Assembly (NCBI GenBank): GCA_028339155.1
Contig: JAOLBK010000012.1
Span: 1 to 62,630 of the forward strand
DNA: 62,630 bases
Direction: 5' to 3'
From: Litorivicinus sp.
GTDB lineage: Bacteria; Pseudomonadota; Gammaproteobacteria; Pseudomonadales; Litorivicinaceae
The notes under the pieces: generated by a model
Databases searched by the model: none
Seen by the model: only the letters and a program-made list of their open reading frames with translations
Told to the model about the DNA's origin: nothing
In this document: positions 1-62,630 of the stretch, piece by piece
Layout: each line of letters starts with the position of its first letter
Numbering within the stretch: the first letter of the stretch is position 1
Position numbers and translations under genes: made by a program

Positions 1-51
1 GTGTTGGAGGAGGTAAAAAAAGGTGAATGTGATTTTCACGTGCCTATTCTG

Positions 52-507
52 ATGCGAACTTTAATTGCACTTTTAGGTTTGGGGCTCAGTTCTCTTTCCT
101 TTGCTGTAGCGCGAGATCTAAGAGCCCAAATAACTAATGCTGCGGTCGTGATCAAAACTCACTTATTGCATGGTTTTACTGAGGATGACGCTGCGTCAGG
201 ACGATAGACTGGTTCCGGTTTTCTGATTAATAAAGAAAAAGGCTGGATTCTTACAAATGTGCACGTGGCCATGTCGGGTCCAGCCAAATTGCGTGTGCAG
301 TTTGTTCATGAAACGGTCAAGCATAAAGCCGAGCGTATCTTCGTGGATTCGAGACATGACATCGCATTAATCTCGGTGGATCCCAACATCATACCTTTTT
401 ACACTACTGAACTGACTCTGGACTGCGACTATGAACTAAAGCGCAAAAGCGCAGAAGTAAGTGAGTATCCCAGCACCCACTGTCCACAAAATTGGTCGCT
501 GGCTTAA
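52..507 (+). pseudogene. Broken trypsin-like (S1/DegP-type) serine protease
   Basis: An ATG at 52 opens a signal peptide (MRTLIALLGLGLSSLSFA). The same frame then hits TAG at 205-207 and reads on into TGSGFLINKEKGWILTNVHV, the hallmark of S1C/S1 proteases including the catalytic His, followed by RHDIALISV with the catalytic Asp. The frame closes at 507, before any GDSG serine region, so the chain also lacks its C-terminal half. The reading frame can be followed upstream to the window edge, but the ATG with a signal peptide is the better start. I conclude this is a decaying gene with one in-frame nonsense codon plus 3' truncation. A sequencing error at the TAG would not rescue the missing serine. 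Confidence 0.75.
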
Positions 508-520
508 ACGTGCGATGAAT

Positions 521-1303
521 TTATCCAACACGGGTGTAGAACTCCTCAATGATCGGCTTAAAAGAGGCATCTAAAAAAGATTGCGCCTCTTCGATTAAAT
601 CATCTGGTATCCCATGCATAGCCTCTGCAATTGATCCTGTGATGGCACCCAATGTGTCGGCATCGCCGCCCAGTGAAACAGCGTTGCGAACGGCATCTTC
701 ATAGCTCCTAGAATCCAATGCACATACGATCGAGTCAGGCACACAGATTTGGCAGAACTCGTTATAGATGTGTTCCTCTCGGCATTGCTCTACGGAACGG
801 TTTAGGTCGTAGCCAAAACGGTCCTGAATGCCTTCCCTGATGCTCTGCAGGCCTTCACCGTGTCTCGCAAGGAAAATGGCCATTGTGGTGGCCTGTGCGC
901 CTTTAATGCCCTCTGGATGGTTGTGGGTTACATCAGTCACTAATCGTGCGACCTCGAGGCTTGTTTCAAGGTCATCGGAGAGCCATCCTGCAGGCGATAC
1001 GCGCATGGCCGCTCCATTACCATAACTGTTGTAGGGAGGCTGGATCTCGGGCGATGCAAGCCACTTGATGAAGCTAGCTCCATAGCCTCCGACATTATCT
1101 GCAGGCATGACTCGTCTTCCCCAGTCACGCATAGCCTCAGCGGGCGGAATCTCGTGAAGTAAGGAGTCTGCGATAGCCACAGTCATGATCGAGTCATCAG
1201 AGATTCCTGTGTCTGGACGGATGAGCGGAGAGAAGTCTTTACGCTTCATTCGCTTGAATTCCCATGGTGCGCCTATGAGATCACCTAGGATGGCTCCGTA
1301 CAT
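521..1303 (-). CDS. ADP-ribosylglycohydrolase family protein (DraG-like)
   Basis: 260 residues, the usual size for a single-domain ADP-ribosylglycohydrolase. The N-terminal GAILGDLIGAPWE is the family's opening motif; SDDSIMTVA stands where most members have TDDT and supplies metal-binding Asp residues; NHPEGIKGAQA lies mid-chain; and GGDADTLGAITGS near the C-terminus completes the two-Mg site. Family members remove ADP-ribose from proteins or small ligands in the cytoplasm. No DraT or other ADP-ribosyltransferase is nearby, so the substrate is unknown. It is divergent from the alpha/beta hydrolase with about 45 bases between the starts. The family call is secure; the biological target is not. 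Confidence 0.85.
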   Translation of the reverse strand: MYGAILGDLIGAPWEFKRMKRKDFSPLIRPDTGISDDSIMTVAIADSLLHEIPPAEAMRDWGRRVMPADNVGGYGASFIKWLASPEIQPPYNSYGNGAAMRVSPAGWLSDDLETSLEVARLVTDVTHNHPEGIKGAQATTMAIFLARHGEGLQSIREGIQDRFGYDLNRSVEQCREEHIYNEFCQICVPDSIVCALDSRSYEDAVRNAVSLGGDADTLGAITGSIAEAMHGIPDDLIEEAQSFLDASFKPIIEEFYTRVG

Positions 1304-1348
1304 TAATCCATTCGTCCTTAGCTCTTTTCAATCACAATACTTGAAGTC

Positions 1349-1912
1349 ATGATGATGTTCATGAGCATTTTGTATTTTTTGCCGGGACGGGGATCGTCTC
1401 TGAATGGTCGTCTAGGACTCGAGCTTCGGGGTAGAGGCTATGAACTGCGGGGACGCGTATTGGAAGGTGATTTCGCTAAGCTGTCGTTCCCCGAGCAAAT
1501 TGATTACGTTGCCTCTGACCTCGTAGAGCTTGATGGTCAAGATACTCCTGTTATTGCTAACTCATGGGGTGCGTACTGGGCTTTACACGCCATTCTCTTG
1601 AACGAACGAAGCTATTCGAAGACGCTGTTGATCTCGCCCATCCTCGGAGCAGTAAGAGGTGAAGGGCGGATGTTTAAACCACCTCTCAGCAAGGTCATGG
1701 AGCGATCAATTGACGAGAGCCTTTTCCCAAATTTTGATCTAACCGTATTGGTTGGCTCGGAGGATTGGCAGAGTCCTGACGATCGATGTAAAGCCCTGTG
1801 TGACGCCGCAAAAGGCAACTTGATTGTCGCTGATGGCAAAGGCCATGATCTGGGTCGAGAGGTCGTCACAAACCTTCTAGATAAGCGGTTAAAGGAGGCT
1901 AATGATGACTGA
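1349..1912 (+). CDS. Small alpha/beta-hydrolase
   Basis: 187 residues. LYFLPGRGSSLNGRLG near the N-terminus suits the oxyanion-hole strand. NSWGAYWA is the nucleophile elbow with Ser in G/N-x-S-x-G style context, GSEDWQSP places the acidic residue and GKGHDLG the catalytic His. The order Ser-Asp-His and spacing match small alpha/beta hydrolases of the RBBP9/YdeN or dienelactone type; the substrate is unknown. The start is ambiguous because the sequence reads ATGATGATGTTCATG; a GAAG at about 1343 fits the third ATG (1355) or the ATG at 1361 better than the first. Its end overlaps the Sel1 fragment, whose ribosome site lies within it. Confidence 0.7.
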   Translation: MMMFMSILYFLPGRGSSLNGRLGLELRGRGYELRGRVLEGDFAKLSFPEQIDYVASDLVELDGQDTPVIANSWGAYWALHAILLNERSYSKTLLISPILGAVRGEGRMFKPPLSKVMERSIDESLFPNFDLTVLVGSEDWQSPDDRCKALCDAAKGNLIVADGKGHDLGREVVTNLLDKRLKEANDD

Positions 1913-2096
1913 CGATCCTTCTAAAAAACAGTTGTACGCGCTGAAAGAATGGACTCCGCTTGCAGAACAAGGGAACGCCACAGCGCAATTCAATCTGGGC
2001 GTGATGTATGCCACCGGTCGAGGTGATCCACAGGGCGATCAGCCATCAGTATTAATCTCAAAACTGGTCTTTACTACTTCAGTAGCGGGACTGTAG
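1902..2096 (+). pseudogene. Truncated Sel1-repeat gene fragment
   Basis: The frame overlaps the end of the alpha/beta hydrolase and sits behind a perfect AAAGGAGG at 1891-1898, so it was or is translated. It encodes a single Sel1 unit (LAEQGNATAQFNLGVMYATG) and then breaks at about 2040 into sequence that on the minus strand is the 3' end of another gene. The matching stretch is very similar at DNA level to the tenth repeat of the Sel1 gene at 3327-4850. I read it as the 5' end of a Sel1 gene whose body was lost by deletion or recombination. A functional one-repeat microprotein of 64 residues cannot be excluded. Confidence 0.6.
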
Positions 2097-2380
2097 GAAA
2101 TCTCTACGGCTCCGGGTTCTGTGGCGTATTTATCGTAAAGCTCACCACTCGCCGCAGATAAGTTGCCGTTATCACATCGTGATGTGGTACCTGCCGGATA
2201 ACGGCACATGATTAACTCACAGTTTATTCCCGCATTCATTAGATCGAATTCGTTGAAAACAATCGTGCCGTCAGTGAGTTGCCAGCCAGAAACTTTGGGT
2301 AACTCTATGTCAGACAGAGAACCGCCGGTTATTAAAGCACCGAGCATAGAGAGAGCCGCTATTTGAAAGAATCTACACAT
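2039..2380 (-). CDS. Small secreted protein of unknown function
   Basis: 113 residues beginning MCRFFQIAALSMLGALITGG, a plausible Sec signal peptide, then a Cys-containing mature part (INCELIMCRYPAG, SRCDNG) that could form one disulfide pair in the periplasm. I recognise no family. Its 3' end runs 58 bases into the truncated Sel1 frame on the other strand, so the junction that cut the Sel1 gene lies at or near this stop codon. It has no operon partner on this strand within 200 bases. Confidence 0.45.
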   Translation of the reverse strand: MCRFFQIAALSMLGALITGGSLSDIELPKVSGWQLTDGTIVFNEFDLMNAGINCELIMCRYPAGTTSRCDNGNLSAASGELYDKYATEPGAVEISYSPATEVVKTSFEINTDG

Positions 2381-2517
2381 CGCCGTGACCTCGCTAGATT
2401 TGTTCTATTGCGAAACTAATATGCATCGTTGCATGGTCGGATAACCGAGGATTAAATTCATGTGTGAGCCAGTTTCAAAAATAAAATCTTGTTCATGTGA
2501 CTCCGATAGCCTCATTT

Positions 2518-2538
2518 CCCTATTCCCTATTCCCTATT
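2518..2538. repeat. Three tandem copies of heptamer CCCTATT
   Basis: Three perfect head-to-tail copies of CCCTATT lie in the intergenic gap between two minus-strand genes. It is a short simple-sequence repeat of a kind that can vary by slippage. It is 140 bases upstream of the start at 2380, so it is not positioned to separate promoter elements of that gene. Confidence 0.7.
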
Positions 2539-2584
2539 GGATTTTATATAGAGAGGTTGGACAAAGTTGCGCATTCGCTTTTTC

Positions 2585-2767
2585 TTACTCTCTCTGAACC
2601 GTCTCCAGAATAAGTCTTTCAGTTTCTTGCTCAAGCCAATTTATGTCATCCCAATAGCGCCTTTTTATCATGGGTGACACAAAACCATGCTTCGCACGAT
2701 AGGCATCTAAGTACAATGATCGAGCTTGTTCCAGCTCATTGAGAAAGATCCATTGCGCCATAATCAA
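2585..2767 (-). CDS. Small protein of unknown function, second gene of a pair
   Basis: 60 residues, rich in charged and aromatic residues (LDAYRAKHGF, RYWDDINWLEQETERLIL), predicted mostly helical and cytoplasmic with no signal peptide. It starts inside the end of the upstream gene (four-base overlap), which suggests translational coupling. The overlapping pair is the main reason to accept it as a gene. No family recognised. Confidence 0.45.
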   Translation of the reverse strand: MIMAQWIFLNELEQARSLYLDAYRAKHGFVSPMIKRRYWDDINWLEQETERLILETVQRE

Positions 2768-2994
2768 TCCTTTTTCTTAGGGGGTTCAGACCAACCCTTT
2801 GATGCCCAATAAAACTCTGATCGATTGACCATCGTGCTGATCTGCGCACAGAATGCGGTGGCTTCATTTAAGGAAAAAAATTGAGGTAAGTTATTTCCAC
2901 GTTTGTAAATGAACACCCCCTTACAGTCAGCACTGCGAGTCACTTCATAATTAATGTCGTCGATGTGATATTTCACTGAGTCTATATAACCCAT
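2764..2994 (-). CDS. Small protein of unknown function, first gene of a pair
   Basis: 76 residues from the ATG at 2994, chosen over an ATG 27 bases upstream because GAGGGGAAA lies eight bases before it. The sequence opens MGYIDSVKYHIDDINYEV and continues with ADCKGVFIYKRGNNLPQFFS, a mixed alpha/beta pattern with no signal peptide, ending in a lysine-rich tail. It is coupled to the 60-residue gene downstream. I do not recognise the family; both genes lie in a block of orphan genes around the Sel1 locus. Confidence 0.5.
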   Translation of the reverse strand: MGYIDSVKYHIDDINYEVTRSADCKGVFIYKRGNNLPQFFSLNEATAFCAQISTMVNRSEFYWASKGWSEPPKKKD

Positions 2995-3326
2995 ACTGAT
3001 TTTCCCCTCGTGTACGTGCACGTGTACTTTAGGAATGCAGACCTTTGAGGTGGTTTGTCAAGAGGGTGCTGTTTTCAATGACGATGAAAATGGAAGGGCT
3101 ATAAACCCCATGGCAAGAGAAATGCTCACTAAAAGCTGATTTCAAACAGGTGTTGTATTATTGTTGAGAAAAATAAAAACAGTCTGGGAAACTGGCACCC
3201 CATTATGAAAAAAAGTCTTCTCGCTCAGTTTTTCCTTTTGATTCTCTTAGAAGAATTAGAATCGACAAATCAAGTTGACCACCATGTTTTTTGTTGGAAT
3301 TTCTATCTAGGTCAGAGCGAAAAGAT
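2995..3326. other. Intergenic region upstream of the Sel1 gene
   Basis: This 332-base gap separates the divergent small-gene pair and the Sel1 gene, so it must carry promoters in both directions. A 10-base palindrome ACGTGCACGT lies near 3011-3020 just upstream of the minus-strand pair. I see no convincing -35/-10 pair and no RNA gene. Confidence 0.3.
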
Positions 3327-4850
3327 ATGCGTGTAGTTGGATCTGTTATTCTGGGTGCGATTATTCTTTTTGCATTGATCTTTTTTGATAATGTAATGCG
3401 AAATTTTAATTGGGGATTTTCCTCTCAAGAAACCCCAGCCGCTCTAATCAAGCAAGAGACGAGCTTTTCGAAGGGGCTCATGGCATACAACGGCGGCGAC
3501 TATGCAGCAGCCCTGGAAGAATTGATTCCTCTTGCGGAGCAAGGGCATAGCCAAGCACAAAGTTATCTAGGTTTGATGTATCTAACTGGTCGAGGTGTTC
3601 CACAGGACGAGCAGGCGGCAATCAAGTGGTGGAGTCTTGCGGCAGAACAGGGGTTTATTGGCGCGCAATATAATCTGGGGCAGATGTATAGGGAAGGTGA
3701 TGGTGTTCCACAGGACGAACAGGCGGCAGTCAAGTGGTACACCCTTGCGGCAGAACAGGGGCATCCCCAATCGCAAACCAATCTAGGTTTGATGTATCTA
3801 ACTGGTCGAGGTGTTCCACAGGACGAGCAGGCGGCAATCAAGTGGTGGAGTCTTGCGGCAGAACAGGGGGTTATTGGCGCGCAATATAATCTGGGGCAGA
3901 TGTATAGGGAAGGTGATGGTGTTCCACAGGACGAACAGGCGGCAGTCAAGTGGTACACCCTTGCGGCAGAACAGGGGCATCCCCAATCGCAAACCAATCT
4001 AGGTTTGATGTATCTAACTGGTCGAGGTGTTCCACAGGACGAGCAGGCGGCAATTAAGTGGTGGAGTCTTGCGGCAGAACAGGGGCGTGCTAAAGCGCAA
4101 TATAATCTGGGCTTGATGTATGACTACGATGATATTAGTCCAACAGACGAGCTAGCTGCCTTCAACTGGTTTCGGCTTGCAGCAGAGCAGGGCCACGCTT
4201 ATGCGCAACTTAATCTAGGCGTGATGTATAGCAAAGGTCAGGGTATTTTCCAAGACGATCAGACTGCAGTGAAGTGGTACACCCTTGCAGCTAAGCAAGG
4301 TGTGGCTGAAGCGCAATACGGTCTGGGGCAGATGTATGACAACGGTCGAGGTGTTCCACAGGACGAGCAGGCGGCAGTCAAGTGGTATCGACTAGCGGCA
4401 GAGGAAGGGGATGCCGATGCGCAATATAATCTGGCTTTGAAGTATGACAAGGGTGATGGTATTCCACAGGACTATCAAGCCGCAGTGAAGTGGTATCGAC
4501 AAGCGGCAGAGCAAGGGCATGCCAGAGCGCAATTCAATCTGGGTGTGATGTATTCCAAGGGTCGAGGTGTGCCACAGGACTATCAGGCCGCAGTGAAGTG
4601 GTATCAACTAGCGGCAGAGCAAGGGGATGCTAAAGCGCAATCTAATCTGGGTACGTCTTATGCCAAGGGTGAAGGTGTTTTACCAGACAACATCTACGCT
4701 CATATGTGGTGGAATGTTTCGGAATTGTCTGGAGATGTACTTTCTTCAAAAAATAGGGAGATCATTGCCACAATAATGACTCCTGCCGACATCTCAGCCG
4801 CACAGAAACTAGCCCGTGAGTGTGTGGCTAAGAATTACAAAGGATGCTGA
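3327..4850 (+). CDS. Membrane-anchored Sel1-repeat protein
   Basis: 507 residues from the ATG at 3327; a TTG 36 bases upstream is less likely because the leader begins at this Met and GAGCGAAAAG precedes it. Residues 1-20 (MRVVGSVILGAIILFALIFF) form an uncleaved signal anchor, so the body is probably periplasmic. About eleven 36-residue Sel1 units follow (consensus AEQG..xAQ.NLG.MY..G.GVPQD...A.KWY), then a short non-repeat tail with two Cys residues. Sel1 solenoids bind other proteins; the partner is unknown. Repeats 1-5 contain a near-perfect 216-bp duplication. The leader is shared with the gene at 5322-5864. Confidence 0.85.
   Translation: MRVVGSVILGAIILFALIFFDNVMRNFNWGFSSQETPAALIKQETSFSKGLMAYNGGDYAAALEELIPLAEQGHSQAQSYLGLMYLTGRGVPQDEQAAIKWWSLAAEQGFIGAQYNLGQMYREGDGVPQDEQAAVKWYTLAAEQGHPQSQTNLGLMYLTGRGVPQDEQAAIKWWSLAAEQGVIGAQYNLGQMYREGDGVPQDEQAAVKWYTLAAEQGHPQSQTNLGLMYLTGRGVPQDEQAAIKWWSLAAEQGRAKAQYNLGLMYDYDDISPTDELAAFNWFRLAAEQGHAYAQLNLGVMYSKGQGIFQDDQTAVKWYTLAAKQGVAEAQYGLGQMYDNGRGVPQDEQAAVKWYRLAAEEGDADAQYNLALKYDKGDGIPQDYQAAVKWYRQAAEQGHARAQFNLGVMYSKGRGVPQDYQAAVKWYQLAAEQGDAKAQSNLGTSYAKGEGVLPDNIYAHMWWNVSELSGDVLSSKNREIIATIMTPADISAAQKLARECVAKNYKGC
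3565..4085 (+). repeat. 216-bp tandem duplication inside the Sel1 gene
   Basis: Copy 1 is 3565-3780 and copy 2 is 3781-3996; by eye they differ at one base (Phe to Val in the product). A third partial copy of about 89 bases begins at 3997 with one further change. The period equals two Sel1 units (72 residues), so the frame is kept. Such identity, including at silent sites, indicates a recent duplication or ongoing gene conversion. Confidence 0.9.
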
Positions 4851-4886
4851 TGAGGCTAATCTTAAAAAAGAAATGAGAAGAGCGGC

Positions 4887-5030
4887 ATGATCAAGATTAA
4901 TTATGGGGATAAAGTTGTCCTAATGAATGAGGAGGAACGATGGACTGCAGTCCGCAAAAAAATCATTCCCTTAAAGCAGATGACAAGAATTGGCTGTGAG
5001 AGATTGTCAAAGTTCAGTCGCTGGCCCTAA
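4887..5030 (+). CDS. Possible 47-residue small protein
   Basis: A short frame from ATG 4887 behind GAAGAGCGG encodes a basic product beginning MIKINYGDKVVLMNEEERW. It ends by overlapping the converging 77-residue gene on the other strand by 24 bases. Nothing else supports it, and a second very short frame with a stronger GAGGAGG site starts inside it at 4940. I list it only because the gap after the Sel1 gene otherwise holds nothing. Confidence 0.2.
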   Translation: MIKINYGDKVVLMNEEERWTAVRKKIIPLKQMTRIGCERLSKFSRWP

Positions 5031-5240
5031 CGGGTAATAGCCACCAAAGGTGCACTCCTTAAGTGCTTTATGCCGCCCATACTGGGTTTCAATCCAATGA
5101 TTTTCCTCAGATAGAGATTCGCATTCCATCCATTGAAATTGTTCTTTATCGATATAAGGCTGTGGTTCTGCAAATATTTGCGTATTCAAGATTATCATCG
5201 AGACCGAGAAAGCGAACACGCACAAGAAAAGTTCTTTCAT
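5007..5240 (-). CDS. Small secreted protein of unknown function
   Basis: 77 residues. MKELFLCVFAFSVSMIILNTQIFA is easily read as a Sec signal peptide (written here as two parts: MKELFLCVFAFS and VSMIILNTQIFA), with cleavage before EPQPY. The mature part is about 53 residues with two Cys (MECESL, LKECTF) and several aromatic residues. No family recognised. It is one of several small exported orphans flanking the Sel1 gene on the minus strand. Confidence 0.45.
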   Translation of the reverse strand: MKELFLCVFAFSVSMIILNTQIFAEPQPYIDKEQFQWMECESLSEENHWIETQYGRHKALKECTFGGYYPLGPATEL

Positions 5241-5321
5241 ATTCTTAGGACAGGGTTATTGATTAGAAGTTCTTTAAATTCACGTCAACATAGTCGAAGA
5301 GCATTCAATTTATTCAATGTC

Positions 5322-5864
5322 TCATGGCGTACTCATTTTCTGGGTGTTGATGGCTATGCATGCTTTTTCATCGCCACCATGAGTTCTCATATAGAACATC
5401 AAGTTTGCTAGACGCTTTGGTGGGTCTGTATCAGGAAAACATCCCCATTTCCGGTAGACCGACATCCCTAGTTCGGGAAATAAGTACTCCTCGCTGTAGC
5501 AGAGACCGGTACCAGCACCAACAACCTCTCCGAAAGCCGTTTTTATCGGCTTTTTGGGTGTGCTTTGCTGAGGCGAATTAGTGTCCCAGACCTCGAGAGA
5601 GATAGGTTGACTGTACGGATTTTCGACATTTGTTTTGAGTCTGTAAGCTAGGTTTTGTGAGAGGCATGTAGTGGCAAGATCACCTGAGCTTGTTTCGCAG
5701 GTTAAATAACCCTTTGGATCGATGAAGCAATTGGATCCCCAATAATACTCGCTGCTTAAAGTGATGGGTGCGTCTTGACCCGAGAAAAATTGCCATTTCT
5801 CGTCAAGAGAGATCAAGCCAAAAAGCCCTACCATACCCAGAATAATCGCTCCGATGACGCGCAT
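5322..5864 (-). CDS. Membrane-anchored or secreted protein sharing the Sel1 gene's leader
   Basis: 180 residues. It opens MRVIGAIILGMVGLFGLISL, closely matching the Sel1 protein's first 20 residues (MRVVGSVILGAIILFALIFF), and the DNA of the two leaders is also alike, including the segment TTATTCTGGGT. After the leader both proteins read F-S-x-Q-x-x-P. The rest is unrelated: a Cys-rich periplasmic domain (GSNCFIDPKGYLTCETS, TTCLSQN, GLCYSEE, WGCFPD, KACIAIN) with possible disulfides. I recognise no family. The pairing suggests leader shuffling between two otherwise unrelated exported genes. Confidence 0.55.
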   Translation of the reverse strand: MRVIGAIILGMVGLFGLISLDEKWQFFSGQDAPITLSSEYYWGSNCFIDPKGYLTCETSSGDLATTCLSQNLAYRLKTNVENPYSQPISLEVWDTNSPQQSTPKKPIKTAFGEVVGAGTGLCYSEEYLFPELGMSVYRKWGCFPDTDPPKRLANLMFYMRTHGGDEKACIAINTQKMSTP

Positions 5865-6009
5865 TTTTCTTCTTTCTCACCTCGATAGGGATTGCAATGA
5901 AAAATATGTTAGTTCAATTGATGAAGCAGTTCTAATCTTTAGGTTTTATGGCTATTCGGGCTAAAAAGTATGATTCTGTATAGCTATTTGCTTACTTAAG
6001 ATTTTATCA

Positions 6010-6234
6010 ATGCGGTCAGAGCATATGGATTCACTTGCTGAGAAAGAGGCGAAACAGAAGATTTTGAATAATGAGTTTCCCTTGAAAGATGCTAACATCG
6101 ACTTGAATCAAAATGAGTCTTTTATTCGGCCTATTGAAGATCGCTTAGAACATCTCAAAGGTTTATTAGATAGAGGTCTGATCACTGAAGAAGAAGCTGG
6201 TTCCACTAAAGCAAAACTACTTAACGATCGATGA
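6010..6234 (+). CDS. SHOCT-domain small protein
   Basis: 74 residues, or 69 if the second ATG at 6025 is used. The last 32 residues (EDRLEHLKGLLDRGLITEEE and on to a terminal LLNDR) match the SHOCT short C-terminal domain pattern, two helices around a G-x-I-T-x-E-E-x turn. SHOCT modules usually sit at the end of larger, often membrane-linked proteins; here the rest of the chain is short, charged and without a membrane segment. Function unknown. Confidence 0.55.
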   Translation: MRSEHMDSLAEKEAKQKILNNEFPLKDANIDLNQNESFIRPIEDRLEHLKGLLDRGLITEEEAGSTKAKLLNDR

Positions 6235-6482
6235 CCAGCCTCACTCCTGATTTGTGGGCGTAATTGTGGGCATGAGCCACTTAGTAAAAAATAAATTGTA
6301 TAATTTCATGTACTTATGGGGTATAGAAGAGGCGGTACGCGCCTCCATGATTCATCCTAAGTATTTATTGAGAGCTATCTGTCTAAACTAATGCGGCGCG
6401 TGGTTAGTTGCGGTGGCGTAGGTTGACTCAAGTTCATAAATTTCCAAGGCAATTCATCATGACTTTTCAATAGATCATCTTT

Positions 6483-7019
6483 GTGCGCCATTTTTTTGTA
6501 ACTAAGTCGTCGATAGCTTTTTTTATAGCTAGCTTGCTATCTCCTTGGACAGCATTTGCTAGCGTGATCGATGAGTCAATACTGAATGATGCCTCGATTG
6601 TCGGGCAAAGTCGTCTCACAGTTTTGTTGTGGGATATCTACGACGCACGTCTTTATGCGAAAAACGGCATCTACCATCCCGAGAAACCATTTGCGCTTTC
6701 ACTGCGCTACTTGAGAGATTTTGAGGGGAAAGATATTGCTGAGCGCTCGATCCAAGAAATTAAAGCGAAAGGACTTAGCGATTTGAGCACGTTTGATACA
6801 TGGAGAAAGTCATTATTAAAGCTTTTTCCGGATGTGTCAGAAGGGGATGAAATCATCGGCGTATACGGGCCTGACAAGCGAAGTCTTTTTTATCTGAATG
6901 GTAATATGTTCGGATCGATCGATGATGTAGAACTTGGTCGATTATTTTTTGATATTTGGCTTGGAGATGACACCTCTGAACCGAGGTTGCGTAGAGAACT
7001 GTTGGGGATTGATGATTAA
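6483..7019 (+). CDS. Chalcone-isomerase-like exported protein
   Basis: 178 residues from a GTG. An N-terminal signal peptide (SSIAFFIASLLSPWTAFAS) is followed by VGQSRLTVLLWDIYDARLYA, the typical entry to the bacterial chalcone-isomerase-like domain (Chalcone_3), and later LSLRYLRDFEGKDIAERS and GNMFGSIDDVELGRLFFDIW. These proteins are not known to isomerise flavonoids in bacteria; the fold binds fatty acids in other members. The stop overlaps the start of the DUF3833 lipoprotein by one base, so the two are one operon. In many gammaproteobacteria this pair lies in a light-induced photolyase/LitR cluster; none of the other members is present here. Confidence 0.8.
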   Translation: MRHFFVTKSSIAFFIASLLSPWTAFASVIDESILNDASIVGQSRLTVLLWDIYDARLYAKNGIYHPEKPFALSLRYLRDFEGKDIAERSIQEIKAKGLSDLSTFDTWRKSLLKLFPDVSEGDEIIGVYGPDKRSLFYLNGNMFGSIDDVELGRLFFDIWLGDDTSEPRLRRELLGIDD

Positions 7020-7549
7020 TGAGAAAGCTGGTTTTTCTTAGTTTTTGTTTACTTATTCTTTCAGGCTGTGCGACCAGTATTCAAGGTCCAAATTACCAGT
7101 CAATTCAACCGCAATTTGATCTCTTTAACTTTTTTGAAGGTTCGGTAAAGGCGTGGGGTTTAGTTCAAGGCAGAAACGGAGAGCTGATTCAACGATTTGA
7201 AGTTGATATTCAGGGCTCAGTTACCGGTGACCGTATGGTCCTTGACGAACGCTTTAGTTATGGATTTGGTGATGGAGTGCGCGAACGCGTTTGGACAATC
7301 GATCGCTTGGAGTCTGGGGCGTATCGAGGTGTGGCAAATGACGTGCTGGAGGTCGCGACAGGCCAATCCTTTGGTAACGCGTTTCACTGGACTTATCGTA
7401 TGGACCTCCCTGTGGGGGACCAAATATTTGAGGTCGTTTTTGAAGATTGGTTTTGGGCTTTGGGTGACAAGCGTATTTTTAACCGTTCGTATCTTCAGAA
7501 ATTTGGATTTGATGTGGCTGAGGTCACCATATTTATGGAGCGGCAGTAG
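7019..7549 (+). CDS. DUF3833 lipoprotein
   Basis: 176 residues. MRKLVFLSFCLLILSGCATS carries a clear lipobox (LSGC), so the mature protein is lipid-anchored in the periplasm. The body matches DUF3833: FDLFNFFEGSVKAWGLVQGR, then ERVWTIDRLESGAYRG and a Trp-rich stretch EVVFEDWFWALGDKRIFNRS. It is translationally coupled to the preceding chalcone-isomerase-like gene, its usual partner. The function is unestablished; a lipid or membrane-stress role is inferred from the partner families only. Confidence 0.8.
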   Translation: MRKLVFLSFCLLILSGCATSIQGPNYQSIQPQFDLFNFFEGSVKAWGLVQGRNGELIQRFEVDIQGSVTGDRMVLDERFSYGFGDGVRERVWTIDRLESGAYRGVANDVLEVATGQSFGNAFHWTYRMDLPVGDQIFEVVFEDWFWALGDKRIFNRSYLQKFGFDVAEVTIFMERQ

Positions 7550-7751
7550 AAACGAAATAAAGAATGGATTTATCTAAAGTTGCCACATCAATTTCATAGC
7601 GTTTGAGTTGGTACAAAGGATGTCACACACTTTTTATTGTCATCTTGAATTAAGGGTTTTTTATGCATCTGAGTTTTTTTCAAACCCGCGGATATTCGTT
7701 TGATCTGGTCACGCGCGCTCAGAACTCAAATGCTACCTTTTTTGTATGCTA

Positions 7752-8432
7752 TTAAGTTTGAGCTTCGATTCGAATTCCCTGTTCTAAGTGCTGTGAAAAA
7801 AGATATTTCAAGAATACTTTTGCTATAACCTGTGGCGAGGCAATTGTGGACGGGTCCTCGTCTGGTGCTACCAAGGCACGCATCGCTGTTGCGGTTGGAC
7901 CAGGGTTGATGGTGACGACTTTCGGCCCTTTTTCGCCTGATTCGATTGCCAGTATTTGTGCAAACCGTTCAAGTGCAGCCTTGGCTATGCCGTAAGCGCC
8001 CATGTGCGGAGCAAGTGTTCTTGCGGCCCCTGATGTCGTAAATATACAGCGACTGTTATCGACCTGAGTTAAACCAGACCAGCAAATTTGGGTCAATTTT
8101 AAAGAGCTATCAACAGTTACCTGGAACACGTCTTTCCAAGACTCTATATCTTGGTTAACAAGCGGAATGCGTTGCCCTAGCGCTGCTGCCAAGTGAGCGA
8201 CTGCGTATATTTGGTCTCCCCTGACAGCAGCTTCTAGCTCGAGCCACCCGTTGTGAGTATCGTCTGCAAGATCAAGGTCGATCCACTTATCACATGGTGT
8301 AGTGATCGGTGTTCGAGACAGGGCTATTACCCGATATGTATTTGGCAACAGCCGTAGTAATTCTGATCCAATGCCGCCGCTGGCTCCTGAAACTATAATC
8401 CATGGTTGTGTGAGCTTGTTTGCCTTCTTCAT
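7752..8432 (-). CDS. Short-chain dehydrogenase/reductase
   Basis: 226 residues, on the short side for a classical SDR. SGASGGIGSELLRLL is the TGxxxGxG dinucleotide motif, VAHLAAALG replaces the usual NNAG, TTSGAAR gives the catalytic Ser region and YGIAKAALER the Tyr-x3-Lys pair. INPGPTATAM follows as expected. It therefore probably reduces or oxidises a carbonyl or alcohol with NAD(P). The start overlaps the end of the LysR gene by four bases, so the two are one transcript divergent from the catabolic operon. The substrate is unknown. Confidence 0.8.
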   Translation of the reverse strand: MKKANKLTQPWIIVSGASGGIGSELLRLLPNTYRVIALSRTPITTPCDKWIDLDLADDTHNGWLELEAAVRGDQIYAVAHLAAALGQRIPLVNQDIESWKDVFQVTVDSSLKLTQICWSGLTQVDNSRCIFTTSGAARTLAPHMGAYGIAKAALERFAQILAIESGEKGPKVVTINPGPTATAMRALVAPDEDPSTIASPQVIAKVFLKYLFSQHLEQGIRIEAQT

Positions 8433-9391
8433 AAGTCGGTCTCCTCGATTAATTGGTCTGCATTAGCAGTTAACGCGTAATGCCGTTTAGCGACTGTAAG
8501 AAGTGTGGATAGTAAAGAAGCACTTGCGGTGTCTATTTTTTCATCTTCCTTCATGAGAAGCCCTATCGATCTTTGCATTGGAAAGTCTTTGAATGGAACC
8601 GGTGCTAAGTCCATGGCAGCCAGTAGATCAAAATTAACTACAGGCATGACCGTGGCACCATGATGAGTGGATGCCAGTACGAATAGCGTTTGATACTGGA
8701 GCGCTTCATATCTCGGTTTGACGATCAATCCACGGGTCATTAGTGCGTGATCTAAAACTTCACGAGCTGTTGTCCCGGGGGCCGCACAAAGAAGTGGAAG
8801 GTCTGGAAGGTCTGACAAAAGTGCAAACCCCCTCTCTGCAAATGAATGGGACTTGTGGACGATGAGAAAGAGTTCTTGTTGGAACAGCGTGGTAAATGAA
8901 ATTCCCTTGGGTGTATTTCGGTAAGGACCGATTCCGAACTGAACATCTCGTTGCTTGAGTGCGTCGAACATTTCTGGTCCTAGGTGCTCACTAATTAAGA
9001 CTCGCTCCTTGGGATTCGAGTCTTTGAAAATTGCAAGGCATTCGGGTATTAAATTGGCGGCAATTGTAGGGGCAAGAGAGATCATGATCTGATTGGGAGT
9101 AATGAAGCGGGCAGTCTGAACATCACTTACTAATTGGCGGGTATCGCCAAGGATTCGCTTCCCTCTATCGAGCAAGAACTCGCCTGCAGTCGTAAGACGC
9201 ATAACCCTGGTCGTGCGTTCAATTAGGATAGTTCCAAGATAATCTTCAAGTTGTGAGATTTGGGCTGAAATTGCTGGTTGGGATCGCCCCAGTGTCTGGG
9301 CGGCCGTTCGGAAATTCATGAATTCAGCAACTGTAATGAAGCTGGTTAAGTGCCCAAAAAAACTTTTTGGAATCCGATTAAGTTGATACAT
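8429..9391 (-). CDS. LysR-family transcriptional regulator
   Basis: 320 residues. The N-terminal winged helix-turn-helix is standard: FITVAEFMNFRTAAQTLGRS then QPAISAQISQLEDYLG and RTTRVMRLTTAGEFLL. The effector domain follows from about residue 95. It is divergent from the GST-TRAP operon with 137 bases between, and that gap contains a perfect 14-base palindrome, so it is the likely regulator of that operon and of itself. The first 10 residues (MYQLNRIPKS) precede the usual LysR start and could be an extension. Confidence 0.85.
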   Translation of the reverse strand: MYQLNRIPKSFFGHLTSFITVAEFMNFRTAAQTLGRSQPAISAQISQLEDYLGTILIERTTRVMRLTTAGEFLLDRGKRILGDTRQLVSDVQTARFITPNQIMISLAPTIAANLIPECLAIFKDSNPKERVLISEHLGPEMFDALKQRDVQFGIGPYRNTPKGISFTTLFQQELFLIVHKSHSFAERGFALLSDLPDLPLLCAAPGTTAREVLDHALMTRGLIVKPRYEALQYQTLFVLASTHHGATVMPVVNFDLLAAMDLAPVPFKDFPMQRSIGLLMKEDEKIDTASASLLSTLLTVAKRHYALTANADQLIEETDL

Positions 9392-9446
9392 CTTGATTCA
9401 TGCCTCTCTTTTGAGCGCTACGTATTCCATTATTGATAACATTTAC

Positions 9447-9460
9447 AGATCAATTGATCT
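9447..9460. promoter_or_regulatory. Perfect palindrome in the LysR-GST divergent region
   Basis: AGATCAATTGATCT is a perfect 14-base inverted repeat centred 67-75 bases from each divergent start codon. LysR proteins bind imperfect dyads built on T-N11-A, usually around -65 of the target, so this is the best operator candidate. Binding is inferred. Confidence 0.45.
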
Positions 9461-9528
9461 AAATTTTGATGTTGCACCTGATTAAAACAAATGATTAAGT
9501 TAGATAACACATCAAATTAGGTTCGTAA

Positions 9529-10125
9529 ATGAAACTGTATTGCACCCTAAATTCCCCGTTTGCACGAAAAATTAGAGTTCTTATCCTAGAGCTTGGAGCC
9601 GAAGAGGCAGTTCAAGTCATAGAGGCGGACCCTCGCGATCTGTCAGGGCCAGTGTGTGCTGCGAACCCGCTGGCTAAGGTTCCTGTTTTAGTGACTGAGT
9701 CAGGTGAGCCTGTTATCGATTCTCCAGTCATTAGTGAATATCTATTTGATCTATCAAATACCTCGGCCATTGCGACTTATGATCTCCACGATAAATGCGT
9801 GGTGGCGATGGGCGATGGCATCGTCGATGCGGGTTATGCGGCTCGTATTGAGAAATTACGTCCTGCGGAATTGCAGTGGCCTGATTGGATTGAAACTCAG
9901 TTCGGAAAAATTAATCGGGCATTGGATTTACTTGAGACAGACGTGAGTCTTCTTTCAGAAAAAACCTCGCTAGGGGCGATCGCTTTAGCCTGTGCGGTTG
10001 AATGGATTCAGTTTCGGCATCCGGAAGGTCGTTGGTTAGATGAACGCCCGAAGCTTGCTCAGTGGGTGGAGAAATTTTCTCATCGCCCTTCTATGGTTGC
10101 AACGCGACCAGTTTTACCTGCCTAA
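9529..10125 (+). CDS. Glutathione S-transferase family protein
   Basis: 198 residues. The N-terminal thioredoxin-fold domain shows SPFARKIRVLILELG (active-site Ser region), NPLAKVPVLV with the cis-Pro, and DSPVISEYL for glutathione gamma-glutamyl binding. An all-helical C-terminal domain follows. It resembles the YibF-type cytosolic GSTs. As first gene of the operon, ahead of the TRAP transporter, it could act on a pathway intermediate as the maleylpyruvate/maleylacetoacetate isomerases do, which would suit the downstream FAA-hydrolase-family gene, but it lacks the SSCSWRVR-like motif I would expect for a zeta-class isomerase. Confidence 0.8.
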   Translation: MKLYCTLNSPFARKIRVLILELGAEEAVQVIEADPRDLSGPVCAANPLAKVPVLVTESGEPVIDSPVISEYLFDLSNTSAIATYDLHDKCVVAMGDGIVDAGYAARIEKLRPAELQWPDWIETQFGKINRALDLLETDVSLLSEKTSLGAIALACAVEWIQFRHPEGRWLDERPKLAQWVEKFSHRPSMVATRPVLPA

Positions 10126-10171
10126 GTAATAAACCTAAGACCTTTATTTATAAATTTTGGAGAAAACGGTC

Positions 10172-11173
10172 ATGAAAAATAAAAAAATGTTGGCGATGTT
10201 AGTTGGATTGTCGATGGTCGCCCCGATAGCTCATGCGGGCGTGTCGATCACGCTTGCGCATGGTTCGCCTGCAAAACATGTCATCACAAAAGAGTTTGTC
10301 GAACCGTGGAAGCAGTGTGTTGAAAAGGCTGCTGGTAGTGACGTCAGCTTCAAATATTTCCCTTCAGGACAGTTAGCGAAGATCAAAGAATTGTTGTCTG
10401 CTATGGACAAGGGTGTGGCGGACGTCACGCCTGTACCAGTCGGATACTCAAGCGATAAGTTGCCCCTGAACGGTGTATCGATGTTGCCTGGTTTGGGTGG
10501 ATCATCCGAGGCCATCGTGTCAGCATATTGGAAGAGTTTGAGCAATGATCTGTTGGCGAAAGAATTCGCAGCAAATGGCATCGTTCCGATCTCCGTGATG
10601 GCATTTCCTCCATATCAAATCGTTTCAACATCCAAGAAAATAAAAACACCAGAGCAATTTGGTGGCAAGGTCATCCGATCTGCGGGTGGAGCAATGGATC
10701 TGATTATCAAATCGTTGGGAGGGTCTCCGGCTACTATTTCAATTGGTGATACCTATGTTGCTTTGCAAAGAGGCACGGCAGACGCAACGATTTCAGCCCT
10801 AGCGAGCGTTGACGGATATAAATTGCAGGAATTGGCTAAATCAATTAGTACAAATGGTTCATTTGGGACATTTGTAAATGTGCTGGCAGTGCGTCAAGCG
10901 AAATGGAACGAAATGGATAGCGGTCTCAAGAAGATATTCAAAGATTGTGGATCGAAGATTCAGCTTCAATCGGCTCGTAATCTTGATAATGCGGGTTCAG
11001 ACTTGGCGAAGAAATTTGCTGGCGCTGGCGTCGAGATGTTTCAGTTCTCACCAGATCAGTTAAAAGAAATGTCGAGTAAGTTGGGTGCGGTTCATCAGGA
11101 TTGGACGGATCGTCTAAATGACCGAGGCTTAAAAGCTGATGATGTCTTGAAGGCATATAAAGCTAGTTTCTAA
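10172..11173 (+). CDS. TRAP transporter substrate-binding protein DctP
   Basis: 333 residues from the ATG at 10172, which follows TTGGAG at a normal distance; an in-frame TTG at 10157 is actually part of that ribosome site. MKNKKMLAMLVGLSMVAPI then AHAG is a Sec signal peptide. The mature protein has the DctP pattern: SITLAHGSPAKHVITKEF, PSGQLAKIKELLSAMDKG, GGKVIRSAGGAMDLIIKSLG and YVALQRGTADATI. The conserved Arg in KVIRSAG would bind a carboxylate (or similar anion) of the ligand. Periplasmic receptor for the DctQ-DctM pump immediately downstream. Confidence 0.9.
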   Translation: MKNKKMLAMLVGLSMVAPIAHAGVSITLAHGSPAKHVITKEFVEPWKQCVEKAAGSDVSFKYFPSGQLAKIKELLSAMDKGVADVTPVPVGYSSDKLPLNGVSMLPGLGGSSEAIVSAYWKSLSNDLLAKEFAANGIVPISVMAFPPYQIVSTSKKIKTPEQFGGKVIRSAGGAMDLIIKSLGGSPATISIGDTYVALQRGTADATISALASVDGYKLQELAKSISTNGSFGTFVNVLAVRQAKWNEMDSGLKKIFKDCGSKIQLQSARNLDNAGSDLAKKFAGAGVEMFQFSPDQLKEMSSKLGAVHQDWTDRLNDRGLKADDVLKAYKASF

Positions 11174-11200
11174 GATCATTATTAGTTGTGAGTGCATGTG

Positions 11201-11722
11201 ATGCAGAAGCAGTCTGAGGCAAAGATCGGTGTGTACATTGAGAGAGTCGTTTCTTCTCTCGAAAATGTATGCGCAATTGTGGCGGGAATTTCCTTACTAG
11301 TGGCTATTCTTCTTGTTTCAGCAAATGCCTTATTTAGGCATCTGTTTTCTGCACCGCTTGAAATTCAACTAGAACTCACGGAATCATATTTATTGGTCAT
11401 GTTGATAGCGTTAGCGCTCCCGTGGAGCTTCCGAAAAGGTGGATTCATTCGGATCACTATATTCGCTGAAGTGTTCAACCAGACTGTTTGGAACGCTGCT
11501 TATCAAATTGGTCTTATTGCATCGGCTTTGTATATGGCAATTTTGGGATACGAAGCTTTTGATGTGTTTCTAGACGCGTGGCAAAAGAATTACTTGATCA
11601 TGGGCGTGATCGATTGGCCCGTGGCGTGGAGTTGGATTTGGATCCCGATTGGCTGCTGGCTTTTGGCAGCTCGTGCGCTGCTGATGGCTTTTGGTTTTGG
11701 TGATGAGCCTCAGGGACATTAA
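11201..11722 (+). CDS. TRAP transporter small permease DctQ
   Basis: 173 residues from ATG 11201; a GTG at 11192 would add three residues. Four membrane segments are visible (about residues 25-47, 60-80, 98-120, 138-160). The family core FRHLFSAPLEIQLELTESYL and LALPWSFRKGGFIRI are recognisable. DctQ is the scaffold that pairs with the large permease. It sits between dctP and dctM with a two-base gap to dctM, the usual gene order. Confidence 0.88.
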   Translation: MQKQSEAKIGVYIERVVSSLENVCAIVAGISLLVAILLVSANALFRHLFSAPLEIQLELTESYLLVMLIALALPWSFRKGGFIRITIFAEVFNQTVWNAAYQIGLIASALYMAILGYEAFDVFLDAWQKNYLIMGVIDWPVAWSWIWIPIGCWLLAARALLMAFGFGDEPQGH

Positions 11723-11724
11723 CG

Positions 11725-13008
11725 TTGATCATTCTTGGTATTAGTCTTCTTCTTTTTTTAATAGCCATAGGTTGGCCGGTTGGTTTTGCAATTGGCATTG
11801 CTGGACTGGTTAGTCTCTATTTCATTGTTGGCGCTGAAATTACTCTTGGTTTGGTCAGTCAGGTCGTTTATCACGCGACCGCTAATTACGTCATTTTAAC
11901 AATTCCTACTTTTATCATGATGGCAGAGCTCCTCAGTTCGAGTGGTGTTGCTGATGACCTGATGGCGGCATGCAGCCGTAGATTTAGGAATGTCCGAGGA
12001 GGACTGGCAAGCGCTTGTGTTGTAGCGGGCTCAGTATTTGCGGCTGCTTGCGGAAGCTCGACTGCGGCCGTTGCAAGTTTGTCCAGATCCGCTTATCCAA
12101 CCATGAAAAGGTTGGGCTATGACGAGGGTTTTAGTGTTGCGACGATTAGTATCACTGGGACTTTATCGATCCTAATTCCCCCTTCAATCGCGTTGGTGGT
12201 GTATGGAATTATTACAGAAGAGTCAGTGGGAAAGCTGTTTCTTGCAGGCGTCATTCCAGGTGTTTTAACAGCATGTGGATACATTGCAGCGATTTACGCA
12301 TCAATCTTGATCCGGCCGAGTATTGTGCCTCCGCTCGATACTCGGGCGTTGCAAGAACTGCCGGTTGAAAATCATGGGAACATTTGGCCAATCTTGATTC
12401 TGATTGCGGTTGTATTGGTCAGCTTATATAGCGGGCTTGCAACTCCCACAGAAGTTGGGGCTTTAGGTGCTACAGGTGCTTTTATAATTTGTGCGGTCTT
12501 AGGGAGAATGTCTCAAGATAGATTTCAGCTGGCGCTTGGGAATACGTTAAAAAATACTTGCATGATTGTGACCATTATTTTTGGGGCTCTAATCTTTGGT
12601 CATTTCATCACTTTATCTCAGGTCATACCTGAGCTCTTAGATTGGATTTCCCAATCTGGTTTTTCACCCTTAACTGTTTTGGTCTGCGTCATCGTTTTCT
12701 ATATCGTGCTGGGTATGTTTATGGATCAGTTTGCAATTCTTCTGCTTACGGTACCGGTTACATATGAACTGTTAACAGGATTAGGTTTTGATGGAATCTG
12801 GCTGGGCATTTTAATTGTCAAGACCGCTGAAATCGGCCTGATTACCCCCCCGATGGGATTAAATGTGTTCATTGCTTCTGGGGCCACTGGGGTCAATACG
12901 AAGGATGTATTTGCACGGTCATGGCCCTTCGTAGTGGTCGAGATAATAATGATAGCTGTGTTTGTAACGTTCCCACAGATTGTCACTTGGTTACCTAGTT
13001 ACATGTAA
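11725..13008 (+). CDS. TRAP transporter large permease DctM
   Basis: 427 residues from a TTG, with about 12 hydrophobic segments. Diagnostic stretches include GWPVGFAIGIAGL, ACGSSTAAVASLSRSAYPTM, SITGTLSILIPPSIALVVYG and LITPPMGLNVFIASG, the sodium/substrate-site hairpins of the DctM family. It drives sodium-coupled import of the ligand delivered by DctP. Substrates of TRAP systems are usually carboxylates or sulfonates, and the downstream oxidoreductases suggest a hydroxy- or oxo-acid, which is inference. Confidence 0.92.
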   Translation: MIILGISLLLFLIAIGWPVGFAIGIAGLVSLYFIVGAEITLGLVSQVVYHATANYVILTIPTFIMMAELLSSSGVADDLMAACSRRFRNVRGGLASACVVAGSVFAAACGSSTAAVASLSRSAYPTMKRLGYDEGFSVATISITGTLSILIPPSIALVVYGIITEESVGKLFLAGVIPGVLTACGYIAAIYASILIRPSIVPPLDTRALQELPVENHGNIWPILILIAVVLVSLYSGLATPTEVGALGATGAFIICAVLGRMSQDRFQLALGNTLKNTCMIVTIIFGALIFGHFITLSQVIPELLDWISQSGFSPLTVLVCVIVFYIVLGMFMDQFAILLLTVPVTYELLTGLGFDGIWLGILIVKTAEIGLITPPMGLNVFIASGATGVNTKDVFARSWPFVVVEIIMIAVFVTFPQIVTWLPSYM

Positions 13009-13020
13009 TTTGGCGGTTTT

Positions 13021-13902
13021 ATGCATCTTTGTTGTTTTAAAAAAAATGGCGGTGAAGTACCCGCAATCCATTTTGAGAACCGAATTTATCCTATTTCAGA
13101 ACTTTTTAGAGTTTTGGAGAGATCGGATCAGATGGTGGGGTACTCGACGACTGAACAGATCCTCAGCATCGCACGTGATCCTTCACTGATGGCGAGCCTG
13201 TTAGGGGCGGTACCGCGTTCAAAAGGACTTGGAGAGCGTGATATTGAGTATGGAGTTCCTATTCGTGGCCCTGTGATTGGGGTGGGAAGGAATTATCAAG
13301 ATCACGTTGGTGAGGGCAAATTAACGCTCGGTGATTATCCTAAGTTATTTTTTAAGCATGTAAATTCACTCACAGCACATAACCAGAAGGTAACCATCCC
13401 TCCAACAATTCAGAAAACTGATTGGGAGGCCGAGCTTGGTGTTGTGATCGGTAAGCGCATGTTTCAGGTCAAAGAGGAAGATGCGATAGATTACGTTGCC
13501 GGGTTTTTAAATATCAACGATGTTTCAGCCAGAGAATATCAGTTTGATTTAGGGCCGGCTCAGACATCTTTTGCAAAAAGCATGGACGGGTTTTGTCCTT
13601 GTGGTCCTTGGTTAGTTACGGCAGATGAAGTGCCCGATTGTCAAAATTTGAGAGTGCGTTGTGAGTTAAATGGTGAGGTAGTCCAGGATGCAAATACGTC
13701 CAATATGATTTACTCAGTAGCGTACATTCTGTCCTATATTTCTCAATTTATGACGCTGGAGCCTGGGTATATGGTATCGACAGGGACGCCTCAAGGCATT
13801 GGACATTTCCGTGATCCACCTCGTTATTTAGATGATGGGGATGTTATCGAAGTCTCTGTCGATCGACTCGGCAGTCTTCGCAATCAATTTATTAGGGTTT
13901 GA
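13021..13902 (+). CDS. Fumarylacetoacetate-hydrolase-family protein
   Basis: 293 residues. Residues about 75-290 form an FAH domain: IGVGRNYQDHV, KLFFKHVNSLTAHNQ, DWEAELGVVIGKR with the metal-binding Glu pair, FLNINDVSAREYQ with the Asp ligand, and STGTPQGIG near the end. Family members hydrolyse acylpyruvates or hydrate/decarboxylate 2-oxo-dienoates in aromatic or sugar-acid catabolism. The N-terminal 75 residues are a poorly conserved FAA-N-like segment. It starts 12 bases after dctM and overlaps or abuts the next gene, so it is in the same operon. Exact reaction unknown. Confidence 0.85.
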   Translation: MHLCCFKKNGGEVPAIHFENRIYPISELFRVLERSDQMVGYSTTEQILSIARDPSLMASLLGAVPRSKGLGERDIEYGVPIRGPVIGVGRNYQDHVGEGKLTLGDYPKLFFKHVNSLTAHNQKVTIPPTIQKTDWEAELGVVIGKRMFQVKEEDAIDYVAGFLNINDVSAREYQFDLGPAQTSFAKSMDGFCPCGPWLVTADEVPDCQNLRVRCELNGEVVQDANTSNMIYSVAYILSYISQFMTLEPGYMVSTGTPQGIGHFRDPPRYLDDGDVIEVSVDRLGSLRNQFIRV

Positions 13903-13907
13903 AAGAC

Positions 13908-15005
13908 ATGATTCGTTATCCTCATGCTATGGTTTCCGAGCAGATCCGCCACGTACTTCATGGATTTGGACTCGAAGACTCTCATAAACAACTGATCGTA
14001 GATGGGATGCTTTACGCAGATTTGCGCGGTGTCGACTCTCATGGAATAGCCCTTTTACCTCTTTATCACAACTGGCTTTCGGAGGGTTCTTTGGACGTTT
14101 CTGGCAGGCCTCATGTCGTGAAAAAAGACGCTGCATCGGCCATGATCGACGGCGGTGGTAATTTTGGATTTCTTGCAGCAACAGCGGCATGCGAAGAAGC
14201 TATTGAGATTGCAAAAGAGAGTGGTGTCGCGGCTGTAACCGTTTCTCACTCACATCATTTCGGGGCAGCCGGTTACTATGCACACAAGATTGCTGAGGCA
14301 GGCTTTCTTTCTTTTGTCACGACGTCTACAAAAGTAGTCTGCGTAGTCCCGCCAGGCGCAAAAGACCCAGTTCTTGGGACGAATCCCTTAGCATACGGAG
14401 TGCCACGAGCTGACTCTGATCCGATTATTTTTGACATCGCGACTTCGACGGCCGCAGGAAACCGGATTCGAGTTTTTAAGTACCAAAATAAGCAGGTACC
14501 AGAGGGCTGGATTGTGGATGCCGATGGCCAGTCGGTGACAGATCCTAGCATTGCTGAAGATATCGTTTATGGTCGAATTCGTGGTGGAATAACCCCATTG
14601 GGATCTAAGCTAACATTGGGTAGTCACAAGGGTTATGGCCTAAGTCTCATGACCCACTTTTTTGCAGGATGTCTGTCTGGCGGGTCGTTCCCGGGCCGGG
14701 TTCGATTGCCCGAGGAGGAGCGACGCACCCCACTGGGTAAAGACAATATTGGGCACTTTTTCTTGGCGATTGATCCGGGTCATTTCGGATCCAATTCAGA
14801 CTTTTTGACTGCTGTCGACGAAGTTGCCGATTCGCTACATGCAACAAGCGCGATAGACGACGAGAATCCTGTGCTTTTGCCAGGGGAAATTGAGGCTCGA
14901 ATTTACCGTGAAAGAATCAATGATGGAATTCCGATTTCGGAAACATTGGTCCATCAGGTAAAGCAATTGGCGATCAAGCTGAAGGTTCCGGTCGTCTTGG
15001 ATTAG
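13908..15005 (+). CDS. Ldh/malate-sulfolactate dehydrogenase family oxidoreductase
   Basis: 365 residues from ATG 13908, preferred over a TTG at 13899 that overlaps the preceding stop. The type-2 malate/L-lactate dehydrogenase fold is shown by ADLRGVDSHGIALLP, AAVTVSHSHHFGAAGYYA with the catalytic His, VVPPGAKDPVLGTNPLAYGV and SHKGYGLSLMTHFF. These NAD(P)-dependent enzymes interconvert 2-hydroxy and 2-oxo acids, among them malate, ureidoglycolate and sulfolactate (ComC). Context (TRAP uptake, FAH, TauD) says catabolic oxidation of a hydroxy acid; the substrate is not readable. Confidence 0.85.
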   Translation: MIRYPHAMVSEQIRHVLHGFGLEDSHKQLIVDGMLYADLRGVDSHGIALLPLYHNWLSEGSLDVSGRPHVVKKDAASAMIDGGGNFGFLAATAACEEAIEIAKESGVAAVTVSHSHHFGAAGYYAHKIAEAGFLSFVTTSTKVVCVVPPGAKDPVLGTNPLAYGVPRADSDPIIFDIATSTAAGNRIRVFKYQNKQVPEGWIVDADGQSVTDPSIAEDIVYGRIRGGITPLGSKLTLGSHKGYGLSLMTHFFAGCLSGGSFPGRVRLPEEERRTPLGKDNIGHFFLAIDPGHFGSNSDFLTAVDEVADSLHATSAIDDENPVLLPGEIEARIYRERINDGIPISETLVHQVKQLAIKLKVPVVLD

Positions 15006-15027
15006 ATACGATCGATAGGAGGTATTT

Positions 15028-15933
15028 ATGTCATTACGGGTCATGCCACACGACTCGATTTTGGGTGCCACGGTTGTTGGTTTGGATTTGGCTGATCCTC
15101 GGACGGATGCTGAACTCGAGTTAATCAGGCACTCGATGGCGACTTATGGTTTTTTGCGATTTCCGGACCAGAACTTGCAAGAGCAACATATGGTGAATTT
15201 CGCATCTGAATTTGGGTCACTAGAAATTAATGTGGCGACCACAAACAGAGATGTTCCTTTTCCGCAGGTGATGACGTTATCTAATATATTAGAAGATGGC
15301 GTAAAAATCGGATTTTCGGATGCTGGACAAGGATGGCATACGGATATGTCCTACTCTAAGCCGATTGCTCTGGCAAACATGCTCTATGGGGTGAAGGTAC
15401 CGGTACGCGATGGTGAGCCTCTTGGAGACACCCAATTTGCTGACATGGCACTGGCGTACGATATGCTCCCTGATAATGTCAAAGCCAAGATAGCTAACTT
15501 ATCTGCAGAGCATGATTTTAATAAATTTTGGGAAATGATGCGTGCTAAGCCGGGCTCTGATCGACCGCCATTGACGGATGAGCAGCGGACTGAAAAGCCA
15601 CCAGTTGTGCATCCGATAGTTATGAGGCATCCCGTGTCTCGTAGGCGAATTTTATACTGTAATCCAGGCTATGCAACTCGCATCATCGGGCTTTCGATGG
15701 ATGAGAGTGACGATTTACTGAATCTCTTATTTGAGCATCAACTTCAAGAACGTTTTTTTTACAGCTTTAAATGGACCGAAAGGGATGTGTTGCTATTTGA
15801 CAATATCCGGACGCTTCATAACGCGGTTCCAGATTATAAGGCTCATGAGCACCGGCTGTTAAAGCGTTGCCAAGTGATGGCGGATGAAGTTGTTAAGTTC
15901 AGTGAGGAGAATTCGTTTGTATACGCCGATTGA
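15028..15933 (+). CDS. TauD/TfdA-family Fe(II)/2-oxoglutarate dioxygenase
   Basis: 301 residues, close to the family norm. GQGWHTDMSY supplies the H-x-D iron ligands, IRTLHNAVPDY the distal His, and HRLLKRCQV the Arg that binds 2-oxoglutarate. The start follows a strong GGAGG (GATAGGAGGTATTT). Family members hydroxylate sulfonates, phenoxy acids, alpha-keto acids or amino acids next to a leaving group. It shares the operon with the FAH and Ldh genes, and its last 17 bases overlap the flavin reductase gene. Calling it a taurine dioxygenase would be over-reach. Confidence 0.88.
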   Translation: MSLRVMPHDSILGATVVGLDLADPRTDAELELIRHSMATYGFLRFPDQNLQEQHMVNFASEFGSLEINVATTNRDVPFPQVMTLSNILEDGVKIGFSDAGQGWHTDMSYSKPIALANMLYGVKVPVRDGEPLGDTQFADMALAYDMLPDNVKAKIANLSAEHDFNKFWEMMRAKPGSDRPPLTDEQRTEKPPVVHPIVMRHPVSRRRILYCNPGYATRIIGLSMDESDDLLNLLFEHQLQERFFYSFKWTERDVLLFDNIRTLHNAVPDYKAHEHRLLKRCQVMADEVVKFSEENSFVYAD

Positions 15934-16516
15934 AAAGATCAGAGATGTTTTTCCTTTTGATCCATTTAAAGCGATAGTTGCTCCTCGCCCAATTGGTTGG
16001 ATTTCGACTATTTCAAAAGCTGGTATTCCAAATATTGCTCCGTATAGCTTTTTTGGGGCAGTATCGTCTGATCCAAATATGCTTGGATTTACCAGTTCCG
16101 GGATCAAAGATACGCTAGAAAATTGCAGGGAAACCGGTGAATTTGTTTTTAACGTGGTATCCGGTGAATTGCTGGAGGCAATGAATCAAACCGCAAAGGC
16201 TCTTGGGCCTGATGAAAGCGAGTTTGATTTTGTGAGTCTTGAGAAAGCTGGGTCTCATCTGGTCAAGCCCCCGCGAGTTGCTGATTCGCCTGCGGCGCTT
16301 GAGTGTAAGGTTGTAAGCATTAGGCAACTTGACAACCTTGAGGGTGGCAAAACAGAGAGTTGGTTTACGATTGGTCAAGTTGTTGGCGTGTACATAAATC
16401 CAAAATATATAACAACTGACAAGAGGTTTGATACCGCTAAGGCCAGAATTCCTAGCCGATGTGGCTATATGGATTACATGTCTGCTGGTGAGGTCTTCGA
16501 ACTGCTAAGACCATGA
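15917..16516 (+). CDS. Flavin reductase / FMN-binding split-barrel protein
   Basis: 199 residues from TTG 15917 (MYTPIEKIRDVFPFDPFK), chosen because GAGGAG sits just before it; an ATG at 15884 would extend 50 bases into the TauD gene. The DIM6/NTAB flavin-reductase domain is clear: IVAPRPIGWISTIS, NIAPYSFFGAVSSDP, GFTSSGIKDTLENC, EFVFNVVS. Such proteins supply FMNH2 to two-component monooxygenases or act as small flavoenzymes. No large monooxygenase component is present in the window, so its partner is elsewhere or it works alone. Confidence 0.85.
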   Translation: MYTPIEKIRDVFPFDPFKAIVAPRPIGWISTISKAGIPNIAPYSFFGAVSSDPNMLGFTSSGIKDTLENCRETGEFVFNVVSGELLEAMNQTAKALGPDESEFDFVSLEKAGSHLVKPPRVADSPAALECKVVSIRQLDNLEGGKTESWFTIGQVVGVYINPKYITTDKRFDTAKARIPSRCGYMDYMSAGEVFELLRP

Positions 16517-16520
16517 AATA

Positions 16521-17753
16521 GTGTCTTCAACGCACCAGGAGCCAAAATACAAGTTAGGCGCATTTGGGTTTTTGATTCTGTATCAGGCTGTTTTAATTGG
16601 GAGTATTCAAACAGTCCCCATTCTCACCCCTTGGATTTCGGAAGAACTGCCTGCCTTGGAGGGACTGATAGGGCTCTTTGTGTCCTGGGTCGTGTTGTCC
16701 GCGTTACTGTGCTCTGGCTTGATCATCGTGATGCTCCGACGAGTTGAGGCGGTCCGAGGAGCGCTAATTTCACTGATGACTGTGATTCTTGGGCTGGCGG
16801 TGCTCATTATTGCCGAAGGAATCTTTGGGTTTTTAATTGCCGGGTTTTTGTTGGGATTGTCATACTCGGCATTGAATCCAATCGGCTCTCAAATAGTCTC
16901 AAGTATGGGTGAGCCACGTCGAAGTAACTTCTTGTTTTCCATTAAACAATCATCTGTTTCCATCGGGGCGGGTACGGCTGGTTTGCTGCTGCCGCCGTTG
17001 GCTGCTTTGACGAGTTGGCACATCTCTTTGGGTTCGATTATCGTGCTCGCGCTACTGGTAATTGCGTTTGGTATTTTAATGAGGCCGAGCGTTACCCCCG
17101 TGTCTAGAGTAACGAATTATCCGCTAAGACTTGCTGATCTTTTACCCCTATCAGGTTTCTTATTGTTTGTGCGAAACCCTGAGGGAAAGCGTCTTGCATT
17201 TGCATCAATGACGTTTGCTCTGGCCCAGTATGGAATTATGGCAGTGTATGTTGTTTGGGCTTGGGGTAGCCTGAAGTTGGGTGGAGGTATGGCGGGCCTG
17301 TTGTTCTTTGTTGTGATGATGGCTGGGATTTTCGGACGTGTTTTCTGGGGTTACGTAGCGGACTTCGTCAATCCATCGAGGGTATTAGTACTGCAGCTTG
17401 CCTCGGCTAGTTTGTGCTCTCTTTTTATGGCAATAGCACCGACCGGCGTCGATATTGTCTTACTTTTTGGTTTTAGCGGGATACTTGGCTTTGTGGCCAT
17501 GAGTTGGAGCGGCATTCTTTTGTCTGAGGTTGCGCGAGTTGGAACATCGATGGGCGACCCTCGCCAGGGAATCATTGATATGACGTCAGGTGTTCAAGTT
17601 TTGTTTTATATCGGCGGCTTGATTGGCCCGAGCTTGCTCAGTATCGTTTACCTGAACACTGGGTCTTTCAGTCTGGGATATATTATTATTTCGATGTTAT
17701 TTGTAATATCGATATGGTTTTACTGCGGAAAACCGAACGTTGAAACGCAATGA
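16521..17753 (+). CDS. MFS transporter
   Basis: 410 residues from GTG 16521, four bases after the flavin reductase stop, with 12 predicted membrane segments and a large central loop at about residues 185-210. The loop-2 region has VMLRRVEAVRGALIS and the loop-8 region GRVFWGYVADFVNPSRV, both MFS signatures. It is the last intact gene of the island operon and may export or import the pathway compound in addition to the TRAP system. Its stop codon abuts remnants of a LigB gene on the other strand, so the MFS gene seems to have landed at, or been exposed by, the deletion that removed ligB. Confidence 0.85.
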   Translation: MSSTHQEPKYKLGAFGFLILYQAVLIGSIQTVPILTPWISEELPALEGLIGLFVSWVVLSALLCSGLIIVMLRRVEAVRGALISLMTVILGLAVLIIAEGIFGFLIAGFLLGLSYSALNPIGSQIVSSMGEPRRSNFLFSIKQSSVSIGAGTAGLLLPPLAALTSWHISLGSIIVLALLVIAFGILMRPSVTPVSRVTNYPLRLADLLPLSGFLLFVRNPEGKRLAFASMTFALAQYGIMAVYVVWAWGSLKLGGGMAGLLFFVVMMAGIFGRVFWGYVADFVNPSRVLVLQLASASLCSLFMAIAPTGVDIVLLFGFSGILGFVAMSWSGILLSEVARVGTSMGDPRQGIIDMTSGVQVLFYIGGLIGPSLLSIVYLNTGSFSLGYIIISMLFVISIWFYCGKPNVETQ

Positions 17754-17843
17754 ACTAGATCTTTTCTCGGCAGCGTCAGCCCAGGCGCGAATTCCTGGTG
17801 CATGGCTGCCAGCGCCTGCAAAAACGATTCCTATTTTTATTTC
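17754..17843 (-). pseudogene. LigB-type extradiol dioxygenase, N-terminal fragment
   Basis: On the minus strand, directly after the LigA stop, a frame reads KIGIVFAGAGSHAPGIRAW then ADAAEK. The GSHAPGI segment carries the first iron-ligand His of class III extradiol (LigB/DODA-type) dioxygenases. The frame has no ATG (the first codon is now ATA) and loses all similarity at the end of the MFS gene, leaving about 30 of an expected 270 or more codons. I read it as the stump of a deleted ligB. Confidence 0.6.
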
Positions 17844-17851
17844 TCCATTTA

Positions 17852-18104
17852 CTAGTTGGCTCGGATTGCCTCAAGGTATTCGTTTTCGGGCATTTTATGT
17901 AACAGCGTGAATGGTCGAAGTATCAGACCGTGCACCTTTAATCGATACAGGGCTGTTACGTCGACCTCGGCTATAGCATCGCGCTCCTCGGAAGTCAGAT
18001 CATATTTTTCGACGAACGCCCGCCTATCGGCAAAAAAACGCCTCTCGCTTGTCTGGATTTTGATTGATATCCCGAATGGCTTTATTTATTAAATAGCTCC
18101 TCAT
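17852..18104 (-). pseudogene. LigA-like subunit gene with a frameshift in a T7 run
   Basis: From ATG 18104 the frame reads INKAIRDINQNPDKREAFF, then ends at TAG shortly after a run of seven T (minus strand; 18032-18038). Removing one T joins it to ADRRAFVEKYDLTSEERDAI, DVTALYRLKVHGLILRPFTL and EYLEAIRAN with a stop at 17852, which is a textbook LigA-like domain of about 80 residues. LigA is the small subunit of LigAB extradiol dioxygenases. The ligB stump follows it, so the whole operon is dead. Slippage at the T run or a sequencing error could restore this frame but not ligB. Confidence 0.7.
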
Positions 18105-18235
18105 ATTCAGACCCTATTTTTTTATAGCTAACCACATAATTATTAAATTGAGTATGTTGTTTAAGGTAGGCTTATGATAAAAACGCATGAGTAAATTCTT
18201 TTATTTATAGCTTTGTGAAGCTCGGAAGGTAGGTA

Positions 18236-19186
18236 ATGTTTAACCGTATTTCACGCTCAATAGGTCCGTTGATAGCGCTGAGAACAATCGAAAAAATGGG
18301 CAGTATTAACCGTGCGTCTGAAATTTTGAATATTTCTCAGTCGGCCCTAACTCGTGCAATTAGCGGTTTGGAAAAGCAATTGGATATTCAAATTTTGGAA
18401 CGGTCGGCGAGAGGCGTTCGGTTGACACGCCATGGGAAAACGTTGCGAGAACATGCTGAACGGATTGAATCGGAAATAAATAGTTTGATCACTTCAGTGG
18501 AGATGGTGCAGGAGGGGGCGGCCAAGGTCCTGAGACTTGGCGCCACACCAATGGTGTCTAGTTTTTTCGTTGCAAACGGGCTGGCTGCTCTTTATCGGAA
18601 TGGTTACTCTCTTGGACATGTCAATATCATGTTTTCTGAAGGATCTAAACCAGAGCTTCTGAGTAAACTCCGGAGAAATGAATTGGACTACGTTTTTTCA
18701 ACTTTGCCGTTCGAGAATGATGAAAAAGAGCTTGCTCAAATCTCGCTTTTTGACCTCAGTCTTTGTGTCGTTGTAAGCGCTTCTCATCGTTTGGCAGGCA
18801 GGGGTAAGGTGCGGTTGACCGATATTATCGGGGGTCATTGGGTCCTTCCGAGGGCAGATTCTGAGCTAGCGCGGCGTATTGGGGAGGATTTTTCCCGTTT
18901 GGGAGAGGGGTTCCCGATCAGTACTGTTGAGACGTCATCTTTGGATGCAACAAGAATATTGATCGAGAGAGCGGGATTAATTGGAATACTTCCTGAAAGA
19001 GCGATACAAAAAGACCTGATTGAAGGAAATCTAATTTCACTTCGTGGTGATTGGAGTTTTCAAAAGCGAACGGTCGGTATTTTCTGTAAAGCTGATAAAG
19101 AGAGTGATCAAATTTTAGAGTTAATTGTCGACGGTTTTCGAGATATAGAAGACCAAGCGTGTCGAGGACATCAAGTGTCTGGATGA
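18236..19186 (+). CDS. LysR-family transcriptional regulator
   Basis: 316 residues. MGSINRASEILNISQSALTR and AISGLEKQLDIQILERSARG form the winged helix, followed by LTRHGKTLREHAERIE and a periplasmic-binding-protein-like effector domain (LRLGATPMVSSFF). A GGAAGG ribosome site precedes the ATG. It is divergent from the dead ligA gene with 131 bases between, so it probably once controlled that operon. With its likely target broken it may now regulate other genes or be on the way to loss; its own frame looks intact. Confidence 0.85.
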   Translation: MFNRISRSIGPLIALRTIEKMGSINRASEILNISQSALTRAISGLEKQLDIQILERSARGVRLTRHGKTLREHAERIESEINSLITSVEMVQEGAAKVLRLGATPMVSSFFVANGLAALYRNGYSLGHVNIMFSEGSKPELLSKLRRNELDYVFSTLPFENDEKELAQISLFDLSLCVVVSASHRLAGRGKVRLTDIIGGHWVLPRADSELARRIGEDFSRLGEGFPISTVETSSLDATRILIERAGLIGILPERAIQKDLIEGNLISLRGDWSFQKRTVGIFCKADKESDQILELIVDGFRDIEDQACRGHQVSG

Positions 19187-19627
19187 GCCATCAAAAATGG
19201 TGCCATCATCTGAAAAATTTCGGAAGAGACCACCCCTCTGGGTCAAAAACAGTCGGGTCGAAAAAATCAAGAATCGATCTGAAGTGATTAGTTAAAAAAT
19301 TCCAGTGATTTGGAATCAGGCGCTGTTAGATTCCATTATTAATGCACGGGAATTTCTCTTTGAAGCGTACACTTCTTAAAACAAGTGCTCGAAGATAACT
19401 TTGCACCCTATTCATCACAATATAATTGCTGAAAGCACGAATCATGTGCTTCATATTAAATGATAAACTATAATTAGTGTTGATAAAAAAGTGACTCAAT
19501 TCCGATCAGTCCTTGTATTTCGCTGAGTCGACGGAGTCGGTGACTTAGAAAATTTAATTAAATTTATCCTGACTATTCAGGCTTCTTTTGCACTCACCCA
19601 TCAGATTTAAAGGTTGTCTCGATCATT
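19187..19627. other. Intergenic region, no gene seen
   Basis: This 441-base A+T-rich gap holds no frame of note on either strand and no convincing terminator or RNA. A TTGCAC and TATAAT pair near 19399-19418 is spaced only 14 bases apart, too close for a good sigma-70 promoter. It presumably carries the promoter of the ABC exporter. Confidence 0.4.
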
Positions 19628-21442
19628 ATGAGATTCTCACAACAGGTTCGTTTTTTGTGGCCGTATTTTTGGGTCTCGGGCCGGGCAGATCTGCGAGCTA
19701 AATTAATAGCAGCATTAGTTTGTTTGGTATTGGCAAAAGTCAGCAACTTGGTAACGCCGTGGCTACTTGGTCAAACTGTTGATTCACTGGATCAGTTTTC
19801 CGAGGCTTCAGTGTGGATGCTGGGAGCAGTTGGCTTGGTCTGCGCCTACGTGATTAGCAGGCTCGGAGCATTAGTGTTCTCAGAGATCAGGGAGGTGTTA
19901 TTCACACATGTATCTCAGCGTGCGATTCGTGCATTAAGCAAACGGACTTTTGAGCATCTACATCGATTGCCGATTGATTTTCATTTATCGCGTCATACCG
20001 GATCACTCGATCGACTGATTGACCGTGGTACCAAGGCTGTTGATTTTTTGCTTCGTTACGTAGCCTTTAATATAGGTCCCACTTTGATAGAGCTGGTGGT
20101 GGTTTCGGTCATTGTGTGGTCTATGTTTGGCGGTCTTTACGCACTCCTTATTGCCATTATCATGTGTGTGTACATCATTTTGACGCTCAAAGTAACGACA
20201 TGGCGACTGCGTTTTCGACGCCACATGAACGATGCTGACAATTCTGTAGCTGGACGAATGGTAGATAGTTTCATTAATGTAGAAACTGTCCGATTGTTTA
20301 CTAATGAGGATTATGAAGCCAATCGGATTGACGAAGGGCTCGCTGCGTACGAAAGCGCGGCCAATCAGAGCCGATTCTCTCTGATGTTATTGAACCTGAG
20401 TCAAACCTTTGTTGTATTGGCTGGCGTTTCTTCAGTCCTTATTATCGCGGTCTTCGATGTAAAGGCTGGAACACTTACTGTGGGTGGGTTTGTCGCCCTG
20501 AATACATATATGTTGCAAGCATTTCAGCCTCTTAACTACCTGGGGAGTGTTTATCGAGGCATTCGTCAATCCTTTATTGATATGGAAAATTTGTTTGATG
20601 TGCTTGATGAGCAGATTGAATCCGATCCCACTCCCACGTTAGCGAGTGGGGCACTTACTTGTGCCGAAGTCGTCTTTGATCGAGTTCGGTTTGCCTACCA
20701 GTCAGATCGGTTGATTCTATCCGACGTCTCGTTCTGCGTTGAGGAAGGTCAAACAGTCGCTATTGTTGGCGAAACAGGTAGTGGGAAAACCACGATAGGG
20801 CGTCTTTTGCTGCGAATGTATGAGCCTACGGAAGGTGTGATATCGCTTGGCGGCATTGATCTAAAAAATTGGAATAGAACCCATGTCAGGGCGATGATTG
20901 GCGTGGTGCCCCAGGATGCCGTTTTGTTCAATGAGAGCTTGCGCCACAACATAGGATATGGACGAGTAACAGCTTCTGATGAAGAGATTTTTGAGGCTTG
21001 TGAAACGGCTGGGTTGGGTCCATTTTTGTTGGGGCTGCCTGATGGTCTTGATACTCAGGTAGGTGCTCGGGGCCTCAAATTATCTGGGGGTGAAAAGCAG
21101 CGCGTTGCAATTGCGCGTGCGGTACTTAAGCAGCCATCAGTGTTGCTATTTGACGAGGCTACGTCGTCCTTAGACACTGCGACTGAAGCAAATATTCAAG
21201 CAAATCTCGAGGCTATTTCTCAATCGCGGACTACCATTATTGTTGCTCATCGGCTCAGTACTGTGATTCATGCGGATAGGATTTTGGTGTTAGATAAGGG
21301 AGTTATTGTTGAGTCTGGAACACACGACACGCTGATAAAAAAGGGCGGTCTGTATGCGCGGTTGTGGCAAGCAAGGGATGATGAAAGCGTGGACGCATCT
21401 GATATGAAAAACCTTGACAGATCCGCCGCCGGGGAGAGCTAG
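19628..21442 (+). CDS. Atm1/HMT1-type ABC exporter (fused permease and ATPase)
   Basis: 604 residues. The N-terminal half has six membrane segments (first LIAALVCLVLAKVSNLVTPW, ending about residue 310) with the conserved THVSQRAIRALSKRTFEHLH and DRGTKAVDFLLRYVAFNIGP of the mitochondrial-Atm1 group. The ATPase half has Walker A GETGSGKTT, Q-loop PQDAVLFN, signature LSGGEKQR and Walker B VLLFDEATSSLD. Bacterial Atm1 homologues export glutathione-linked species and confer heavy-metal tolerance. It is monocistronic as far as I can see. Confidence 0.88.
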   Translation: MRFSQQVRFLWPYFWVSGRADLRAKLIAALVCLVLAKVSNLVTPWLLGQTVDSLDQFSEASVWMLGAVGLVCAYVISRLGALVFSEIREVLFTHVSQRAIRALSKRTFEHLHRLPIDFHLSRHTGSLDRLIDRGTKAVDFLLRYVAFNIGPTLIELVVVSVIVWSMFGGLYALLIAIIMCVYIILTLKVTTWRLRFRRHMNDADNSVAGRMVDSFINVETVRLFTNEDYEANRIDEGLAAYESAANQSRFSLMLLNLSQTFVVLAGVSSVLIIAVFDVKAGTLTVGGFVALNTYMLQAFQPLNYLGSVYRGIRQSFIDMENLFDVLDEQIESDPTPTLASGALTCAEVVFDRVRFAYQSDRLILSDVSFCVEEGQTVAIVGETGSGKTTIGRLLLRMYEPTEGVISLGGIDLKNWNRTHVRAMIGVVPQDAVLFNESLRHNIGYGRVTASDEEIFEACETAGLGPFLLGLPDGLDTQVGARGLKLSGGEKQRVAIARAVLKQPSVLLFDEATSSLDTATEANIQANLEAISQSRTTIIVAHRLSTVIHADRILVLDKGVIVESGTHDTLIKKGGLYARLWQARDDESVDASDMKNLDRSAAGES

Positions 21443-21541
21443 TAATGAGGTCTCTCAAAGAGGGTCGTCTCGCTTACTTCACAGCTTGACAACGACTAGA
21501 GACATTGTGCTGCACCTATAAAAACGTGCAAGGAGGCATTT

Positions 21542-21736
21542 GTGCAAAAGTGGGAATATTTTGAGGCAGCGTTTGAGCTTCCGACTGACAGATATAAGAA
21601 TCCGTTGGAGCCGTTGGATGACAAGTTAAATGATTTTGGCGAAGACGGTTGGGAGTTATTTGAATTGAGACGGCTGAAGGTGGAGTTGGGAGAGAAGATT
21701 TTGCGTTTTAAAGCATTATTTAAACGACCTAGGTAG
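21542..21736 (+). CDS. DUF4177-like small protein
   Basis: 64 residues from GTG 21542, preceded by AAGGAGG at 21530-21536. MQKWEYFEAAFELP and LNDFGEDGWELFEL match the DUF4177 pattern (K-W-E-Y at the start, L-N-x-x-G-x-x-G-W-E-L in the middle). Cytoplasmic and without a known function; often annotated as a hypothetical protein. It lies alone between the ABC exporter and the converging sigma-54 activator, 100 bases after the exporter stop. Confidence 0.7.
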   Translation: MQKWEYFEAAFELPTDRYKNPLEPLDDKLNDFGEDGWELFELRRLKVELGEKILRFKALFKRPR

Positions 21737-21750
21737 TAATTAGAATAAAG

Positions 21751-23667
21751 TTAAGTTTCTGGAATGACTGAAAGTTCTGATTTAAATTTTTTGATTTTTG
21801 AGTAAAGAGTAGGCGCTTTGATGCCGAGCGCTAAAGCCGCTCCGAAAGGGCCGCTCACGCGACCGTTGCATTTTTCGAGCGTGTTTATGATTAGTTGTTT
21901 TTCGAGTGTGGCAATCTCGTCAAGGGTTGATGCGCCTTTTGAGTGTAGAAGGGCTGGCTGAGAACGATCTATACGATTTCCAACTTTTATAGAGTTTTCG
22001 AAAATGAGCAATGAGCCTTGAGCTAAGATCGATCCTCGCTCGATAATATTTTGGAGTTCACGGGCGTTACCCGGCCATTCATAGTTTTGGAGTTCTCTGA
22101 TTGTCGATGCATCTAATTTTGGCCGAGGAATGTTGGAGCGGCCGCATGCTAAGGCTATGAAATGATTTGCCAGTAGTGGAATGTCTTCTATTCTCTCGCG
22201 TAGCGGCGAGCAGTGAATTGGAAATACATCTAACCTAAAGAAGAGATCTTCGCGAAAGGTTCTTCGCTCGACTTCAAGCCTTAGATCACGATTGGTGGCC
22301 GCAATAATTCTGACATCTGTTTGTCGGGTAACGCCCTCGCCCACACGCTCATATTTCCGCTCTTGCAGGACTCGAAGTAACTTGCCTTGCAGATCTAAAG
22401 GTATTTCTCCAACCTCGTCGAGGAATAAAGTGCCTCCATTTGCAAGTTCAAAGCGTCCCACTCTGTTATTTACGGCGCCAGAAAAAGCTCCTTTCACGTG
22501 TCCAAAGAATTCACTTTCAAATAGATCTTTGGGGATAGCAGCGCAGTTAACACGTATTAATGGTTGGTTGCATCGGGAGCTTGCGTCGTGAATTGCTTGA
22601 GCCACAAGCTCCTTGCCGGTGCCACTCTCTCCAGTAACTAGTACATTTGCTGTCGTTGGCGCAACTATTTCTATTTGTTCAATGACTCGGTTTGTTGGTG
22701 GCGATGTCCCGATAATCGTAGCGTGGTTGCCTGCGACGCGGACCTCGTTTCGTAAGTATTCGTTTTCTTGTTCGAGTCGCTCTTTGAGCGTGTCTACTTT
22801 ACGAAGCGCTTGTTCAAGTGCATGCTGAGTCTCGAGACGACTCGATATGTCTCGAAAAATGATTACAGCACCCTGGGTTTTTCCGTCTGTATCAATCGGT
22901 GTTGATGTGTATTCGACGTGTACTGGTTTCCCTGATTTGTGCCAAAACACTTCATTGTCAACCCGGCGAACACTTCCCTCGGTGACTGTCTTATGGATAG
23001 GACAATCTTCTATTGCATAAGGCTCACTAGACAGGTGATGATGGTGAATCCACTGGTGCATATCCTTTCCGATGAGATCAGATGGATCCCATCCCAGGGT
23101 GGCCGCAGCGGCCGGATTCATGAATTCTGTTCTGCCGTGTTGATCGATTCCAAAAATACCATCGCCAGCAGCATTTAGAATGAGCTCATTGATTGATTCA
23201 GTTTGCTTATAGAGCAATTCAATTCGCCGCCACTCTAAAAGACCTGCCCGAAGCGATTCATCTGCCGAATTGATTTCTTGGGCCATGGTCAAAGTTGATT
23301 CAGGGATTATTAAAAGTAAGCATGCTTTTTGTCCATTTACTTGCAGTGTGCTTCCTTGGATTAAATATGTGCCCGAATCAGATATGCCTCCAGAAATTTT
23401 TAAGTCCATTGTTTGAGCACTGCCCATCGACTCTATTGCTTGCGTAAATACAATTAATTGAGGTCTCTGATCGATGAAGCAATCGGTTGGTTTGGATGGT
23501 ATGGCTTCTCTTTTCCAGAGTTCTTTAAATGCAGCGTTGGTGAAGAGAAAGTTGTCATTAATGGGGTCGATAAGACACGCAGGTATACCCAGAAGATCAA
23601 CAAATCGAGGTTCTTTGAAATTAGCCCAGGAAATACTATTTTTTAAAAAAAATTTCTTGATATTCAT
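21751..23667 (-). CDS. Sigma-54-dependent activator with PAS domains (likely cyanate-operon regulator)
   Basis: 638 residues. Two PAS-like regions (about 25-130 and 160-285; the second contains GIFGIDQHGRTEFMNPAAA) precede a coiled-coil linker, the AAA+ domain with Walker A GESGTGKE, sigma-54 loop GAFSGA (Ser for the usual Thr), Walker B GGTLFLDEVGEIP and sensor FREDLFFRLDVFPI, and a C-terminal Fis-type helix-turn-helix. There is no receiver domain, so the signal is probably sensed directly or by a partner. It is divergent from the cyanate transport operon, whose promoter region has a -24/-12 element, so it is the probable activator of that operon. Confidence 0.85.
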   Translation of the reverse strand: MNIKKFFLKNSISWANFKEPRFVDLLGIPACLIDPINDNFLFTNAAFKELWKREAIPSKPTDCFIDQRPQLIVFTQAIESMGSAQTMDLKISGGISDSGTYLIQGSTLQVNGQKACLLLIIPESTLTMAQEINSADESLRAGLLEWRRIELLYKQTESINELILNAAGDGIFGIDQHGRTEFMNPAAAATLGWDPSDLIGKDMHQWIHHHHLSSEPYAIEDCPIHKTVTEGSVRRVDNEVFWHKSGKPVHVEYTSTPIDTDGKTQGAVIIFRDISSRLETQHALEQALRKVDTLKERLEQENEYLRNEVRVAGNHATIIGTSPPTNRVIEQIEIVAPTTANVLVTGESGTGKELVAQAIHDASSRCNQPLIRVNCAAIPKDLFESEFFGHVKGAFSGAVNNRVGRFELANGGTLFLDEVGEIPLDLQGKLLRVLQERKYERVGEGVTRQTDVRIIAATNRDLRLEVERRTFREDLFFRLDVFPIHCSPLRERIEDIPLLANHFIALACGRSNIPRPKLDASTIRELQNYEWPGNARELQNIIERGSILAQGSLLIFENSIKVGNRIDRSQPALLHSKGASTLDEIATLEKQLIINTLEKCNGRVSGPFGAALALGIKAPTLYSKIKKFKSELSVIPET

Positions 23668-23691
23668 AAATTATTATTTTTAATAAAATTT

Positions 23692-23706
23692 GATTGAAAG
23701 TCAATC
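23692..23706. promoter_or_regulatory. Dyad upstream of the sigma-54 promoter (candidate activator site)
   Basis: GATTGA-AAG-TCAATC is a perfect six-base inverted repeat with a three-base spacer, extended outward by an outer TT/AA match. It lies 46 bases before the -24 element and 25 bases from the activator's start codon. A second TCAAT-like half site (CAATCAAAA) is at about 23719. Activator binding is inferred from position and symmetry. Confidence 0.45.
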
Positions 23707-23751
23707 GAAGAAAATAGCAATCAAAACAAAGGGCTAAATAAATCTTTAAAT

Positions 23752-23767
23752 TGGCACGAACCTCGCA
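23752..23767 (+). promoter_or_regulatory. Sigma-54 (-24/-12) promoter of the cyanate operon
   Basis: TGGCACGAACCTCGCA matches the TGGCAC-N5-TTGCA consensus at all but one base (TCGCA for TTGCA). The invariant GG and GC are 12 bases apart as required. It points into the substrate-binding-protein gene, whose ATG is 45 bases downstream behind GAGGAG. The divergent sigma-54 activator makes this call coherent. Confidence 0.75.
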
Positions 23768-23812
23768 ATACCGAAAATATATAAAGGTAAGTCAAGGCGA
23801 GGAGTAGCAGTA

Positions 23813-25189
23813 ATGACAGTTAAAAGTTTAGGAAATCCGTACAGCCCAGATACAGATCTGCGTCACGGTGCTGGATGCGGTTGCGTTCAATGCCAAACTC
23901 ACGGTGCCACAGAGCAGATCGAGAGTATGTCGACTGAAGAGATGGTTGGTCGCGTTGTTGAAAGCGCAATCGTTCGTTCAACATTTGGTCAGAATGACCT
24001 TTCGCGTCGTTCCTTCTTAGGTGCGGTGGGCGGTGGTACGGCGGCAGCAATTTTAGGCAGCGTGTTACCAATCGAAAAAGTTAAAGCTGCAATCTTAGAC
24101 AACCTCGGCCCCCCTGAGAAGAAAAATTTAAACATTGGCTTTGTTCCTATAACTTGCGCGACTCCGATCATCATGGCTCAACCGATGGGCTTTTATGAGC
24201 GTTATGGATTAAACGCAAAGGTTATCAAAACAGCGGGATGGGCAGTGGCACGAGATAAGTCGCTGAATGGTGAATACGATGCATCTCATATGCTGACACC
24301 GATGCCACTGGCAATGACTTTGGGGGCAGGTTCATCAGCTGAGCCATATATTATGCCAGCAGTTGAAAATATTAATGGTCAGGCAATCGTTTTAGCTAAC
24401 CAACACAAAGACAAGCGTGATCCAAAAATGTGGAAAGGATTCGTGTTTGGTGTCCCATTTGAATACTCAATGCATAATTTCTTGTTGCGGTATTACGTAG
24501 CTGAGTTCGGTTTGGACCCAGATAAAGATATCCAGATTCGGGTAGTGCCACCACCAGAGATGGTTGCCAATTTACGCGCTGGAAATCTCGATGGATATTT
24601 GTCTCCGGATCCATTTAATCAGCGTGCTGTTTGGGAAAAAATTGGGTTCCTTCATATTTTGACAAAAGACATTTGGGAGGGTCACCCATGTTGCGCTTTT
24701 GCATGTTCAGACAAATTTGCAAAAACGATGCCCAACACGTACGGCGCACTTCTAAAAGCGATTATTGATGCAACTCAGTATGCGTCCAAGGCCGAAAATA
24801 GGAAGGAAATTGCTGCGGCAATCAGTCCAAAGAATTACCTGAATCAACCAGTGCCAGTTGTTGAACAGGTTCTCACCGGTCGGTATGCAGATGGACTTGG
24901 GAATGTTCTCACGATACCGGACCGCATTGATTTTGATCCATTCCCTTGGCACTCCATGGGCGTTTGGATTTTGACGCAAATGAAGCGCTGGGGATACATT
25001 GAAAATAATATCGATTATCACAAGGTGGCAGAGCAGGTCTATTTGGCATCTGACTGTTCCAAAGTTATGACAGACCTTGGCTACCCGTCTCCTGACAAGA
25101 CGTACAAGCTGCATACGATCATGGGCAAAACGTTTAATCCGGCTGAGCCCGAAGCATACGTGGACTCATTTTCAATTAAGCGGGGATAA
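23813..25189 (+). CDS. NrtA/CmpA-type ABC substrate-binding protein (probable cyanate)
   Basis: 458 residues. Residues 1-60 are a Cys/His-containing extension (HGAGCGCVQCQTHG) that precedes a twin-arginine signal, SRRSFLGAVGGGTAAAILGS. The mature domain is NrtA/SsuA-like: LNIGFVPITCATPIIMAQ, GFYERYGLNAKVIKTAGWAV, and NLRAGNLDGYLSPDPFNQRA. Close homologues bind nitrate, bicarbonate or cyanate, and here cyanase ends the operon, so cyanate is the likely ligand. A Tat route implies folding, perhaps with a bound ligand or metal, before export. The long N-terminal extension before the Tat motif is unusual. Confidence 0.85.
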   Translation: MTVKSLGNPYSPDTDLRHGAGCGCVQCQTHGATEQIESMSTEEMVGRVVESAIVRSTFGQNDLSRRSFLGAVGGGTAAAILGSVLPIEKVKAAILDNLGPPEKKNLNIGFVPITCATPIIMAQPMGFYERYGLNAKVIKTAGWAVARDKSLNGEYDASHMLTPMPLAMTLGAGSSAEPYIMPAVENINGQAIVLANQHKDKRDPKMWKGFVFGVPFEYSMHNFLLRYYVAEFGLDPDKDIQIRVVPPPEMVANLRAGNLDGYLSPDPFNQRAVWEKIGFLHILTKDIWEGHPCCAFACSDKFAKTMPNTYGALLKAIIDATQYASKAENRKEIAAAISPKNYLNQPVPVVEQVLTGRYADGLGNVLTIPDRIDFDPFPWHSMGVWILTQMKRWGYIENNIDYHKVAEQVYLASDCSKVMTDLGYPSPDKTYKLHTIMGKTFNPAEPEAYVDSFSIKRG

Positions 25190-25192
25190 CGC

Positions 25193-26020
25193 ATGACTAC
25201 CTTAAAATCACGTGCGCTGATGTTATCAGTGGCAATTCTTGTTTTCTTGCTGGGTATTTGGGAACTTTCAATTCCTGCGCAAAAAGCAGCAGAAGAATTG
25301 ACGGAGTATGAGATTTTGATGGGTAGTGCAACTCCGAAGGCGGGTGTTCCCCCACCTTCGGAAATTATTATTAAAGTTTATGAAGAACTTTCAAATCCAT
25401 TTTATGAAGCAGGGCCTAACGATAAGGGTATTGGCATTCAAATTGGGTATTCGCTTTATCGTGTTTTGACCGGATTTGGGCTGGCTGCAATTCTAGCCAT
25501 ACCACTTGGTTTTGTGATCGGTATGTCACCACTGATGTACCGATCTCTAGACCCTTTTATCCAAATTCTTCGACCAATCTCACCGCTGGCATGGATGCCG
25601 TTGGCATTATTCGTTATTCAGGATAGTGAGGGGAGTGCAATTTTTGTGATCTTCATATGCTCTATTTGGCCGATGTTAATTAACACCGCCTTTGGCGTTT
25701 CAGGCGTTCGAAAAGATTGGGTCAACGTTGCCAAGACCCATGAGCTTGGTGTTTGGAAGACTGCTTATTTGGTCATTTTGCCGGCAGCCGCGCCAACAAT
25801 TGTGACGGGAATGCGAATTTCCATCGGGATAGCGTGGTTGGTAATCGTTGCGGCTGAAATGCTCGTCGGGGGCACTGGTATCGGTTATTACGTGTGGAAT
25901 GAGTGGAACAATTTAGATTTAACGTCCGTAATTTTCTCGATACTGATGATCGGAGTTGTAGGAATGACTCTTGATTCTGTATTTGGGATTCTACAATCCC
26001 GTGTTACCTATCAGGAGTAA
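25193..26020 (+). CDS. NrtB-type ABC permease (probable cyanate)
   Basis: 275 residues, three bases after the binding-protein stop, with six or seven membrane segments starting with MLSVAILVFLLGIWEL. The binding-protein-dependent permease (BPD_transp_1) region is clear: IGYSLYRVLTGFGLAAILAI, RPISPLAWMPLALFVI and the coupling-helix segment AKTHELGVWKTAYLVILPAA. It should form a homodimer in the inner membrane with the ATPase encoded next. Confidence 0.88.
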   Translation: MTTLKSRALMLSVAILVFLLGIWELSIPAQKAAEELTEYEILMGSATPKAGVPPPSEIIIKVYEELSNPFYEAGPNDKGIGIQIGYSLYRVLTGFGLAAILAIPLGFVIGMSPLMYRSLDPFIQILRPISPLAWMPLALFVIQDSEGSAIFVIFICSIWPMLINTAFGVSGVRKDWVNVAKTHELGVWKTAYLVILPAAAPTIVTGMRISIGIAWLVIVAAEMLVGGTGIGYYVWNEWNNLDLTSVIFSILMIGVVGMTLDSVFGILQSRVTYQE

Positions 26021-26023
26021 GTA

Positions 26024-26905
26024 ATGACCCAGTCATTTTTAAGTGTTGAGGGACTAACTCAACGATATCCAAGTTCAGAGTCTGGAGAATTAACAGTCTT
26101 CGAAAATTTAGATCTTAAGATCGAAAAAGGGGAATTCGTTTCGATCACTGGCCACTCTGGGTGTGGTAAATCAACAATATTGAATGTGCTCGCTGGTCTG
26201 GATGAAGCGAGCGAGGGTGTAGTAATTATGGAGGGCCGAGAGGTTTCTGGGCCCAGCTTGGATAGGGGGGTAGTGTTTCAAAACTACTCCTTACTTCCTT
26301 GGTTATCAGCTCTTCGAAATGTAACATTTGCGGTCGAGTCGAGGCATCCCGAATGGTCTGCCGATCAGGTCAAGGAGCATGCAAATTATTACCTCAACTT
26401 GGTCGGTTTGAATGATGGTGTCGAGTATCGAAAGCCATCTCAATTATCAGGAGGTATGCGGCAGCGAGTCTCCATCGCTCGCGCGTTTGCAACAGAGCCG
26501 AAGTTATTACTCTTGGATGAACCGTTCGGAGCTTTGGACGCATTAACTCGTGGGACAATTCAAGATGAATTACTCAAAATTTGGGCAGGTACAGGCCAGA
26601 CCATTTTCATGATTACCCATGATGTCGATGAGGCGATCTACCTGTCTGATCGAATCTTGCTAATGAGTAATGGTCCTTACGCCAGAATTGCCGAGAGTGT
26701 TGAAATTGAAATCGATCGTCCGCGTTCTCGGGGCAGTATTGTCGAAGATGCTCTTTACTACGATATTCGAAATCATCTTGTTCAATTTCTGACATCTAGA
26801 TCGAAGGAATTTAGTGGGCCGAGCTCTGAATCTGACGGGCACCTTCCAAAAATGGTGCGTTTATCAGAGAACTCGATAATTAAAAAGAAACTAATGGCGC
26901 TTTAA
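26024..26905 (+). CDS. NrtD-type ABC ATPase (probable cyanate)
   Basis: 293 residues, three bases after the permease stop. Walker A GHSGCGKST, Q-loop VVFQNYSLLPW, signature LSGGMRQRVSIARA, Walker B LLLLDEPFGALD and switch His MITHDVDEAIYL are all intact. Sequence style (SLLPWLSALRNVTFAVE) is that of the nitrate/sulfonate/cyanate import group. About 40 extra C-terminal residues follow the core. It powers the importer made by the two preceding genes. Confidence 0.9.
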   Translation: MTQSFLSVEGLTQRYPSSESGELTVFENLDLKIEKGEFVSITGHSGCGKSTILNVLAGLDEASEGVVIMEGREVSGPSLDRGVVFQNYSLLPWLSALRNVTFAVESRHPEWSADQVKEHANYYLNLVGLNDGVEYRKPSQLSGGMRQRVSIARAFATEPKLLLLDEPFGALDALTRGTIQDELLKIWAGTGQTIFMITHDVDEAIYLSDRILLMSNGPYARIAESVEIEIDRPRSRGSIVEDALYYDIRNHLVQFLTSRSKEFSGPSSESDGHLPKMVRLSENSIIKKKLMAL

Positions 26906-26920
26906 CAAGGAGATAGTTTT

Positions 26921-27391
26921 ATGAATGCAACGGGCCACCTGTTACCAACGATGTCAAAAGACGAGGCGACTGCTCTAATATTGACATCAAAAAAGTATTT
27001 CAAACTTTCATGGGAAGAGATAGGAGAGAAAATAGGTATGTCGCCAGTTTGGACCCACTCAGCCTGTTTTGGAATGAACTCGATGCCTCGTGAGAAAGCT
27101 GAGGCGCTAGTGAAGGCATTGGATTTACCGGATTCTTGTATCGACGCGCTGGAGGAAAAGCCAACTAAGGTTTGGGCGCAAGCCGTGCCGACTGATCCTG
27201 CAATTTATCGTTTGTACGAGATTGTTGGAGTATATGGGCCGACGATCAAAGATTTAGTTCAGGAGAAATTTGGTGACGGAATCATGTCAGCAATCGATTT
27301 TGAAATGTATATCGATAAGGTTGAAGATCCGAAGGGGGATCGAGTCAAAGTGACTATGTCAGGTAAATTCCTTGGTTATAAGAATTGGTAA
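26921..27391 (+). CDS. cynS: Cyanate hydratase (cyanase)
   Basis: 156 residues, exactly the family size. An N-terminal helix-turn-helix-like domain (ALILTSKKYFKLSWEEIGEK) precedes the catalytic domain. The active-site Arg and Glu lie in YRLYEIVGVYGPTIKDL and the Ser in GIMSAIDFEM, with the closing VTMSGKFLGYKNW. It decomposes cyanate with bicarbonate to ammonia and CO2 as a cytoplasmic decamer. AAGGAG precedes the ATG, 15 bases after the ABC ATPase, so uptake and degradation are one transcript. A hairpin follows the stop. Confidence 0.95.
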   Translation: MNATGHLLPTMSKDEATALILTSKKYFKLSWEEIGEKIGMSPVWTHSACFGMNSMPREKAEALVKALDLPDSCIDALEEKPTKVWAQAVPTDPAIYRLYEIVGVYGPTIKDLVQEKFGDGIMSAIDFEMYIDKVEDPKGDRVKVTMSGKFLGYKNW

Positions 27392-27404
27392 ATTCTTGGT
27401 CGAA

Positions 27405-27429
27405 ACCTCGCGCAGGTAAAGTGCGAGGT
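27405..27429 (+). terminator. Hairpin after cynS
   Basis: ACCTCGC(G)CA, a seven-base loop, and TGCGAGGT form an eight-pair stem with one bulged base 13 bases after the cynS stop. No T run follows, so intrinsic termination would be weak; it may instead stabilise the transcript end. Confidence 0.4.
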
Positions 27430-27659
27430 AATTGCCGGTTTCTCTGAATTCATTCGCTTAGGTGCCAATTTTGACAAGTCTAGTGTTTGATTGCTTGGCA
27501 ATGTCTCACTTTTCTCAGGAGTGATTGGGATCTTAAATACGTGAAAATCTCCTTGCTTATGATACTTTCGGCACAAGAGCAGATGCTGTAGTCGACAGAA
27601 TAAGAATGGCTATCTCTGGCGGGCCATTGTTTGAATTTTTTTGTCTTGAACTTTTTAAT

Positions 27660-28403
27660 TTAGTCGTTTGGTGCTGTGGTTCGTTGAGAGACAAACGCGC
27701 GCTCTTGTACAAAGTGCCCCGGCTCTCTGTTTGTTCCATGTTTAAACGCCATGCTTTCTAGTGTGTCCCGAAGTTCTTGATTGAATTTAATTGATCCGCA
27801 GACCATGACTCGATCACTTTCAGCCGACCATGGCGGCACACCTAGATCTGTATAAGCAATTCCGGAGGTGAGGCGATCAGTGATTCGACCCTCGGTTTTA
27901 AAAGGTTGTCGGGTCACCGTCGGGTAATACGTGATAGGGAGATCGGATAAGAGATTTGCGTAGGCAAGTTCGTCGGTCGTTCGCACGGTGTGGGTAAGGA
28001 TGACTTCGTCAAACTTTTCGAAAGTTGCCGGATCGCGAACGATTGACAAAAAGGGCGCCAGTCCCGTGCCTGTTGCTAAACACCACAGCCTTTTGGCGGC
28101 CAGTAAATTTTTGATTACTAGTGTCCCTGTGGGGCGGCCTCCGACTTCAATTTGTTGGCCCGGTTTAATGTTTTTGAGTCTGCGAGTTAGTGGTCCGTCT
28201 TGAACAATAATTGATAAAAATTCCAGGTAATCGGCGTCTGGCGGTGATGCAATCGAATAAGCGCGAAGAAGGTCGTCGTCTCCCATGCCAATCATCGTGA
28301 ATTGACCAGCGAGAAATGAACGAACGTCTGAACTACGAGTGGTTTTGAAGCTGAATAAAAAGTCCGAATAATGTGTCGTTTCGAGCACGGTTTCTAAATT
28401 CAT
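27660..28403 (-). CDS. fpr: Ferredoxin/flavodoxin--NADP reductase
   Basis: 247 residues, the size of bacterial Fpr. RAYSIASPP binds FAD, TGTGLAPFLSIVRD is the NADP pyrophosphate region, MVCGSIKFNQEL the C-G-S nicotinamide region, and the chain ends GHFVQERAFVSQ with a short tail rather than at the aromatic end of plant-type enzymes. It moves electrons between NADPH and ferredoxin or flavodoxin. It is single and convergent with cynS; 270 bases separate them. Confidence 0.88.
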   Translation of the reverse strand: MNLETVLETTHYSDFLFSFKTTRSSDVRSFLAGQFTMIGMGDDDLLRAYSIASPPDADYLEFLSIIVQDGPLTRRLKNIKPGQQIEVGGRPTGTLVIKNLLAAKRLWCLATGTGLAPFLSIVRDPATFEKFDEVILTHTVRTTDELAYANLLSDLPITYYPTVTRQPFKTEGRITDRLTSGIAYTDLGVPPWSAESDRVMVCGSIKFNQELRDTLESMAFKHGTNREPGHFVQERAFVSQRTTAPND

Positions 28404-29068
28404 GGGATCTCCTTATTCTTCAAAGTTATTTTAACTGGTGCAGGGGATTACTTGTTATTTCTGTGACAGTCTTCAGTTAAGCCACTTTTTAACTTGAGTG
28501 GAAGAGTTACTATTATAGATCAATATTGAAGGATTCTTCAGTTTCACTCGGCTTTTCAATTTACTAATTTTATCTGAGAGACCTTTTTAAATTTTGTAAT
28601 CCACTCAGATGCTTACTTGCAATAATGCGATGACTATCAGGCACTCAGTTTAGCTTTTTATGAGATCTAATGAAATCGTTGGGAGATGCTTAAATGCGAT
28701 TTAAATTAGGGATTTTCCATGCAGATCAGCGCATACTCTTATCTCTTTGAGTCCACTAGATCACATCAGATAATCGGTGATGAAACGGTCTGAGCGTGCG
28801 ATGCTTCAAATTCTCTAGGTTACAGTTTTAAAGCTTAGCCGTGTGAAATAACATCAATTGCTCAAGTGGTATGCCTGCGGCGAGTTGTAATGCTTCTTCT
28901 ATTATCGGATTTCATTAAACCGCCGCGTTCTCAATTTTGGTCAATTTCATTTGGATGTAAAAATTCAACCGTTTTATTTAAGTACAGTGAGCTATTCATG
29001 GATGAGAATGTAAGCCTAATGCTTGCAAACGAAGCGGGTTCGATTTCCCTTTTCTGGTTGAGGGCCTG
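28404..29068. other. Intergenic region, no clear gene
   Basis: This 665-base gap between divergent fpr and the TauE-type gene carries only short frames. One of 67 codons ends at the start of the next gene but has an odd composition and no ribosome site, so I do not call it. A five-pair stem CCACT/AGTGG is at 28482-28501. The length would allow a small RNA or long leaders, but I see no signature. Confidence 0.35.
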
Positions 29069-29866
29069 ATGGAAGAACTTGTTTCGATGCTAATAGCTGA
29101 AAATTTTTTAGGGTTTTTGGTAGCTGGCTTTGGTTTTTGTTTGATTATCATGTACTCCGGAATTGGCGCGGGTGTAATTGTCGTTCCGGTTCTAATTTCA
29201 TTCTTCGCAATTGATCCAGTCATTGCTGTTGGCACCGGCTCCGCGTTTGCTTTCATGGCTAAGATTCTCATCTCCTTAGTCCACGCCAGGCAGGAACAAA
29301 TTGTGTGGGGGGAGGTATGGAGATTTCTAGTGATCGCTGGTCCAATTACTGGGCTGATCGGTGTATGGATTGCTTTCCAAGCAGTTTCCGGGGAACAAGA
29401 ATCAGTTAACACCGTCCTAACGCTACTTATCGTCGGTGCAGGCAGCATCTCCTTGGGTGCAATGTTTTCGCCAAGAGTGCGAACTGGCTTCCAGCGGCTC
29501 CCTGGTTATATATTGAGTGGAGCTACAGGTGCCATGATGGGATTTACAGGAATTGGCGGGGGGATATTAGTGATCCCAGCCTTGACAGCCTCGCGTGGTC
29601 TATCAATTAAATCAGCCGTTGCGACTTCGATCCCAATCGGTTTGGCACTCTCATTCATCCTGGCCGTTATTCTGGGGAAAAATGGATTGCTCGATCAACA
29701 GTTATTGTTGGGTTTAGTGCTTGGTACTTTAATCGGGTTGCCTGTTGGTCAAATAGGATACAAGTATGTGCGTGAGAAAACGGTCTTTTTGCTCGTTGCT
29801 GTATTGATTGCATTAGCCATTTCAGGGGCCGTGTATAATTTGTTAAATACTATCCTGTCCGAATAA
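29069..29866 (+). CDS. TauE/SafE-family membrane exporter
   Basis: 265 residues with about eight membrane segments. Two internal repeats typical of the family are visible: SGIGAGVIVVPVLISFFAID with IAVGTGSAFAFM early, and GFTGIGGGILVIPALTASRG with SAVATSIPIGLALS in the second half. The family exports or imports small anions such as sulfite, sulfoacetate or other sulfur compounds. It is single. The cyanate and catabolic clusters upstream give no firm clue, though a TauD-type gene lies 13 kb away. Confidence 0.85.
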   Translation: MEELVSMLIAENFLGFLVAGFGFCLIIMYSGIGAGVIVVPVLISFFAIDPVIAVGTGSAFAFMAKILISLVHARQEQIVWGEVWRFLVIAGPITGLIGVWIAFQAVSGEQESVNTVLTLLIVGAGSISLGAMFSPRVRTGFQRLPGYILSGATGAMMGFTGIGGGILVIPALTASRGLSIKSAVATSIPIGLALSFILAVILGKNGLLDQQLLLGLVLGTLIGLPVGQIGYKYVREKTVFLLVAVLIALAISGAVYNLLNTILSE

Positions 29867-30019
29867 CTTTGCGACCCCATATAAATTACTGGATGCTCAA
29901 TAACTCTAAATTACGCGGTAAAAACTATCTATTTTGTTCGTAAAGTGTTTATCTATTAGCGTATTTTGATCTTAATGATATCAATTTGATAGAAATTACG
30001 GGTCAAAATAGACTCTTAA

Positions 30020-30040
30020 GACTGCTCATGCGGAGCGGTC
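30020..30040 (+). promoter_or_regulatory. Hairpin in the cold-shock gene leader
   Basis: GACTGCTC-ATGCG-GAGCGGTC makes an eight-pair stem (one G-T) with a five-base loop ending 25 bases before the csp start codon. Cold-shock mRNAs are commonly controlled by structured leaders; here the stem lies just upstream of the GGAAG ribosome site. A regulatory role is inferred. Confidence 0.45.
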
Positions 30041-30065
30041 CATGAAAAAATAATTTTGGAAGACA

Positions 30066-30272
30066 ATGACTAGTGGAAAAGTAAAATTCTTTAGCCAAGA
30101 CCGTGGTTTTGGTTTCATAGCACCTGATTCAGGCGGAAAAGATGTATTTGTACATATCTCTGCGCTTGAGCTCAAGGGAATTTCTACCTTAAGTGACGGA
30201 CAAAAAGTTACGTTTGAAACGCAAGAGCAAAATGGCAAAACTTCAGCCATTAATTTGAGTCTTGTTGACTGA
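30066..30272 (+). CDS. Cold-shock domain protein (CspA family)
   Basis: 68 residues, one cold-shock domain. SGKVKFFSQDRGFGFI contains RNP1 and DVFVHISAL contains RNP2, with the usual surface aromatic residues. It binds single-stranded RNA or DNA as a chaperone. The gap of 199 bases before it may hold a long untranslated leader like that of cspA; a hairpin is at 30020-30040. A weak hairpin lies 35 bases after the stop. Confidence 0.93.
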   Translation: MTSGKVKFFSQDRGFGFIAPDSGGKDVFVHISALELKGISTLSDGQKVTFETQEQNGKTSAINLSLVD

Positions 30273-30306
30273 TGTAAACTGGCTTTAGTTCAGTTACCCA
30301 GTTCAG

Positions 30307-30330
30307 AAGCCTTTTTAACGAGGGCTTTTG
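30307..30330 (+). terminator. Weak terminator after the csp gene
   Basis: AAGCC, an 11-base loop and GGCTT followed by TT G make a short stem 35 bases after the csp stop. The position is right but the stem has only five pairs, so it is tentative. Confidence 0.35.
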
Positions 30331-30584
30331 GATTGGTGGTCAACTCTTTGGCCGCCATTCTATTATCTCCACCACTTCTTCTCTAATTAGTCGTACTTAA
30401 TTCTCAGAGATTTTTTGCATTTTCTCGCTTGCATTGAGCTCCGTAATTGCCGTCTACAGGCAGTGAATAAGAAGCGTGTGAGCGGTTACCTTAGCCACTA
30501 TAAAATAGAACATTGATCGAGTATTATTTATTGGCGCAATTCTTGCATGTATTCAACATGATGTTTTTTTGACGGAGTGTAATC

Positions 30585-30797
30585 ATGTCGGTACTTGCTA
30601 AGAGTGAGTTGGAAAATGACCTTAATTGTTTAGATATTAGTTTGATATCCCAATGCCGCGCGTTGATCTGTGAGGGTGAGCTGGGCGCTGTAGATGATTT
30701 ATTAGAAAAAAATAAAAGAAATTACTCGGACAAGGAATTTTTGATGATTAAGGCGCTTAAAGAGGTTGCAGCCAGTACTCACCGCATTATTGGCTGA
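30585..30797 (+). CDS. Small protein of unknown function
   Basis: 70 residues, ATG after GACGGAGTG. The product is acidic and probably all-helical: MSVLAKSELENDLNCLDISL, ICEGELGAVDDLLEKNKRNY, then EFLMIKALKEVAASTHRIIG. The pattern CRALICEGELGAVDDLLEKN looks like a repeat-type helical hairpin. No signal peptide, no recognised family. Over 300 bases separate it from the cold-shock gene and almost 700 from the next gene, so it has its own promoter if real. Confidence 0.5.
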   Translation: MSVLAKSELENDLNCLDISLISQCRALICEGELGAVDDLLEKNKRNYSDKEFLMIKALKEVAASTHRIIG

Positions 30798-31486
30798 TTG
30801 TGAAATATTGGATTGTCGTGGGCGATGATGCAAAGCAGATCTTAAACAATGAGATCTAAGTTCAGCCGGGCCAGTGGAATTCTTGATCTTCCCGCGATTG
30901 CAGTGTTTGCGTCTACCGCCATCGAAATTATGCGGTGATTAATTTTTTTTAGCTACGTTCGAAAGGTTCTGAGTTTGCCACAATTTGCTTGCATTTTTGG
31001 TGCTTCGTTTTCTTTTTTCTTTTATAAATTCATGGCTTTTTTGATAGGTCTTCGGCGGCGACTAATCAGTGGCTTATAAATGTGCCGTAGGCCTCATTTA
31101 CCTGTAAAGGCAACCATTTGAGGCCTAAAAGTTAATTTTTTACTTCATCAGAAACTGGGTAAATTGCTCTTGACAAGCTCTTAGTACGCGAAGTACTTTG
31201 ATACCTAAGGATTCTAGTTTTAAACCTTGTTCGACCAAAAAACGATATCAATACTTTCTGTGATGCTCAAGGGAGCCGCATGTTTGGTCAGAATGTTATC
31301 CGGCAGCATATCTTTCCCGTGGTTGTGCGACTCTTTTTATTGCCTTAACTCTCTCGGCAAGTTGCTCCGAGTGTTACATAATAGTTTGGGCGGCCATCTC
31401 GGCAGACATGATCCGAAGAGATCCGCACGAAATGGTAAAGGTAGCGGGCATACGATTAGCTGCTAATCGCAATTAAGGAAATTAGT
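30798..31486. other. Long intergenic region before the aldehyde dehydrogenase
   Basis: This 689-base gap has a strong hairpin at 31088-31127. Just before the aldehyde dehydrogenase a frame ending ISADMIRRDPHEMVKVAGIR then LAANRN stops at TAA that overlaps the next gene's AAGGAA site, as operon genes do. It has no usable start and breaks upstream, so it may be the 3' stump of a lost partner gene. I cannot assign it. Confidence 0.35.
31088..31127 (+). terminator. Nine-pair hairpin, possible terminator
   Basis: TAGGCCTCA, a 22-base loop, and TGAGGCCTA form a perfect nine-pair stem, followed by AAAGTTAATTTTTTAC. The stem and the T run suit a terminator, although the run starts seven bases after the stem and the loop is long. 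It lies 290 bases after the nearest plus-strand gene. Confidence 0.4.
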
Positions 31487-32962
31487 ATGGGTGTACACGA
31501 AGATTTTTCGCCAGTTCATTTAGAAATGTTGATCGATGGAGCGAAGGTAAGTCGCCCGCAGCGAATTGAAATTACAAACCCAGCCTGTACAACCGAGATT
31601 GTCGGTACGATTGCCCGTGGTACAAGGGAAGATGTCAATTTAGCCGTCGCGGCAGCTAAGGCGGCTCAACCGGATTGGGCGCGAAAAACATATTCTGAGC
31701 GCGCCTCTTTATTGGGTCTGGCTTTGGATCTTCTTGATGCCAATATCGACGAGTGGGCTAATCTTTTTGTAAGAGAAAATGGTAAGACGTTGGCAGAAGC
31801 ACGTAGCGAAATTCGGGGCGCTCCAACTAGGCAGCGCATGACTATTGCGCTGGCTGAACAGTTGGATTCCGAGAAAATTGTAGAGGCCCCGCACGGAAAA
31901 ACGAGGGTTAGGAATTTGCCTTATGGAGTTGTCGTCTCGATTGTTCCGTGGAATAGCCCGTTGAGTCTCGGTTTGGCTCAAGTTGTTACGGCCTTGCTCG
32001 CCGGAAATTCAGTAATACTTAAGCCACCAGAGAGTTGTCCGCTGACGTTAATTAGGTCGGCTGAAATGATCAGCGGATTGCTGCCCAAGGGCTTACTTAA
32101 CATAGTCACAGGATTGCCTGGTGAGATAGGCGATTCACTGACTGGGCATCCGGATGTGGGTAAGATCGGGTTTACCGGGTCGATTGCAGCAGCCCGAAAA
32201 ATCATGGTCCAAGCTGCAGTCACGGTTAAAAGCGTTACTTTCGAATTGGGCGGTAATGATGCCGCTATTTTTCTGGAAGATGCGGACCTGTCGCCGAGTA
32301 ATCTGCGTCGTCTTGCTGGCTCTGTATTTCGCATGACTGGTCAAGTTTGTATGGCGGTCAAACGGATTTATGTTCATCAAAAAATAGAAGCGCAGTTTGT
32401 TAAAGCGTTCAAGTCTGTTGTGGATGATATCGTTGTGGGGAATGGCTTGCATGAAGAGGTCACGATGGGACCTCTTCACACTGCTGCTGCTCTTGCGCGC
32501 GCACAAGACTTGCTTGAAGACGCCAGATCCCGTGGTGCAGACGTCATACAATCAGGTCGCTGGTTAGATAAAGGCTCTTCGGGCGAGGGTGGTCATTTTA
32601 TGCTTCCAGCGATTGTTACAGGCCTGTCAGACGACGCACCGCTAGTGAAAGAGGAGCAGTTCTGTGCCGCTATCCCTATTATGAAATTTGCGGGGATAGA
32701 CGAAGTCATCGCACGTGCCAATGATACAATTTATGGCCTTGGCGGATCGGTCTGGAGTGCGAATGAAGAGCGAGCCCTGGAAGTTGCCGATCGATTGGAG
32801 ACGGCAACAATTTTTGTGAATACCCATGGAACTGACAGCATCAACAGGAAATTGCCGTATGGTGGTGTTAAGCAAAGTGGTATTGGATGTAAGTCGGGAA
32901 TAGAGGGTCTCAACGAGTACTTGCAAGTAAGGACGATTACAACTTACTCGCAAGGAAAATAA
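31487..32962 (+). CDS. NAD(P)-dependent aldehyde dehydrogenase
   Basis: 491 residues, a standard ALDH length. IVPWNSPLSLGLAQVVTALL binds cofactor, ILKPPESCPLT and GFTGSIAAARKIM continue the Rossmann part, FELGGNDAAIFLEDAD carries the general-base Glu and GQVCMAVKRIYVH the catalytic Cys. The C-terminal KLPYGGVKQSGIG is intact. It oxidises an aldehyde to an acid; the substrate class is not readable. A possible remnant of an upstream operon partner precedes it. Confidence 0.9.
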   Translation: MGVHEDFSPVHLEMLIDGAKVSRPQRIEITNPACTTEIVGTIARGTREDVNLAVAAAKAAQPDWARKTYSERASLLGLALDLLDANIDEWANLFVRENGKTLAEARSEIRGAPTRQRMTIALAEQLDSEKIVEAPHGKTRVRNLPYGVVVSIVPWNSPLSLGLAQVVTALLAGNSVILKPPESCPLTLIRSAEMISGLLPKGLLNIVTGLPGEIGDSLTGHPDVGKIGFTGSIAAARKIMVQAAVTVKSVTFELGGNDAAIFLEDADLSPSNLRRLAGSVFRMTGQVCMAVKRIYVHQKIEAQFVKAFKSVVDDIVVGNGLHEEVTMGPLHTAAALARAQDLLEDARSRGADVIQSGRWLDKGSSGEGGHFMLPAIVTGLSDDAPLVKEEQFCAAIPIMKFAGIDEVIARANDTIYGLGGSVWSANEERALEVADRLETATIFVNTHGTDSINRKLPYGGVKQSGIGCKSGIEGLNEYLQVRTITTYSQGK

Positions 32963-33017
32963 TACCTAGGGGATCGAACGGTTCTAGATCACTCATTTAT
33001 AATGTGACGAAGTTTTT

Positions 33018-33473
33018 ATGCACCTTTGGATTGATGCTGATGCGTGTCCGCTGCCGGTCAAAACTATTGTTTGTAAGGCTGCGGAGCGGTTGCAGATACA
33101 AACAACCTTTCTCGCAAATCATTGGATACAATTGCCAGCATCGAAGGTAATTCGAGTCAGGCAAGTGGAGAAAGGATTTGATGTTGCTGATTACGCGATT
33201 CTTGCAGACCTTGAGGCCGGAGATGTCGTCGTAACTCAGGATATTCCCCTGGCTTCGGAGGTTGTTAGTCGAGGCGGTCTGGCAATCAACCCGAGAGGTA
33301 CTCTGTATACGGCTGACAACATGCATGGGTATTTAGTTCGTCGCAATCGGGCAGAAGAAATGCGTGCCATAGGGTTTCAAGGTGCGCCAATTGAGCCCTA
33401 TGGGAAAAAGCATAGTCAGGCCTTTGCGAATGCTCTTGATAAAGTACTTCATCAATGCACGCGTAAGCTGTAG
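33018..33473 (+). CDS. YaiI/YqxD (UPF0178) family protein
   Basis: 151 residues. MHLWIDADACPLPVKTIVCK is the family's opening with paired Asp and Cys residues, followed by ADYAILADLEAGDVVVTQDI and LAINPRGTLYTADNM. The fold is NYN/PIN-like, hinting at nuclease ancestry, but no function is established. Single gene, ATG start 56 bases after the aldehyde dehydrogenase stop; convergent with the DUF815 ATPase. Confidence 0.85.
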   Translation: MHLWIDADACPLPVKTIVCKAAERLQIQTTFLANHWIQLPASKVIRVRQVEKGFDVADYAILADLEAGDVVVTQDIPLASEVVSRGGLAINPRGTLYTADNMHGYLVRRNRAEEMRAIGFQGAPIEPYGKKHSQAFANALDKVLHQCTRKL

Positions 33474-33521
33474 CCATTTGAGGCCTGCCAATAATCTGTA
33501 AGTCATCAGTTGTAAGTGAAG

Positions 33522-34412
33522 TCAGCGACGGCTATCGGAATCAATCTTTGCAAGGTAACGCGCCATCCAGTCGATAACAAACTGGCGTGCGACGCGACCT
33601 CCTCTGCCCCCACGTCCGATTGCAAATCGATTTGCCTCGACAGCCATTTCTTCGGTGAAGTCGGGTAGTTTCAGCGTTTTTCCGAGCACCTGGTACCAAT
33701 GCTTGACGATCTCAATATAAATAGTTTGTGGATATGGGTAAAAAGACAGCCACAAACCAAATCTGTCAGATAGTGAAATTCTTTCTTCTATCGCATCACC
33801 TTGGTGGATCTCGCCATTCACAGTTGTAGTTTCCAGGTTTTCACTCGAAGGTTCTGAAACCAAGTGGCGCCGGTTACTCGTGCAAACGACTAAGATATTC
33901 CCGCCAAATTCCTCCAGTGTTCCATCAAGCACGGTTTTGAGTCCCGAGTAAGCGCGCTCGCCATCTTCAAATGTCAAATCATCGCAATAAATGAGAAACC
34001 GATATGGGGTTTCGCGAATGCATTCAACAATGGATGGGAGATCACTTAGGTAGGCCTTTTCGACTTCGATAATTCGAAGGCCCGCATCGTGATAAGCCGC
34101 TAACGCTGCTTGGATCATAGAGGATTTTCCTGTGCCTCTTGCTCCCCAGAGTAAGGTTGCATTTGCGGGGAGCCCGCGCAGAAAGAGTTCGATGTTCGCT
34201 CGAAATTCTTTGATTTGACGATCTACGCCAAGGAGCCCGTCAAAGGTTTGATCTAGGCGTGGTGTGAGCGCGCGCAATTGACCATGGTGCTGGCCGTCAT
34301 GCATCCATCGCGCGCAGATGGTTTGATCCCAATGTATAGGCTCTTCTGCTTTTGGCAGCAGTGCTAATGCGCGTTCAGCCAATATCTTAAGTGTTGATTT
34401 TAATGAGCTCAT
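33522..34412 (-). CDS. DUF815 AAA+ ATPase
   Basis: 296 residues from ATG 34412 (MSSLKSTLKILAERALALLP). A frame extends 219 bases further upstream but overlaps the divergent GST gene and is low-complexity hydrophobic, so I reject it. The core has FDGLLGVDRQIKEFRANIEL, Walker A WGARGTGKSSMI, Walker B FLIYCDDLTFEDGE, CTSNRRHLV and the terminal GRGGRGGRVARQFVIDWMAR, all DUF815. Members are predicted ATPases of unknown task in the cytoplasm. Divergent from the GST with 74 bases between starts. Confidence 0.85.
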   Translation of the reverse strand: MSSLKSTLKILAERALALLPKAEEPIHWDQTICARWMHDGQHHGQLRALTPRLDQTFDGLLGVDRQIKEFRANIELFLRGLPANATLLWGARGTGKSSMIQAALAAYHDAGLRIIEVEKAYLSDLPSIVECIRETPYRFLIYCDDLTFEDGERAYSGLKTVLDGTLEEFGGNILVVCTSNRRHLVSEPSSENLETTTVNGEIHQGDAIEERISLSDRFGLWLSFYPYPQTIYIEIVKHWYQVLGKTLKLPDFTEEMAVEANRFAIGRGGRGGRVARQFVIDWMARYLAKIDSDSRR

Positions 34413-34486
34413 TTTTTGTCTGATCGTTATTGGGCTTGCTTTTGTCAAAGGCCAAAGCCACAGTAAATAAAAGTAAGGATAATGCA

Positions 34487-35179
34487 ATGATTGACCTCTA
34501 TTACTGGCCAACCCCAAATGGTAGTAAAATAACAATGATGCTGGAGGAATGCGGTCTTGACTACCGCCCTCACCCGATAAATATCGGCGCAGGTGACCAG
34601 TTTCAACCAGCATTTCTAAAATTGTCGCCAAATAATCGAATTCCAGCGATTATTGATCATGCCCCAGCTGATGGTGGGCCGCCAATCGAATTATTTGAAT
34701 CAGGTGCGATTCTGATGTACCTCAGTGAAAAGACAGGGCGTTTTTGCCCCACCGATTTGCGGGCGCGATATGAGGTCCTAAAGTGGCTGATGTGGCAAAT
34801 GGGTGGGCTTGGACCAATGGCGGGACAGCTTCATCATTTTAACAAATATTCCCCTGAGCCAATCCCATATGCGCAAGAACGCTACTCGAAAGAAACAAAT
34901 CGTCTTTACACTGTTCTGAACGAGGCCCTTGAGGGTCGCGAGTTTATTGCGAGTGAATACACGATTGCTGATATAGCCTGTTATCCATGGATTGCTCGGT
35001 ACGAATGGCAAAAAATGGAATTGAACAATTTTCCGAATATCTTAAGTTGGTTTGAGAAAATCAGAGAGCGTCCGGCAACCATCAAGGCTTATGCGGTAGG
35101 TGAGGGCATGCGCCCAAACCGTCCACCGACTGAGGAAGAGCGTAGAAATCTTTTTGGTGCAGGGCAAGATCGGCGTTAA
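34487..35179 (+). CDS. Glutathione S-transferase, Nu-class (YfcG/YghU-like)
   Basis: 230 residues from ATG 34487 behind AAGGATAATGCA; an in-frame TTG at 34430 is not preceded by a ribosome site. DLYYWPTPNGSKITMMLEEC has the Thr/Asn active-site start of Nu-class enzymes, NNRIPAIIDH the cis-Pro and ELFESGAILMYL the Glu-Ser glutathione site. The helical domain includes IADIACYPWIARY. Nu-class GSTs bind two glutathiones and act as disulfide-bond reductases. Single gene, followed 45 bases later by the MBL-fold gene. Confidence 0.88.
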   Translation: MIDLYYWPTPNGSKITMMLEECGLDYRPHPINIGAGDQFQPAFLKLSPNNRIPAIIDHAPADGGPPIELFESGAILMYLSEKTGRFCPTDLRARYEVLKWLMWQMGGLGPMAGQLHHFNKYSPEPIPYAQERYSKETNRLYTVLNEALEGREFIASEYTIADIACYPWIARYEWQKMELNNFPNILSWFEKIRERPATIKAYAVGEGMRPNRPPTEEERRNLFGAGQDRR

Positions 35180-35224
35180 GTGAATTTTCTCGGTGTGTGA
35201 TGAATATTTATAAGGTGCTCCCTA

Positions 35225-36199
35225 ATGCGTATTTGGATTACTTTTTTTCTAGGATTGTCAGTAGGAACGACCCTTGCGATCGAGGAGGTAGCTTCAGAGG
35301 ATGGGGGTTATGGCCCAAGGGATAAAGCTCCAGAAACTGCTCTTTATGACTATCCAATTCAAGTCAGTGGCCGAGTATTTAGTGCAATTGGTGCGACCCA
35401 ACCACCGACGTACGAGAATGCGGGGCACAATAATAATTTATCTTTTGTGATTGGTGATACTGCTGTCTTAGTTGTAAATGGTGGTTCCAATAATGCATTG
35501 GCCAGCGACATTCATTCATATATCAAAACACTTACAAGCTTGCCGGTAAAATATGTGATCAGTGAAAATGGACAGGGACATGCATTTCTTGGAAATCACT
35601 ATTGGAAGTCACAAGGGGCTATTTTGATTGGTCATGTCGATGCCCAAAAGGAAATTGATGAGAAGGGATATGGCAGTCTGTCGAGAATGAGGGAATATGC
35701 TAGAGAGTTCGCTCAGGATACAGGTCTCGTCAATTTCGATAAGACGTTTGATAAAGACTATTTGGTCAATCTTGGTAATGTGGAGGTTTTTGCCCGAGCC
35801 TATGGCTCAGCGCATTCACCGGGCGATATAACAGTATTAATTCCGTCCGAAAATGTTGCCTTAGCGGGCGATATTGCATTTCACACTCGAATGCCTCCAA
35901 TTTTTGATTCCACAGATAGTAAATCTTGGATTGAGAGCTTCGATGTATTTGCAAATGAAGCGCGCACCATGATTATCGTGCCGGGCCATGGTGCTCCAAC
36001 AAATATAGCAACGGTTACCGCCGGGACTAAAGATTACTTGGTATACCTCCGTGGCGAGGTTCAGGCATTATTGGATAATGAAGGGTCGCTGGAAGACGCA
36101 TATCAAATCGATCAGTCCCGTTTCAAGCACTGGCACACCTACAAAGAATTAGCGGCCCGCAACGCCGGCCGTGTCTTTGAGCGCATGGAATTCGAATGA
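35225..36199 (+). CDS. Exported MBL-fold protein with a degenerate metal motif
   Basis: 324 residues with an N-terminal signal peptide (MRIWITFFLGLSVGTTLA). The fold is that of metallo-beta-lactamase hydrolases related to the PQQ/quinoprotein-relay group (LSFVIGDTAVLVVNGG, SPGDITVLIPSENVALAGDI, MIIVPGHGAPTN). The first metal motif H-x-H-x-D-H is replaced by ENGQGHAFLGN, leaving one His there, while AHSPGD, AGDIAFH and PGHG are kept. One metal at most seems possible, so the chemistry may differ from hydrolysis. Periplasmic. Its 3' end is two bases from the convergent gene at 36202. Confidence 0.75.
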   Translation: MRIWITFFLGLSVGTTLAIEEVASEDGGYGPRDKAPETALYDYPIQVSGRVFSAIGATQPPTYENAGHNNNLSFVIGDTAVLVVNGGSNNALASDIHSYIKTLTSLPVKYVISENGQGHAFLGNHYWKSQGAILIGHVDAQKEIDEKGYGSLSRMREYAREFAQDTGLVNFDKTFDKDYLVNLGNVEVFARAYGSAHSPGDITVLIPSENVALAGDIAFHTRMPPIFDSTDSKSWIESFDVFANEARTMIIVPGHGAPTNIATVTAGTKDYLVYLRGEVQALLDNEGSLEDAYQIDQSRFKHWHTYKELAARNAGRVFERMEFE

Positions 36200-36201
36200 T
36201 A

Positions 36202-36831
36202 TTACGGTAAGAGAAAATGCTTAATGAGAACCTTTAAAGTAAAATCTCCCGGTTCTCCAAAGCTTCTTTGGGCGCGGCCATTCAGCACTAAAAGCATGTC
36301 TTCTAGTTCATTGCCAGTTTGGCGTACAAAATCATACTGTTCAATATCTGACCCCTGATAACGCTCAGGACCCAGAATGACGCACAGTTTTGATTCGACT
36401 TTGGTCAATGTTTTTCTTACACGATAGCCGGAGACGAAAACGCCCTCATTGAGGTTGCCGTGGATTTCGGATTGGTTGGAGGGCGAGTATGCGGTAAAAG
36501 TGACGGGACGCCCCAATTCAACTAGCATCAAACCAAGTGAAAAATCAGGAACTCCTAGCGTGTAGTTCGCCTCGCCCGACAAAAAGATGATCCAGCTTTT
36601 TAAGCTGCTTTTGAGGGCATTCGAGTCCCATTCGGTTAGAATCGGAATGTCTCGGTATGAGGGCTCGAGCTTTTCAGTGATATTTTCAACTGCTGCATCG
36701 AGCTGTTTCGCTAAGAATTTTTGTCTGTCATCAGGGCGTAGTTCCTTAGACTGGGCTTCGATCTGCGCGCGTAACAGTCGCTCCCCTTGACGGTGTACCA
36801 GTGGAACTAAAAGTGTATTAGATGGATGCAT
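36202..36831 (-). CDS. Conserved-looking protein of unknown function
   Basis: 209 residues with no signal peptide. The N-terminal part is charged and helical (RLLRAQIEAQSKELRPDDRQ); the second half is beta-rich (SWIIFLSGEANYTLGVPDFS, GRPVTFTAYSP, SKLCVILGPERYQG). I do not recognise a family. It is divergent from trmJ with 38 bases between starts, where many gammaproteobacteria have suhB, and convergent with the MBL gene. Confidence 0.55.
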   Translation of the reverse strand: MHPSNTLLVPLVHRQGERLLRAQIEAQSKELRPDDRQKFLAKQLDAAVENITEKLEPSYRDIPILTEWDSNALKSSLKSWIIFLSGEANYTLGVPDFSLGLMLVELGRPVTFTAYSPSNQSEIHGNLNEGVFVSGYRVRKTLTKVESKLCVILGPERYQGSDIEQYDFVRQTGNELEDMLLVLNGRAQRSFGEPGDFTLKVLIKHFLLP

Positions 36832-36869
36832 CGATATAATCTCGACCTTAAACGAAAAAGGATACCAGT

Positions 36870-37727
36870 TTGAATGAACTCCCCGATAGTCTGCCGACCA
36901 ATTTGATCAGTGTGCTGGCATCGCCATCGCATCCTGGAAATATTGGGGCGGTGGCTAGGTCACTCAAAACAATGGGGTTGTCGACGCTGAGATTGGTAAC
37001 AGCAGATGAATTCCCGTCCCCTATTGCTTCGGCTCGAGCTTCGGGGGCTTTGGACGTGTTGAATGCTGCGGGACACTATGATGACTTTGATGCGGCGATT
37101 GCGGACTGTCGTTTGGTCGTTGGGACTTCAGCGCGATTGCGATCACTGTCTTATCCGCATGTAACTCCAAGAGAAATCGCGCCCCTTATCGTGGAGGAGT
37201 CTCAGAAGGGACGTGTAGCGGTTTGTTACGGGCGCGAGGAATGCGGTTTGTTAAACGAGCAACTGGCACGTTGTCACTACCACATTGAAATCCCGGCTAA
37301 TCCGACTTATTCAAGTTTGAATTTGGGCTCCGCGGTTCAGGTAATGGCTTATGAACTGCGACTTGCATTTCTTGCAAGTCAAGGGCGGAAAGGAATTGAG
37401 TCCAAAGAAGCATGGCCACCCAAATATGATTTAGAGAAGCTGGGCTGCGAAGAGTGGGACGAACAACCAGCAACGGGTGCCGAGGTAGATGGTTTGATTG
37501 CCCATTTTGAGCGAGCGACACTTCATACGGGGTTTCTCGATCCTAGAAATCCAATGCTTGGAATATTGCGATTACGTCGCCTATTAAATCGGGCGCGGGT
37601 TGATCGAGTGGAGATTAATATCTTGCGTGGAATTTTGAGTAGTGTTGAAAAAATGGATCCGCCCACCTATGAACAGCGGACAAAAGATAACTACGGGTTG
37701 CCACCGCAGGAGGATGAAAATGCTTAG
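36870..37727 (+). CDS. trmJ: tRNA (cytidine/uridine-32-2'-O)-methyltransferase
   Basis: 285 residues from TTG 36870, behind AAAAGGATACC. SPOUT-fold motifs are clear: [20 protein letters not shown] at the N-terminus, [18 protein letters not shown] and [20 protein letters not shown] that form the trefoil knot and AdoMet site. TrmJ methylates the ribose at position 32 of tRNAs. The C-terminal 90 residues are an extra helical domain usual in TrmJ. Its last eight bases overlap the start of cysE, which fits the known trmJ-cysE-isc order. Confidence 0.9.
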
Positions 37728-38514
37728 AAAAATGCGCGAAGATGTTCGTGCTGTATTTGACCGAGATCCTGCGGCTCGTCATTGGCTTGAAGTGGTCACT
37801 ACGAGTCCGGGATTGCATGCCATCTGGATTCATCGATTTTCCCATTTTTTGTGGAATCTTGGTGGAAATTGGCTGGCGCGCCTCATCGCGCAGACTGCAA
37901 GGTTCTTGACTGGTATTGAAATTCATCCTGGAGCAAAAATCGGTCGGCGTTTTTTTATTGATCATGGAATGGGTGTTGTGATTGGTGAGACAGCGGAAAT
38001 AGGAGATGATTGTACTCTTTATCATGGGGTTACCCTTGGTGGGACAACCTGGAATCCTGGAAAAAGGCATCCTACGCTTAAGGATCGAGTAGTCGTTGGT
38101 GCCGGGGCCAAAGTGCTTGGTCCTATCGAGGTTGGAGAGGGTGCTCGGATTGGCTCGAATGCCGTGGTTACTCGTCCAGTGCCGCCGAATGCAACGGCGA
38201 TGGGCATTCCAGCTAGAAATATTCTTAAGGGTAAGACAGACCCAGAATTTGAAGTAGAAAGACGGCGTAGAGATATGCATGAAAAAGCAGGTTTCGATTT
38301 ATATGCTTTGGGTGATGACATGCCTGACCCCATCGCGCGGTCTATTTATGCGATTCTTGATCAGTTGCATAAAGTTGATCAGAAAATGCAGGTAATGGGT
38401 GGGTATCTTCAGGATGTAAATCCAAAGTATCGAGAAGAGGAGTTGCCTGAGTTGGATGAAAAGGCCTTAATGGGGGGTCTCGGATTGGATTCCTCTTCGG
38501 ATGGTGCTGAGTAA
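37720..38514 (+). CDS. cysE: Serine O-acetyltransferase
   Basis: 264 residues from ATG 37720, chosen because GGAGGATGAAA precedes it inside trmJ; an in-frame ATG 78 bases upstream lacks such a site. [20 protein letters not shown] and [16 protein letters not shown] belong to the short-N-terminus CysE type that goes with isc genes. The left-handed beta helix runs through [20 protein letters not shown] and [12 protein letters not shown] to [20 protein letters not shown]. It makes O-acetylserine for cysteine synthesis. The stop overlaps the desulfurase start by one base. Confidence 0.92.
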
Positions 38515-39650
38515 TGAAGGCATTGTACTTCGACAATGCCTCAACGACGCCAGTAGATCCTGCAGTTGCCACTAAGATGATGAGCTGCCTTGCAATCGAC
38601 GGATTTTTTGGGAATCCAGCATCTACCACTCATGGATATGGATGGATGGCGTCGGAGGAGGTTGAGTGGTCGAGGGAAGTTGTGGCAGATTCAATCGATG
38701 CAGATCCTCGCGAAATTGTATGGACCAGTGGCGCGACTGAATCAGATAATTTAGCCATTCGAGGTTCTTTCGAGGCTCTCTCAGAAAAAACGGGGCGCCA
38801 TCGTATTATTACGCTTGCCTCAGAGCATAAAGCGGTTTTGGACACTTGCAGCAATTTAGATGCTGATGTGGTAGTACTCAAGCCAAGATTTGATGGCTCT
38901 ATTGATATGGAAGCATTGCGCCGAGCGCTGACGCCGCAGACTCTTTTGGTCAGCGTAATGCTTGTGAACAACGAGACGGGTGTCATTCAGCCGGTGCGTG
39001 ATATTGCAGATATGGCCCACGCGAGTGGTGCTTTAATGCATTCTGATTTGGCTCAATCCGTGGGTAAGGTGGTGGTTGATGTGAAGTCTCTTGGGATTGA
39101 TTTGGGCGCCCTTTCAGCTCATAAAGTTCATGGTCCAAAAGGTGTCGGTGCCTTATATGTCAAGCGAGATCAGAGCATCAAAATTGCAGAACAACAGCAT
39201 GGTGGGCAGCATGAGAGGGGGATGCGTTCTGGTACTTTGCCGACGCACCAACTAGTTGGTATGGCAGAGGCCTATCGATTGGCATCCTTGGATCTTACGA
39301 CTATGTTCTCTCGTTTGGATGAATTTCGTTTGATGCTAGAAGGGGCCTGTGAATTAATTGGAGGCATTCGCTTCAATGGGCGGGGAGTTCCTCATATTGT
39401 GAATCTGACTATTGAAGGTGTGGAGGCAGAAATGTTGATGGCTGCAATGCCGGATATTGCATTATCGACTGGTAGTGCATGTAATTCTGCGACTCTGGAG
39501 CCATCCCATGTTCTTCGCTCTATGGGACATTCTCGTAAAGAAGGCTTATCCTCTATCCGAATAAGTATGGGTCGGTTCACGACCCGTGAGGAAGTAGTAC
39601 AATTGATCCAATCACTGCAGCGGGCAGTGATTGGATTGCGGAGCCAGTAA
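38514..39650 (+). CDS. iscS: Cysteine desulfurase, IscS-like with a shortened C-terminus
   Basis: 378 residues against about 404 in classical IscS. LYFDNASTTPVDPAV opens the fold-type I PLP domain, ASEHKAVLDTC the cofactor-stacking His, SAHKVHGPKGVG the Schiff-base Lys and STGSACNSATLEPSHVL the persulfide Cys. The chain ends right after RISMGRFTTREEVVQLIQSL and ALR-type helix, so the tail that contacts IscU is missing. It mobilises sulfur from cysteine. It lies between cysE and iscA, while iscR and iscU, normally its neighbours, are absent. Confidence 0.88.
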   Translation: MKALYFDNASTTPVDPAVATKMMSCLAIDGFFGNPASTTHGYGWMASEEVEWSREVVADSIDADPREIVWTSGATESDNLAIRGSFEALSEKTGRHRIITLASEHKAVLDTCSNLDADVVVLKPRFDGSIDMEALRRALTPQTLLVSVMLVNNETGVIQPVRDIADMAHASGALMHSDLAQSVGKVVVDVKSLGIDLGALSAHKVHGPKGVGALYVKRDQSIKIAEQQHGGQHERGMRSGTLPTHQLVGMAEAYRLASLDLTTMFSRLDEFRLMLEGACELIGGIRFNGRGVPHIVNLTIEGVEAEMLMAAMPDIALSTGSACNSATLEPSHVLRSMGHSRKEGLSSIRISMGRFTTREEVVQLIQSLQRAVIGLRSQ

Positions 39651-39991
39651 TGAATCTGATAGTGACCCCGGAAGCAGTGGCCCACTTAAAAATGGCCCTT
39701 GAAAGAAATTTAGATGCCAACGCAGTGCGTTTAGGGGTGAAAACCTCGGGTTGTTCCGGCTATGCCTATGTTGTGGATTATGCTTCCTCCGCGACCGATC
39801 AAGATGTTGAGCTGTTTTTTGATGGTCTTCCAGTCGTTGTTGATCAAATTTCGGCACCTTTACTGGCAGGCACTGAGGTTGATTTGAAAATTGAGGGTGT
39901 CAATCGAGCACTTCGATTCACTAATCCCAATGTAGTTAGCGAGTGTGGGTGTGGTGAGAGTTTTGCTGTTGGTGCAGCAGTTCCCCTATAA
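39650..39991 (+). CDS. iscA: A-type Fe-S carrier protein (IscA-like)
   Basis: 113 residues, overlapping the desulfurase stop by one base. The three conserved Cys are present in [12 protein letters not shown] and [11 protein letters not shown], and FTNPNVVSE matches IscA (FNNPNV..E). It carries iron or Fe-S clusters to targets. In the usual operon iscU lies between iscS and this gene; here there is no room for it, and hscB, hscA and fdx do not follow. Ndk is next instead. Confidence 0.9.
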
Positions 39992-40047
39992 TCACGCGCC
40001 TATTTTGGACTACCGAATTGAATATCATAAATTTAAAGGAGAGCCAA

Positions 40048-40473
40048 TTGGCTATTGAAAAAACGTTATCTATCATCAAACCGGACGCGGTCGCTAAGAA
40101 TGTTATCGGCCAGATTGAAGCACGCTTTGAAGCGGCCAATCTGCGAATTGTAGCTATGAAAATGCTCCAGCTTTCGGAAGAGCTTGCTGGTGGATTTTAC
40201 GCAGAACACAAGGCGCGTCCGTTTTACAAGGACCTTGTTGGATTCATGACTTCGGGGCCGGTTGTAGTTCAGGTTCTTGAAGGTGAAGGCGCTGTTGCAA
40301 AAAATCGCGATTTAATGGGGGCGACAAACCCTAAAGAAGCAGATTCTGGAACGATTCGCGCGGATTTTGCGGAGAGCATTGATGCTAATTCTGTGCACGG
40401 ATCAGATAGTGTTGAGAGCGCGAAACGTGAAATAGAGTATTTTTTCGATGCCTCTGAGATTTGCTCGCGCTGA
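40048..40473 (+). CDS. ndk: Nucleoside-diphosphate kinase
   Basis: 141 residues from TTG 40048 behind AAAGGAGAGCC; an upstream TTG at 40018 only adds 10 non-family residues. [20 protein letters not shown] begins the domain; the phospho-accepting His is in [20 protein letters not shown]. It transfers gamma-phosphates among NTPs and NDPs. It overlaps rlmN by one base and keeps the ndk-rlmN order of gammaproteobacterial isc loci. Confidence 0.95.
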
Positions 40474-41615
40474 TGTCTTTTGAGTCGATTGAAAAGGTTA
40501 ATTTACTGGGGTTGAGTCTACCTCAACTTGAAGATTTTTTTGTCTCGATCGGTGAAAAGAAGTTTCGTGGCGCTCAAATAGTGAAGTGGATTCATCAGCA
40601 GGGCGTTACAAACTTTGAAGAAATGAATAATTTGTCAAAATCATTGCGCGAAAGATTGAATCAGATTGCCGAGGTCCGTCCACCTAAAATTACTTTCCGT
40701 GGGGATTCAATTGACGGCACAAAAAAGTGGCTGATGGAAGTCGATGGCGGTTCCAGCATTGAAACTGTTTATATTCCTGACGGCGACCGAGGAACCCTTT
40801 GTGTTTCCTCGCAAGTCGGCTGTTCTTTAGATTGCAGTTTTTGCGCAACAGGTAAACAAGGATTTAATAAGAATCTCACTTCAGCTGAGATTATAGGCCA
40901 GGTATTTTTAGCAGCCAAATATTTTGGGCTTCCCATTAAGGATACCCAGCGACGTGCCATAACTAATGTTGTGATGATGGGGATGGGTGAGCCGTTATTG
41001 AATTTTGACCCTGTTGTCAGCTCAATGGCCCTGATGATGGAAGACCAGGCTTACGGACTCTCAAAGCGGCGAGTTACTCTCTCGACGTCGGGTGTGGTTC
41101 CAGCATTGGATCGGCTTGGTGATGTAACTGATGTGGCTCTCGCTGTTTCATTACATGCGCCGAATGACCTGCTACGTAATCAGCTTGTTCCGATTAACCG
41201 AAAATATCCGTTACTGGTTTTATTTAACAGCATCCGTAATTATTTGGATGGATTAAGTGATGGTCGAAGCGTTACTTTTGAATACACCATGCTCAAGGGG
41301 ATCAATGATTCTGATGATCAGGCGAGGGAGTTGTCCAAACTGATAAGCTCGATCCGATGTAAACTTAATTTAATTCCCTTTAACCCTTTTCCGGGAACTC
41401 AGTACGAGGTTAGTAGTCGAAACCGCATTTATGCATTTCAACGCATACTGCTTAATGACGGCCATATCGTGACTGTACGAAAGACTCGCGGTGATGATAT
41501 TGATGCTGCTTGCGGGCAACTAGCAGGCCAGGTGGCGGATAAAACGAAGCGTGCGGGTCGATATATTGCATTACGTGATGTTTCGCAGTCAGTGGATGGG
41601 GTTGTACACCGATAA
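40473..41615 (+). CDS. rlmN: Dual-specificity rRNA/tRNA adenine C2-methyltransferase
   Basis: 380 residues from the ATG that overlaps the ndk stop. The radical-SAM cluster motif is CSLDCSFC, preceded by [23 protein letters not shown] and [12 protein letters not shown] bind AdoMet; and [11 protein letters not shown] has the methyl-carrying C-terminal Cys. RlmN modifies A2503 of 23S rRNA and A37 of some tRNAs. The next gene is rodZ with a 295-base gap, without pilF that lies between them in Pseudomonas. Confidence 0.95.
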
Positions 41616-41910
41616 AGCTACTAACCTTTGTGGTCTTGATCTGAATTGGGTTATCGACACTATTCTTTATAAATTTATTCTGTTTCTTGAGCTGAAAAAA
41701 GATTGGCAAGTAACAAAATGAACTTTTTTATTTTTAGATTTATTGTGACGATCTCGAGCGGATGATAGCGAGTTCGCCTATCCTTATTTAAGGGCCCATT
41801 ATGAAACAGGCTGCCTGACACATAGATATACTTTTTCATCTGTGATAAATGTTCAATAGTCGGTAGTTAGGTTAACTAATGTATGCTTGAATTTATCAAG
41901 AGGTTGCTAC

Positions 41911-43200
41911 ATGTCATCTGGAACGGTTGAGGTAATGAATCAAGGGGCCGAATTGCCTGGTTCTATTTTGAGGTCTGCTCGTGAAGAGAAAGGCCTGACC
42001 ATAGAAGAAATGTCTGCGATTTCGAATCTTACCAAGCAGGTTATTCGCAGTATTGAGGATGATAGTTACGAGAATTTAGCCAGCCTTAGTTTCGTTCGGG
42101 GTTATCTAAAACTGTATGCAAAAAAGCTTGGTGTTGAGGAGATTGTCGTTCTCGAGCCGTTTGATTTCTGGAGGAATTCGGGTGCCGCAGATGGGGATCC
42201 GGAGCAGTCGATTAAAGGATTTGGGGATCATTCGTCGGCTGAAGAAAAATCCGAAGGTCGTAAGTTTAATGGTCTGCTCGTCGGGGCTGCGATTATTGGA
42301 ATATTAGTGTCTGCTGGCACATTTCTGTCTTATCAAGAAGGGTCTCAGGAAAAGGCACCTGTATCTGAAAATATTGAATTAGAAGTTAGTCCGGCCGTTA
42401 CCGAGTTGGCTCCAACAATATCGCCGTTATTACCGACGACAGAAGAAAGCGCGCTATCAGTTCCTGCGTTAACTCCTATTTTAGAGCCTCTTCCTGAAAG
42501 TGTGACAATTACTCCCGAGAATGCGCAAGACAACGAGGAGAAGGTTGCTGTTCCTGAGAAGGTTGCTGTTCCTGAGAAGGTTGCTGTTCCTGAGAAGGTT
42601 GCTGTTCCTGAGAAGGTTGCAGTTGTTCGTGAAAAAACAGTCGTTAAGCCAAAAGCTCAACTGCAAACCAAGAAAACGATAGATCCTGTCGTGGCGAAAA
42701 CCGAATCGTTATTGGAAAACCGAGAACCGGCTCTTGTCAAAGTAGAGCCCTCCTCCGAGCAACCCAAAAAAGAAAGCGAAGTGATTAATGTGCAGGATCG
42801 TGGCCGTATTATTGCTAAGGCAATTAACTTGCCGCGGGCTACTGCTGAGTCGGAGCCTGAGACCCAAGTCAGTCCAGGATCTGGCGATGGCCTGAGAGTA
42901 TTATCTGAAACGGTTACTGGTCCTGACCAGGATATGACGACGCTGGGTGCGCGTGGTATTTTAGATATGCGTTTTTTGGGCGAATCGTGGATTGAGGTTC
43001 GTGATTCGCGGGGCCGTCTTGTACTTGCGGATTTGATGAGTTCTGGACGGACAGTATCGCTGGAAACTTATGGGCCGATTGAAGTTCTTGTTGGTGCGGT
43101 TAACTCAAGTGAAATTGTTTTTAATGGTGAGAGACTGGATTTATCTGGGCGAGCCTTCCAGAATGTTGCCCGTATTAAGCTTGGAGTCGCCAATAATTGA
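41911..43200 (+). CDS. rodZ: Cytoskeleton protein RodZ
   Basis: 429 residues from ATG 41911; an in-frame TTG at 41887 is weaker. The N-terminal helix-turn-helix ([33 protein letters not shown]) binds MreB; one membrane segment ([20 protein letters not shown]) follows at about residue 120; a long Pro/Val/Glu-rich periplasmic linker contains a hexapeptide tandem repeat; and the C-terminal DUF4115 domain ([20 protein letters not shown]) ends the chain. It links MreB to cell-wall elongation. Overlaps ispG by four bases. Confidence 0.93.
42538..42627 (+). repeat. 18-bp tandem repeat in the rodZ linker
   Basis: Four perfect copies of GAGAAGGTTGCTGTTCCT and a fifth partly diverged copy encode repeated EKVAVP units in RodZ's periplasmic linker. 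The repeat is in frame, so copy-number change would alter linker length without breaking the protein. Confidence 0.9.
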
Positions 43201-44321
43201 TAGAATCTCCCATCGTTCGCCGCGCGTCGCGGCAAATTTTAGTGGGTTCTCTGCGTATTGGTGGCGATGCTCCGATCGCTGTGCAGTCCATGACCAATAC
43301 TGAGACAACTGACGTTGATGCGACGGTTAGGCAAGTCAGAGCTATTGCCGAAGCCGGTGCCGATTTAGTCCGTGTGTCTGTTCCGTCGATGGATGCGGCT
43401 AAGGCTTTTGCTCAGATTCGGCAAAGAGTCGAAATACCGCTTGTTGCTGACATTCATTTTGATCACAAAATTGCATTGGAGGTGATTCAGGCAGGGGTTG
43501 ACTGCTTGCGAATTAATCCAGGTAATATTGGTCGGGAAGATCGAGTTCGTTCCGTTGTGTCTGCCTGTCGCGACAAAGGCGTTCCAATCCGGATAGGCGT
43601 CAATGCTGGTTCGCTTGAGAAGGATCTGCAGAAAAAATATGGTGAGCCGAAGCCTGAAGCTCTGGTCGAATCGGCCATGCGCCATATCGATATTCTAGAC
43701 CGTTTGGATTTCCAAGAGTTCAAGGTTAGCTTGAAGGCGAGTGAAATCTTTATGACGGTTGCGGCTTATCACTTAATTGCTGATCAGATTGAGCAGCCTT
43801 TGCATTTAGGAATTACTGAAGCTGGTGGCTTACGAAGTGGCACAGTAAAATCAGCTGCTGGTTTAGGAATGTTGCTGATGGATGGAATCGGCGATACTTT
43901 GAGAATTTCTTTGGCCGCTGACCCAGTAGAAGAAGTAAAGGTTGGGTTTGATCTTTTGCGTGCGTTTAGATTGCGGTCACGGGGCATTAATTTCATCGCT
44001 TGCCCGAGTTGCTCCCGTCAGACGTTTGATGTTATTGGCACAATGAATCAGCTTGAAGCTCGTTTAGAGGATGTGAAGACATCCCTAGACGTGGCGGTAA
44101 TTGGCTGTGTAGTCAATGGCCCAGGTGAGGCTCGACAAGCGGATCTAGGTTTAACTGGTGGTAATCCTGATAGCTTGGCTTTGTTCATTGATGGTAAGCA
44201 AGCTGCTCGATTGCCTGGCTCTAACTTTATAGACGAACTCGAGGCGACTATTCGGCAGCAAGCTGAAATTAAAGAATACGAGCGGTCGCAGCTAATAGCG
44301 AAGGCAATGGATACGCACTAA
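43197..44321 (+). CDS. ispG: 4-hydroxy-3-methylbut-2-enyl diphosphate synthase
   Basis: 374 residues from a TTG overlapping the rodZ stop. [20 protein letters not shown] is the family's N-terminal signature. The 4Fe-4S Cys ligands are in [10 protein letters not shown] and [14 protein letters not shown]. It makes HMBPP in the MEP isoprenoid pathway using ferredoxin or flavodoxin, so it depends on Fe-S assembly that the reduced isc locus alone could not supply. Same operon as rodZ and hisS. Confidence 0.95.
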
Positions 44322-45596
44322 ATGACAATTCAATCAGTCCGGGGTATGCCGGATATTCTGCCAGAGCAGTCGGGTGGCTGGTTGTTTTTGGAACAAACGG
44401 TTGCAGCACTTTTTTCATCCTATGGTTTAGTTCAGGTGCGTACGCCAGTGGTGGAAGAGACGCGTTTATTTGCGCGGGCTGTTGGCGATGTTACTGATAT
44501 CGTAGAAAAAGAAATGTATTCCTTTGATGATAGATCTGGGGAAAGCCTAACTCTCCGCCCGGAACTTACAGCGGGTGTTGTGCGAGCTGTTATCGAGCAT
44601 GGGATGCTGCACAACCAGACTCAGCGCTTATGGTATCAAGGGCCTGCGTTTCGTTATGAGCGGCCGCAAAAAGGTCGTTACCGTCAATTTCATCAAATCG
44701 GAGTGGAGTGTTTCGGATTTGCAGATTCGACCATTGAAGCGGAATTAATTGAGTTAACTGATCATCTCTGGCGTGCTTTGGGTATTCGAGATGCTTTGGA
44801 TTTGGAGATTAATTCAATTGGCTCAGTTTCAGCGAGAGAGTCATATAAGACAGCGTTAGTCGCTTTTTTGCACTCACATTTTGATAGTCTAGATGAAGAA
44901 AGTCAGTCGCGATTGGAGCGTAATCCGCTTAGAATTTTAGATACTAAAAATTCGTCAACTCAGGCCCTACTGGCTAACGCCCCAGCGCTTGAAGACTATT
45001 TAACCAAAGAGGATTCGGCTCATTTTGAGGCCCTTTGTCTTTCCCTGGATCAGGCAGGTATTCGATATCGAAAAAATCCGAGGTTAGTACGAGGGCTTGA
45101 TTACTATGGGCGTACAGTATTTGAGTGGATGACTGATTCACTTGGGGCTCAGGGAACTGTTTGCGGTGGTGGGCGTTATGATGGGCTTGTTCAGCATTTA
45201 GGTGGAAGGGCAACGCCGGGTGTCGGCTTTGCCCTTGGCATGGAGCGCGTCGTGCTCCTCATGGAAACACTTGGCGTGATTCCTGCTCAGATGCAAACTC
45301 AGGCAGACATCTACCTGATGATACAGAATGTTCAGTCGGAATCGACTATGCGTTCGTTGGCTCGCGAGATTCGTTTTCAGATTCCTGGGCTTCGTGTTAT
45401 GACTCATATTGGTGGTGGAAGCCTGAAGAGCCAATTAAAAAAAGCAGATAAGTCAGGTGCCGATATCGGCTTGATTATCGGGGAAGACGAGCTTAAAACT
45501 AAGTCGGTAGTGTATAAACCGTTGCGCGGTGGGGACCAAGAAACCTTGCCAAATGAAGAAGTGGTTAAGCGCCTCAAATTATTAAGGGATATGTGA
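44322..45596 (+). CDS. hisS: Histidyl-tRNA synthetase
   Basis: 424 residues, ATG right after the ispG stop. Class II motif 2 is YQGPAFRYERPQKGRYRQFH, the histidine-binding signatures are LVRGLDYYGRTVFEW and GGGRYDGLVQHLGG, and motif 3 is GVGFALGMERVVLLME. The C-terminal anticodon-binding domain includes KSQLKKADKSGADIGLIIGE. The chain fits the bacterial size exactly. Operon continues directly into the yfgM-like gene. Confidence 0.96.
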   Translation: MTIQSVRGMPDILPEQSGGWLFLEQTVAALFSSYGLVQVRTPVVEETRLFARAVGDVTDIVEKEMYSFDDRSGESLTLRPELTAGVVRAVIEHGMLHNQTQRLWYQGPAFRYERPQKGRYRQFHQIGVECFGFADSTIEAELIELTDHLWRALGIRDALDLEINSIGSVSARESYKTALVAFLHSHFDSLDEESQSRLERNPLRILDTKNSSTQALLANAPALEDYLTKEDSAHFEALCLSLDQAGIRYRKNPRLVRGLDYYGRTVFEWMTDSLGAQGTVCGGGRYDGLVQHLGGRATPGVGFALGMERVVLLMETLGVIPAQMQTQADIYLMIQNVQSESTMRSLAREIRFQIPGLRVMTHIGGGSLKSQLKKADKSGADIGLIIGEDELKTKSVVYKPLRGGDQETLPNEEVVKRLKLLRDM

Positions 45597-45599
45597 TTG

Positions 45600-46259
45600 A
45601 TGGACTATTTGCGATCGGATGATGAACAAGCGGAGCTTCTGAAGCAGTGGCTTAAGAAAAATGGCTTAGGGTTGATCATTGCGGCATCAATCGGTGTGGG
45701 ATCTGTCTTCGGTTATCAAGAGTGGCAGGATTTTCAGATTAACCAGCAGACTGATGCTGCGTCACGTTATCAAGAGCTGATCGAGCTGTCAGCGGTGAAT
45801 TTCGCAGATCCCGGTACTGATGAAGATTATGCCCGTTTATTAACTCTTGCAGAAGGTTTGCGCCAAACGCATGCGGATAGCAATTATGCTGCACTTGGTG
45901 CTGGCATTTTAGCCGCTCAGGCTGTGGAGCGTGGTGACTATGATTTGGCCGTTAGCCAATTGAATTACGCAGAAAGCACTGTTGGATCACCCGAGCTGAG
46001 AGCGATGACTGCATTGAGACTCGCTAGGCTTGAGCTCGAGCTTGGTCAAGCAAATGTCGCTTTGTCACGTATTCAGTCCATGGTTCCGAGCTCACTTTTA
46101 GCCTCAACGTCCGAGCTGGAAGGAGATATATTGGTGGTCCTTGAACGCTTGGGGGAAGCGCGTGAAGCTTATGAGAGAGCTCATGTTGAGCTGATTTCCA
46201 AGGGATTTAACTCGGCCGTTGTGGATATAAAACGTTCCTCCCTTCCAGAGGGTTCTTAA
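45600..46259 (+). CDS. yfgM: YfgM-type tetratricopeptide membrane protein
   Basis: 219 residues from ATG 45600 (a TTG at 45597 is possible). DDEQAELLKQWLKKNGLGLI runs into a single membrane segment (IIAASIGVGSVFGYQEW), then periplasmic helical TPR-like repeats (YAALGAGILAAQAVERGDYD). YfgM is an accessory of the SecYEG translocon that works with PpiD. Position between hisS and bamB is the usual one. Stop and bamB start overlap by one base. Confidence 0.88.
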   Translation: MDYLRSDDEQAELLKQWLKKNGLGLIIAASIGVGSVFGYQEWQDFQINQQTDAASRYQELIELSAVNFADPGTDEDYARLLTLAEGLRQTHADSNYAALGAGILAAQAVERGDYDLAVSQLNYAESTVGSPELRAMTALRLARLELELGQANVALSRIQSMVPSSLLASTSELEGDILVVLERLGEAREAYERAHVELISKGFNSAVVDIKRSSLPEGS

Positions 46260-47380
46260 TGTTACGGGTTTTAATAGCAGCGGCATTCGTGTGCCTTGCT
46301 GGTTGCTCGGGTGCTCCAGATAAGACACAACCGACTCCGCTTAAGCGAATTAGCGAAGAGATTAAGTTAGTTAAGATTGACTCGGTATCACTCGGCGGGA
46401 ATGATTCTACGGGTTTGACGCCAGACGCTTTTAAGGATGCGGTCGCGGCCTCTTCTAGTGACGGTGAAGTAACGCTTTTTGATGCCAAGCTCAATACTCG
46501 TTGGACGACTGATCTTGACGTGAATATTCTTGCTGGTGTCGCGCTAAATCAGGAAGCGGTTTATGTCGTGACAGCGGATGCAAATTTAGTAGCTCTGTCG
46601 ATAAAAGACGGGAGTTTGTTATTCTCAAAACTGCTTCCCAGTATTTCAACTGGGCCACCAGTTGCAGATGCAAATCGGGTATATGTCAAGACCCAAATTG
46701 GCCAGTTATTGGTTCTGGACGCTAAGTCTGGCGAACTTGCTTGGATTGAAGAGGCCCGAGAGTCAAGTATCGGTATTCGAGGCTCTGCGCCGATGACACT
46801 GAAAGATAATACTCTGTTTGTTTTATGGGAATCAGGACGATTAGTTGCTTATCTCGCTGATTCTGGTCGGACTCTATGGGAACGGCAGGTTGCTGTTCCG
46901 CGAGGCCGCAGTCCTCTTGATAGGATTGTAGATTCAAAAGGAGCGCCATCGGTCCGTAATAATATGGTCGCTGTGGCGACCCGTAACGGACAAATTAGTT
47001 TGCTGAACGCAATGAATGGACGGCCTATTTGGAGTTTGAATTCAGATGCTTTCCCAGGTGCCCTGATTGCGTTCAACTTGGTGATAGTAGTTGAAACCGA
47101 TGGTGTGGTCTCAGCGTACAGTCTTCACTCTGGGAACCTAGTTTGGAGCAGTGAAAAATTAAAGTTTAGAGAATTGAGTCCGCCAGCTATTCTGGGAGAC
47201 TCAATTGCTGTAGTTGATTTTGAGGGAGAGTTGCATTTGCTGAGTCCGAAAGATGGTCGTATGTTGGGTCGATTGGATGTTGGCAGTGCTCAAGGCAAAG
47301 TAGCTCCTGTGACCTTTAATACTGGTGTGCTCGTGCAACTGACAGATGGTCGACTCGTTCACGTAGGTGTAGTGCGTTGA
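46259..47380 (+). CDS. bamB: Outer-membrane assembly lipoprotein BamB
   Basis: 373 residues. [18 protein letters not shown] has a clear lipobox (LAGC). The body is an eight-bladed beta propeller built from PQQ-like repeats, seen in units such as [40 protein letters not shown] and [20 protein letters not shown]. BamB helps BamA insert beta-barrel proteins. It sits in the usual order before der, which it overlaps by four bases. Confidence 0.93.
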
Positions 47381-48789
47381 AAGCACCTGTAATTGCAATA
47401 GTTGGCCGGCCTAATGTTGGAAAATCAACCTTATTTAATCGACTTACCAGGAGTCGAGATGCGCTAGTCGCAGATTATTCTGGTCTCACTCGTGACCGTA
47501 AATATGGTCGAGCGCTAATCGATGGACATCCATTTTTGGTAATTGACACCGGTGGCCTGACAGGGGGAGAGGCCGGCGTTGAAGCAGCGATGGCTGGGCA
47601 GTCAAAAGCAGCGATCGAAGAAGCCGACGCTGTAATGTTTATGGTAGATGTGATCGGTGGGATTACGGCATCTGACGCGGCTGTTTCCGAAATGCTTCGG
47701 AGAGTAGACAAGCCAGTGTGGCTGGTGGCTAATAAGATTGATGGTCAGAATCCTGACGTAGTGTTGTCAGAGTTTTATGGACTGGGCTTTGGTGAACCGT
47801 ATCCAATCGCAGCCTCTCATGGGAGGGGCGTTTCGGCGCTTAGCGATATAATGCTTGCCCATTTTGGATTGCAGGATGTTGATCCTGAAGAGGAGGGCGC
47901 TGAACGCTCTGATGCGCCAGGAATCCGTATCGGTGTAATTGGGCGTCCAAATGTTGGTAAATCGACACTGGTGAATCGAATGCTCGGAGAGGATAGAGTA
48001 GTAGTTTTTGATCTGCCGGGCACTACGCGCGATTCAATATACATTCCCTATGAGCGCCATGGAGAAATGTTCACGCTGATCGATACGGCTGGGGTACGGC
48101 GGCGGGGTCGGGTGAGCGAGACAGTTGAAAAATTCTCGATTGTTAAGACATTGCAGGCAGTTGAGGATGCTCAAGTAGTGATCCTTGTAATAGATGCGCA
48201 GGAAGGATTAGTTGAGCAGGACTTGCACTTGATCGGGATGGTTGTTGATGCTGGGCGAGCCCTGGTCGTTGCGATCAATAAATGGGATCATTTATTGCCA
48301 GATGATCGAGATCGAGTTCGAGTTAGTCTGGACCGTCGGTTGAATTTCATACCTTGGGCGAAACAACACTTTATTTCAGCTCTGCATGGAACTGGGGTCG
48401 GAGATTTGTATCGGTCGATCCGAGATGCTCATGGGGCTGCAACCACAAAATTTGCTACTAACGCTTTAACGAAGATTCTTGAGGATGCTGTTTTAGACCA
48501 CCAGCCACCATTAGTGAGAGGTCGGCGAATTAAACTTCGTTACGCTCATCAAGGTGGGATGAATCCGCCAAGAATTATTGTTCATGGGAATCAGACGAAG
48601 GACGTTCCTGAATCTTATCGGCGCTATCTCGAAAATACCTTTCGGAAAGCTCTCAAGATTTCGGGGACCCCAATTAAGGTTGATTTTAAAGCAGGGGAAA
48701 ATCCATTTGCTGGGCGACGGAATCAATTAACGGATCGCCAGATACAGAGGAAGCGCCGACTTATGCAATTTGTGAAACAAAAAAAATAA
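47377..48789 (+). CDS. der: Ribosome-assembly GTPase Der (EngA)
   Basis: 470 residues from a TTG. Two tandem GTPase domains are seen: [20 protein letters not shown] with DTGGLTGGE and NKIDG, then [20 protein letters not shown] with DTAGVRRRG and NKWDH. A C-terminal KH-like domain follows ([20 protein letters not shown]). Der is needed for 50S subunit maturation. It is the end of the rlmN-to-der run and converges on the Smr gene with two bases between stops. Confidence 0.96.
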
Positions 48790-48791
48790 CG

Positions 48792-49355
48792 TTATGTGCG
48801 CTGCCACCGGTCGTCAAGAAGGGCGGCGGTGACCGCATTAACGACACCTACCCCACCATCAGAACGTCGAGCGCTTGCAAATGCGATGATATCCGGATTA
48901 TTTTTGAGCCACCTGTTAACAAAAGCCTTAAGAATAGGTTTATTGTCTTTGCTGTGGCGTCCGATTCCATGTGTAATTCGAATATGTGTTAGGCGTTTCT
49001 CACGGATGGTTAGAAAGAGAGCCGCTATTGTTTGTGCCGCCTGTTCGACCGTATAACCGTGAAGATCGATTTCAAACTGAGCTGGAAACGGGACTTCGTC
49101 CAAGAGTCCAAGTGCTCGCCTGTCTGTATGATAAGCAACATACTGAAGCGGTTTCAATGGATTCATTGGGGGTGGTTCTTCGGTTGAGAGTTGATGGTGA
49201 ATGCGTGTTGGCAGATCTTGCGCGCGGGCGCGGGCGCGGGCGCCAGCACCATCTTTTGCAGCCACTTGCTTCTTAGTTCTCACGCGAGCGTCACGGAGTA
49301 TCGGTTTTACCCCGGTCTCTTTCATCAGAGTCTTAAACAAATCGTCAGTCATCAT
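48792..49355 (-). CDS. smrB: Smr-domain endonuclease, SmrB-like
   Basis: 187 residues. The C-terminal Smr domain contains EIDLHGYTVEQAAQTI and IRITHGIGRHSKDNKPILKA, the D-L-H-G and H-G-x-G motifs needed for RNA cleavage. The N-terminal region is charged and has an Arg-Ala run (GARARARAQD) encoded by a GC-rich hexamer repeat. Being divergent from prmB and next to aroC matches smrB (yfcN) of E. coli, a nuclease that cuts mRNA at collided ribosomes. SmrA cannot be excluded by sequence alone. Confidence 0.8.
   Translation of the reverse strand: MMTDDLFKTLMKETGVKPILRDARVRTKKQVAAKDGAGARARARAQDLPTRIHHQLSTEEPPPMNPLKPLQYVAYHTDRRALGLLDEVPFPAQFEIDLHGYTVEQAAQTIAALFLTIREKRLTHIRITHGIGRHSKDNKPILKAFVNRWLKNNPDIIAFASARRSDGGVGVVNAVTAALLDDRWQRT
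49221..49243 (-). repeat. GC-rich hexamer repeat in the Smr gene
   Basis: CGCGGG-type hexamers in about three copies lie inside the Smr gene and encode alternating Arg-Ala in the linker before the Smr domain. It is far richer in G+C than the neighbouring sequence. Confidence 0.7.
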
Positions 49356-49429
49356 TCAACCATAATATGTTTGGTATGACTTTCAAAGTTATCTTGCGGC
49401 GAGTTCTGCTTGTGACTAATCTTCTCCGG

Positions 49430-50338
49430 ATGACAGAACTAGCTTCATTACGTGATTTTCTTAGGTATGCCCTTTCTAAATTTGGCAAGCATCCGATTGT
49501 TCTCGGGCATGGAACTGATAGCCTTTTGGATGAGGCCTTGGCTTTAGTTTTCGGAGCAGTACACCTGCCACCGGACGGAGACGATCGCTTGCTGGATGCG
49601 AAACTTACATTGTGTGAGCGCGAACATGTTCTTAGTCTAATCGAGCGACGTGTGACCGAGCGAGTGCCAGTGCCGTACTTGGTAGGTAGAGCATGGTATG
49701 CCGGACTGCCTTTTTCGGTAGATCCCCGGGTTTTGATTCCTAGAAGTCCGATGTTTGAAGTTATTGCCAATGAGTTTGTTCCTTGGTTTTTGCCGCCGAC
49801 CGATCGGCCGGCTCGTTTCTTAGATCTTTGTACTGGTTCTGGATGCCTCGGAATTTTGACTTGCATGGCTCTGGAAGAGAGTACCGGGGTGTTGGTTGAT
49901 TTGGAATCTGGTTCCTGTGAGGTCGCGCGTTCAAATGTTGCACTTCATGACTTAAGTGATCAAATTGAAGTCGTACAATCTGACGCGTTTGAAGGATTAA
50001 TCGATGAAGAGTTCGATCTCATTTTATGCAACCCCCCATATGTTGATGCTGATGATATGGCGTGTTTACCACCTGAGTACCGCCATGAACCAGAAGTTGC
50101 ATTAGCTGCGGGTTTGGATGGATTGTTCTTGGTGCGTAGAATATTAAATACAGCTAGTGATTGGGTTTCTGATTCCGGCGTAATGTTTCTTGAGGTTGGA
50201 AATTCTTGGGGCCGTTTGGACCGAGAGATTTCTGAAAAAACAGGTGAGTCGGTTCAATGGCTTGACTTTGAATTTGGTGGTCACGGCGTGTGTGTGCTCT
50301 CGAAGAAAGAGCTTAGCGCGTTATACTTAGAATTTTAG
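49430..50338 (+). CDS. prmB: Ribosomal protein uL3 glutamine methyltransferase
   Basis: 302 residues from ATG 49430; an earlier ATG at 49367 would add 21 residues absent from the E. coli protein. The N-terminal helical part has [17 protein letters not shown], then [17 protein letters not shown] and [10 protein letters not shown] that mark PrmB. The AdoMet fold shows [11 protein letters not shown] and the substrate-Gln motif [10 protein letters not shown]. It methylates Gln150 of ribosomal protein L3. It is followed 12 bases later by aroC as in E. coli. Confidence 0.92.
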
Positions 50339-50349
50339 TAGGGGCAGTC

Positions 50350-51453
50350 ATGAGCGGAAATACCTTAGGTAAATTATTTACAGTAACGACATCTGGTGAA
50401 AGCCATGGCCCCGGATTACTTGCAGTAATAGACGGCTGTCCTCCTCAAGTCCCGTTGTCGATTGAAGATATTCAGGATGATCTGAATCGCAGAAAACCTG
50501 GGCAGAGTAAGCACACCACGCAGCGCCGGGAGGACGATTCAGTTGAAATTCTTTCTGGCGTATTTGAGGGTCGAACGACGGGGACTCCGATCGGATTATT
50601 GATACGTAATACAGATCAGCGATCTAAAGATTACTCAAATATTAAAGATATTTTCAGGCCTGCACATGCTGATTACACTTATGAGAAAAAGTTTGGTTTT
50701 CGAGATTATCGGGGTGGCGGTCGCAGCTCGGCCCGTGAGACGGCGATGCGTGTCGCTGCAGGTGCGGTCGCGAAAAAAGTACTTAAGGATCTTTTTTCTG
50801 TCACGGTTCGTGGTTGCCTGACCCAATTAGGCCCGATCCACTGTGAAATTAAAGATTGGGATCAGGTCGATCAGAATCCATTTTTTTGTCCGGATCCTCA
50901 GCAGGTTAAGGTATTGGAGGCATACATGACCGAATTGCGCCGGGCTGAGGATTCGATTGGTGCCAAATTGACTGTTGTTGCGGAGGGTTTGCCACCAGGT
51001 TGGGGCGAGCCGGTATTCGACCGCCTGGATGCCGACATCGCGCATGCATTGATGTCGATCAATGCTGTCAAAGGCGTGGAGATTGGTGAGGGTATGGCTG
51101 TGGTCGAGCGGCGTGGCTCCGAGCATCGAGATGAGATGACGCCGGAGGGCTTTTTAAGTAATAACGCGGGTGGTGTTCTCGGAGGGATCAGCACAGGGCA
51201 ACCTATAATCGCACACCTGGCATTGAAACCGACCAGTTCGATTACGACACCGGGGAAAACTATCAACAGATTTGGCGAACCGACTGAGGTTATTACTAAA
51301 GGTCGGCATGATCCGTGTGTGGGGATTCGCGCAACGCCCATTGCCGAGGCAATGATTGCAATTGTGCTCTTAGATCATGCGCTGCGTCAGAGAGGTCAGA
51401 ATAGTCACGTGGTGTCTGAGACTCCAACTATTCCAGGACTCGCCTCTTCGTGA
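50350..51453 (+). CDS. aroC: Chorismate synthase
   Basis: 367 residues. [34 protein letters not shown]-like stretch [20 protein letters not shown] and [18 protein letters not shown] are family signatures, with the FMN-contacting [13 protein letters not shown] region later. It converts EPSP to chorismate, feeding the tryptophan genes at the end of the window. It overlaps the MFS gene by four bases. Confidence 0.96.
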
Positions 51454-52631
51454 ACGAAGTCCCGAGCGCTCGTCTCGGTGGCCTATATGCACTTTATTTT
51501 GCAATTGTCGCCCTGAGTATTGGATGGTTTGGTCCCTTTTTTAAATCGCTTGGACTCTCTTCGCAAGAGATCGGAATTGCGATTGGAGTGCTCACTGGAT
51601 CTAAAATTATTGCACCTTATTTCTGGGGTTATCTGGGAGATCATCTAAACAATCGTTTGAGAGTGGTGCAGTGCGGGATTCTCGGCTCAACCGTTTCTTG
51701 TGCTTTGCTATTGACCGATTTTGACTTTCTTGAGTTGTGTCTAGTTTTGATGTGTTTCGGCTTGTTCTGGAACGCAATTATCGCGCAATTCGATACGATA
51801 ACGCTCGAATACTTGGGTGATAGCCACCACAAATATTCGCAAATTCGAGTTTGGGGTTCGGTTGGTTTTATAGTGATGATGCTCGGTTCGGGTTGGTTAT
51901 TCTCGTTCAGAGCATTTGACTGGCTTCCTTGGATCATGATTGTCGGACTGGTTCTTTCTGGTTTCTTATCTTTGAGCCTACCTGTAAAGCGCTTTCAAGC
52001 ACGTTCTTCGCAAACAGCGCCAAAAATTTTGGATCAATTGAATCAGCCGGTGGTGCTGCTTTTTTTTACAATAGCGTCACTTAATCAATTTACGCATGGA
52101 CCATTGAACGTCTTCTTTACGCTATATCTTCAGGATCATGGATATAGCGCTTTGATTGCTGGCCAGCTTTGGTCGTTGGGCGTGTTTGCCGAGGTCATAT
52201 TATTTTTTGTTTTGCCTCGATGGATTGGTAGAATGGATCTGCGGTTATTGCTTTCAGGATCTTTGATGGCAGCATCCTTGCGCTGGTTTGGGACGGCCTA
52301 TTTTGTTGACTCGCTTTGGGCGCTTGCATTATTGCAACTAACTCACGCGCTGACCTTCGGTGCAATTCATGCCGTTAGCATTGAATTTATTCGACGTTGG
52401 TTTCCCGGGCAGTTGTCAGGTCGTGGCATGGCCCTTTATAGTGGTTTTGTGTTTGGTTTAGGTGGATCACTTGGTGCGCTAAGCTCCGGATACCTTTGGG
52501 ATACTATTGGTGGTGCTGCCAGTTTTTCTTTGATGGGTGTTATGACCCTGATTGCAGCAATAGTAAGCGTTCGCTATCTTCATAATGCGCGTTTAGACCC
52601 CGAGTTTAGGTCTACAACGGTCTTTGGTTAA
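51450..52631 (+). CDS. MFS transporter, HcaT/PPP-family-like
   Basis: 393 residues from a GTG overlapping aroC. Twelve membrane segments. [60 protein letters not shown] and [20 protein letters not shown] are typical of the MFS_1-like branch that includes HcaT (phenylpropionate) and LacY-like sugar carriers. A gene of this type follows aroC in Pseudomonas too. The substrate is unknown; nothing in the context points to phenylpropionate. Confidence 0.85.
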
Positions 52632-52677
52632 TTAAGATTTCTGTTAGACTAATGGGCTTATTTACCAAGGAGATTCT

Positions 52678-54093
52678 ATGTCTGGCCGAACCCTATATGA
52701 CAAGTTGTGGGATAGTCATCTCGTCAGCCAGCGGGATGACGGCAGTGCGCTAATCTATATCGATCGACACTTGCTCCACGAAGTGACTTCACCTCAGGCT
52801 TTTGAGGGGCTTTCTCTTGCTGGGCGTAAGCCCTGGAGGCTTGATGCGAATCTGGCGACGGTTGACCACAATGTGCCGACAACAAACCAGGCGGCTGGCG
52901 TAGCTGCGATTTCGGATCCTGTGAGTCGATTGCAGATCTCGACATTGGATGACAATTGCGACGAGCTTGGTATCACGCAATTTAAGATGGCGGATTTGCG
53001 GGCCGGCATTGTGCATGTGATTGGCCCCGAGCAGGGTGCCACTTTGCCTGGAATGACTGTTGTCTGCGGCGATAGCCATACTGCAACACACGGTGCTTTC
53101 GGTGCACTGGCGCATGGGATCGGTACGAGCGAAGTTGAACATGTGTTGGCTACGCAGTGTTTGGTGACCAAGAAAATGAAAAACATGCTCGTGACCGTGA
53201 CAGGTCCGCTTGGCCTAGGTGTGACCGCCAAGGACGTAATCCTTTCAATTATTGGGCAGATTGGAACGGCTGGTGGGACCGGACACGCGATTGAGTTTGC
53301 TGGTGAGGGAATTCAGTCATTGTCTATGGAGGGGCGGATGACTGTCTGTAACATGGCAATTGAGGCCGGGGCCCCGGTCGGTTTAATTGCAGTCGACCAA
53401 ACAACGATTGACTATGTTGAAGGCCGTCCATTTGCACCTAAAAACGAAGATTGGCTTCGTGCGGTTGAGGTTTGGGCGGATTTAGCGAGTGATTCCAAAG
53501 CGGTTTTTGATACTGTAATTACCATTGACGGTGGATTAATCGAGCCTCAAGTAACTTGGGGTACGAATCCAGAAATGGTAACCGGCATAAAGGGTGCTGT
53601 GCCGAATCCCGCGGGCATCGTAGATCCAATCCAGCGCGGTAGTATCGAGCGTGCTCTCAATTACATGGGTCTTAAAGGAGGGCAGTCAATTGAATCTATT
53701 CAATTGGATCGTGTCTTTATCGGCTCATGCACTAACTCGCGTATCGAGGATTTGCGAGCGGCAGCTAAGGTTGTCGAGGGCAAGCGTGTGTCTGATTCGC
53801 TGATCCAGGCGATTGTCGTCCCCGGTTCTGGCCTCGTGAAAGCGCAGGCAGAAAAAGAGGGGTTAGATCAGATTTTTCGTGCTGCAGGTTTTGAGTGGAG
53901 AGATCCTGGTTGTTCTATGTGTTTAGCGATGAATGCTGACAAATTGGGGCGGGGTGAACATTGCGCGTCCACGTCCAACAGGAATTTTGAAGGGCGCCAA
54001 GGTGCTGGCGGCCGGTCTCATCTTGTGAGCCCTGCGATGGCTGCCGCTGCCGCTATCGCTGGCCACTTTGTTGACGTCAGAGAGTGGATTTAA
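52678..54093 (+). CDS. leuC: 3-isopropylmalate dehydratase large subunit
   Basis: 471 residues behind [20 protein letters not shown] opens the chain; the 4Fe-4S cluster Cys residues are in [18 protein letters not shown] and [31 protein letters not shown] is the aconitase signature. It isomerises 2- to 3-isopropylmalate with LeuD. First gene of the leu operon, 46 bases after the MFS stop; no leader peptide or attenuator is visible in that gap. Confidence 0.97.
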
Positions 54094-54103
54094 GGAGTTT
54101 TTA

Positions 54104-54739
54104 ATGCAGCAATTTATTTCTGAAAAAGGACTAGTTGTTCCTATCGATCGTTCCAATATCGATACCGATCAAATTATTCCGAAGCAATATTTGAAATCGA
54201 TCAAACGCACCGGCTTTGGCGTTAATCTTTTTGATGACTGGCGTTACCTAGATCCCGGCGAGCCAGGAATGGACCACTCGGCGCGTCGCATTAATCCTGA
54301 TTTCGTGTTGAATGATTCTAAATTTAATGGTGCGACTCTATTGATGGCCCGTGACAATTTTGGGTGTGGGTCGAGTCGCGAACATGCGCCGTGGGCATTG
54401 GTGGAGTATGGTTTCCGGGCGGTAATTGCGGAGTCGTACGCAGATATTTTTTATAATAATAGTTTTAAAAATGGTTTGTTGCCCGTAGTGCTAGCCGCAA
54501 AAGAACTCGAATATCTCTTTGATAAGTCGCTAGGTGATCTTCCGCTCGAATTGATGGTGGATTTGCCGTCTCAAACAGTCAAAGGCCCAGATGGGTTTGA
54601 GACCCGATTCGAAATTGATTCGTTCCGCAAAACCTGTCTTTTAGACGGGTTGGATGAAATCGGCCTATCTTTAGCGGAAGCCGATGGAATTCGAGCGTAT
54701 GAAAATACGCAGCGACAGCGAACTCCATGGCTGTTTTGA
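54104..54739 (+). CDS. leuD: 3-isopropylmalate dehydratase small subunit
   Basis: 211 residues from ATG 54104 behind TAAGGAG; an in-frame ATG 36 bases upstream lies inside leuC and is not needed. [20 protein letters not shown] and [20 protein letters not shown] are the swivelling-domain signatures. Forms the heterodimer with LeuC. Ten bases separate it from leuC and 13 from leuB. Confidence 0.97.
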
Positions 54740-54752
54740 GAAAGGAATAACT

Positions 54753-55835
54753 ATGTCAAAGATTGTCTTGCTCGGCGGTGATGGTATTGGTCCTGAAGTT
54801 GTAGCCGAGGCCATACGAGTTCTTGAGGTTGTAAATCAACGCTATGGGCTGGGTATTGATGTCGAAGAGCATCTAATTGGAGGGTCAGCCATTGATGCGA
54901 CTGGAGAGCCTCTCCCTGAGACCACTTTAAAGGCCGCTAAAAATGCAGATGCGGTTCTTCTCGGGGCTGTGGGCGGTCCGAAATGGGACTTATTGCCAAT
55001 GACAAGCCGGCCTGAGAAAGGGTTGTTGAAAATCCGAGCTGGTATGAACCTGTTTGCAAATTTACGCCCGGCCTTACTTTATCCGGAGCTGGCCTCTGCT
55101 TCTTCACTAAAGCCAGATATTGTGAGCGGGTTGGATTTACTGATTGTAAGAGAGCTTATTGGTGGGATTTATTTTGGTGAGCCTCGTGGTATTGAGGGAC
55201 CACCTGGCCAGCGGGTCGGCTTTAATACGGACCGATATTCCGAGCCTGAAATAGAACGTATTGGTCGGGTTGCATTCGACGCAGCGAATCGTAGGAGCAA
55301 AAAGTTGTGCTCAGTTGATAAGGCCAATGTGCTCGAGGTAACAGTACTTTGGCGTGAAGTGATGATGTCATTGAGCCCGGAATACCCGGAAGTCGAGTTG
55401 TCACATATGTACGTAGATAACGCAGCAATGCAGCTGATAAAAGCTCCTAAACAGTTCGATGTAATGGTGACCGGAAATTTGTTTGGAGATATATTATCTG
55501 ATGCAGCCGCGATGTTGACAGGATCCATCGGAATGTTGCCATCGGCATCGCTGAATAGTGATAAGCAGGGGCTCTACGAACCCTGTCATGGATCGGCACC
55601 AGATATTGCGGGACGAGACCTGGCCAATCCTTTGGCGACGATTCTCTCAGTGGCAATGATGCTTCATCATTCGCTTAATGAATCAAAGGCAGCGTTGGCG
55701 ATAAATAATGCCGTTAAGTCGGTGTTATCTGCCGGTTACCGAACTCAAGATATTGCATCTGGAGACTCAGGTGAGGAATTAGTCGGTTGTCATGCAATTG
55801 GTGACGCGGTTGTTGATTTGTTGAGTAAGGGGTGA
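54753..55835 (+). CDS. leuB: 3-isopropylmalate dehydrogenase
   Basis: 360 residues from ATG 54753 behind [30 protein letters not shown] binds NAD-side residues, [17 protein letters not shown] is the family loop, and [20 protein letters not shown] holds the metal-binding Asp pair. It oxidatively decarboxylates 3-isopropylmalate. It overlaps or abuts asd, with five bases between. Confidence 0.97.
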
Positions 55836-55840
55836 ATGAA

Positions 55841-56950
55841 ATGAGAGTGGGTTTCGTTGGATGGCGAGGTATGGTCGGTTCGGTTTTAATGGATCGGATG
55901 AGCGCAGATAATGACTTCCAGGGGTTGGATCCAGTATTTTTTTCGACGTCCCAGCAAGGCCAAAAGGCACCCGATGAAGCGGCAGAATCGATTTTGCAGG
56001 ATGCTTTCTCTGTGGATGCGTTAGGTATTTGTGATGTGATCTTGACATGCCAAGGTGGAGACTATACGAAAGCAATTTATGGCCCCTTGCGCCAGTCTGG
56101 TTGGTCAGGATATTGGATTGATGCGTCTTCTGCGCGGAGGATGGAGTCGGATAGCGTGGTGGTCCTTGATCCAGTCAATCGAGATATCATTGATGAATCG
56201 TTAAGGGTCGGAAAAAAAGATTTTATTGGCGGTAATTGTACTGTTACTTTAATGCTGATGGCCGTTGGGAGTCTAATCCGCCAAGGATGGGTCGAATGGA
56301 TTTCAGCGATGACATATCAGTCTGCTAGTGGCGCGGGCGCTAATAATATGCGAGAGCTTTTAAACCAAATGGGGTATCTCGAATCCGTTGTGGCCTCTGA
56401 ACTTTCTACGCCGTCTTCCGCCATTCTTGATATTGATCGAAAAGTCACTGAAGCTTTGCAGTCTGATGCCATGCCGAAACAGTCTTTTGGTTACCCATTG
56501 GCGGGGAGTTTGTTGCCTTGGATTGATTCGCCGTTAGAGAATGGTCAGACTCGCGAGGAGTGGAAGGCTATGGCTGAATGCAACAAGATCTTGGGTAGGT
56601 CAGACAATCCAATCCCGATTGATGGGACCTGTGTTCGGGTCGGAGCAATGCGTTGTCATAGTCAGGCTCTGACCATTAAATTGACTCAAGAGATCCCGCT
56701 GGATGAAATAAATTCGGTATTGGCGGATAGCACACCTTGGACCGATTTGGTCGCAAATGATCGAGAAATGACGATGGCAGAGCTTACTCCGGCACGAGTC
56801 GCAGGAACGTTGCGCGTCCCAGTTGGGCGAGTTCGAAAAATGAATCTTGGGCCCACTTATTTGAATGCCTTTACAGTTGGCGACCAGCTACTGTGGGGAG
56901 CGGCAGAGCCCTTAAAACGAATACTTGGTATTCTTCGGGAGTCGCGTTGA
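55841..56950 (+). CDS. asd: Aspartate-semialdehyde dehydrogenase
   Basis: 369 residues from ATG 55841. [18 protein letters not shown] is the NADP motif of the gammaproteobacterial form ([10 protein letters not shown]). The catalytic Cys is in [12 protein letters not shown] and the catalytic His and Arg in [17 protein letters not shown]. It makes aspartate semialdehyde for lysine, threonine and methionine. The four-base TTGA overlap couples it to the Usg-like gene. Confidence 0.96.
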
Positions 56951-57756
56951 TTGTAGTTTTGATTACGGGCGGTGGATCTTCACTGGTGGATGCCATCTTG
57001 GAAGCTTTTGAATTTGTTATTGGTGATTATCGGATTCGTTTGGTCGATAACCTTGAGTCTGCGGGAGAGGCGCGTCGTTTTCAGGGCCATACTTTAAATA
57101 TTGAATTGGATACGGAAGCCGATATTTCGGATGCGGACTTAGTAATCGATTTAGATCAGAGTTACTTGGGTGATGCCTTTGTTATGCGTCCTGAACTCTC
57201 GATGGTTTCCTTAGCTCAGCGGCTCTTCGAAAATTTACCTGAGGGCGTGATTCGTAGTTTACACGGAGTAGTTAGAGAGCCTGTTGTTGAAGTCAAGGGT
57301 GGCGTGGAAGCATTGGCTGGTCAGGTAACGCAGTTGTTCAGTGGTCGCGATCCAGAGCCAATGCCATTTGGTGGTGCGCTGGCATTTAATAGTCGACTTC
57401 TCGATGATAGTGTTTTGATAGATGTTCTTCGTGAGATGCCGGCACTTGGATTGACATATATTTCGCTTGAAAGAGTTCAGTCCGATTGCTTCTACACGGT
57501 CTCCGCGAGTCTATGGCTCCAAATAGACAGCGCATATTCTGGTCGATTTAAAGACATGGCGACTGAGCCATATCAAATTGGATTGGGTCTTGCTCCTGAC
57601 ACTGGTCGTGTTGAATTGGATGCCCCGATTCGGGTGATGGTCCGTACCTTGGACGAAGGCTGGGTGCATATGGCAATTGCTGCTGATCTTGAGAGGCATT
57701 TGTGGGTAGCCGACGCTAAGTTGGCTTTAACGAGGCGATTGGAGTCCTTGGCTTGA
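56947..57756 (+). CDS. usg: USG-1-like ASADH paralogue
   Basis: 269 residues from TTG 56947, overlapping the asd stop; a longer frame upstream is inside asd. It starts [20 protein letters not shown] and keeps the ASADH layout ([40 protein letters not shown]) but has no G-N-C-T catalytic motif. Usg-1 proteins are inactive-looking paralogues found between asd or pdxB and fimV/truA in gammaproteobacteria. A regulatory or scaffolding role is guessed in the literature-free sense here: I see only that the catalytic Cys is lost. Confidence 0.82.
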
Positions 57757-59546
57757 GGTATTGGTCCGCGATCATATCGTTTGTATGGACAGGATGGGTT
57801 TTTGGTGTTGAATTTGGGCCTGCTCGTGTTCAGACTGAGGTTGGTGAGCCACTGGAAATCCGGTTATCCATTGTTAACCTTGGGGAGGTGCAGTCGACCC
57901 AGCTATTCCCTTTGCTAGCGGCGGAAAGTGCTTTCACTGCGCAGGGAATTCAGAGGCTTGAAGTACTCTCCGAACTCACTTACATAATTGATGTAAATGA
58001 AAAAGAAATTGATTTAGTAATTAGAACGGCGACTCCGTGGGATCAACCAGAGTTGACCAGCCTTGTTGAAATTTTCACCCCGAATGGTTCCCTTTTGGTC
58101 CCAGTTTCAGTTGTTTTGAAGTCGAAGCTTGAAGAGCCAGAAAAAATGACTACTGAAGGGTCCGGGATATTGACTATAAAGCCTGGGACTCAAAAAGTAG
58201 TCGAATCAAAGATTGCCAAATCTCTGAAAGTATTTAATGGAGATACCTTGTGGCGTTTGGGATTGCGGGTACAGCCTGCGGGTTCGACGGTAGAGCAGGT
58301 CATGATGGCTTTGTATGACTCAAATCCGGGTGCATTCGAGTATGGAAACGTGAATGCTTTGGAAAAGGGCAAGGTTTTAGTTGTGCCGGAAAATGCTGTC
58401 ATTACAGCGCAAACGGCGCTTGAGGCCAAGCGCCGTTTTGATGCGCATATGAAAAACCCCGGAAAAGATTTTTTTGAGATTGGAACGCCGCTGAAAGCGA
58501 AGAGTCAATCCGGTGATGTTCAAAATCCAGAAAATTCAATAACTAATATTCTGATTCAAAGCCCAGGGCCGATAGTTAAAGAAGTCTCCCTGCCAACCGA
58601 GGCTCTGGTGCCGGCTTTGCAGAATGCTCTGGAATCGGGATCTCAGTCCGAGACATCGTCAGGAGTGACCGAGGATAGGATTTCTGGGAAAATAGCATCT
58701 GAAGTAGGCGCGTTGCTCGAAAAAATTACACTGTTGGAAAGTAAGTTGGATCAGGTTGATGCCAAACTCGAGGCGATGGTCGATCGGTCGGTAGCAGATT
58801 CATTGGATGATGATCCGATTATTGGTTTTTCTGAAAAATTATTTGGGTTAATTCCAAGTGAAGAGGTCGTGATTGATTTTGCTGCGGGGTTGCTAGCTTC
58901 ACTTCCGGATGAAGAGGTGGTCATAAGTTTTTCTGAGGACTTTCTTGGGATGATCCCGACCGATGCTGAATTTACCCAATTCCGAAAAACAGAATTATGG
59001 CTGCCAGTAGTAATATTCTCTGTATTGTTGACATTGATCATTTTTATATTTGCGTTTCGTGCTTTTCGAGTGAGAGTGAAGCCGCCGAAAACTTTAGAGG
59101 CTGCAAAGCGTGATCAATCTAAAGTTGCTAGTTTAATGACAGGCTCATTAGAGCAGTCGGCCGGTAATTATGAGTCTATATTGGTTGAGACTGTTCCAGC
59201 GGGAGATGCCCTCACCAATGCTGATATGCTGGATTCTGCGATTGAGCAACTTAAGATGAAAATTGAAGACCCAAGTCGTCACGAGGAGGCGGAGGCGCTG
59301 TACCAAGGTGGTGATGACATGCTCATCAATGCATTCTCTGCCGATGCGCTAAATGAAAATCCAGATTGGGGACAGGATCTGGATGATGAGGCGGATGTTG
59401 CAGCTCATCAACTTGAATTGGCCCGAAGCTATTTGGAGATGGGGATGAAAGAAACGGCGATTGAATTGCTAGAGAGGGTAGTCGTGTCACCTGATCGTGC
59501 TTGCGCAAATCAAGCAAGAGTAATGTTGGATGCTCATCGAGCCTGA
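57753..59546 (+). CDS. fimV: FimV-type peptidoglycan-binding inner-membrane protein
   Basis: 597 residues from a TTG, shorter than Pseudomonas FimV (over 900). A signal peptide (WSAIISFVWTGWVFG) precedes FGPARVQTEVGEPLEIRLSI, the FimV N-terminal domain. A LysM-like module (VFNGDTLWRLGLRVQP, LEKGKVLVVPE) follows at about residue 160-215, then an acidic/coiled linker, one membrane segment (LPVVIFSVLLTLIIFIFAF) at about 415-435, and the conserved C-terminal FimV motif HQLELARSYLEMGMKETAIE in the cytoplasm. FimV organises cell-pole machinery. Confidence 0.88.
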   Translation: MRYWSAIISFVWTGWVFGVEFGPARVQTEVGEPLEIRLSIVNLGEVQSTQLFPLLAAESAFTAQGIQRLEVLSELTYIIDVNEKEIDLVIRTATPWDQPELTSLVEIFTPNGSLLVPVSVVLKSKLEEPEKMTTEGSGILTIKPGTQKVVESKIAKSLKVFNGDTLWRLGLRVQPAGSTVEQVMMALYDSNPGAFEYGNVNALEKGKVLVVPENAVITAQTALEAKRRFDAHMKNPGKDFFEIGTPLKAKSQSGDVQNPENSITNILIQSPGPIVKEVSLPTEALVPALQNALESGSQSETSSGVTEDRISGKIASEVGALLEKITLLESKLDQVDAKLEAMVDRSVADSLDDDPIIGFSEKLFGLIPSEEVVIDFAAGLLASLPDEEVVISFSEDFLGMIPTDAEFTQFRKTELWLPVVIFSVLLTLIIFIFAFRAFRVRVKPPKTLEAAKRDQSKVASLMTGSLEQSAGNYESILVETVPAGDALTNADMLDSAIEQLKMKIEDPSRHEEAEALYQGGDDMLINAFSADALNENPDWGQDLDDEADVAAHQLELARSYLEMGMKETAIELLERVVVSPDRACANQARVMLDAHRA

Positions 59547-60369
59547 AAATTTCCCCAAACGATTAGCGTTGTCTCTAGAGTACGAAGGCAATCGTTATCA
59601 TGGATGGCAGTCCCAAAAGGATGAGCCCCTTGCAGTTCAAACATTTGTGGAACGTGCTCTTTCAAAGATAGCGAACGAGCCTGTCAAAGTTGTTTGCTCA
59701 GGGCGAACGGATGCAGGCGTTCACGCCAGCTCCCAGGTCTGTCATTTTGAGACTCGGGCAGTGCGCGAGTCTTATAATTGGGTGATGGGTGCTAATAGCC
59801 AGTTGCCGGGTGATATTTCCCTTTCTTGGGTACGTGAAGTCGATTCACACTTTCATGCGCGGTTTAGCGCAACGTCTAGGCAGTACGTTTATTTTGTTCG
59901 GTGTGTGCCGGTTCGTAGTGCTCTACTTCGGCACGCGACTATGTTTACGTGTAGGTCTATGGATGCTTCACGAATGGCTGAAGCAGGTAAAGTCTTAATT
60001 GGCACGCATAATTTTAACGCATATCGGTCTGTGCGTTGCCAGGCTAAATCCCCGGTGAGAACATTGACTCGGTTAAGTATTCATCAACAGGATGAACTGT
60101 TGGCGATTCATGTCGAAGCCAACGGTTTTTTGCAACACATGGTAAGAAATATTGTGGGTGTACTGATGGAGATTGGCTCAGGAGAAGCCCCGGTAGACTG
60201 GGCTGAGCAGGTTCTTGAATCAAAAGATCGGACACGTGGAGGAGTAAATGCACCGCCACATGGTTTGTATTTTTTAGGGCCAAGTTACGACTCTGACTTT
60301 AACTTAGCTGAGACTGTGCGAATTCCACAGTTTTTAAAAGGCATCTTGAAATCAGATCCGGTAGGATAG
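59530..60369 (+). CDS. truA: tRNA pseudouridine(38-40) synthase
   Basis: 279 residues from ATG 59530, overlapping the fimV end by 17 bases. LSLEYEGNRYHGWQSQKDEP begins the domain, the catalytic Asp is in CSGRTDAGVHASSQVCHF, and ANGFLQHMVRNIVGVLMEIG is the C-terminal motif. It makes pseudouridine in the anticodon arm. Same operon as fimV and trpF, the order seen in Pseudomonas. Confidence 0.95.
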   Translation: MLIEPENFPKRLALSLEYEGNRYHGWQSQKDEPLAVQTFVERALSKIANEPVKVVCSGRTDAGVHASSQVCHFETRAVRESYNWVMGANSQLPGDISLSWVREVDSHFHARFSATSRQYVYFVRCVPVRSALLRHATMFTCRSMDASRMAEAGKVLIGTHNFNAYRSVRCQAKSPVRTLTRLSIHQQDELLAIHVEANGFLQHMVRNIVGVLMEIGSGEAPVDWAEQVLESKDRTRGGVNAPPHGLYFLGPSYDSDFNLAETVRIPQFLKGILKSDPVG

Positions 60370-60373
60370 TGCT

Positions 60374-60982
60374 ATGACACGAGTAAAGTTTTGCGGATTC
60401 ACCGATTCAGTTGATGTTGCTGAAGCGGTAAAGCTTGGCGCCGACGCCCTGGGGTTTGTTTTTTATTCCAGAAGCCCGAGAGCCGTTACTATTGCACTAG
60501 CACGTGAGTTAACCGCACAGGTGCCTGCTTTTGTAACTAAGGTGGGCCTATTTGTAAATGCAGAAGTTGATGAAGTACGAGAAACGTTTTCGTCAGCACG
60601 GCTTAATCTTATTCAATTTCATGGAGATGAAACACCTGCTTTTTGTGAGTCGCTCAAGTTGCCATACATTCGTGCACTTCGTGTCAGACCTGAACTGAAT
60701 ATAGTTAATGAAATGTTACGCTATCCCAATGCCAGTGGGTTTCTTTTGGACGCCTATAAAGAAGGTACTCCGGGTGGAACTGGAGAGATTTTTGATTGGG
60801 ATCTAATCCCAAAGACCGGTCAGTCAGTGATTTTGGCTGGTGGGCTAAATCCTGAAAATGCTAAAGCAGCGATAAAACGAGTTTCTCCTTGGGCTTTAGA
60901 CGTCAGTGGCGGTATTGAGTCGATGCTGGGAAGAAAAGATCCTGATAAAATGGCCCGCTTTATGGCTGCGTGCCGAAGCTAA
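60374..60982 (+). CDS. trpF: Phosphoribosylanthranilate isomerase
   Basis: 202 residues. TRVKFCGFTDSVDVAEAVKL has the catalytic Cys (here C-G-F where most have C-G-I/M/L), GADALGFVFYSRSPRAV binds phosphate, LDVSGGIES carries the final phosphate loop and VILAGGLNPENA the preceding one; the catalytic Asp is in GFLLDAYKEGTPGGTGEIFD. It acts in tryptophan synthesis. Twelve bases precede trpB. Confidence 0.95.
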   Translation: MTRVKFCGFTDSVDVAEAVKLGADALGFVFYSRSPRAVTIALARELTAQVPAFVTKVGLFVNAEVDEVRETFSSARLNLIQFHGDETPAFCESLKLPYIRALRVRPELNIVNEMLRYPNASGFLLDAYKEGTPGGTGEIFDWDLIPKTGQSVILAGGLNPENAKAAIKRVSPWALDVSGGIESMLGRKDPDKMARFMAACRS

Positions 60983-60994
60983 GTTGGAAGAGAA

Positions 60995-62221
60995 ATGGCA
61001 TTGACTGAACAAGAATTACAAACCCTGTCTTATGAGCCTGATGTCTCCGGTCACTTTGGTGATTACGGTGGAAGGTATGTTTCTGAAACTCTGATGGCGG
61101 CTCTGAATGACCTCGATCAGAATTATCACATGCTAAAAAATGATGCCGAGTTTCAACGTGAATTCGACGCGGATTTGGCGACGTTCGTTGGCCGACCGTC
61201 ACCCTTGTATCATGCTGAGCGGTGGTCAAAACAAATTGGGGGTGCACAGATTTATTTTAAGCGTGAAGATCTGAATCATACCGGTGCCCACAAGATTAAT
61301 AATACGATTGGTCAAGCACTCTTGGCTAAATATTCGGGCAAGCCGCGTGTGATTGCTGAGACGGGAGCTGGTCAGCATGGTGTGGCTACTGCTGCTGTTG
61401 CGGCGCGACTGGGTCTTCAATGCGTTATTTATATGGGTGCAGATGATATTCAGCGGCAATCGCCGAACGTGTATCGCATGAAACTTTTGGGGGCGACAGT
61501 CGTCCCCGTTGATTCTGGATCACGGACGCTAAAAGATGCTCTGAGTGAGGCTATGCGGGACTGGGTTACTAATGTTGATGATACATTTTATATTATTGGG
61601 ACCGTTGCCGGTCCCGCTCCCTACCCTCAATTGGTTCGCGATTTTAATGCCGTTGTTGGCAGAGAGGTTAAATGGCAATCCAAAGAAGTTTTCGGAAAAT
61701 ATCCTGATGCATTGGTGGCCTGCGTGGGTGGGGGATCTAATGCGATTGGATTATTTTATCCATTTCTACCAGATACTGAGGTTGCGATCTATGGTGTAGA
61801 AGCTGCTGGTCGCGGACTATCGACAAAAGAGCATGCGGCGCCCTTGTGTTCAGGACGACCGGGTGTGTTGCACGGAGCCAAAACCTATCTAATGGATACA
61901 GCTGATGGGCAGATTGCACATACCCATTCTGTCTCTGCGGGACTTGATTATCCTGGCGTGGGCCCGGAGCATGCCTATCTAAAAGATATTGGACGCGTTA
62001 AATATGTTGGAGCGACTGACGATGAGGCGTTGTCAGCATTCCACGAAGTGTCGTGCGTTGAGGGCATCATTCCAGCCTTGGAGACGGCCCATGCGTTGGC
62101 ATATACGAAGATTTTAGCCGCTAACATGAGCTCAGACCAAACGGTTGTTTGTAATATGTCAGGCCGTGGGGACAAGGATATTTTCACAGTGGCTAAGATT
62201 GAAGGGATTTCGCTGACATGA
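60995..62221 (+). CDS. trpB: Tryptophan synthase beta chain
   Basis: 408 residues. [20 protein letters not shown] opens the chain, the PLP Lys is in [29 protein letters not shown] gives the catalytic Glu-region loop, and [17 protein letters not shown] binds phosphate. It condenses indole with serine. The GGAAGAGAA site precedes the ATG. Its stop overlaps the trpA start by four bases. Confidence 0.97.
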
Positions 62222-62630
62222 TCGAGAAACGTATCGAACGACGCATGTCTGAGCTAAAAGCCTCTGGTGTGAAAGCACTTATCCCCTATATCATCGCTGG
62301 TGATCCGTTGCCAGAACTTACAGTTCCTAATATGCACGCATTGGTTGAGGCGGGGGCAAATGTGTTAGAGATCGGGATTCCTTTTTCTGATCCTTTTGCC
62401 GACGGCCCAGTCAATCAGCGTGGCGCTGAACGGGCAATTGCCGCTGGAATGACGCTTAGAGGTGTCTTATCTGCGGTGGAGACATTTCGAAACACAGATC
62501 AGAAAACACCGGTTGTATTAATGGGCTATCTCAATCCTGTAATCGCAATGGGCGAGATCGAATTTTGTGATGAGGCTAATAGGGTGGGGGTCGATGGTCT
62601 TTTACTTGTCGATATGCCCCCAGAAGAAGA
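62218..62630 (+). CDS. trpA: Tryptophan synthase alpha chain, 5' part
   Basis: 137 codons are present before the window ends, starting from an ATG that overlaps the trpB stop. [32 protein letters not shown], and [20 protein letters not shown] with the catalytic Glu and Asp are visible, then [20 protein letters not shown] and [13 protein letters not shown]. It cleaves indole-3-glycerol phosphate and channels indole to TrpB. The rest lies beyond the window. Confidence 0.96.

Follow-up and report, generated by a model that had tools for sequence, protein, structure and literature searches.

A cynFABDS-type cyanate locus in a small-genome gammaproteobacterium, with a conserved sigma-54 promoter and an apparently rewritten operator

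The window, meaning the whole 62,630-nucleotide stretch of DNA that was analysed, carries a gene for a PAS/sigma-54-activator/Fis protein (21751-23667, reverse strand) divergent from cynA, cynB, cynD and cynS (23813-27391, forward strand), so that gene identities and layout agree with the original prediction. The two units are separated by an AT-rich intergenic gap of 145 bases. The features are as follows.

21751-23667, reverse strand: cynF, PAS - AAA+ sigma-54 activator - Fis-type HTH protein, 638 aa (open reading frame and Pfam)
23692-23706, no strand assigned: perfect dyad GATTGA-N3-TCAATC, GATTGAAAGTCAATC; a candidate operator that relatives do not conserve
23752-23767, forward strand: sigma-54 -24/-12 element TGGCACGAACCTCGCA, one mismatch to TGGCACRNNNNTTGCW; predicted transcript start at about 23778, inferred from the -12 position
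23800-23804, forward strand: AGGAG, likely ribosome-binding site by sequence, 8 bases 5' of the cynA start
23813-25189, forward strand: cynA, NMT1_2 / NrtA-CmpA-like periplasmic binding protein with a Tat-type signal, 458 aa (domain and family matches)
25193-26020, forward strand: cynB, permease, above the NCBIfam cut-off of TIGR01183 (nitrate ABC permease family)
26024-26905, forward strand: cynD, ATPase, above the NCBIfam cut-off of TIGR01184
26921-27391, forward strand: cynS, cyanase, above the NCBIfam equivalog cut-off of TIGR00673

CynS scores 159.9 bits against the TIGR00673 cyanase equivalog, the cut-off being 113.3. The transporter is NrtA/CmpA-like by sequence, with CynA matching structures of NrtA and CmpA (E about 1e-46 to 1e-55) and TIGR01183 and TIGR01184 both being nitrate families, and its linkage to cynS favours cyanate over nitrate or bicarbonate as the cargo. 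Co-directional cynA-B-D-S facing away from a divergent sigma-54 activator is the cynFABDS layout. The E. coli-type arrangement with a LysR regulator was not found at this locus, as the divergent gene encodes a PAS-AAA+-Fis protein; a LysR gene lies at 18236-19186, with another gene between the two. The original prediction covered 23668-27429, and the activator gene falls just beyond that interval. The host genome, a 1.88 Mb draft that is 88% complete, contains one rpoN match with an intact reading frame and five strong activator genes, one of which is NtrC-like.

Such a system has been described in Pseudomonas pseudoalcaligenes CECT5344, where cynF and cynABDS diverge, a putative sigma-54 promoter precedes cynA, cynABDS forms a single transcript induced by cyanate and repressed by ammonium, and CynF is essential, its mutant being devoid of cyanase; similar arrangements are mentioned there for alpha-, beta- and gammaproteobacteria (PMC6627978). 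PMC12316311 also names cyanate lyase as a function associated with sigma-54 in alpha- and gammaproteobacteria. The window resembles the CECT5344 cluster in gene content and order, in the divergent Fis-type sigma-54 regulator and in the predicted sigma-54 promoter before cynA, and differs from it in the length of the gap (145 bases, against 268 bp there) and in its transporter proteins, which group with those of alphaproteobacteria. With E. coli cynTSX, which is under the LysR regulator CynR (PMC6627978), it has the cyanase in common, whereas the E. coli operon has another transporter, a carbonic anhydrase gene and no sigma-54 activator. The contrast with the CynR operon drawn beforehand was correct, but the novelty it implied fails, because CynF/sigma-54 control of cynABDS has already been published (PMC6627978) and cyanate lyase is on record as sigma-54-associated (PMC12316311). 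As the cyanate system itself is known, the locus chiefly adds a further example, from a gammaproteobacterium with a small genome.

The sigma-54 element at 23752-23767 does lie one base from the consensus, and none of 5,000 dinucleotide shuffles of the intergenic gap attained one mismatch with GG and GC retained. Matches with one mismatch are no rarity in the 62.6 kb window as a whole (2 against 1.17 expected), and it is therefore position and comparative evidence that carry weight. Of 80 loci from the genome collection, 72 have a divergent cynF next to cynA or cynS, as do 97 of the 108 usable loci after enlargement; from these 80 and from whole-genome searches came a set of 94 loci in which cynF diverges from one or the other gene. 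The best sigma-54 element of each was scored with GG and GC fixed, expectations being derived from dinucleotide shuffles. A promoter with at most one mismatch was present in 55/94 loci (0.35 expected), and the conservation on which the original prediction had staked the -24/-12 element was borne out in 88/94 loci within two mismatches (about 3.2 expected), nine of these 88 using the window's TCGC spelling at -12. The distance from the cynF start to the promoter is 84 bases in the window, against a median of 136 (range 56-354) in 79 loci. In the host genome TGGCACRNNNNTYGCW occurs three times (control, 1), at the cyn locus and ahead of two flagellar genes, one for a basal-body rod protein and one for flagellin; flagellar genes are classic sigma-54 targets. 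A sigma-54 promoter of cynABDS is well supported by these comparisons.

The cyn cluster was likely gained horizontally, judging from its distribution and its trees. The window's CynABD belongs to a fully supported set of 12 rows, comprising ten alphaproteobacterial ones, one from Granulosicoccus and the window itself, and a search with CynA at 1e-60 in 25 genomes of the family recovered only the window's own (1/25). Three congeners have a different cynS, 47-49% identical, and in L024 and L025 the congener-type cynS comes, by eye, after a rubredoxin/oxidoreductase-like gene. No relative of CynA was found in viral contigs.

CynF contains, by Pfam, a PAS domain (residues 161-274), a sigma-54 activation domain (318-485) and HTH_8 (586-628), and the absence of a receiver domain noted earlier was confirmed, none being present among its 11 Pfam matches. 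By eye, residues 20-130 look like a second, degenerate PAS region, where Pfam reports none. Walker A from residue 346, Walker B from 414 and a GAFTGA-type loop at 393-398, here spelled GAFSGA as in nine further rows of 105, mark it as a sigma-54 enhancer-binding protein. Its best matches in three sequence searches are largely CynF proteins adjoining cyn genes. Identity to any relative found is at most 51-55%; over the matched part it does not exceed 56% for CynF hits among 390 genomes of its order and 398 genomes from the phylum, and stays below 60% for plasmid matches. The window CynF has a very long branch (1.6; transporter proteins, 0.29) and no supported place in the CynF tree, which for these reasons was not used for dating the change; given the low identity and this branch, function is transferred to CynF less safely than to the enzymes.

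The window CynF departs from 9 of 175 near-invariant alignment columns, namely 3/13 in the HTH (P618A, T619P, R624K), 4/40 in PAS, 1/4 at the N-terminus and 1/109 in AAA+, an excess in the HTH over the remaining columns (Fisher p = 0.02). The recognition helix reads KAPTLYS, while PTT stands at 618-620 in 101/105 aligned rows; besides the window, only L034, L036 and L067 have anything other than PT at 618-619, and L036 and L067 score low for the canonical boxes described below. Since other rows depart at many columns (L076 at 14, L101 and L041 at 8 each; median 1) and K624 recurs in a few of them, the argument from the recognition helix leans mainly on 618-619.

The comparison of relatives yielded a putative three-box operator, which is more useful than the locus itself. 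When 63 non-redundant regions, the window's included, were screened upstream of the promoter for gapped palindromes in excess, ACGA-N4-TCGT emerged in 52 of them (0.55 expected). The boxes occur as threes, with steps of 21-23 and 17 bases, and an array scoring at least 19 of 24 positions was present in 84/94 loci against 0/940 shuffles, kinship among the loci inflating these counts. The distance from array to promoter, measured in 78 loci, is 56-59 bases in 29, 66-72 in 42, 79 in one and 82-83 in six, and is thus spaced by about one helical turn. Among 390 whole genomes of the window's order, ten carry an exact array (reversed control, 0), in each case 65-472 bases from the same genome's cynF match; P. 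mendocina strain EF27 (L043) also has the enhancer in exact form, unlike the window, which has none. Several of the ten low-scoring loci retain the geometry with other half-sites (TTATGA-like in L067 and L036, TTACGC in L119, mixed in L054 and L072), whereas L032 and L082 are unremarkable even in a test independent of spelling, equalled by 20 and 25 of 100 shuffles. L036 and L067 carry T619Q, and their TTATGA-type half-sites replace TTACGA with steps unchanged.

Three palindromes would suit three dimers of a hexameric activator. NorR reportedly has three palindromic enhancer sites before its sigma-54 promoter, where the three dimers of a single hexamer would find room; the likeness to the CynF relatives is one of layout and not of membership, the site sequence and the sensor domain (GAF) being different. 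The CynF search also retrieved a sister-like PAS activator, with one or two exact ACGA-N4-TCGT boxes in five of nine such loci and neighbours matching nitrogen-starvation / AIR-synthase-like families in 3/3 tested; judging from these neighbours, the loci are probably nit1C, a cyanide/nitrile cluster and not a cyanase one. NitA, the nit1C regulator, is named as sigma-54-dependent in PMC8567248. Five spellings of the ACGA-N4-TCGT box were looked for in the literature searched and none occurs there, nor did these searches bring up a recognisable paper on a CynF operator. The CynF of relatives now has a specific, testable candidate operator, with three boxes, fixed steps, helical-turn promoter distances and, in exact matches, one address per genome.

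The canonical ACGA-N4-TCGT array is missing from the window, where the best score is 12 of 24 and 441/500 shuffles do as well; as a consequence, the contact between CynF and DNA that ties activator to promoter in relatives is not visible here. The DNA sites to which the switch would bind in most relatives seem to be gone from the window. The locus is best read as a cynFABDS member that kept its promoter and apparently rewrote its operator: most relatives have a putative three-box CynF enhancer, and the window would have lost or rewritten this array while the CynF recognition helix changed.

The GATTGA dyad, the operator candidate of the original prediction, is a perfect repeat as described, although it ends 45 and not 46 bases before the promoter element. 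Its conservation did not hold, the dyad being exact in 0/72 homologous regions and within two mismatches in one, the same as in shuffles, and as a conserved enhancer it was rejected, its best matches over these regions being distributed like those of shuffles. Chance alone could account for it as an inverted repeat: perfect repeats with 6-base arms arise in 56% of the gap's dinucleotide shuffles with a spacer of 0-15 and in 30% with a spacer of 0-5. A second such repeat, TTATTA-N4-TAATAA, stands at 23671 in the gap. The dyad word has three matches with at most one mismatch in the window (0.46 expected) and occurs at 15 places in the host genome (reversed control, 1), being over-represented in both; the other two exact genome copies sit inside open reading frames, and a recurrent genomic regulatory site was discarded as an explanation. 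A repeated half-site, TTTGATTG, with three copies within 84 bases, was set aside because 13/100 shuffles equal it.

It is a serious possibility, though one we rate somewhat short of even, that regulator and operator were rewired together, the tip of the CynF helix changing (P618A, T619P) and the ATPase and sigma-54 promoter staying, with another site, perhaps the GATTGA dyad, taking the place of the three boxes. If this is true, the CynF family would offer a natural series in which the evolution of activator and enhancer specificity could be followed, and the window is in any event marked as an exception in which both appear changed together. No relatives close enough for footprinting the window's own operator were found among 25 family, 390 order and 398 phylum genomes, viral contigs and plasmids. 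A decayed operator, in which CynF would still read a T-rich three-box remnant with the usual steps of 21 and 17 at 23637-23690, overlapping the cynF start, is a rather doubtful alternative. When six similar half-sites at canonical steps were scored irrespective of spelling, the window reached 31.2, a value attained by 0/100 block shuffles and 0/26 AT-rich control tiles, and on symmetry alone it reached 15 of 18, attained by 0/300 shuffles. The half-sites, however, are T-runs (TATTTT, TTTTTT, TAATTT), the stretch is 79% AT whereas only ten control tiles reached 70%, the symmetry test discriminates poorly (15 was attained by 2/26 control tiles and only 16/94 canonical loci), and the distance of 63 to the promoter lies out of phase between the relatives' clusters at 56-59 and 66-72. 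It is the T-run half-sites, the poor symmetry test and the out-of-phase distance that keep our confidence in decay low.

Further control elements occur in the relatives. A sigma-54-like TGGCAC..TTG element facing cynF, with at most two mismatches, was found in 37/94 loci (1.85 expected from base shuffles), namely in 24 gammaproteobacteria, 12 members of the window's order and one alphaproteobacterium; in 30 of these 37 its start lies 3-6 bases away from the first box, and TTGT, TTGA or TTGG usually replaces TTGC in its -12 part. NtrC-type boxes were present within two mismatches in 27/94 loci (2.6 expected) and within one in 13 (0 expected), 26 of the 27 lying downstream of the cynA promoter element. 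In these relatives NtrC may prime cynF and CynF cap its own promoter, a loop that would explain the published ammonium control. The window has neither the cynF-facing element (best, 7 mismatches) nor an NtrC-type box (best, 5 mismatches).

Overall, the locus very probably belongs to the published cynFABDS module for cyanate assimilation, acquired here by horizontal transfer and under CynF-driven sigma-54 control. CynF, a PAS-sensing enhancer-binding ATPase made divergently from cynABDS, would assemble near the intergenic region when cyanate is present and nitrogen short, and would remodel the sigma-54 RNA polymerase held at TGGCACGAACCTCGCA (23752-23767); CynABD would then import cyanate, and CynS would convert it to ammonia and CO2. 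Gene content, divergent layout, domain make-up, the predicted promoter with its conservation and the presence of rpoN are read from the DNA itself, while CynF dependence, cyanate induction and ammonium repression in the window are presumed by analogy with the published Pseudomonas mutants, and the PAS region may be what senses cyanate or a product of cyanate.

An activator no longer specific for cyanate, recruited for, or drifted towards, another signal such as general nitrogen state or redox and still acting on the sigma-54 promoter, would fit the long CynF branch (1.6 against 0.29), the absent three-box operator and the replacement of P618 and T619, residues at either of which only three other rows of 105 vary; yet the conserved columns are mostly kept (PAS 36/40, AAA+ 108/109) and the best matches are largely CynF proteins beside cyn genes, and we consider it improbable. 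Even less probable is that another activator of the genome, for example the NtrC-like protein, serves the promoter and the operon answers ammonium shortage only: the host has such a gene and more than a quarter of the relatives carry NtrC-type boxes, but the window's own gap lacks one, and CynF is essential in Pseudomonas (PMC6627978).

As a minor observation on the relatives, the last 300 residues of CynF are identical in G301 (L123) and Marinobacter sp. CHS3-4 (L089), and the window's order includes Marinobacter-like genomes.

Upstream of cynA or cynS, the box ACGA-N4-TCGT is repeated three times, in steps of 21-23 and 17, in 84 of the 94 homologous loci in which cynF is divergent from either gene (drawn from L029-L108 and L112-L152), and the array is set at helical-turn spacing from the sigma-54 promoter. 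This three-box array is likely the operator of CynF, the sigma-54 activator encoded beside the cyanate operon. The first box is, moreover, abutted by a sigma-54-like element pointing at cynF in 30 of the 37 loci having such an element, an arrangement through which cynF could possibly cap its own expression. Further, 26 of the 94 loci carry an NtrC-type palindrome, TGCACC-N5-GGTGCA (up to two mismatches), 3' of the cynA promoter element. The same ACGA-N4-TCGT box is common to the CynF loci and to activators adjoining genes like those of the cyanide/nitrile cluster nit1C (5 of 9 such loci), hinting that the cyanide and cyanate regulators descend from one ancestor.

Features and their loci
Upstream regions of, for example, L051, L062, L112, L120: sigma-54-like element toward cynF
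For example L042, L051, L103, L106, L125: NtrC-type palindrome
L070, L092, L095, L108, L135: nit1C-like genes with activator and shared ACGA-N4-TCGT box
Window 23667-21751, minus strand (gene): CynF residues 204-222, the H204/H208/H209/C222 stretch, from the alignment

Among 44 aligned CynF-type proteins, H204, H208 and C222 of the PAS domain are invariant and H209 is nearly so; together, these residues may form a ligand or metal site.

The candidate operator dyad GATTGA-N3-TCAATC is commoner than expected in both the window (three occurrences vs 0.46 expected) and its own genome (15 places vs one for the reversed control, allowing up to one mismatch).

Other contexts of cynS were also observed. 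In the congeners L024, L025 and L026, another cynS (47-49% identical) adjoins a rubredoxin/oxidoreductase-like gene. In the Marinobacter bin L062 (4320-5129) cynS is followed by a formate/nitrite-type channel gene in place of cynABD.
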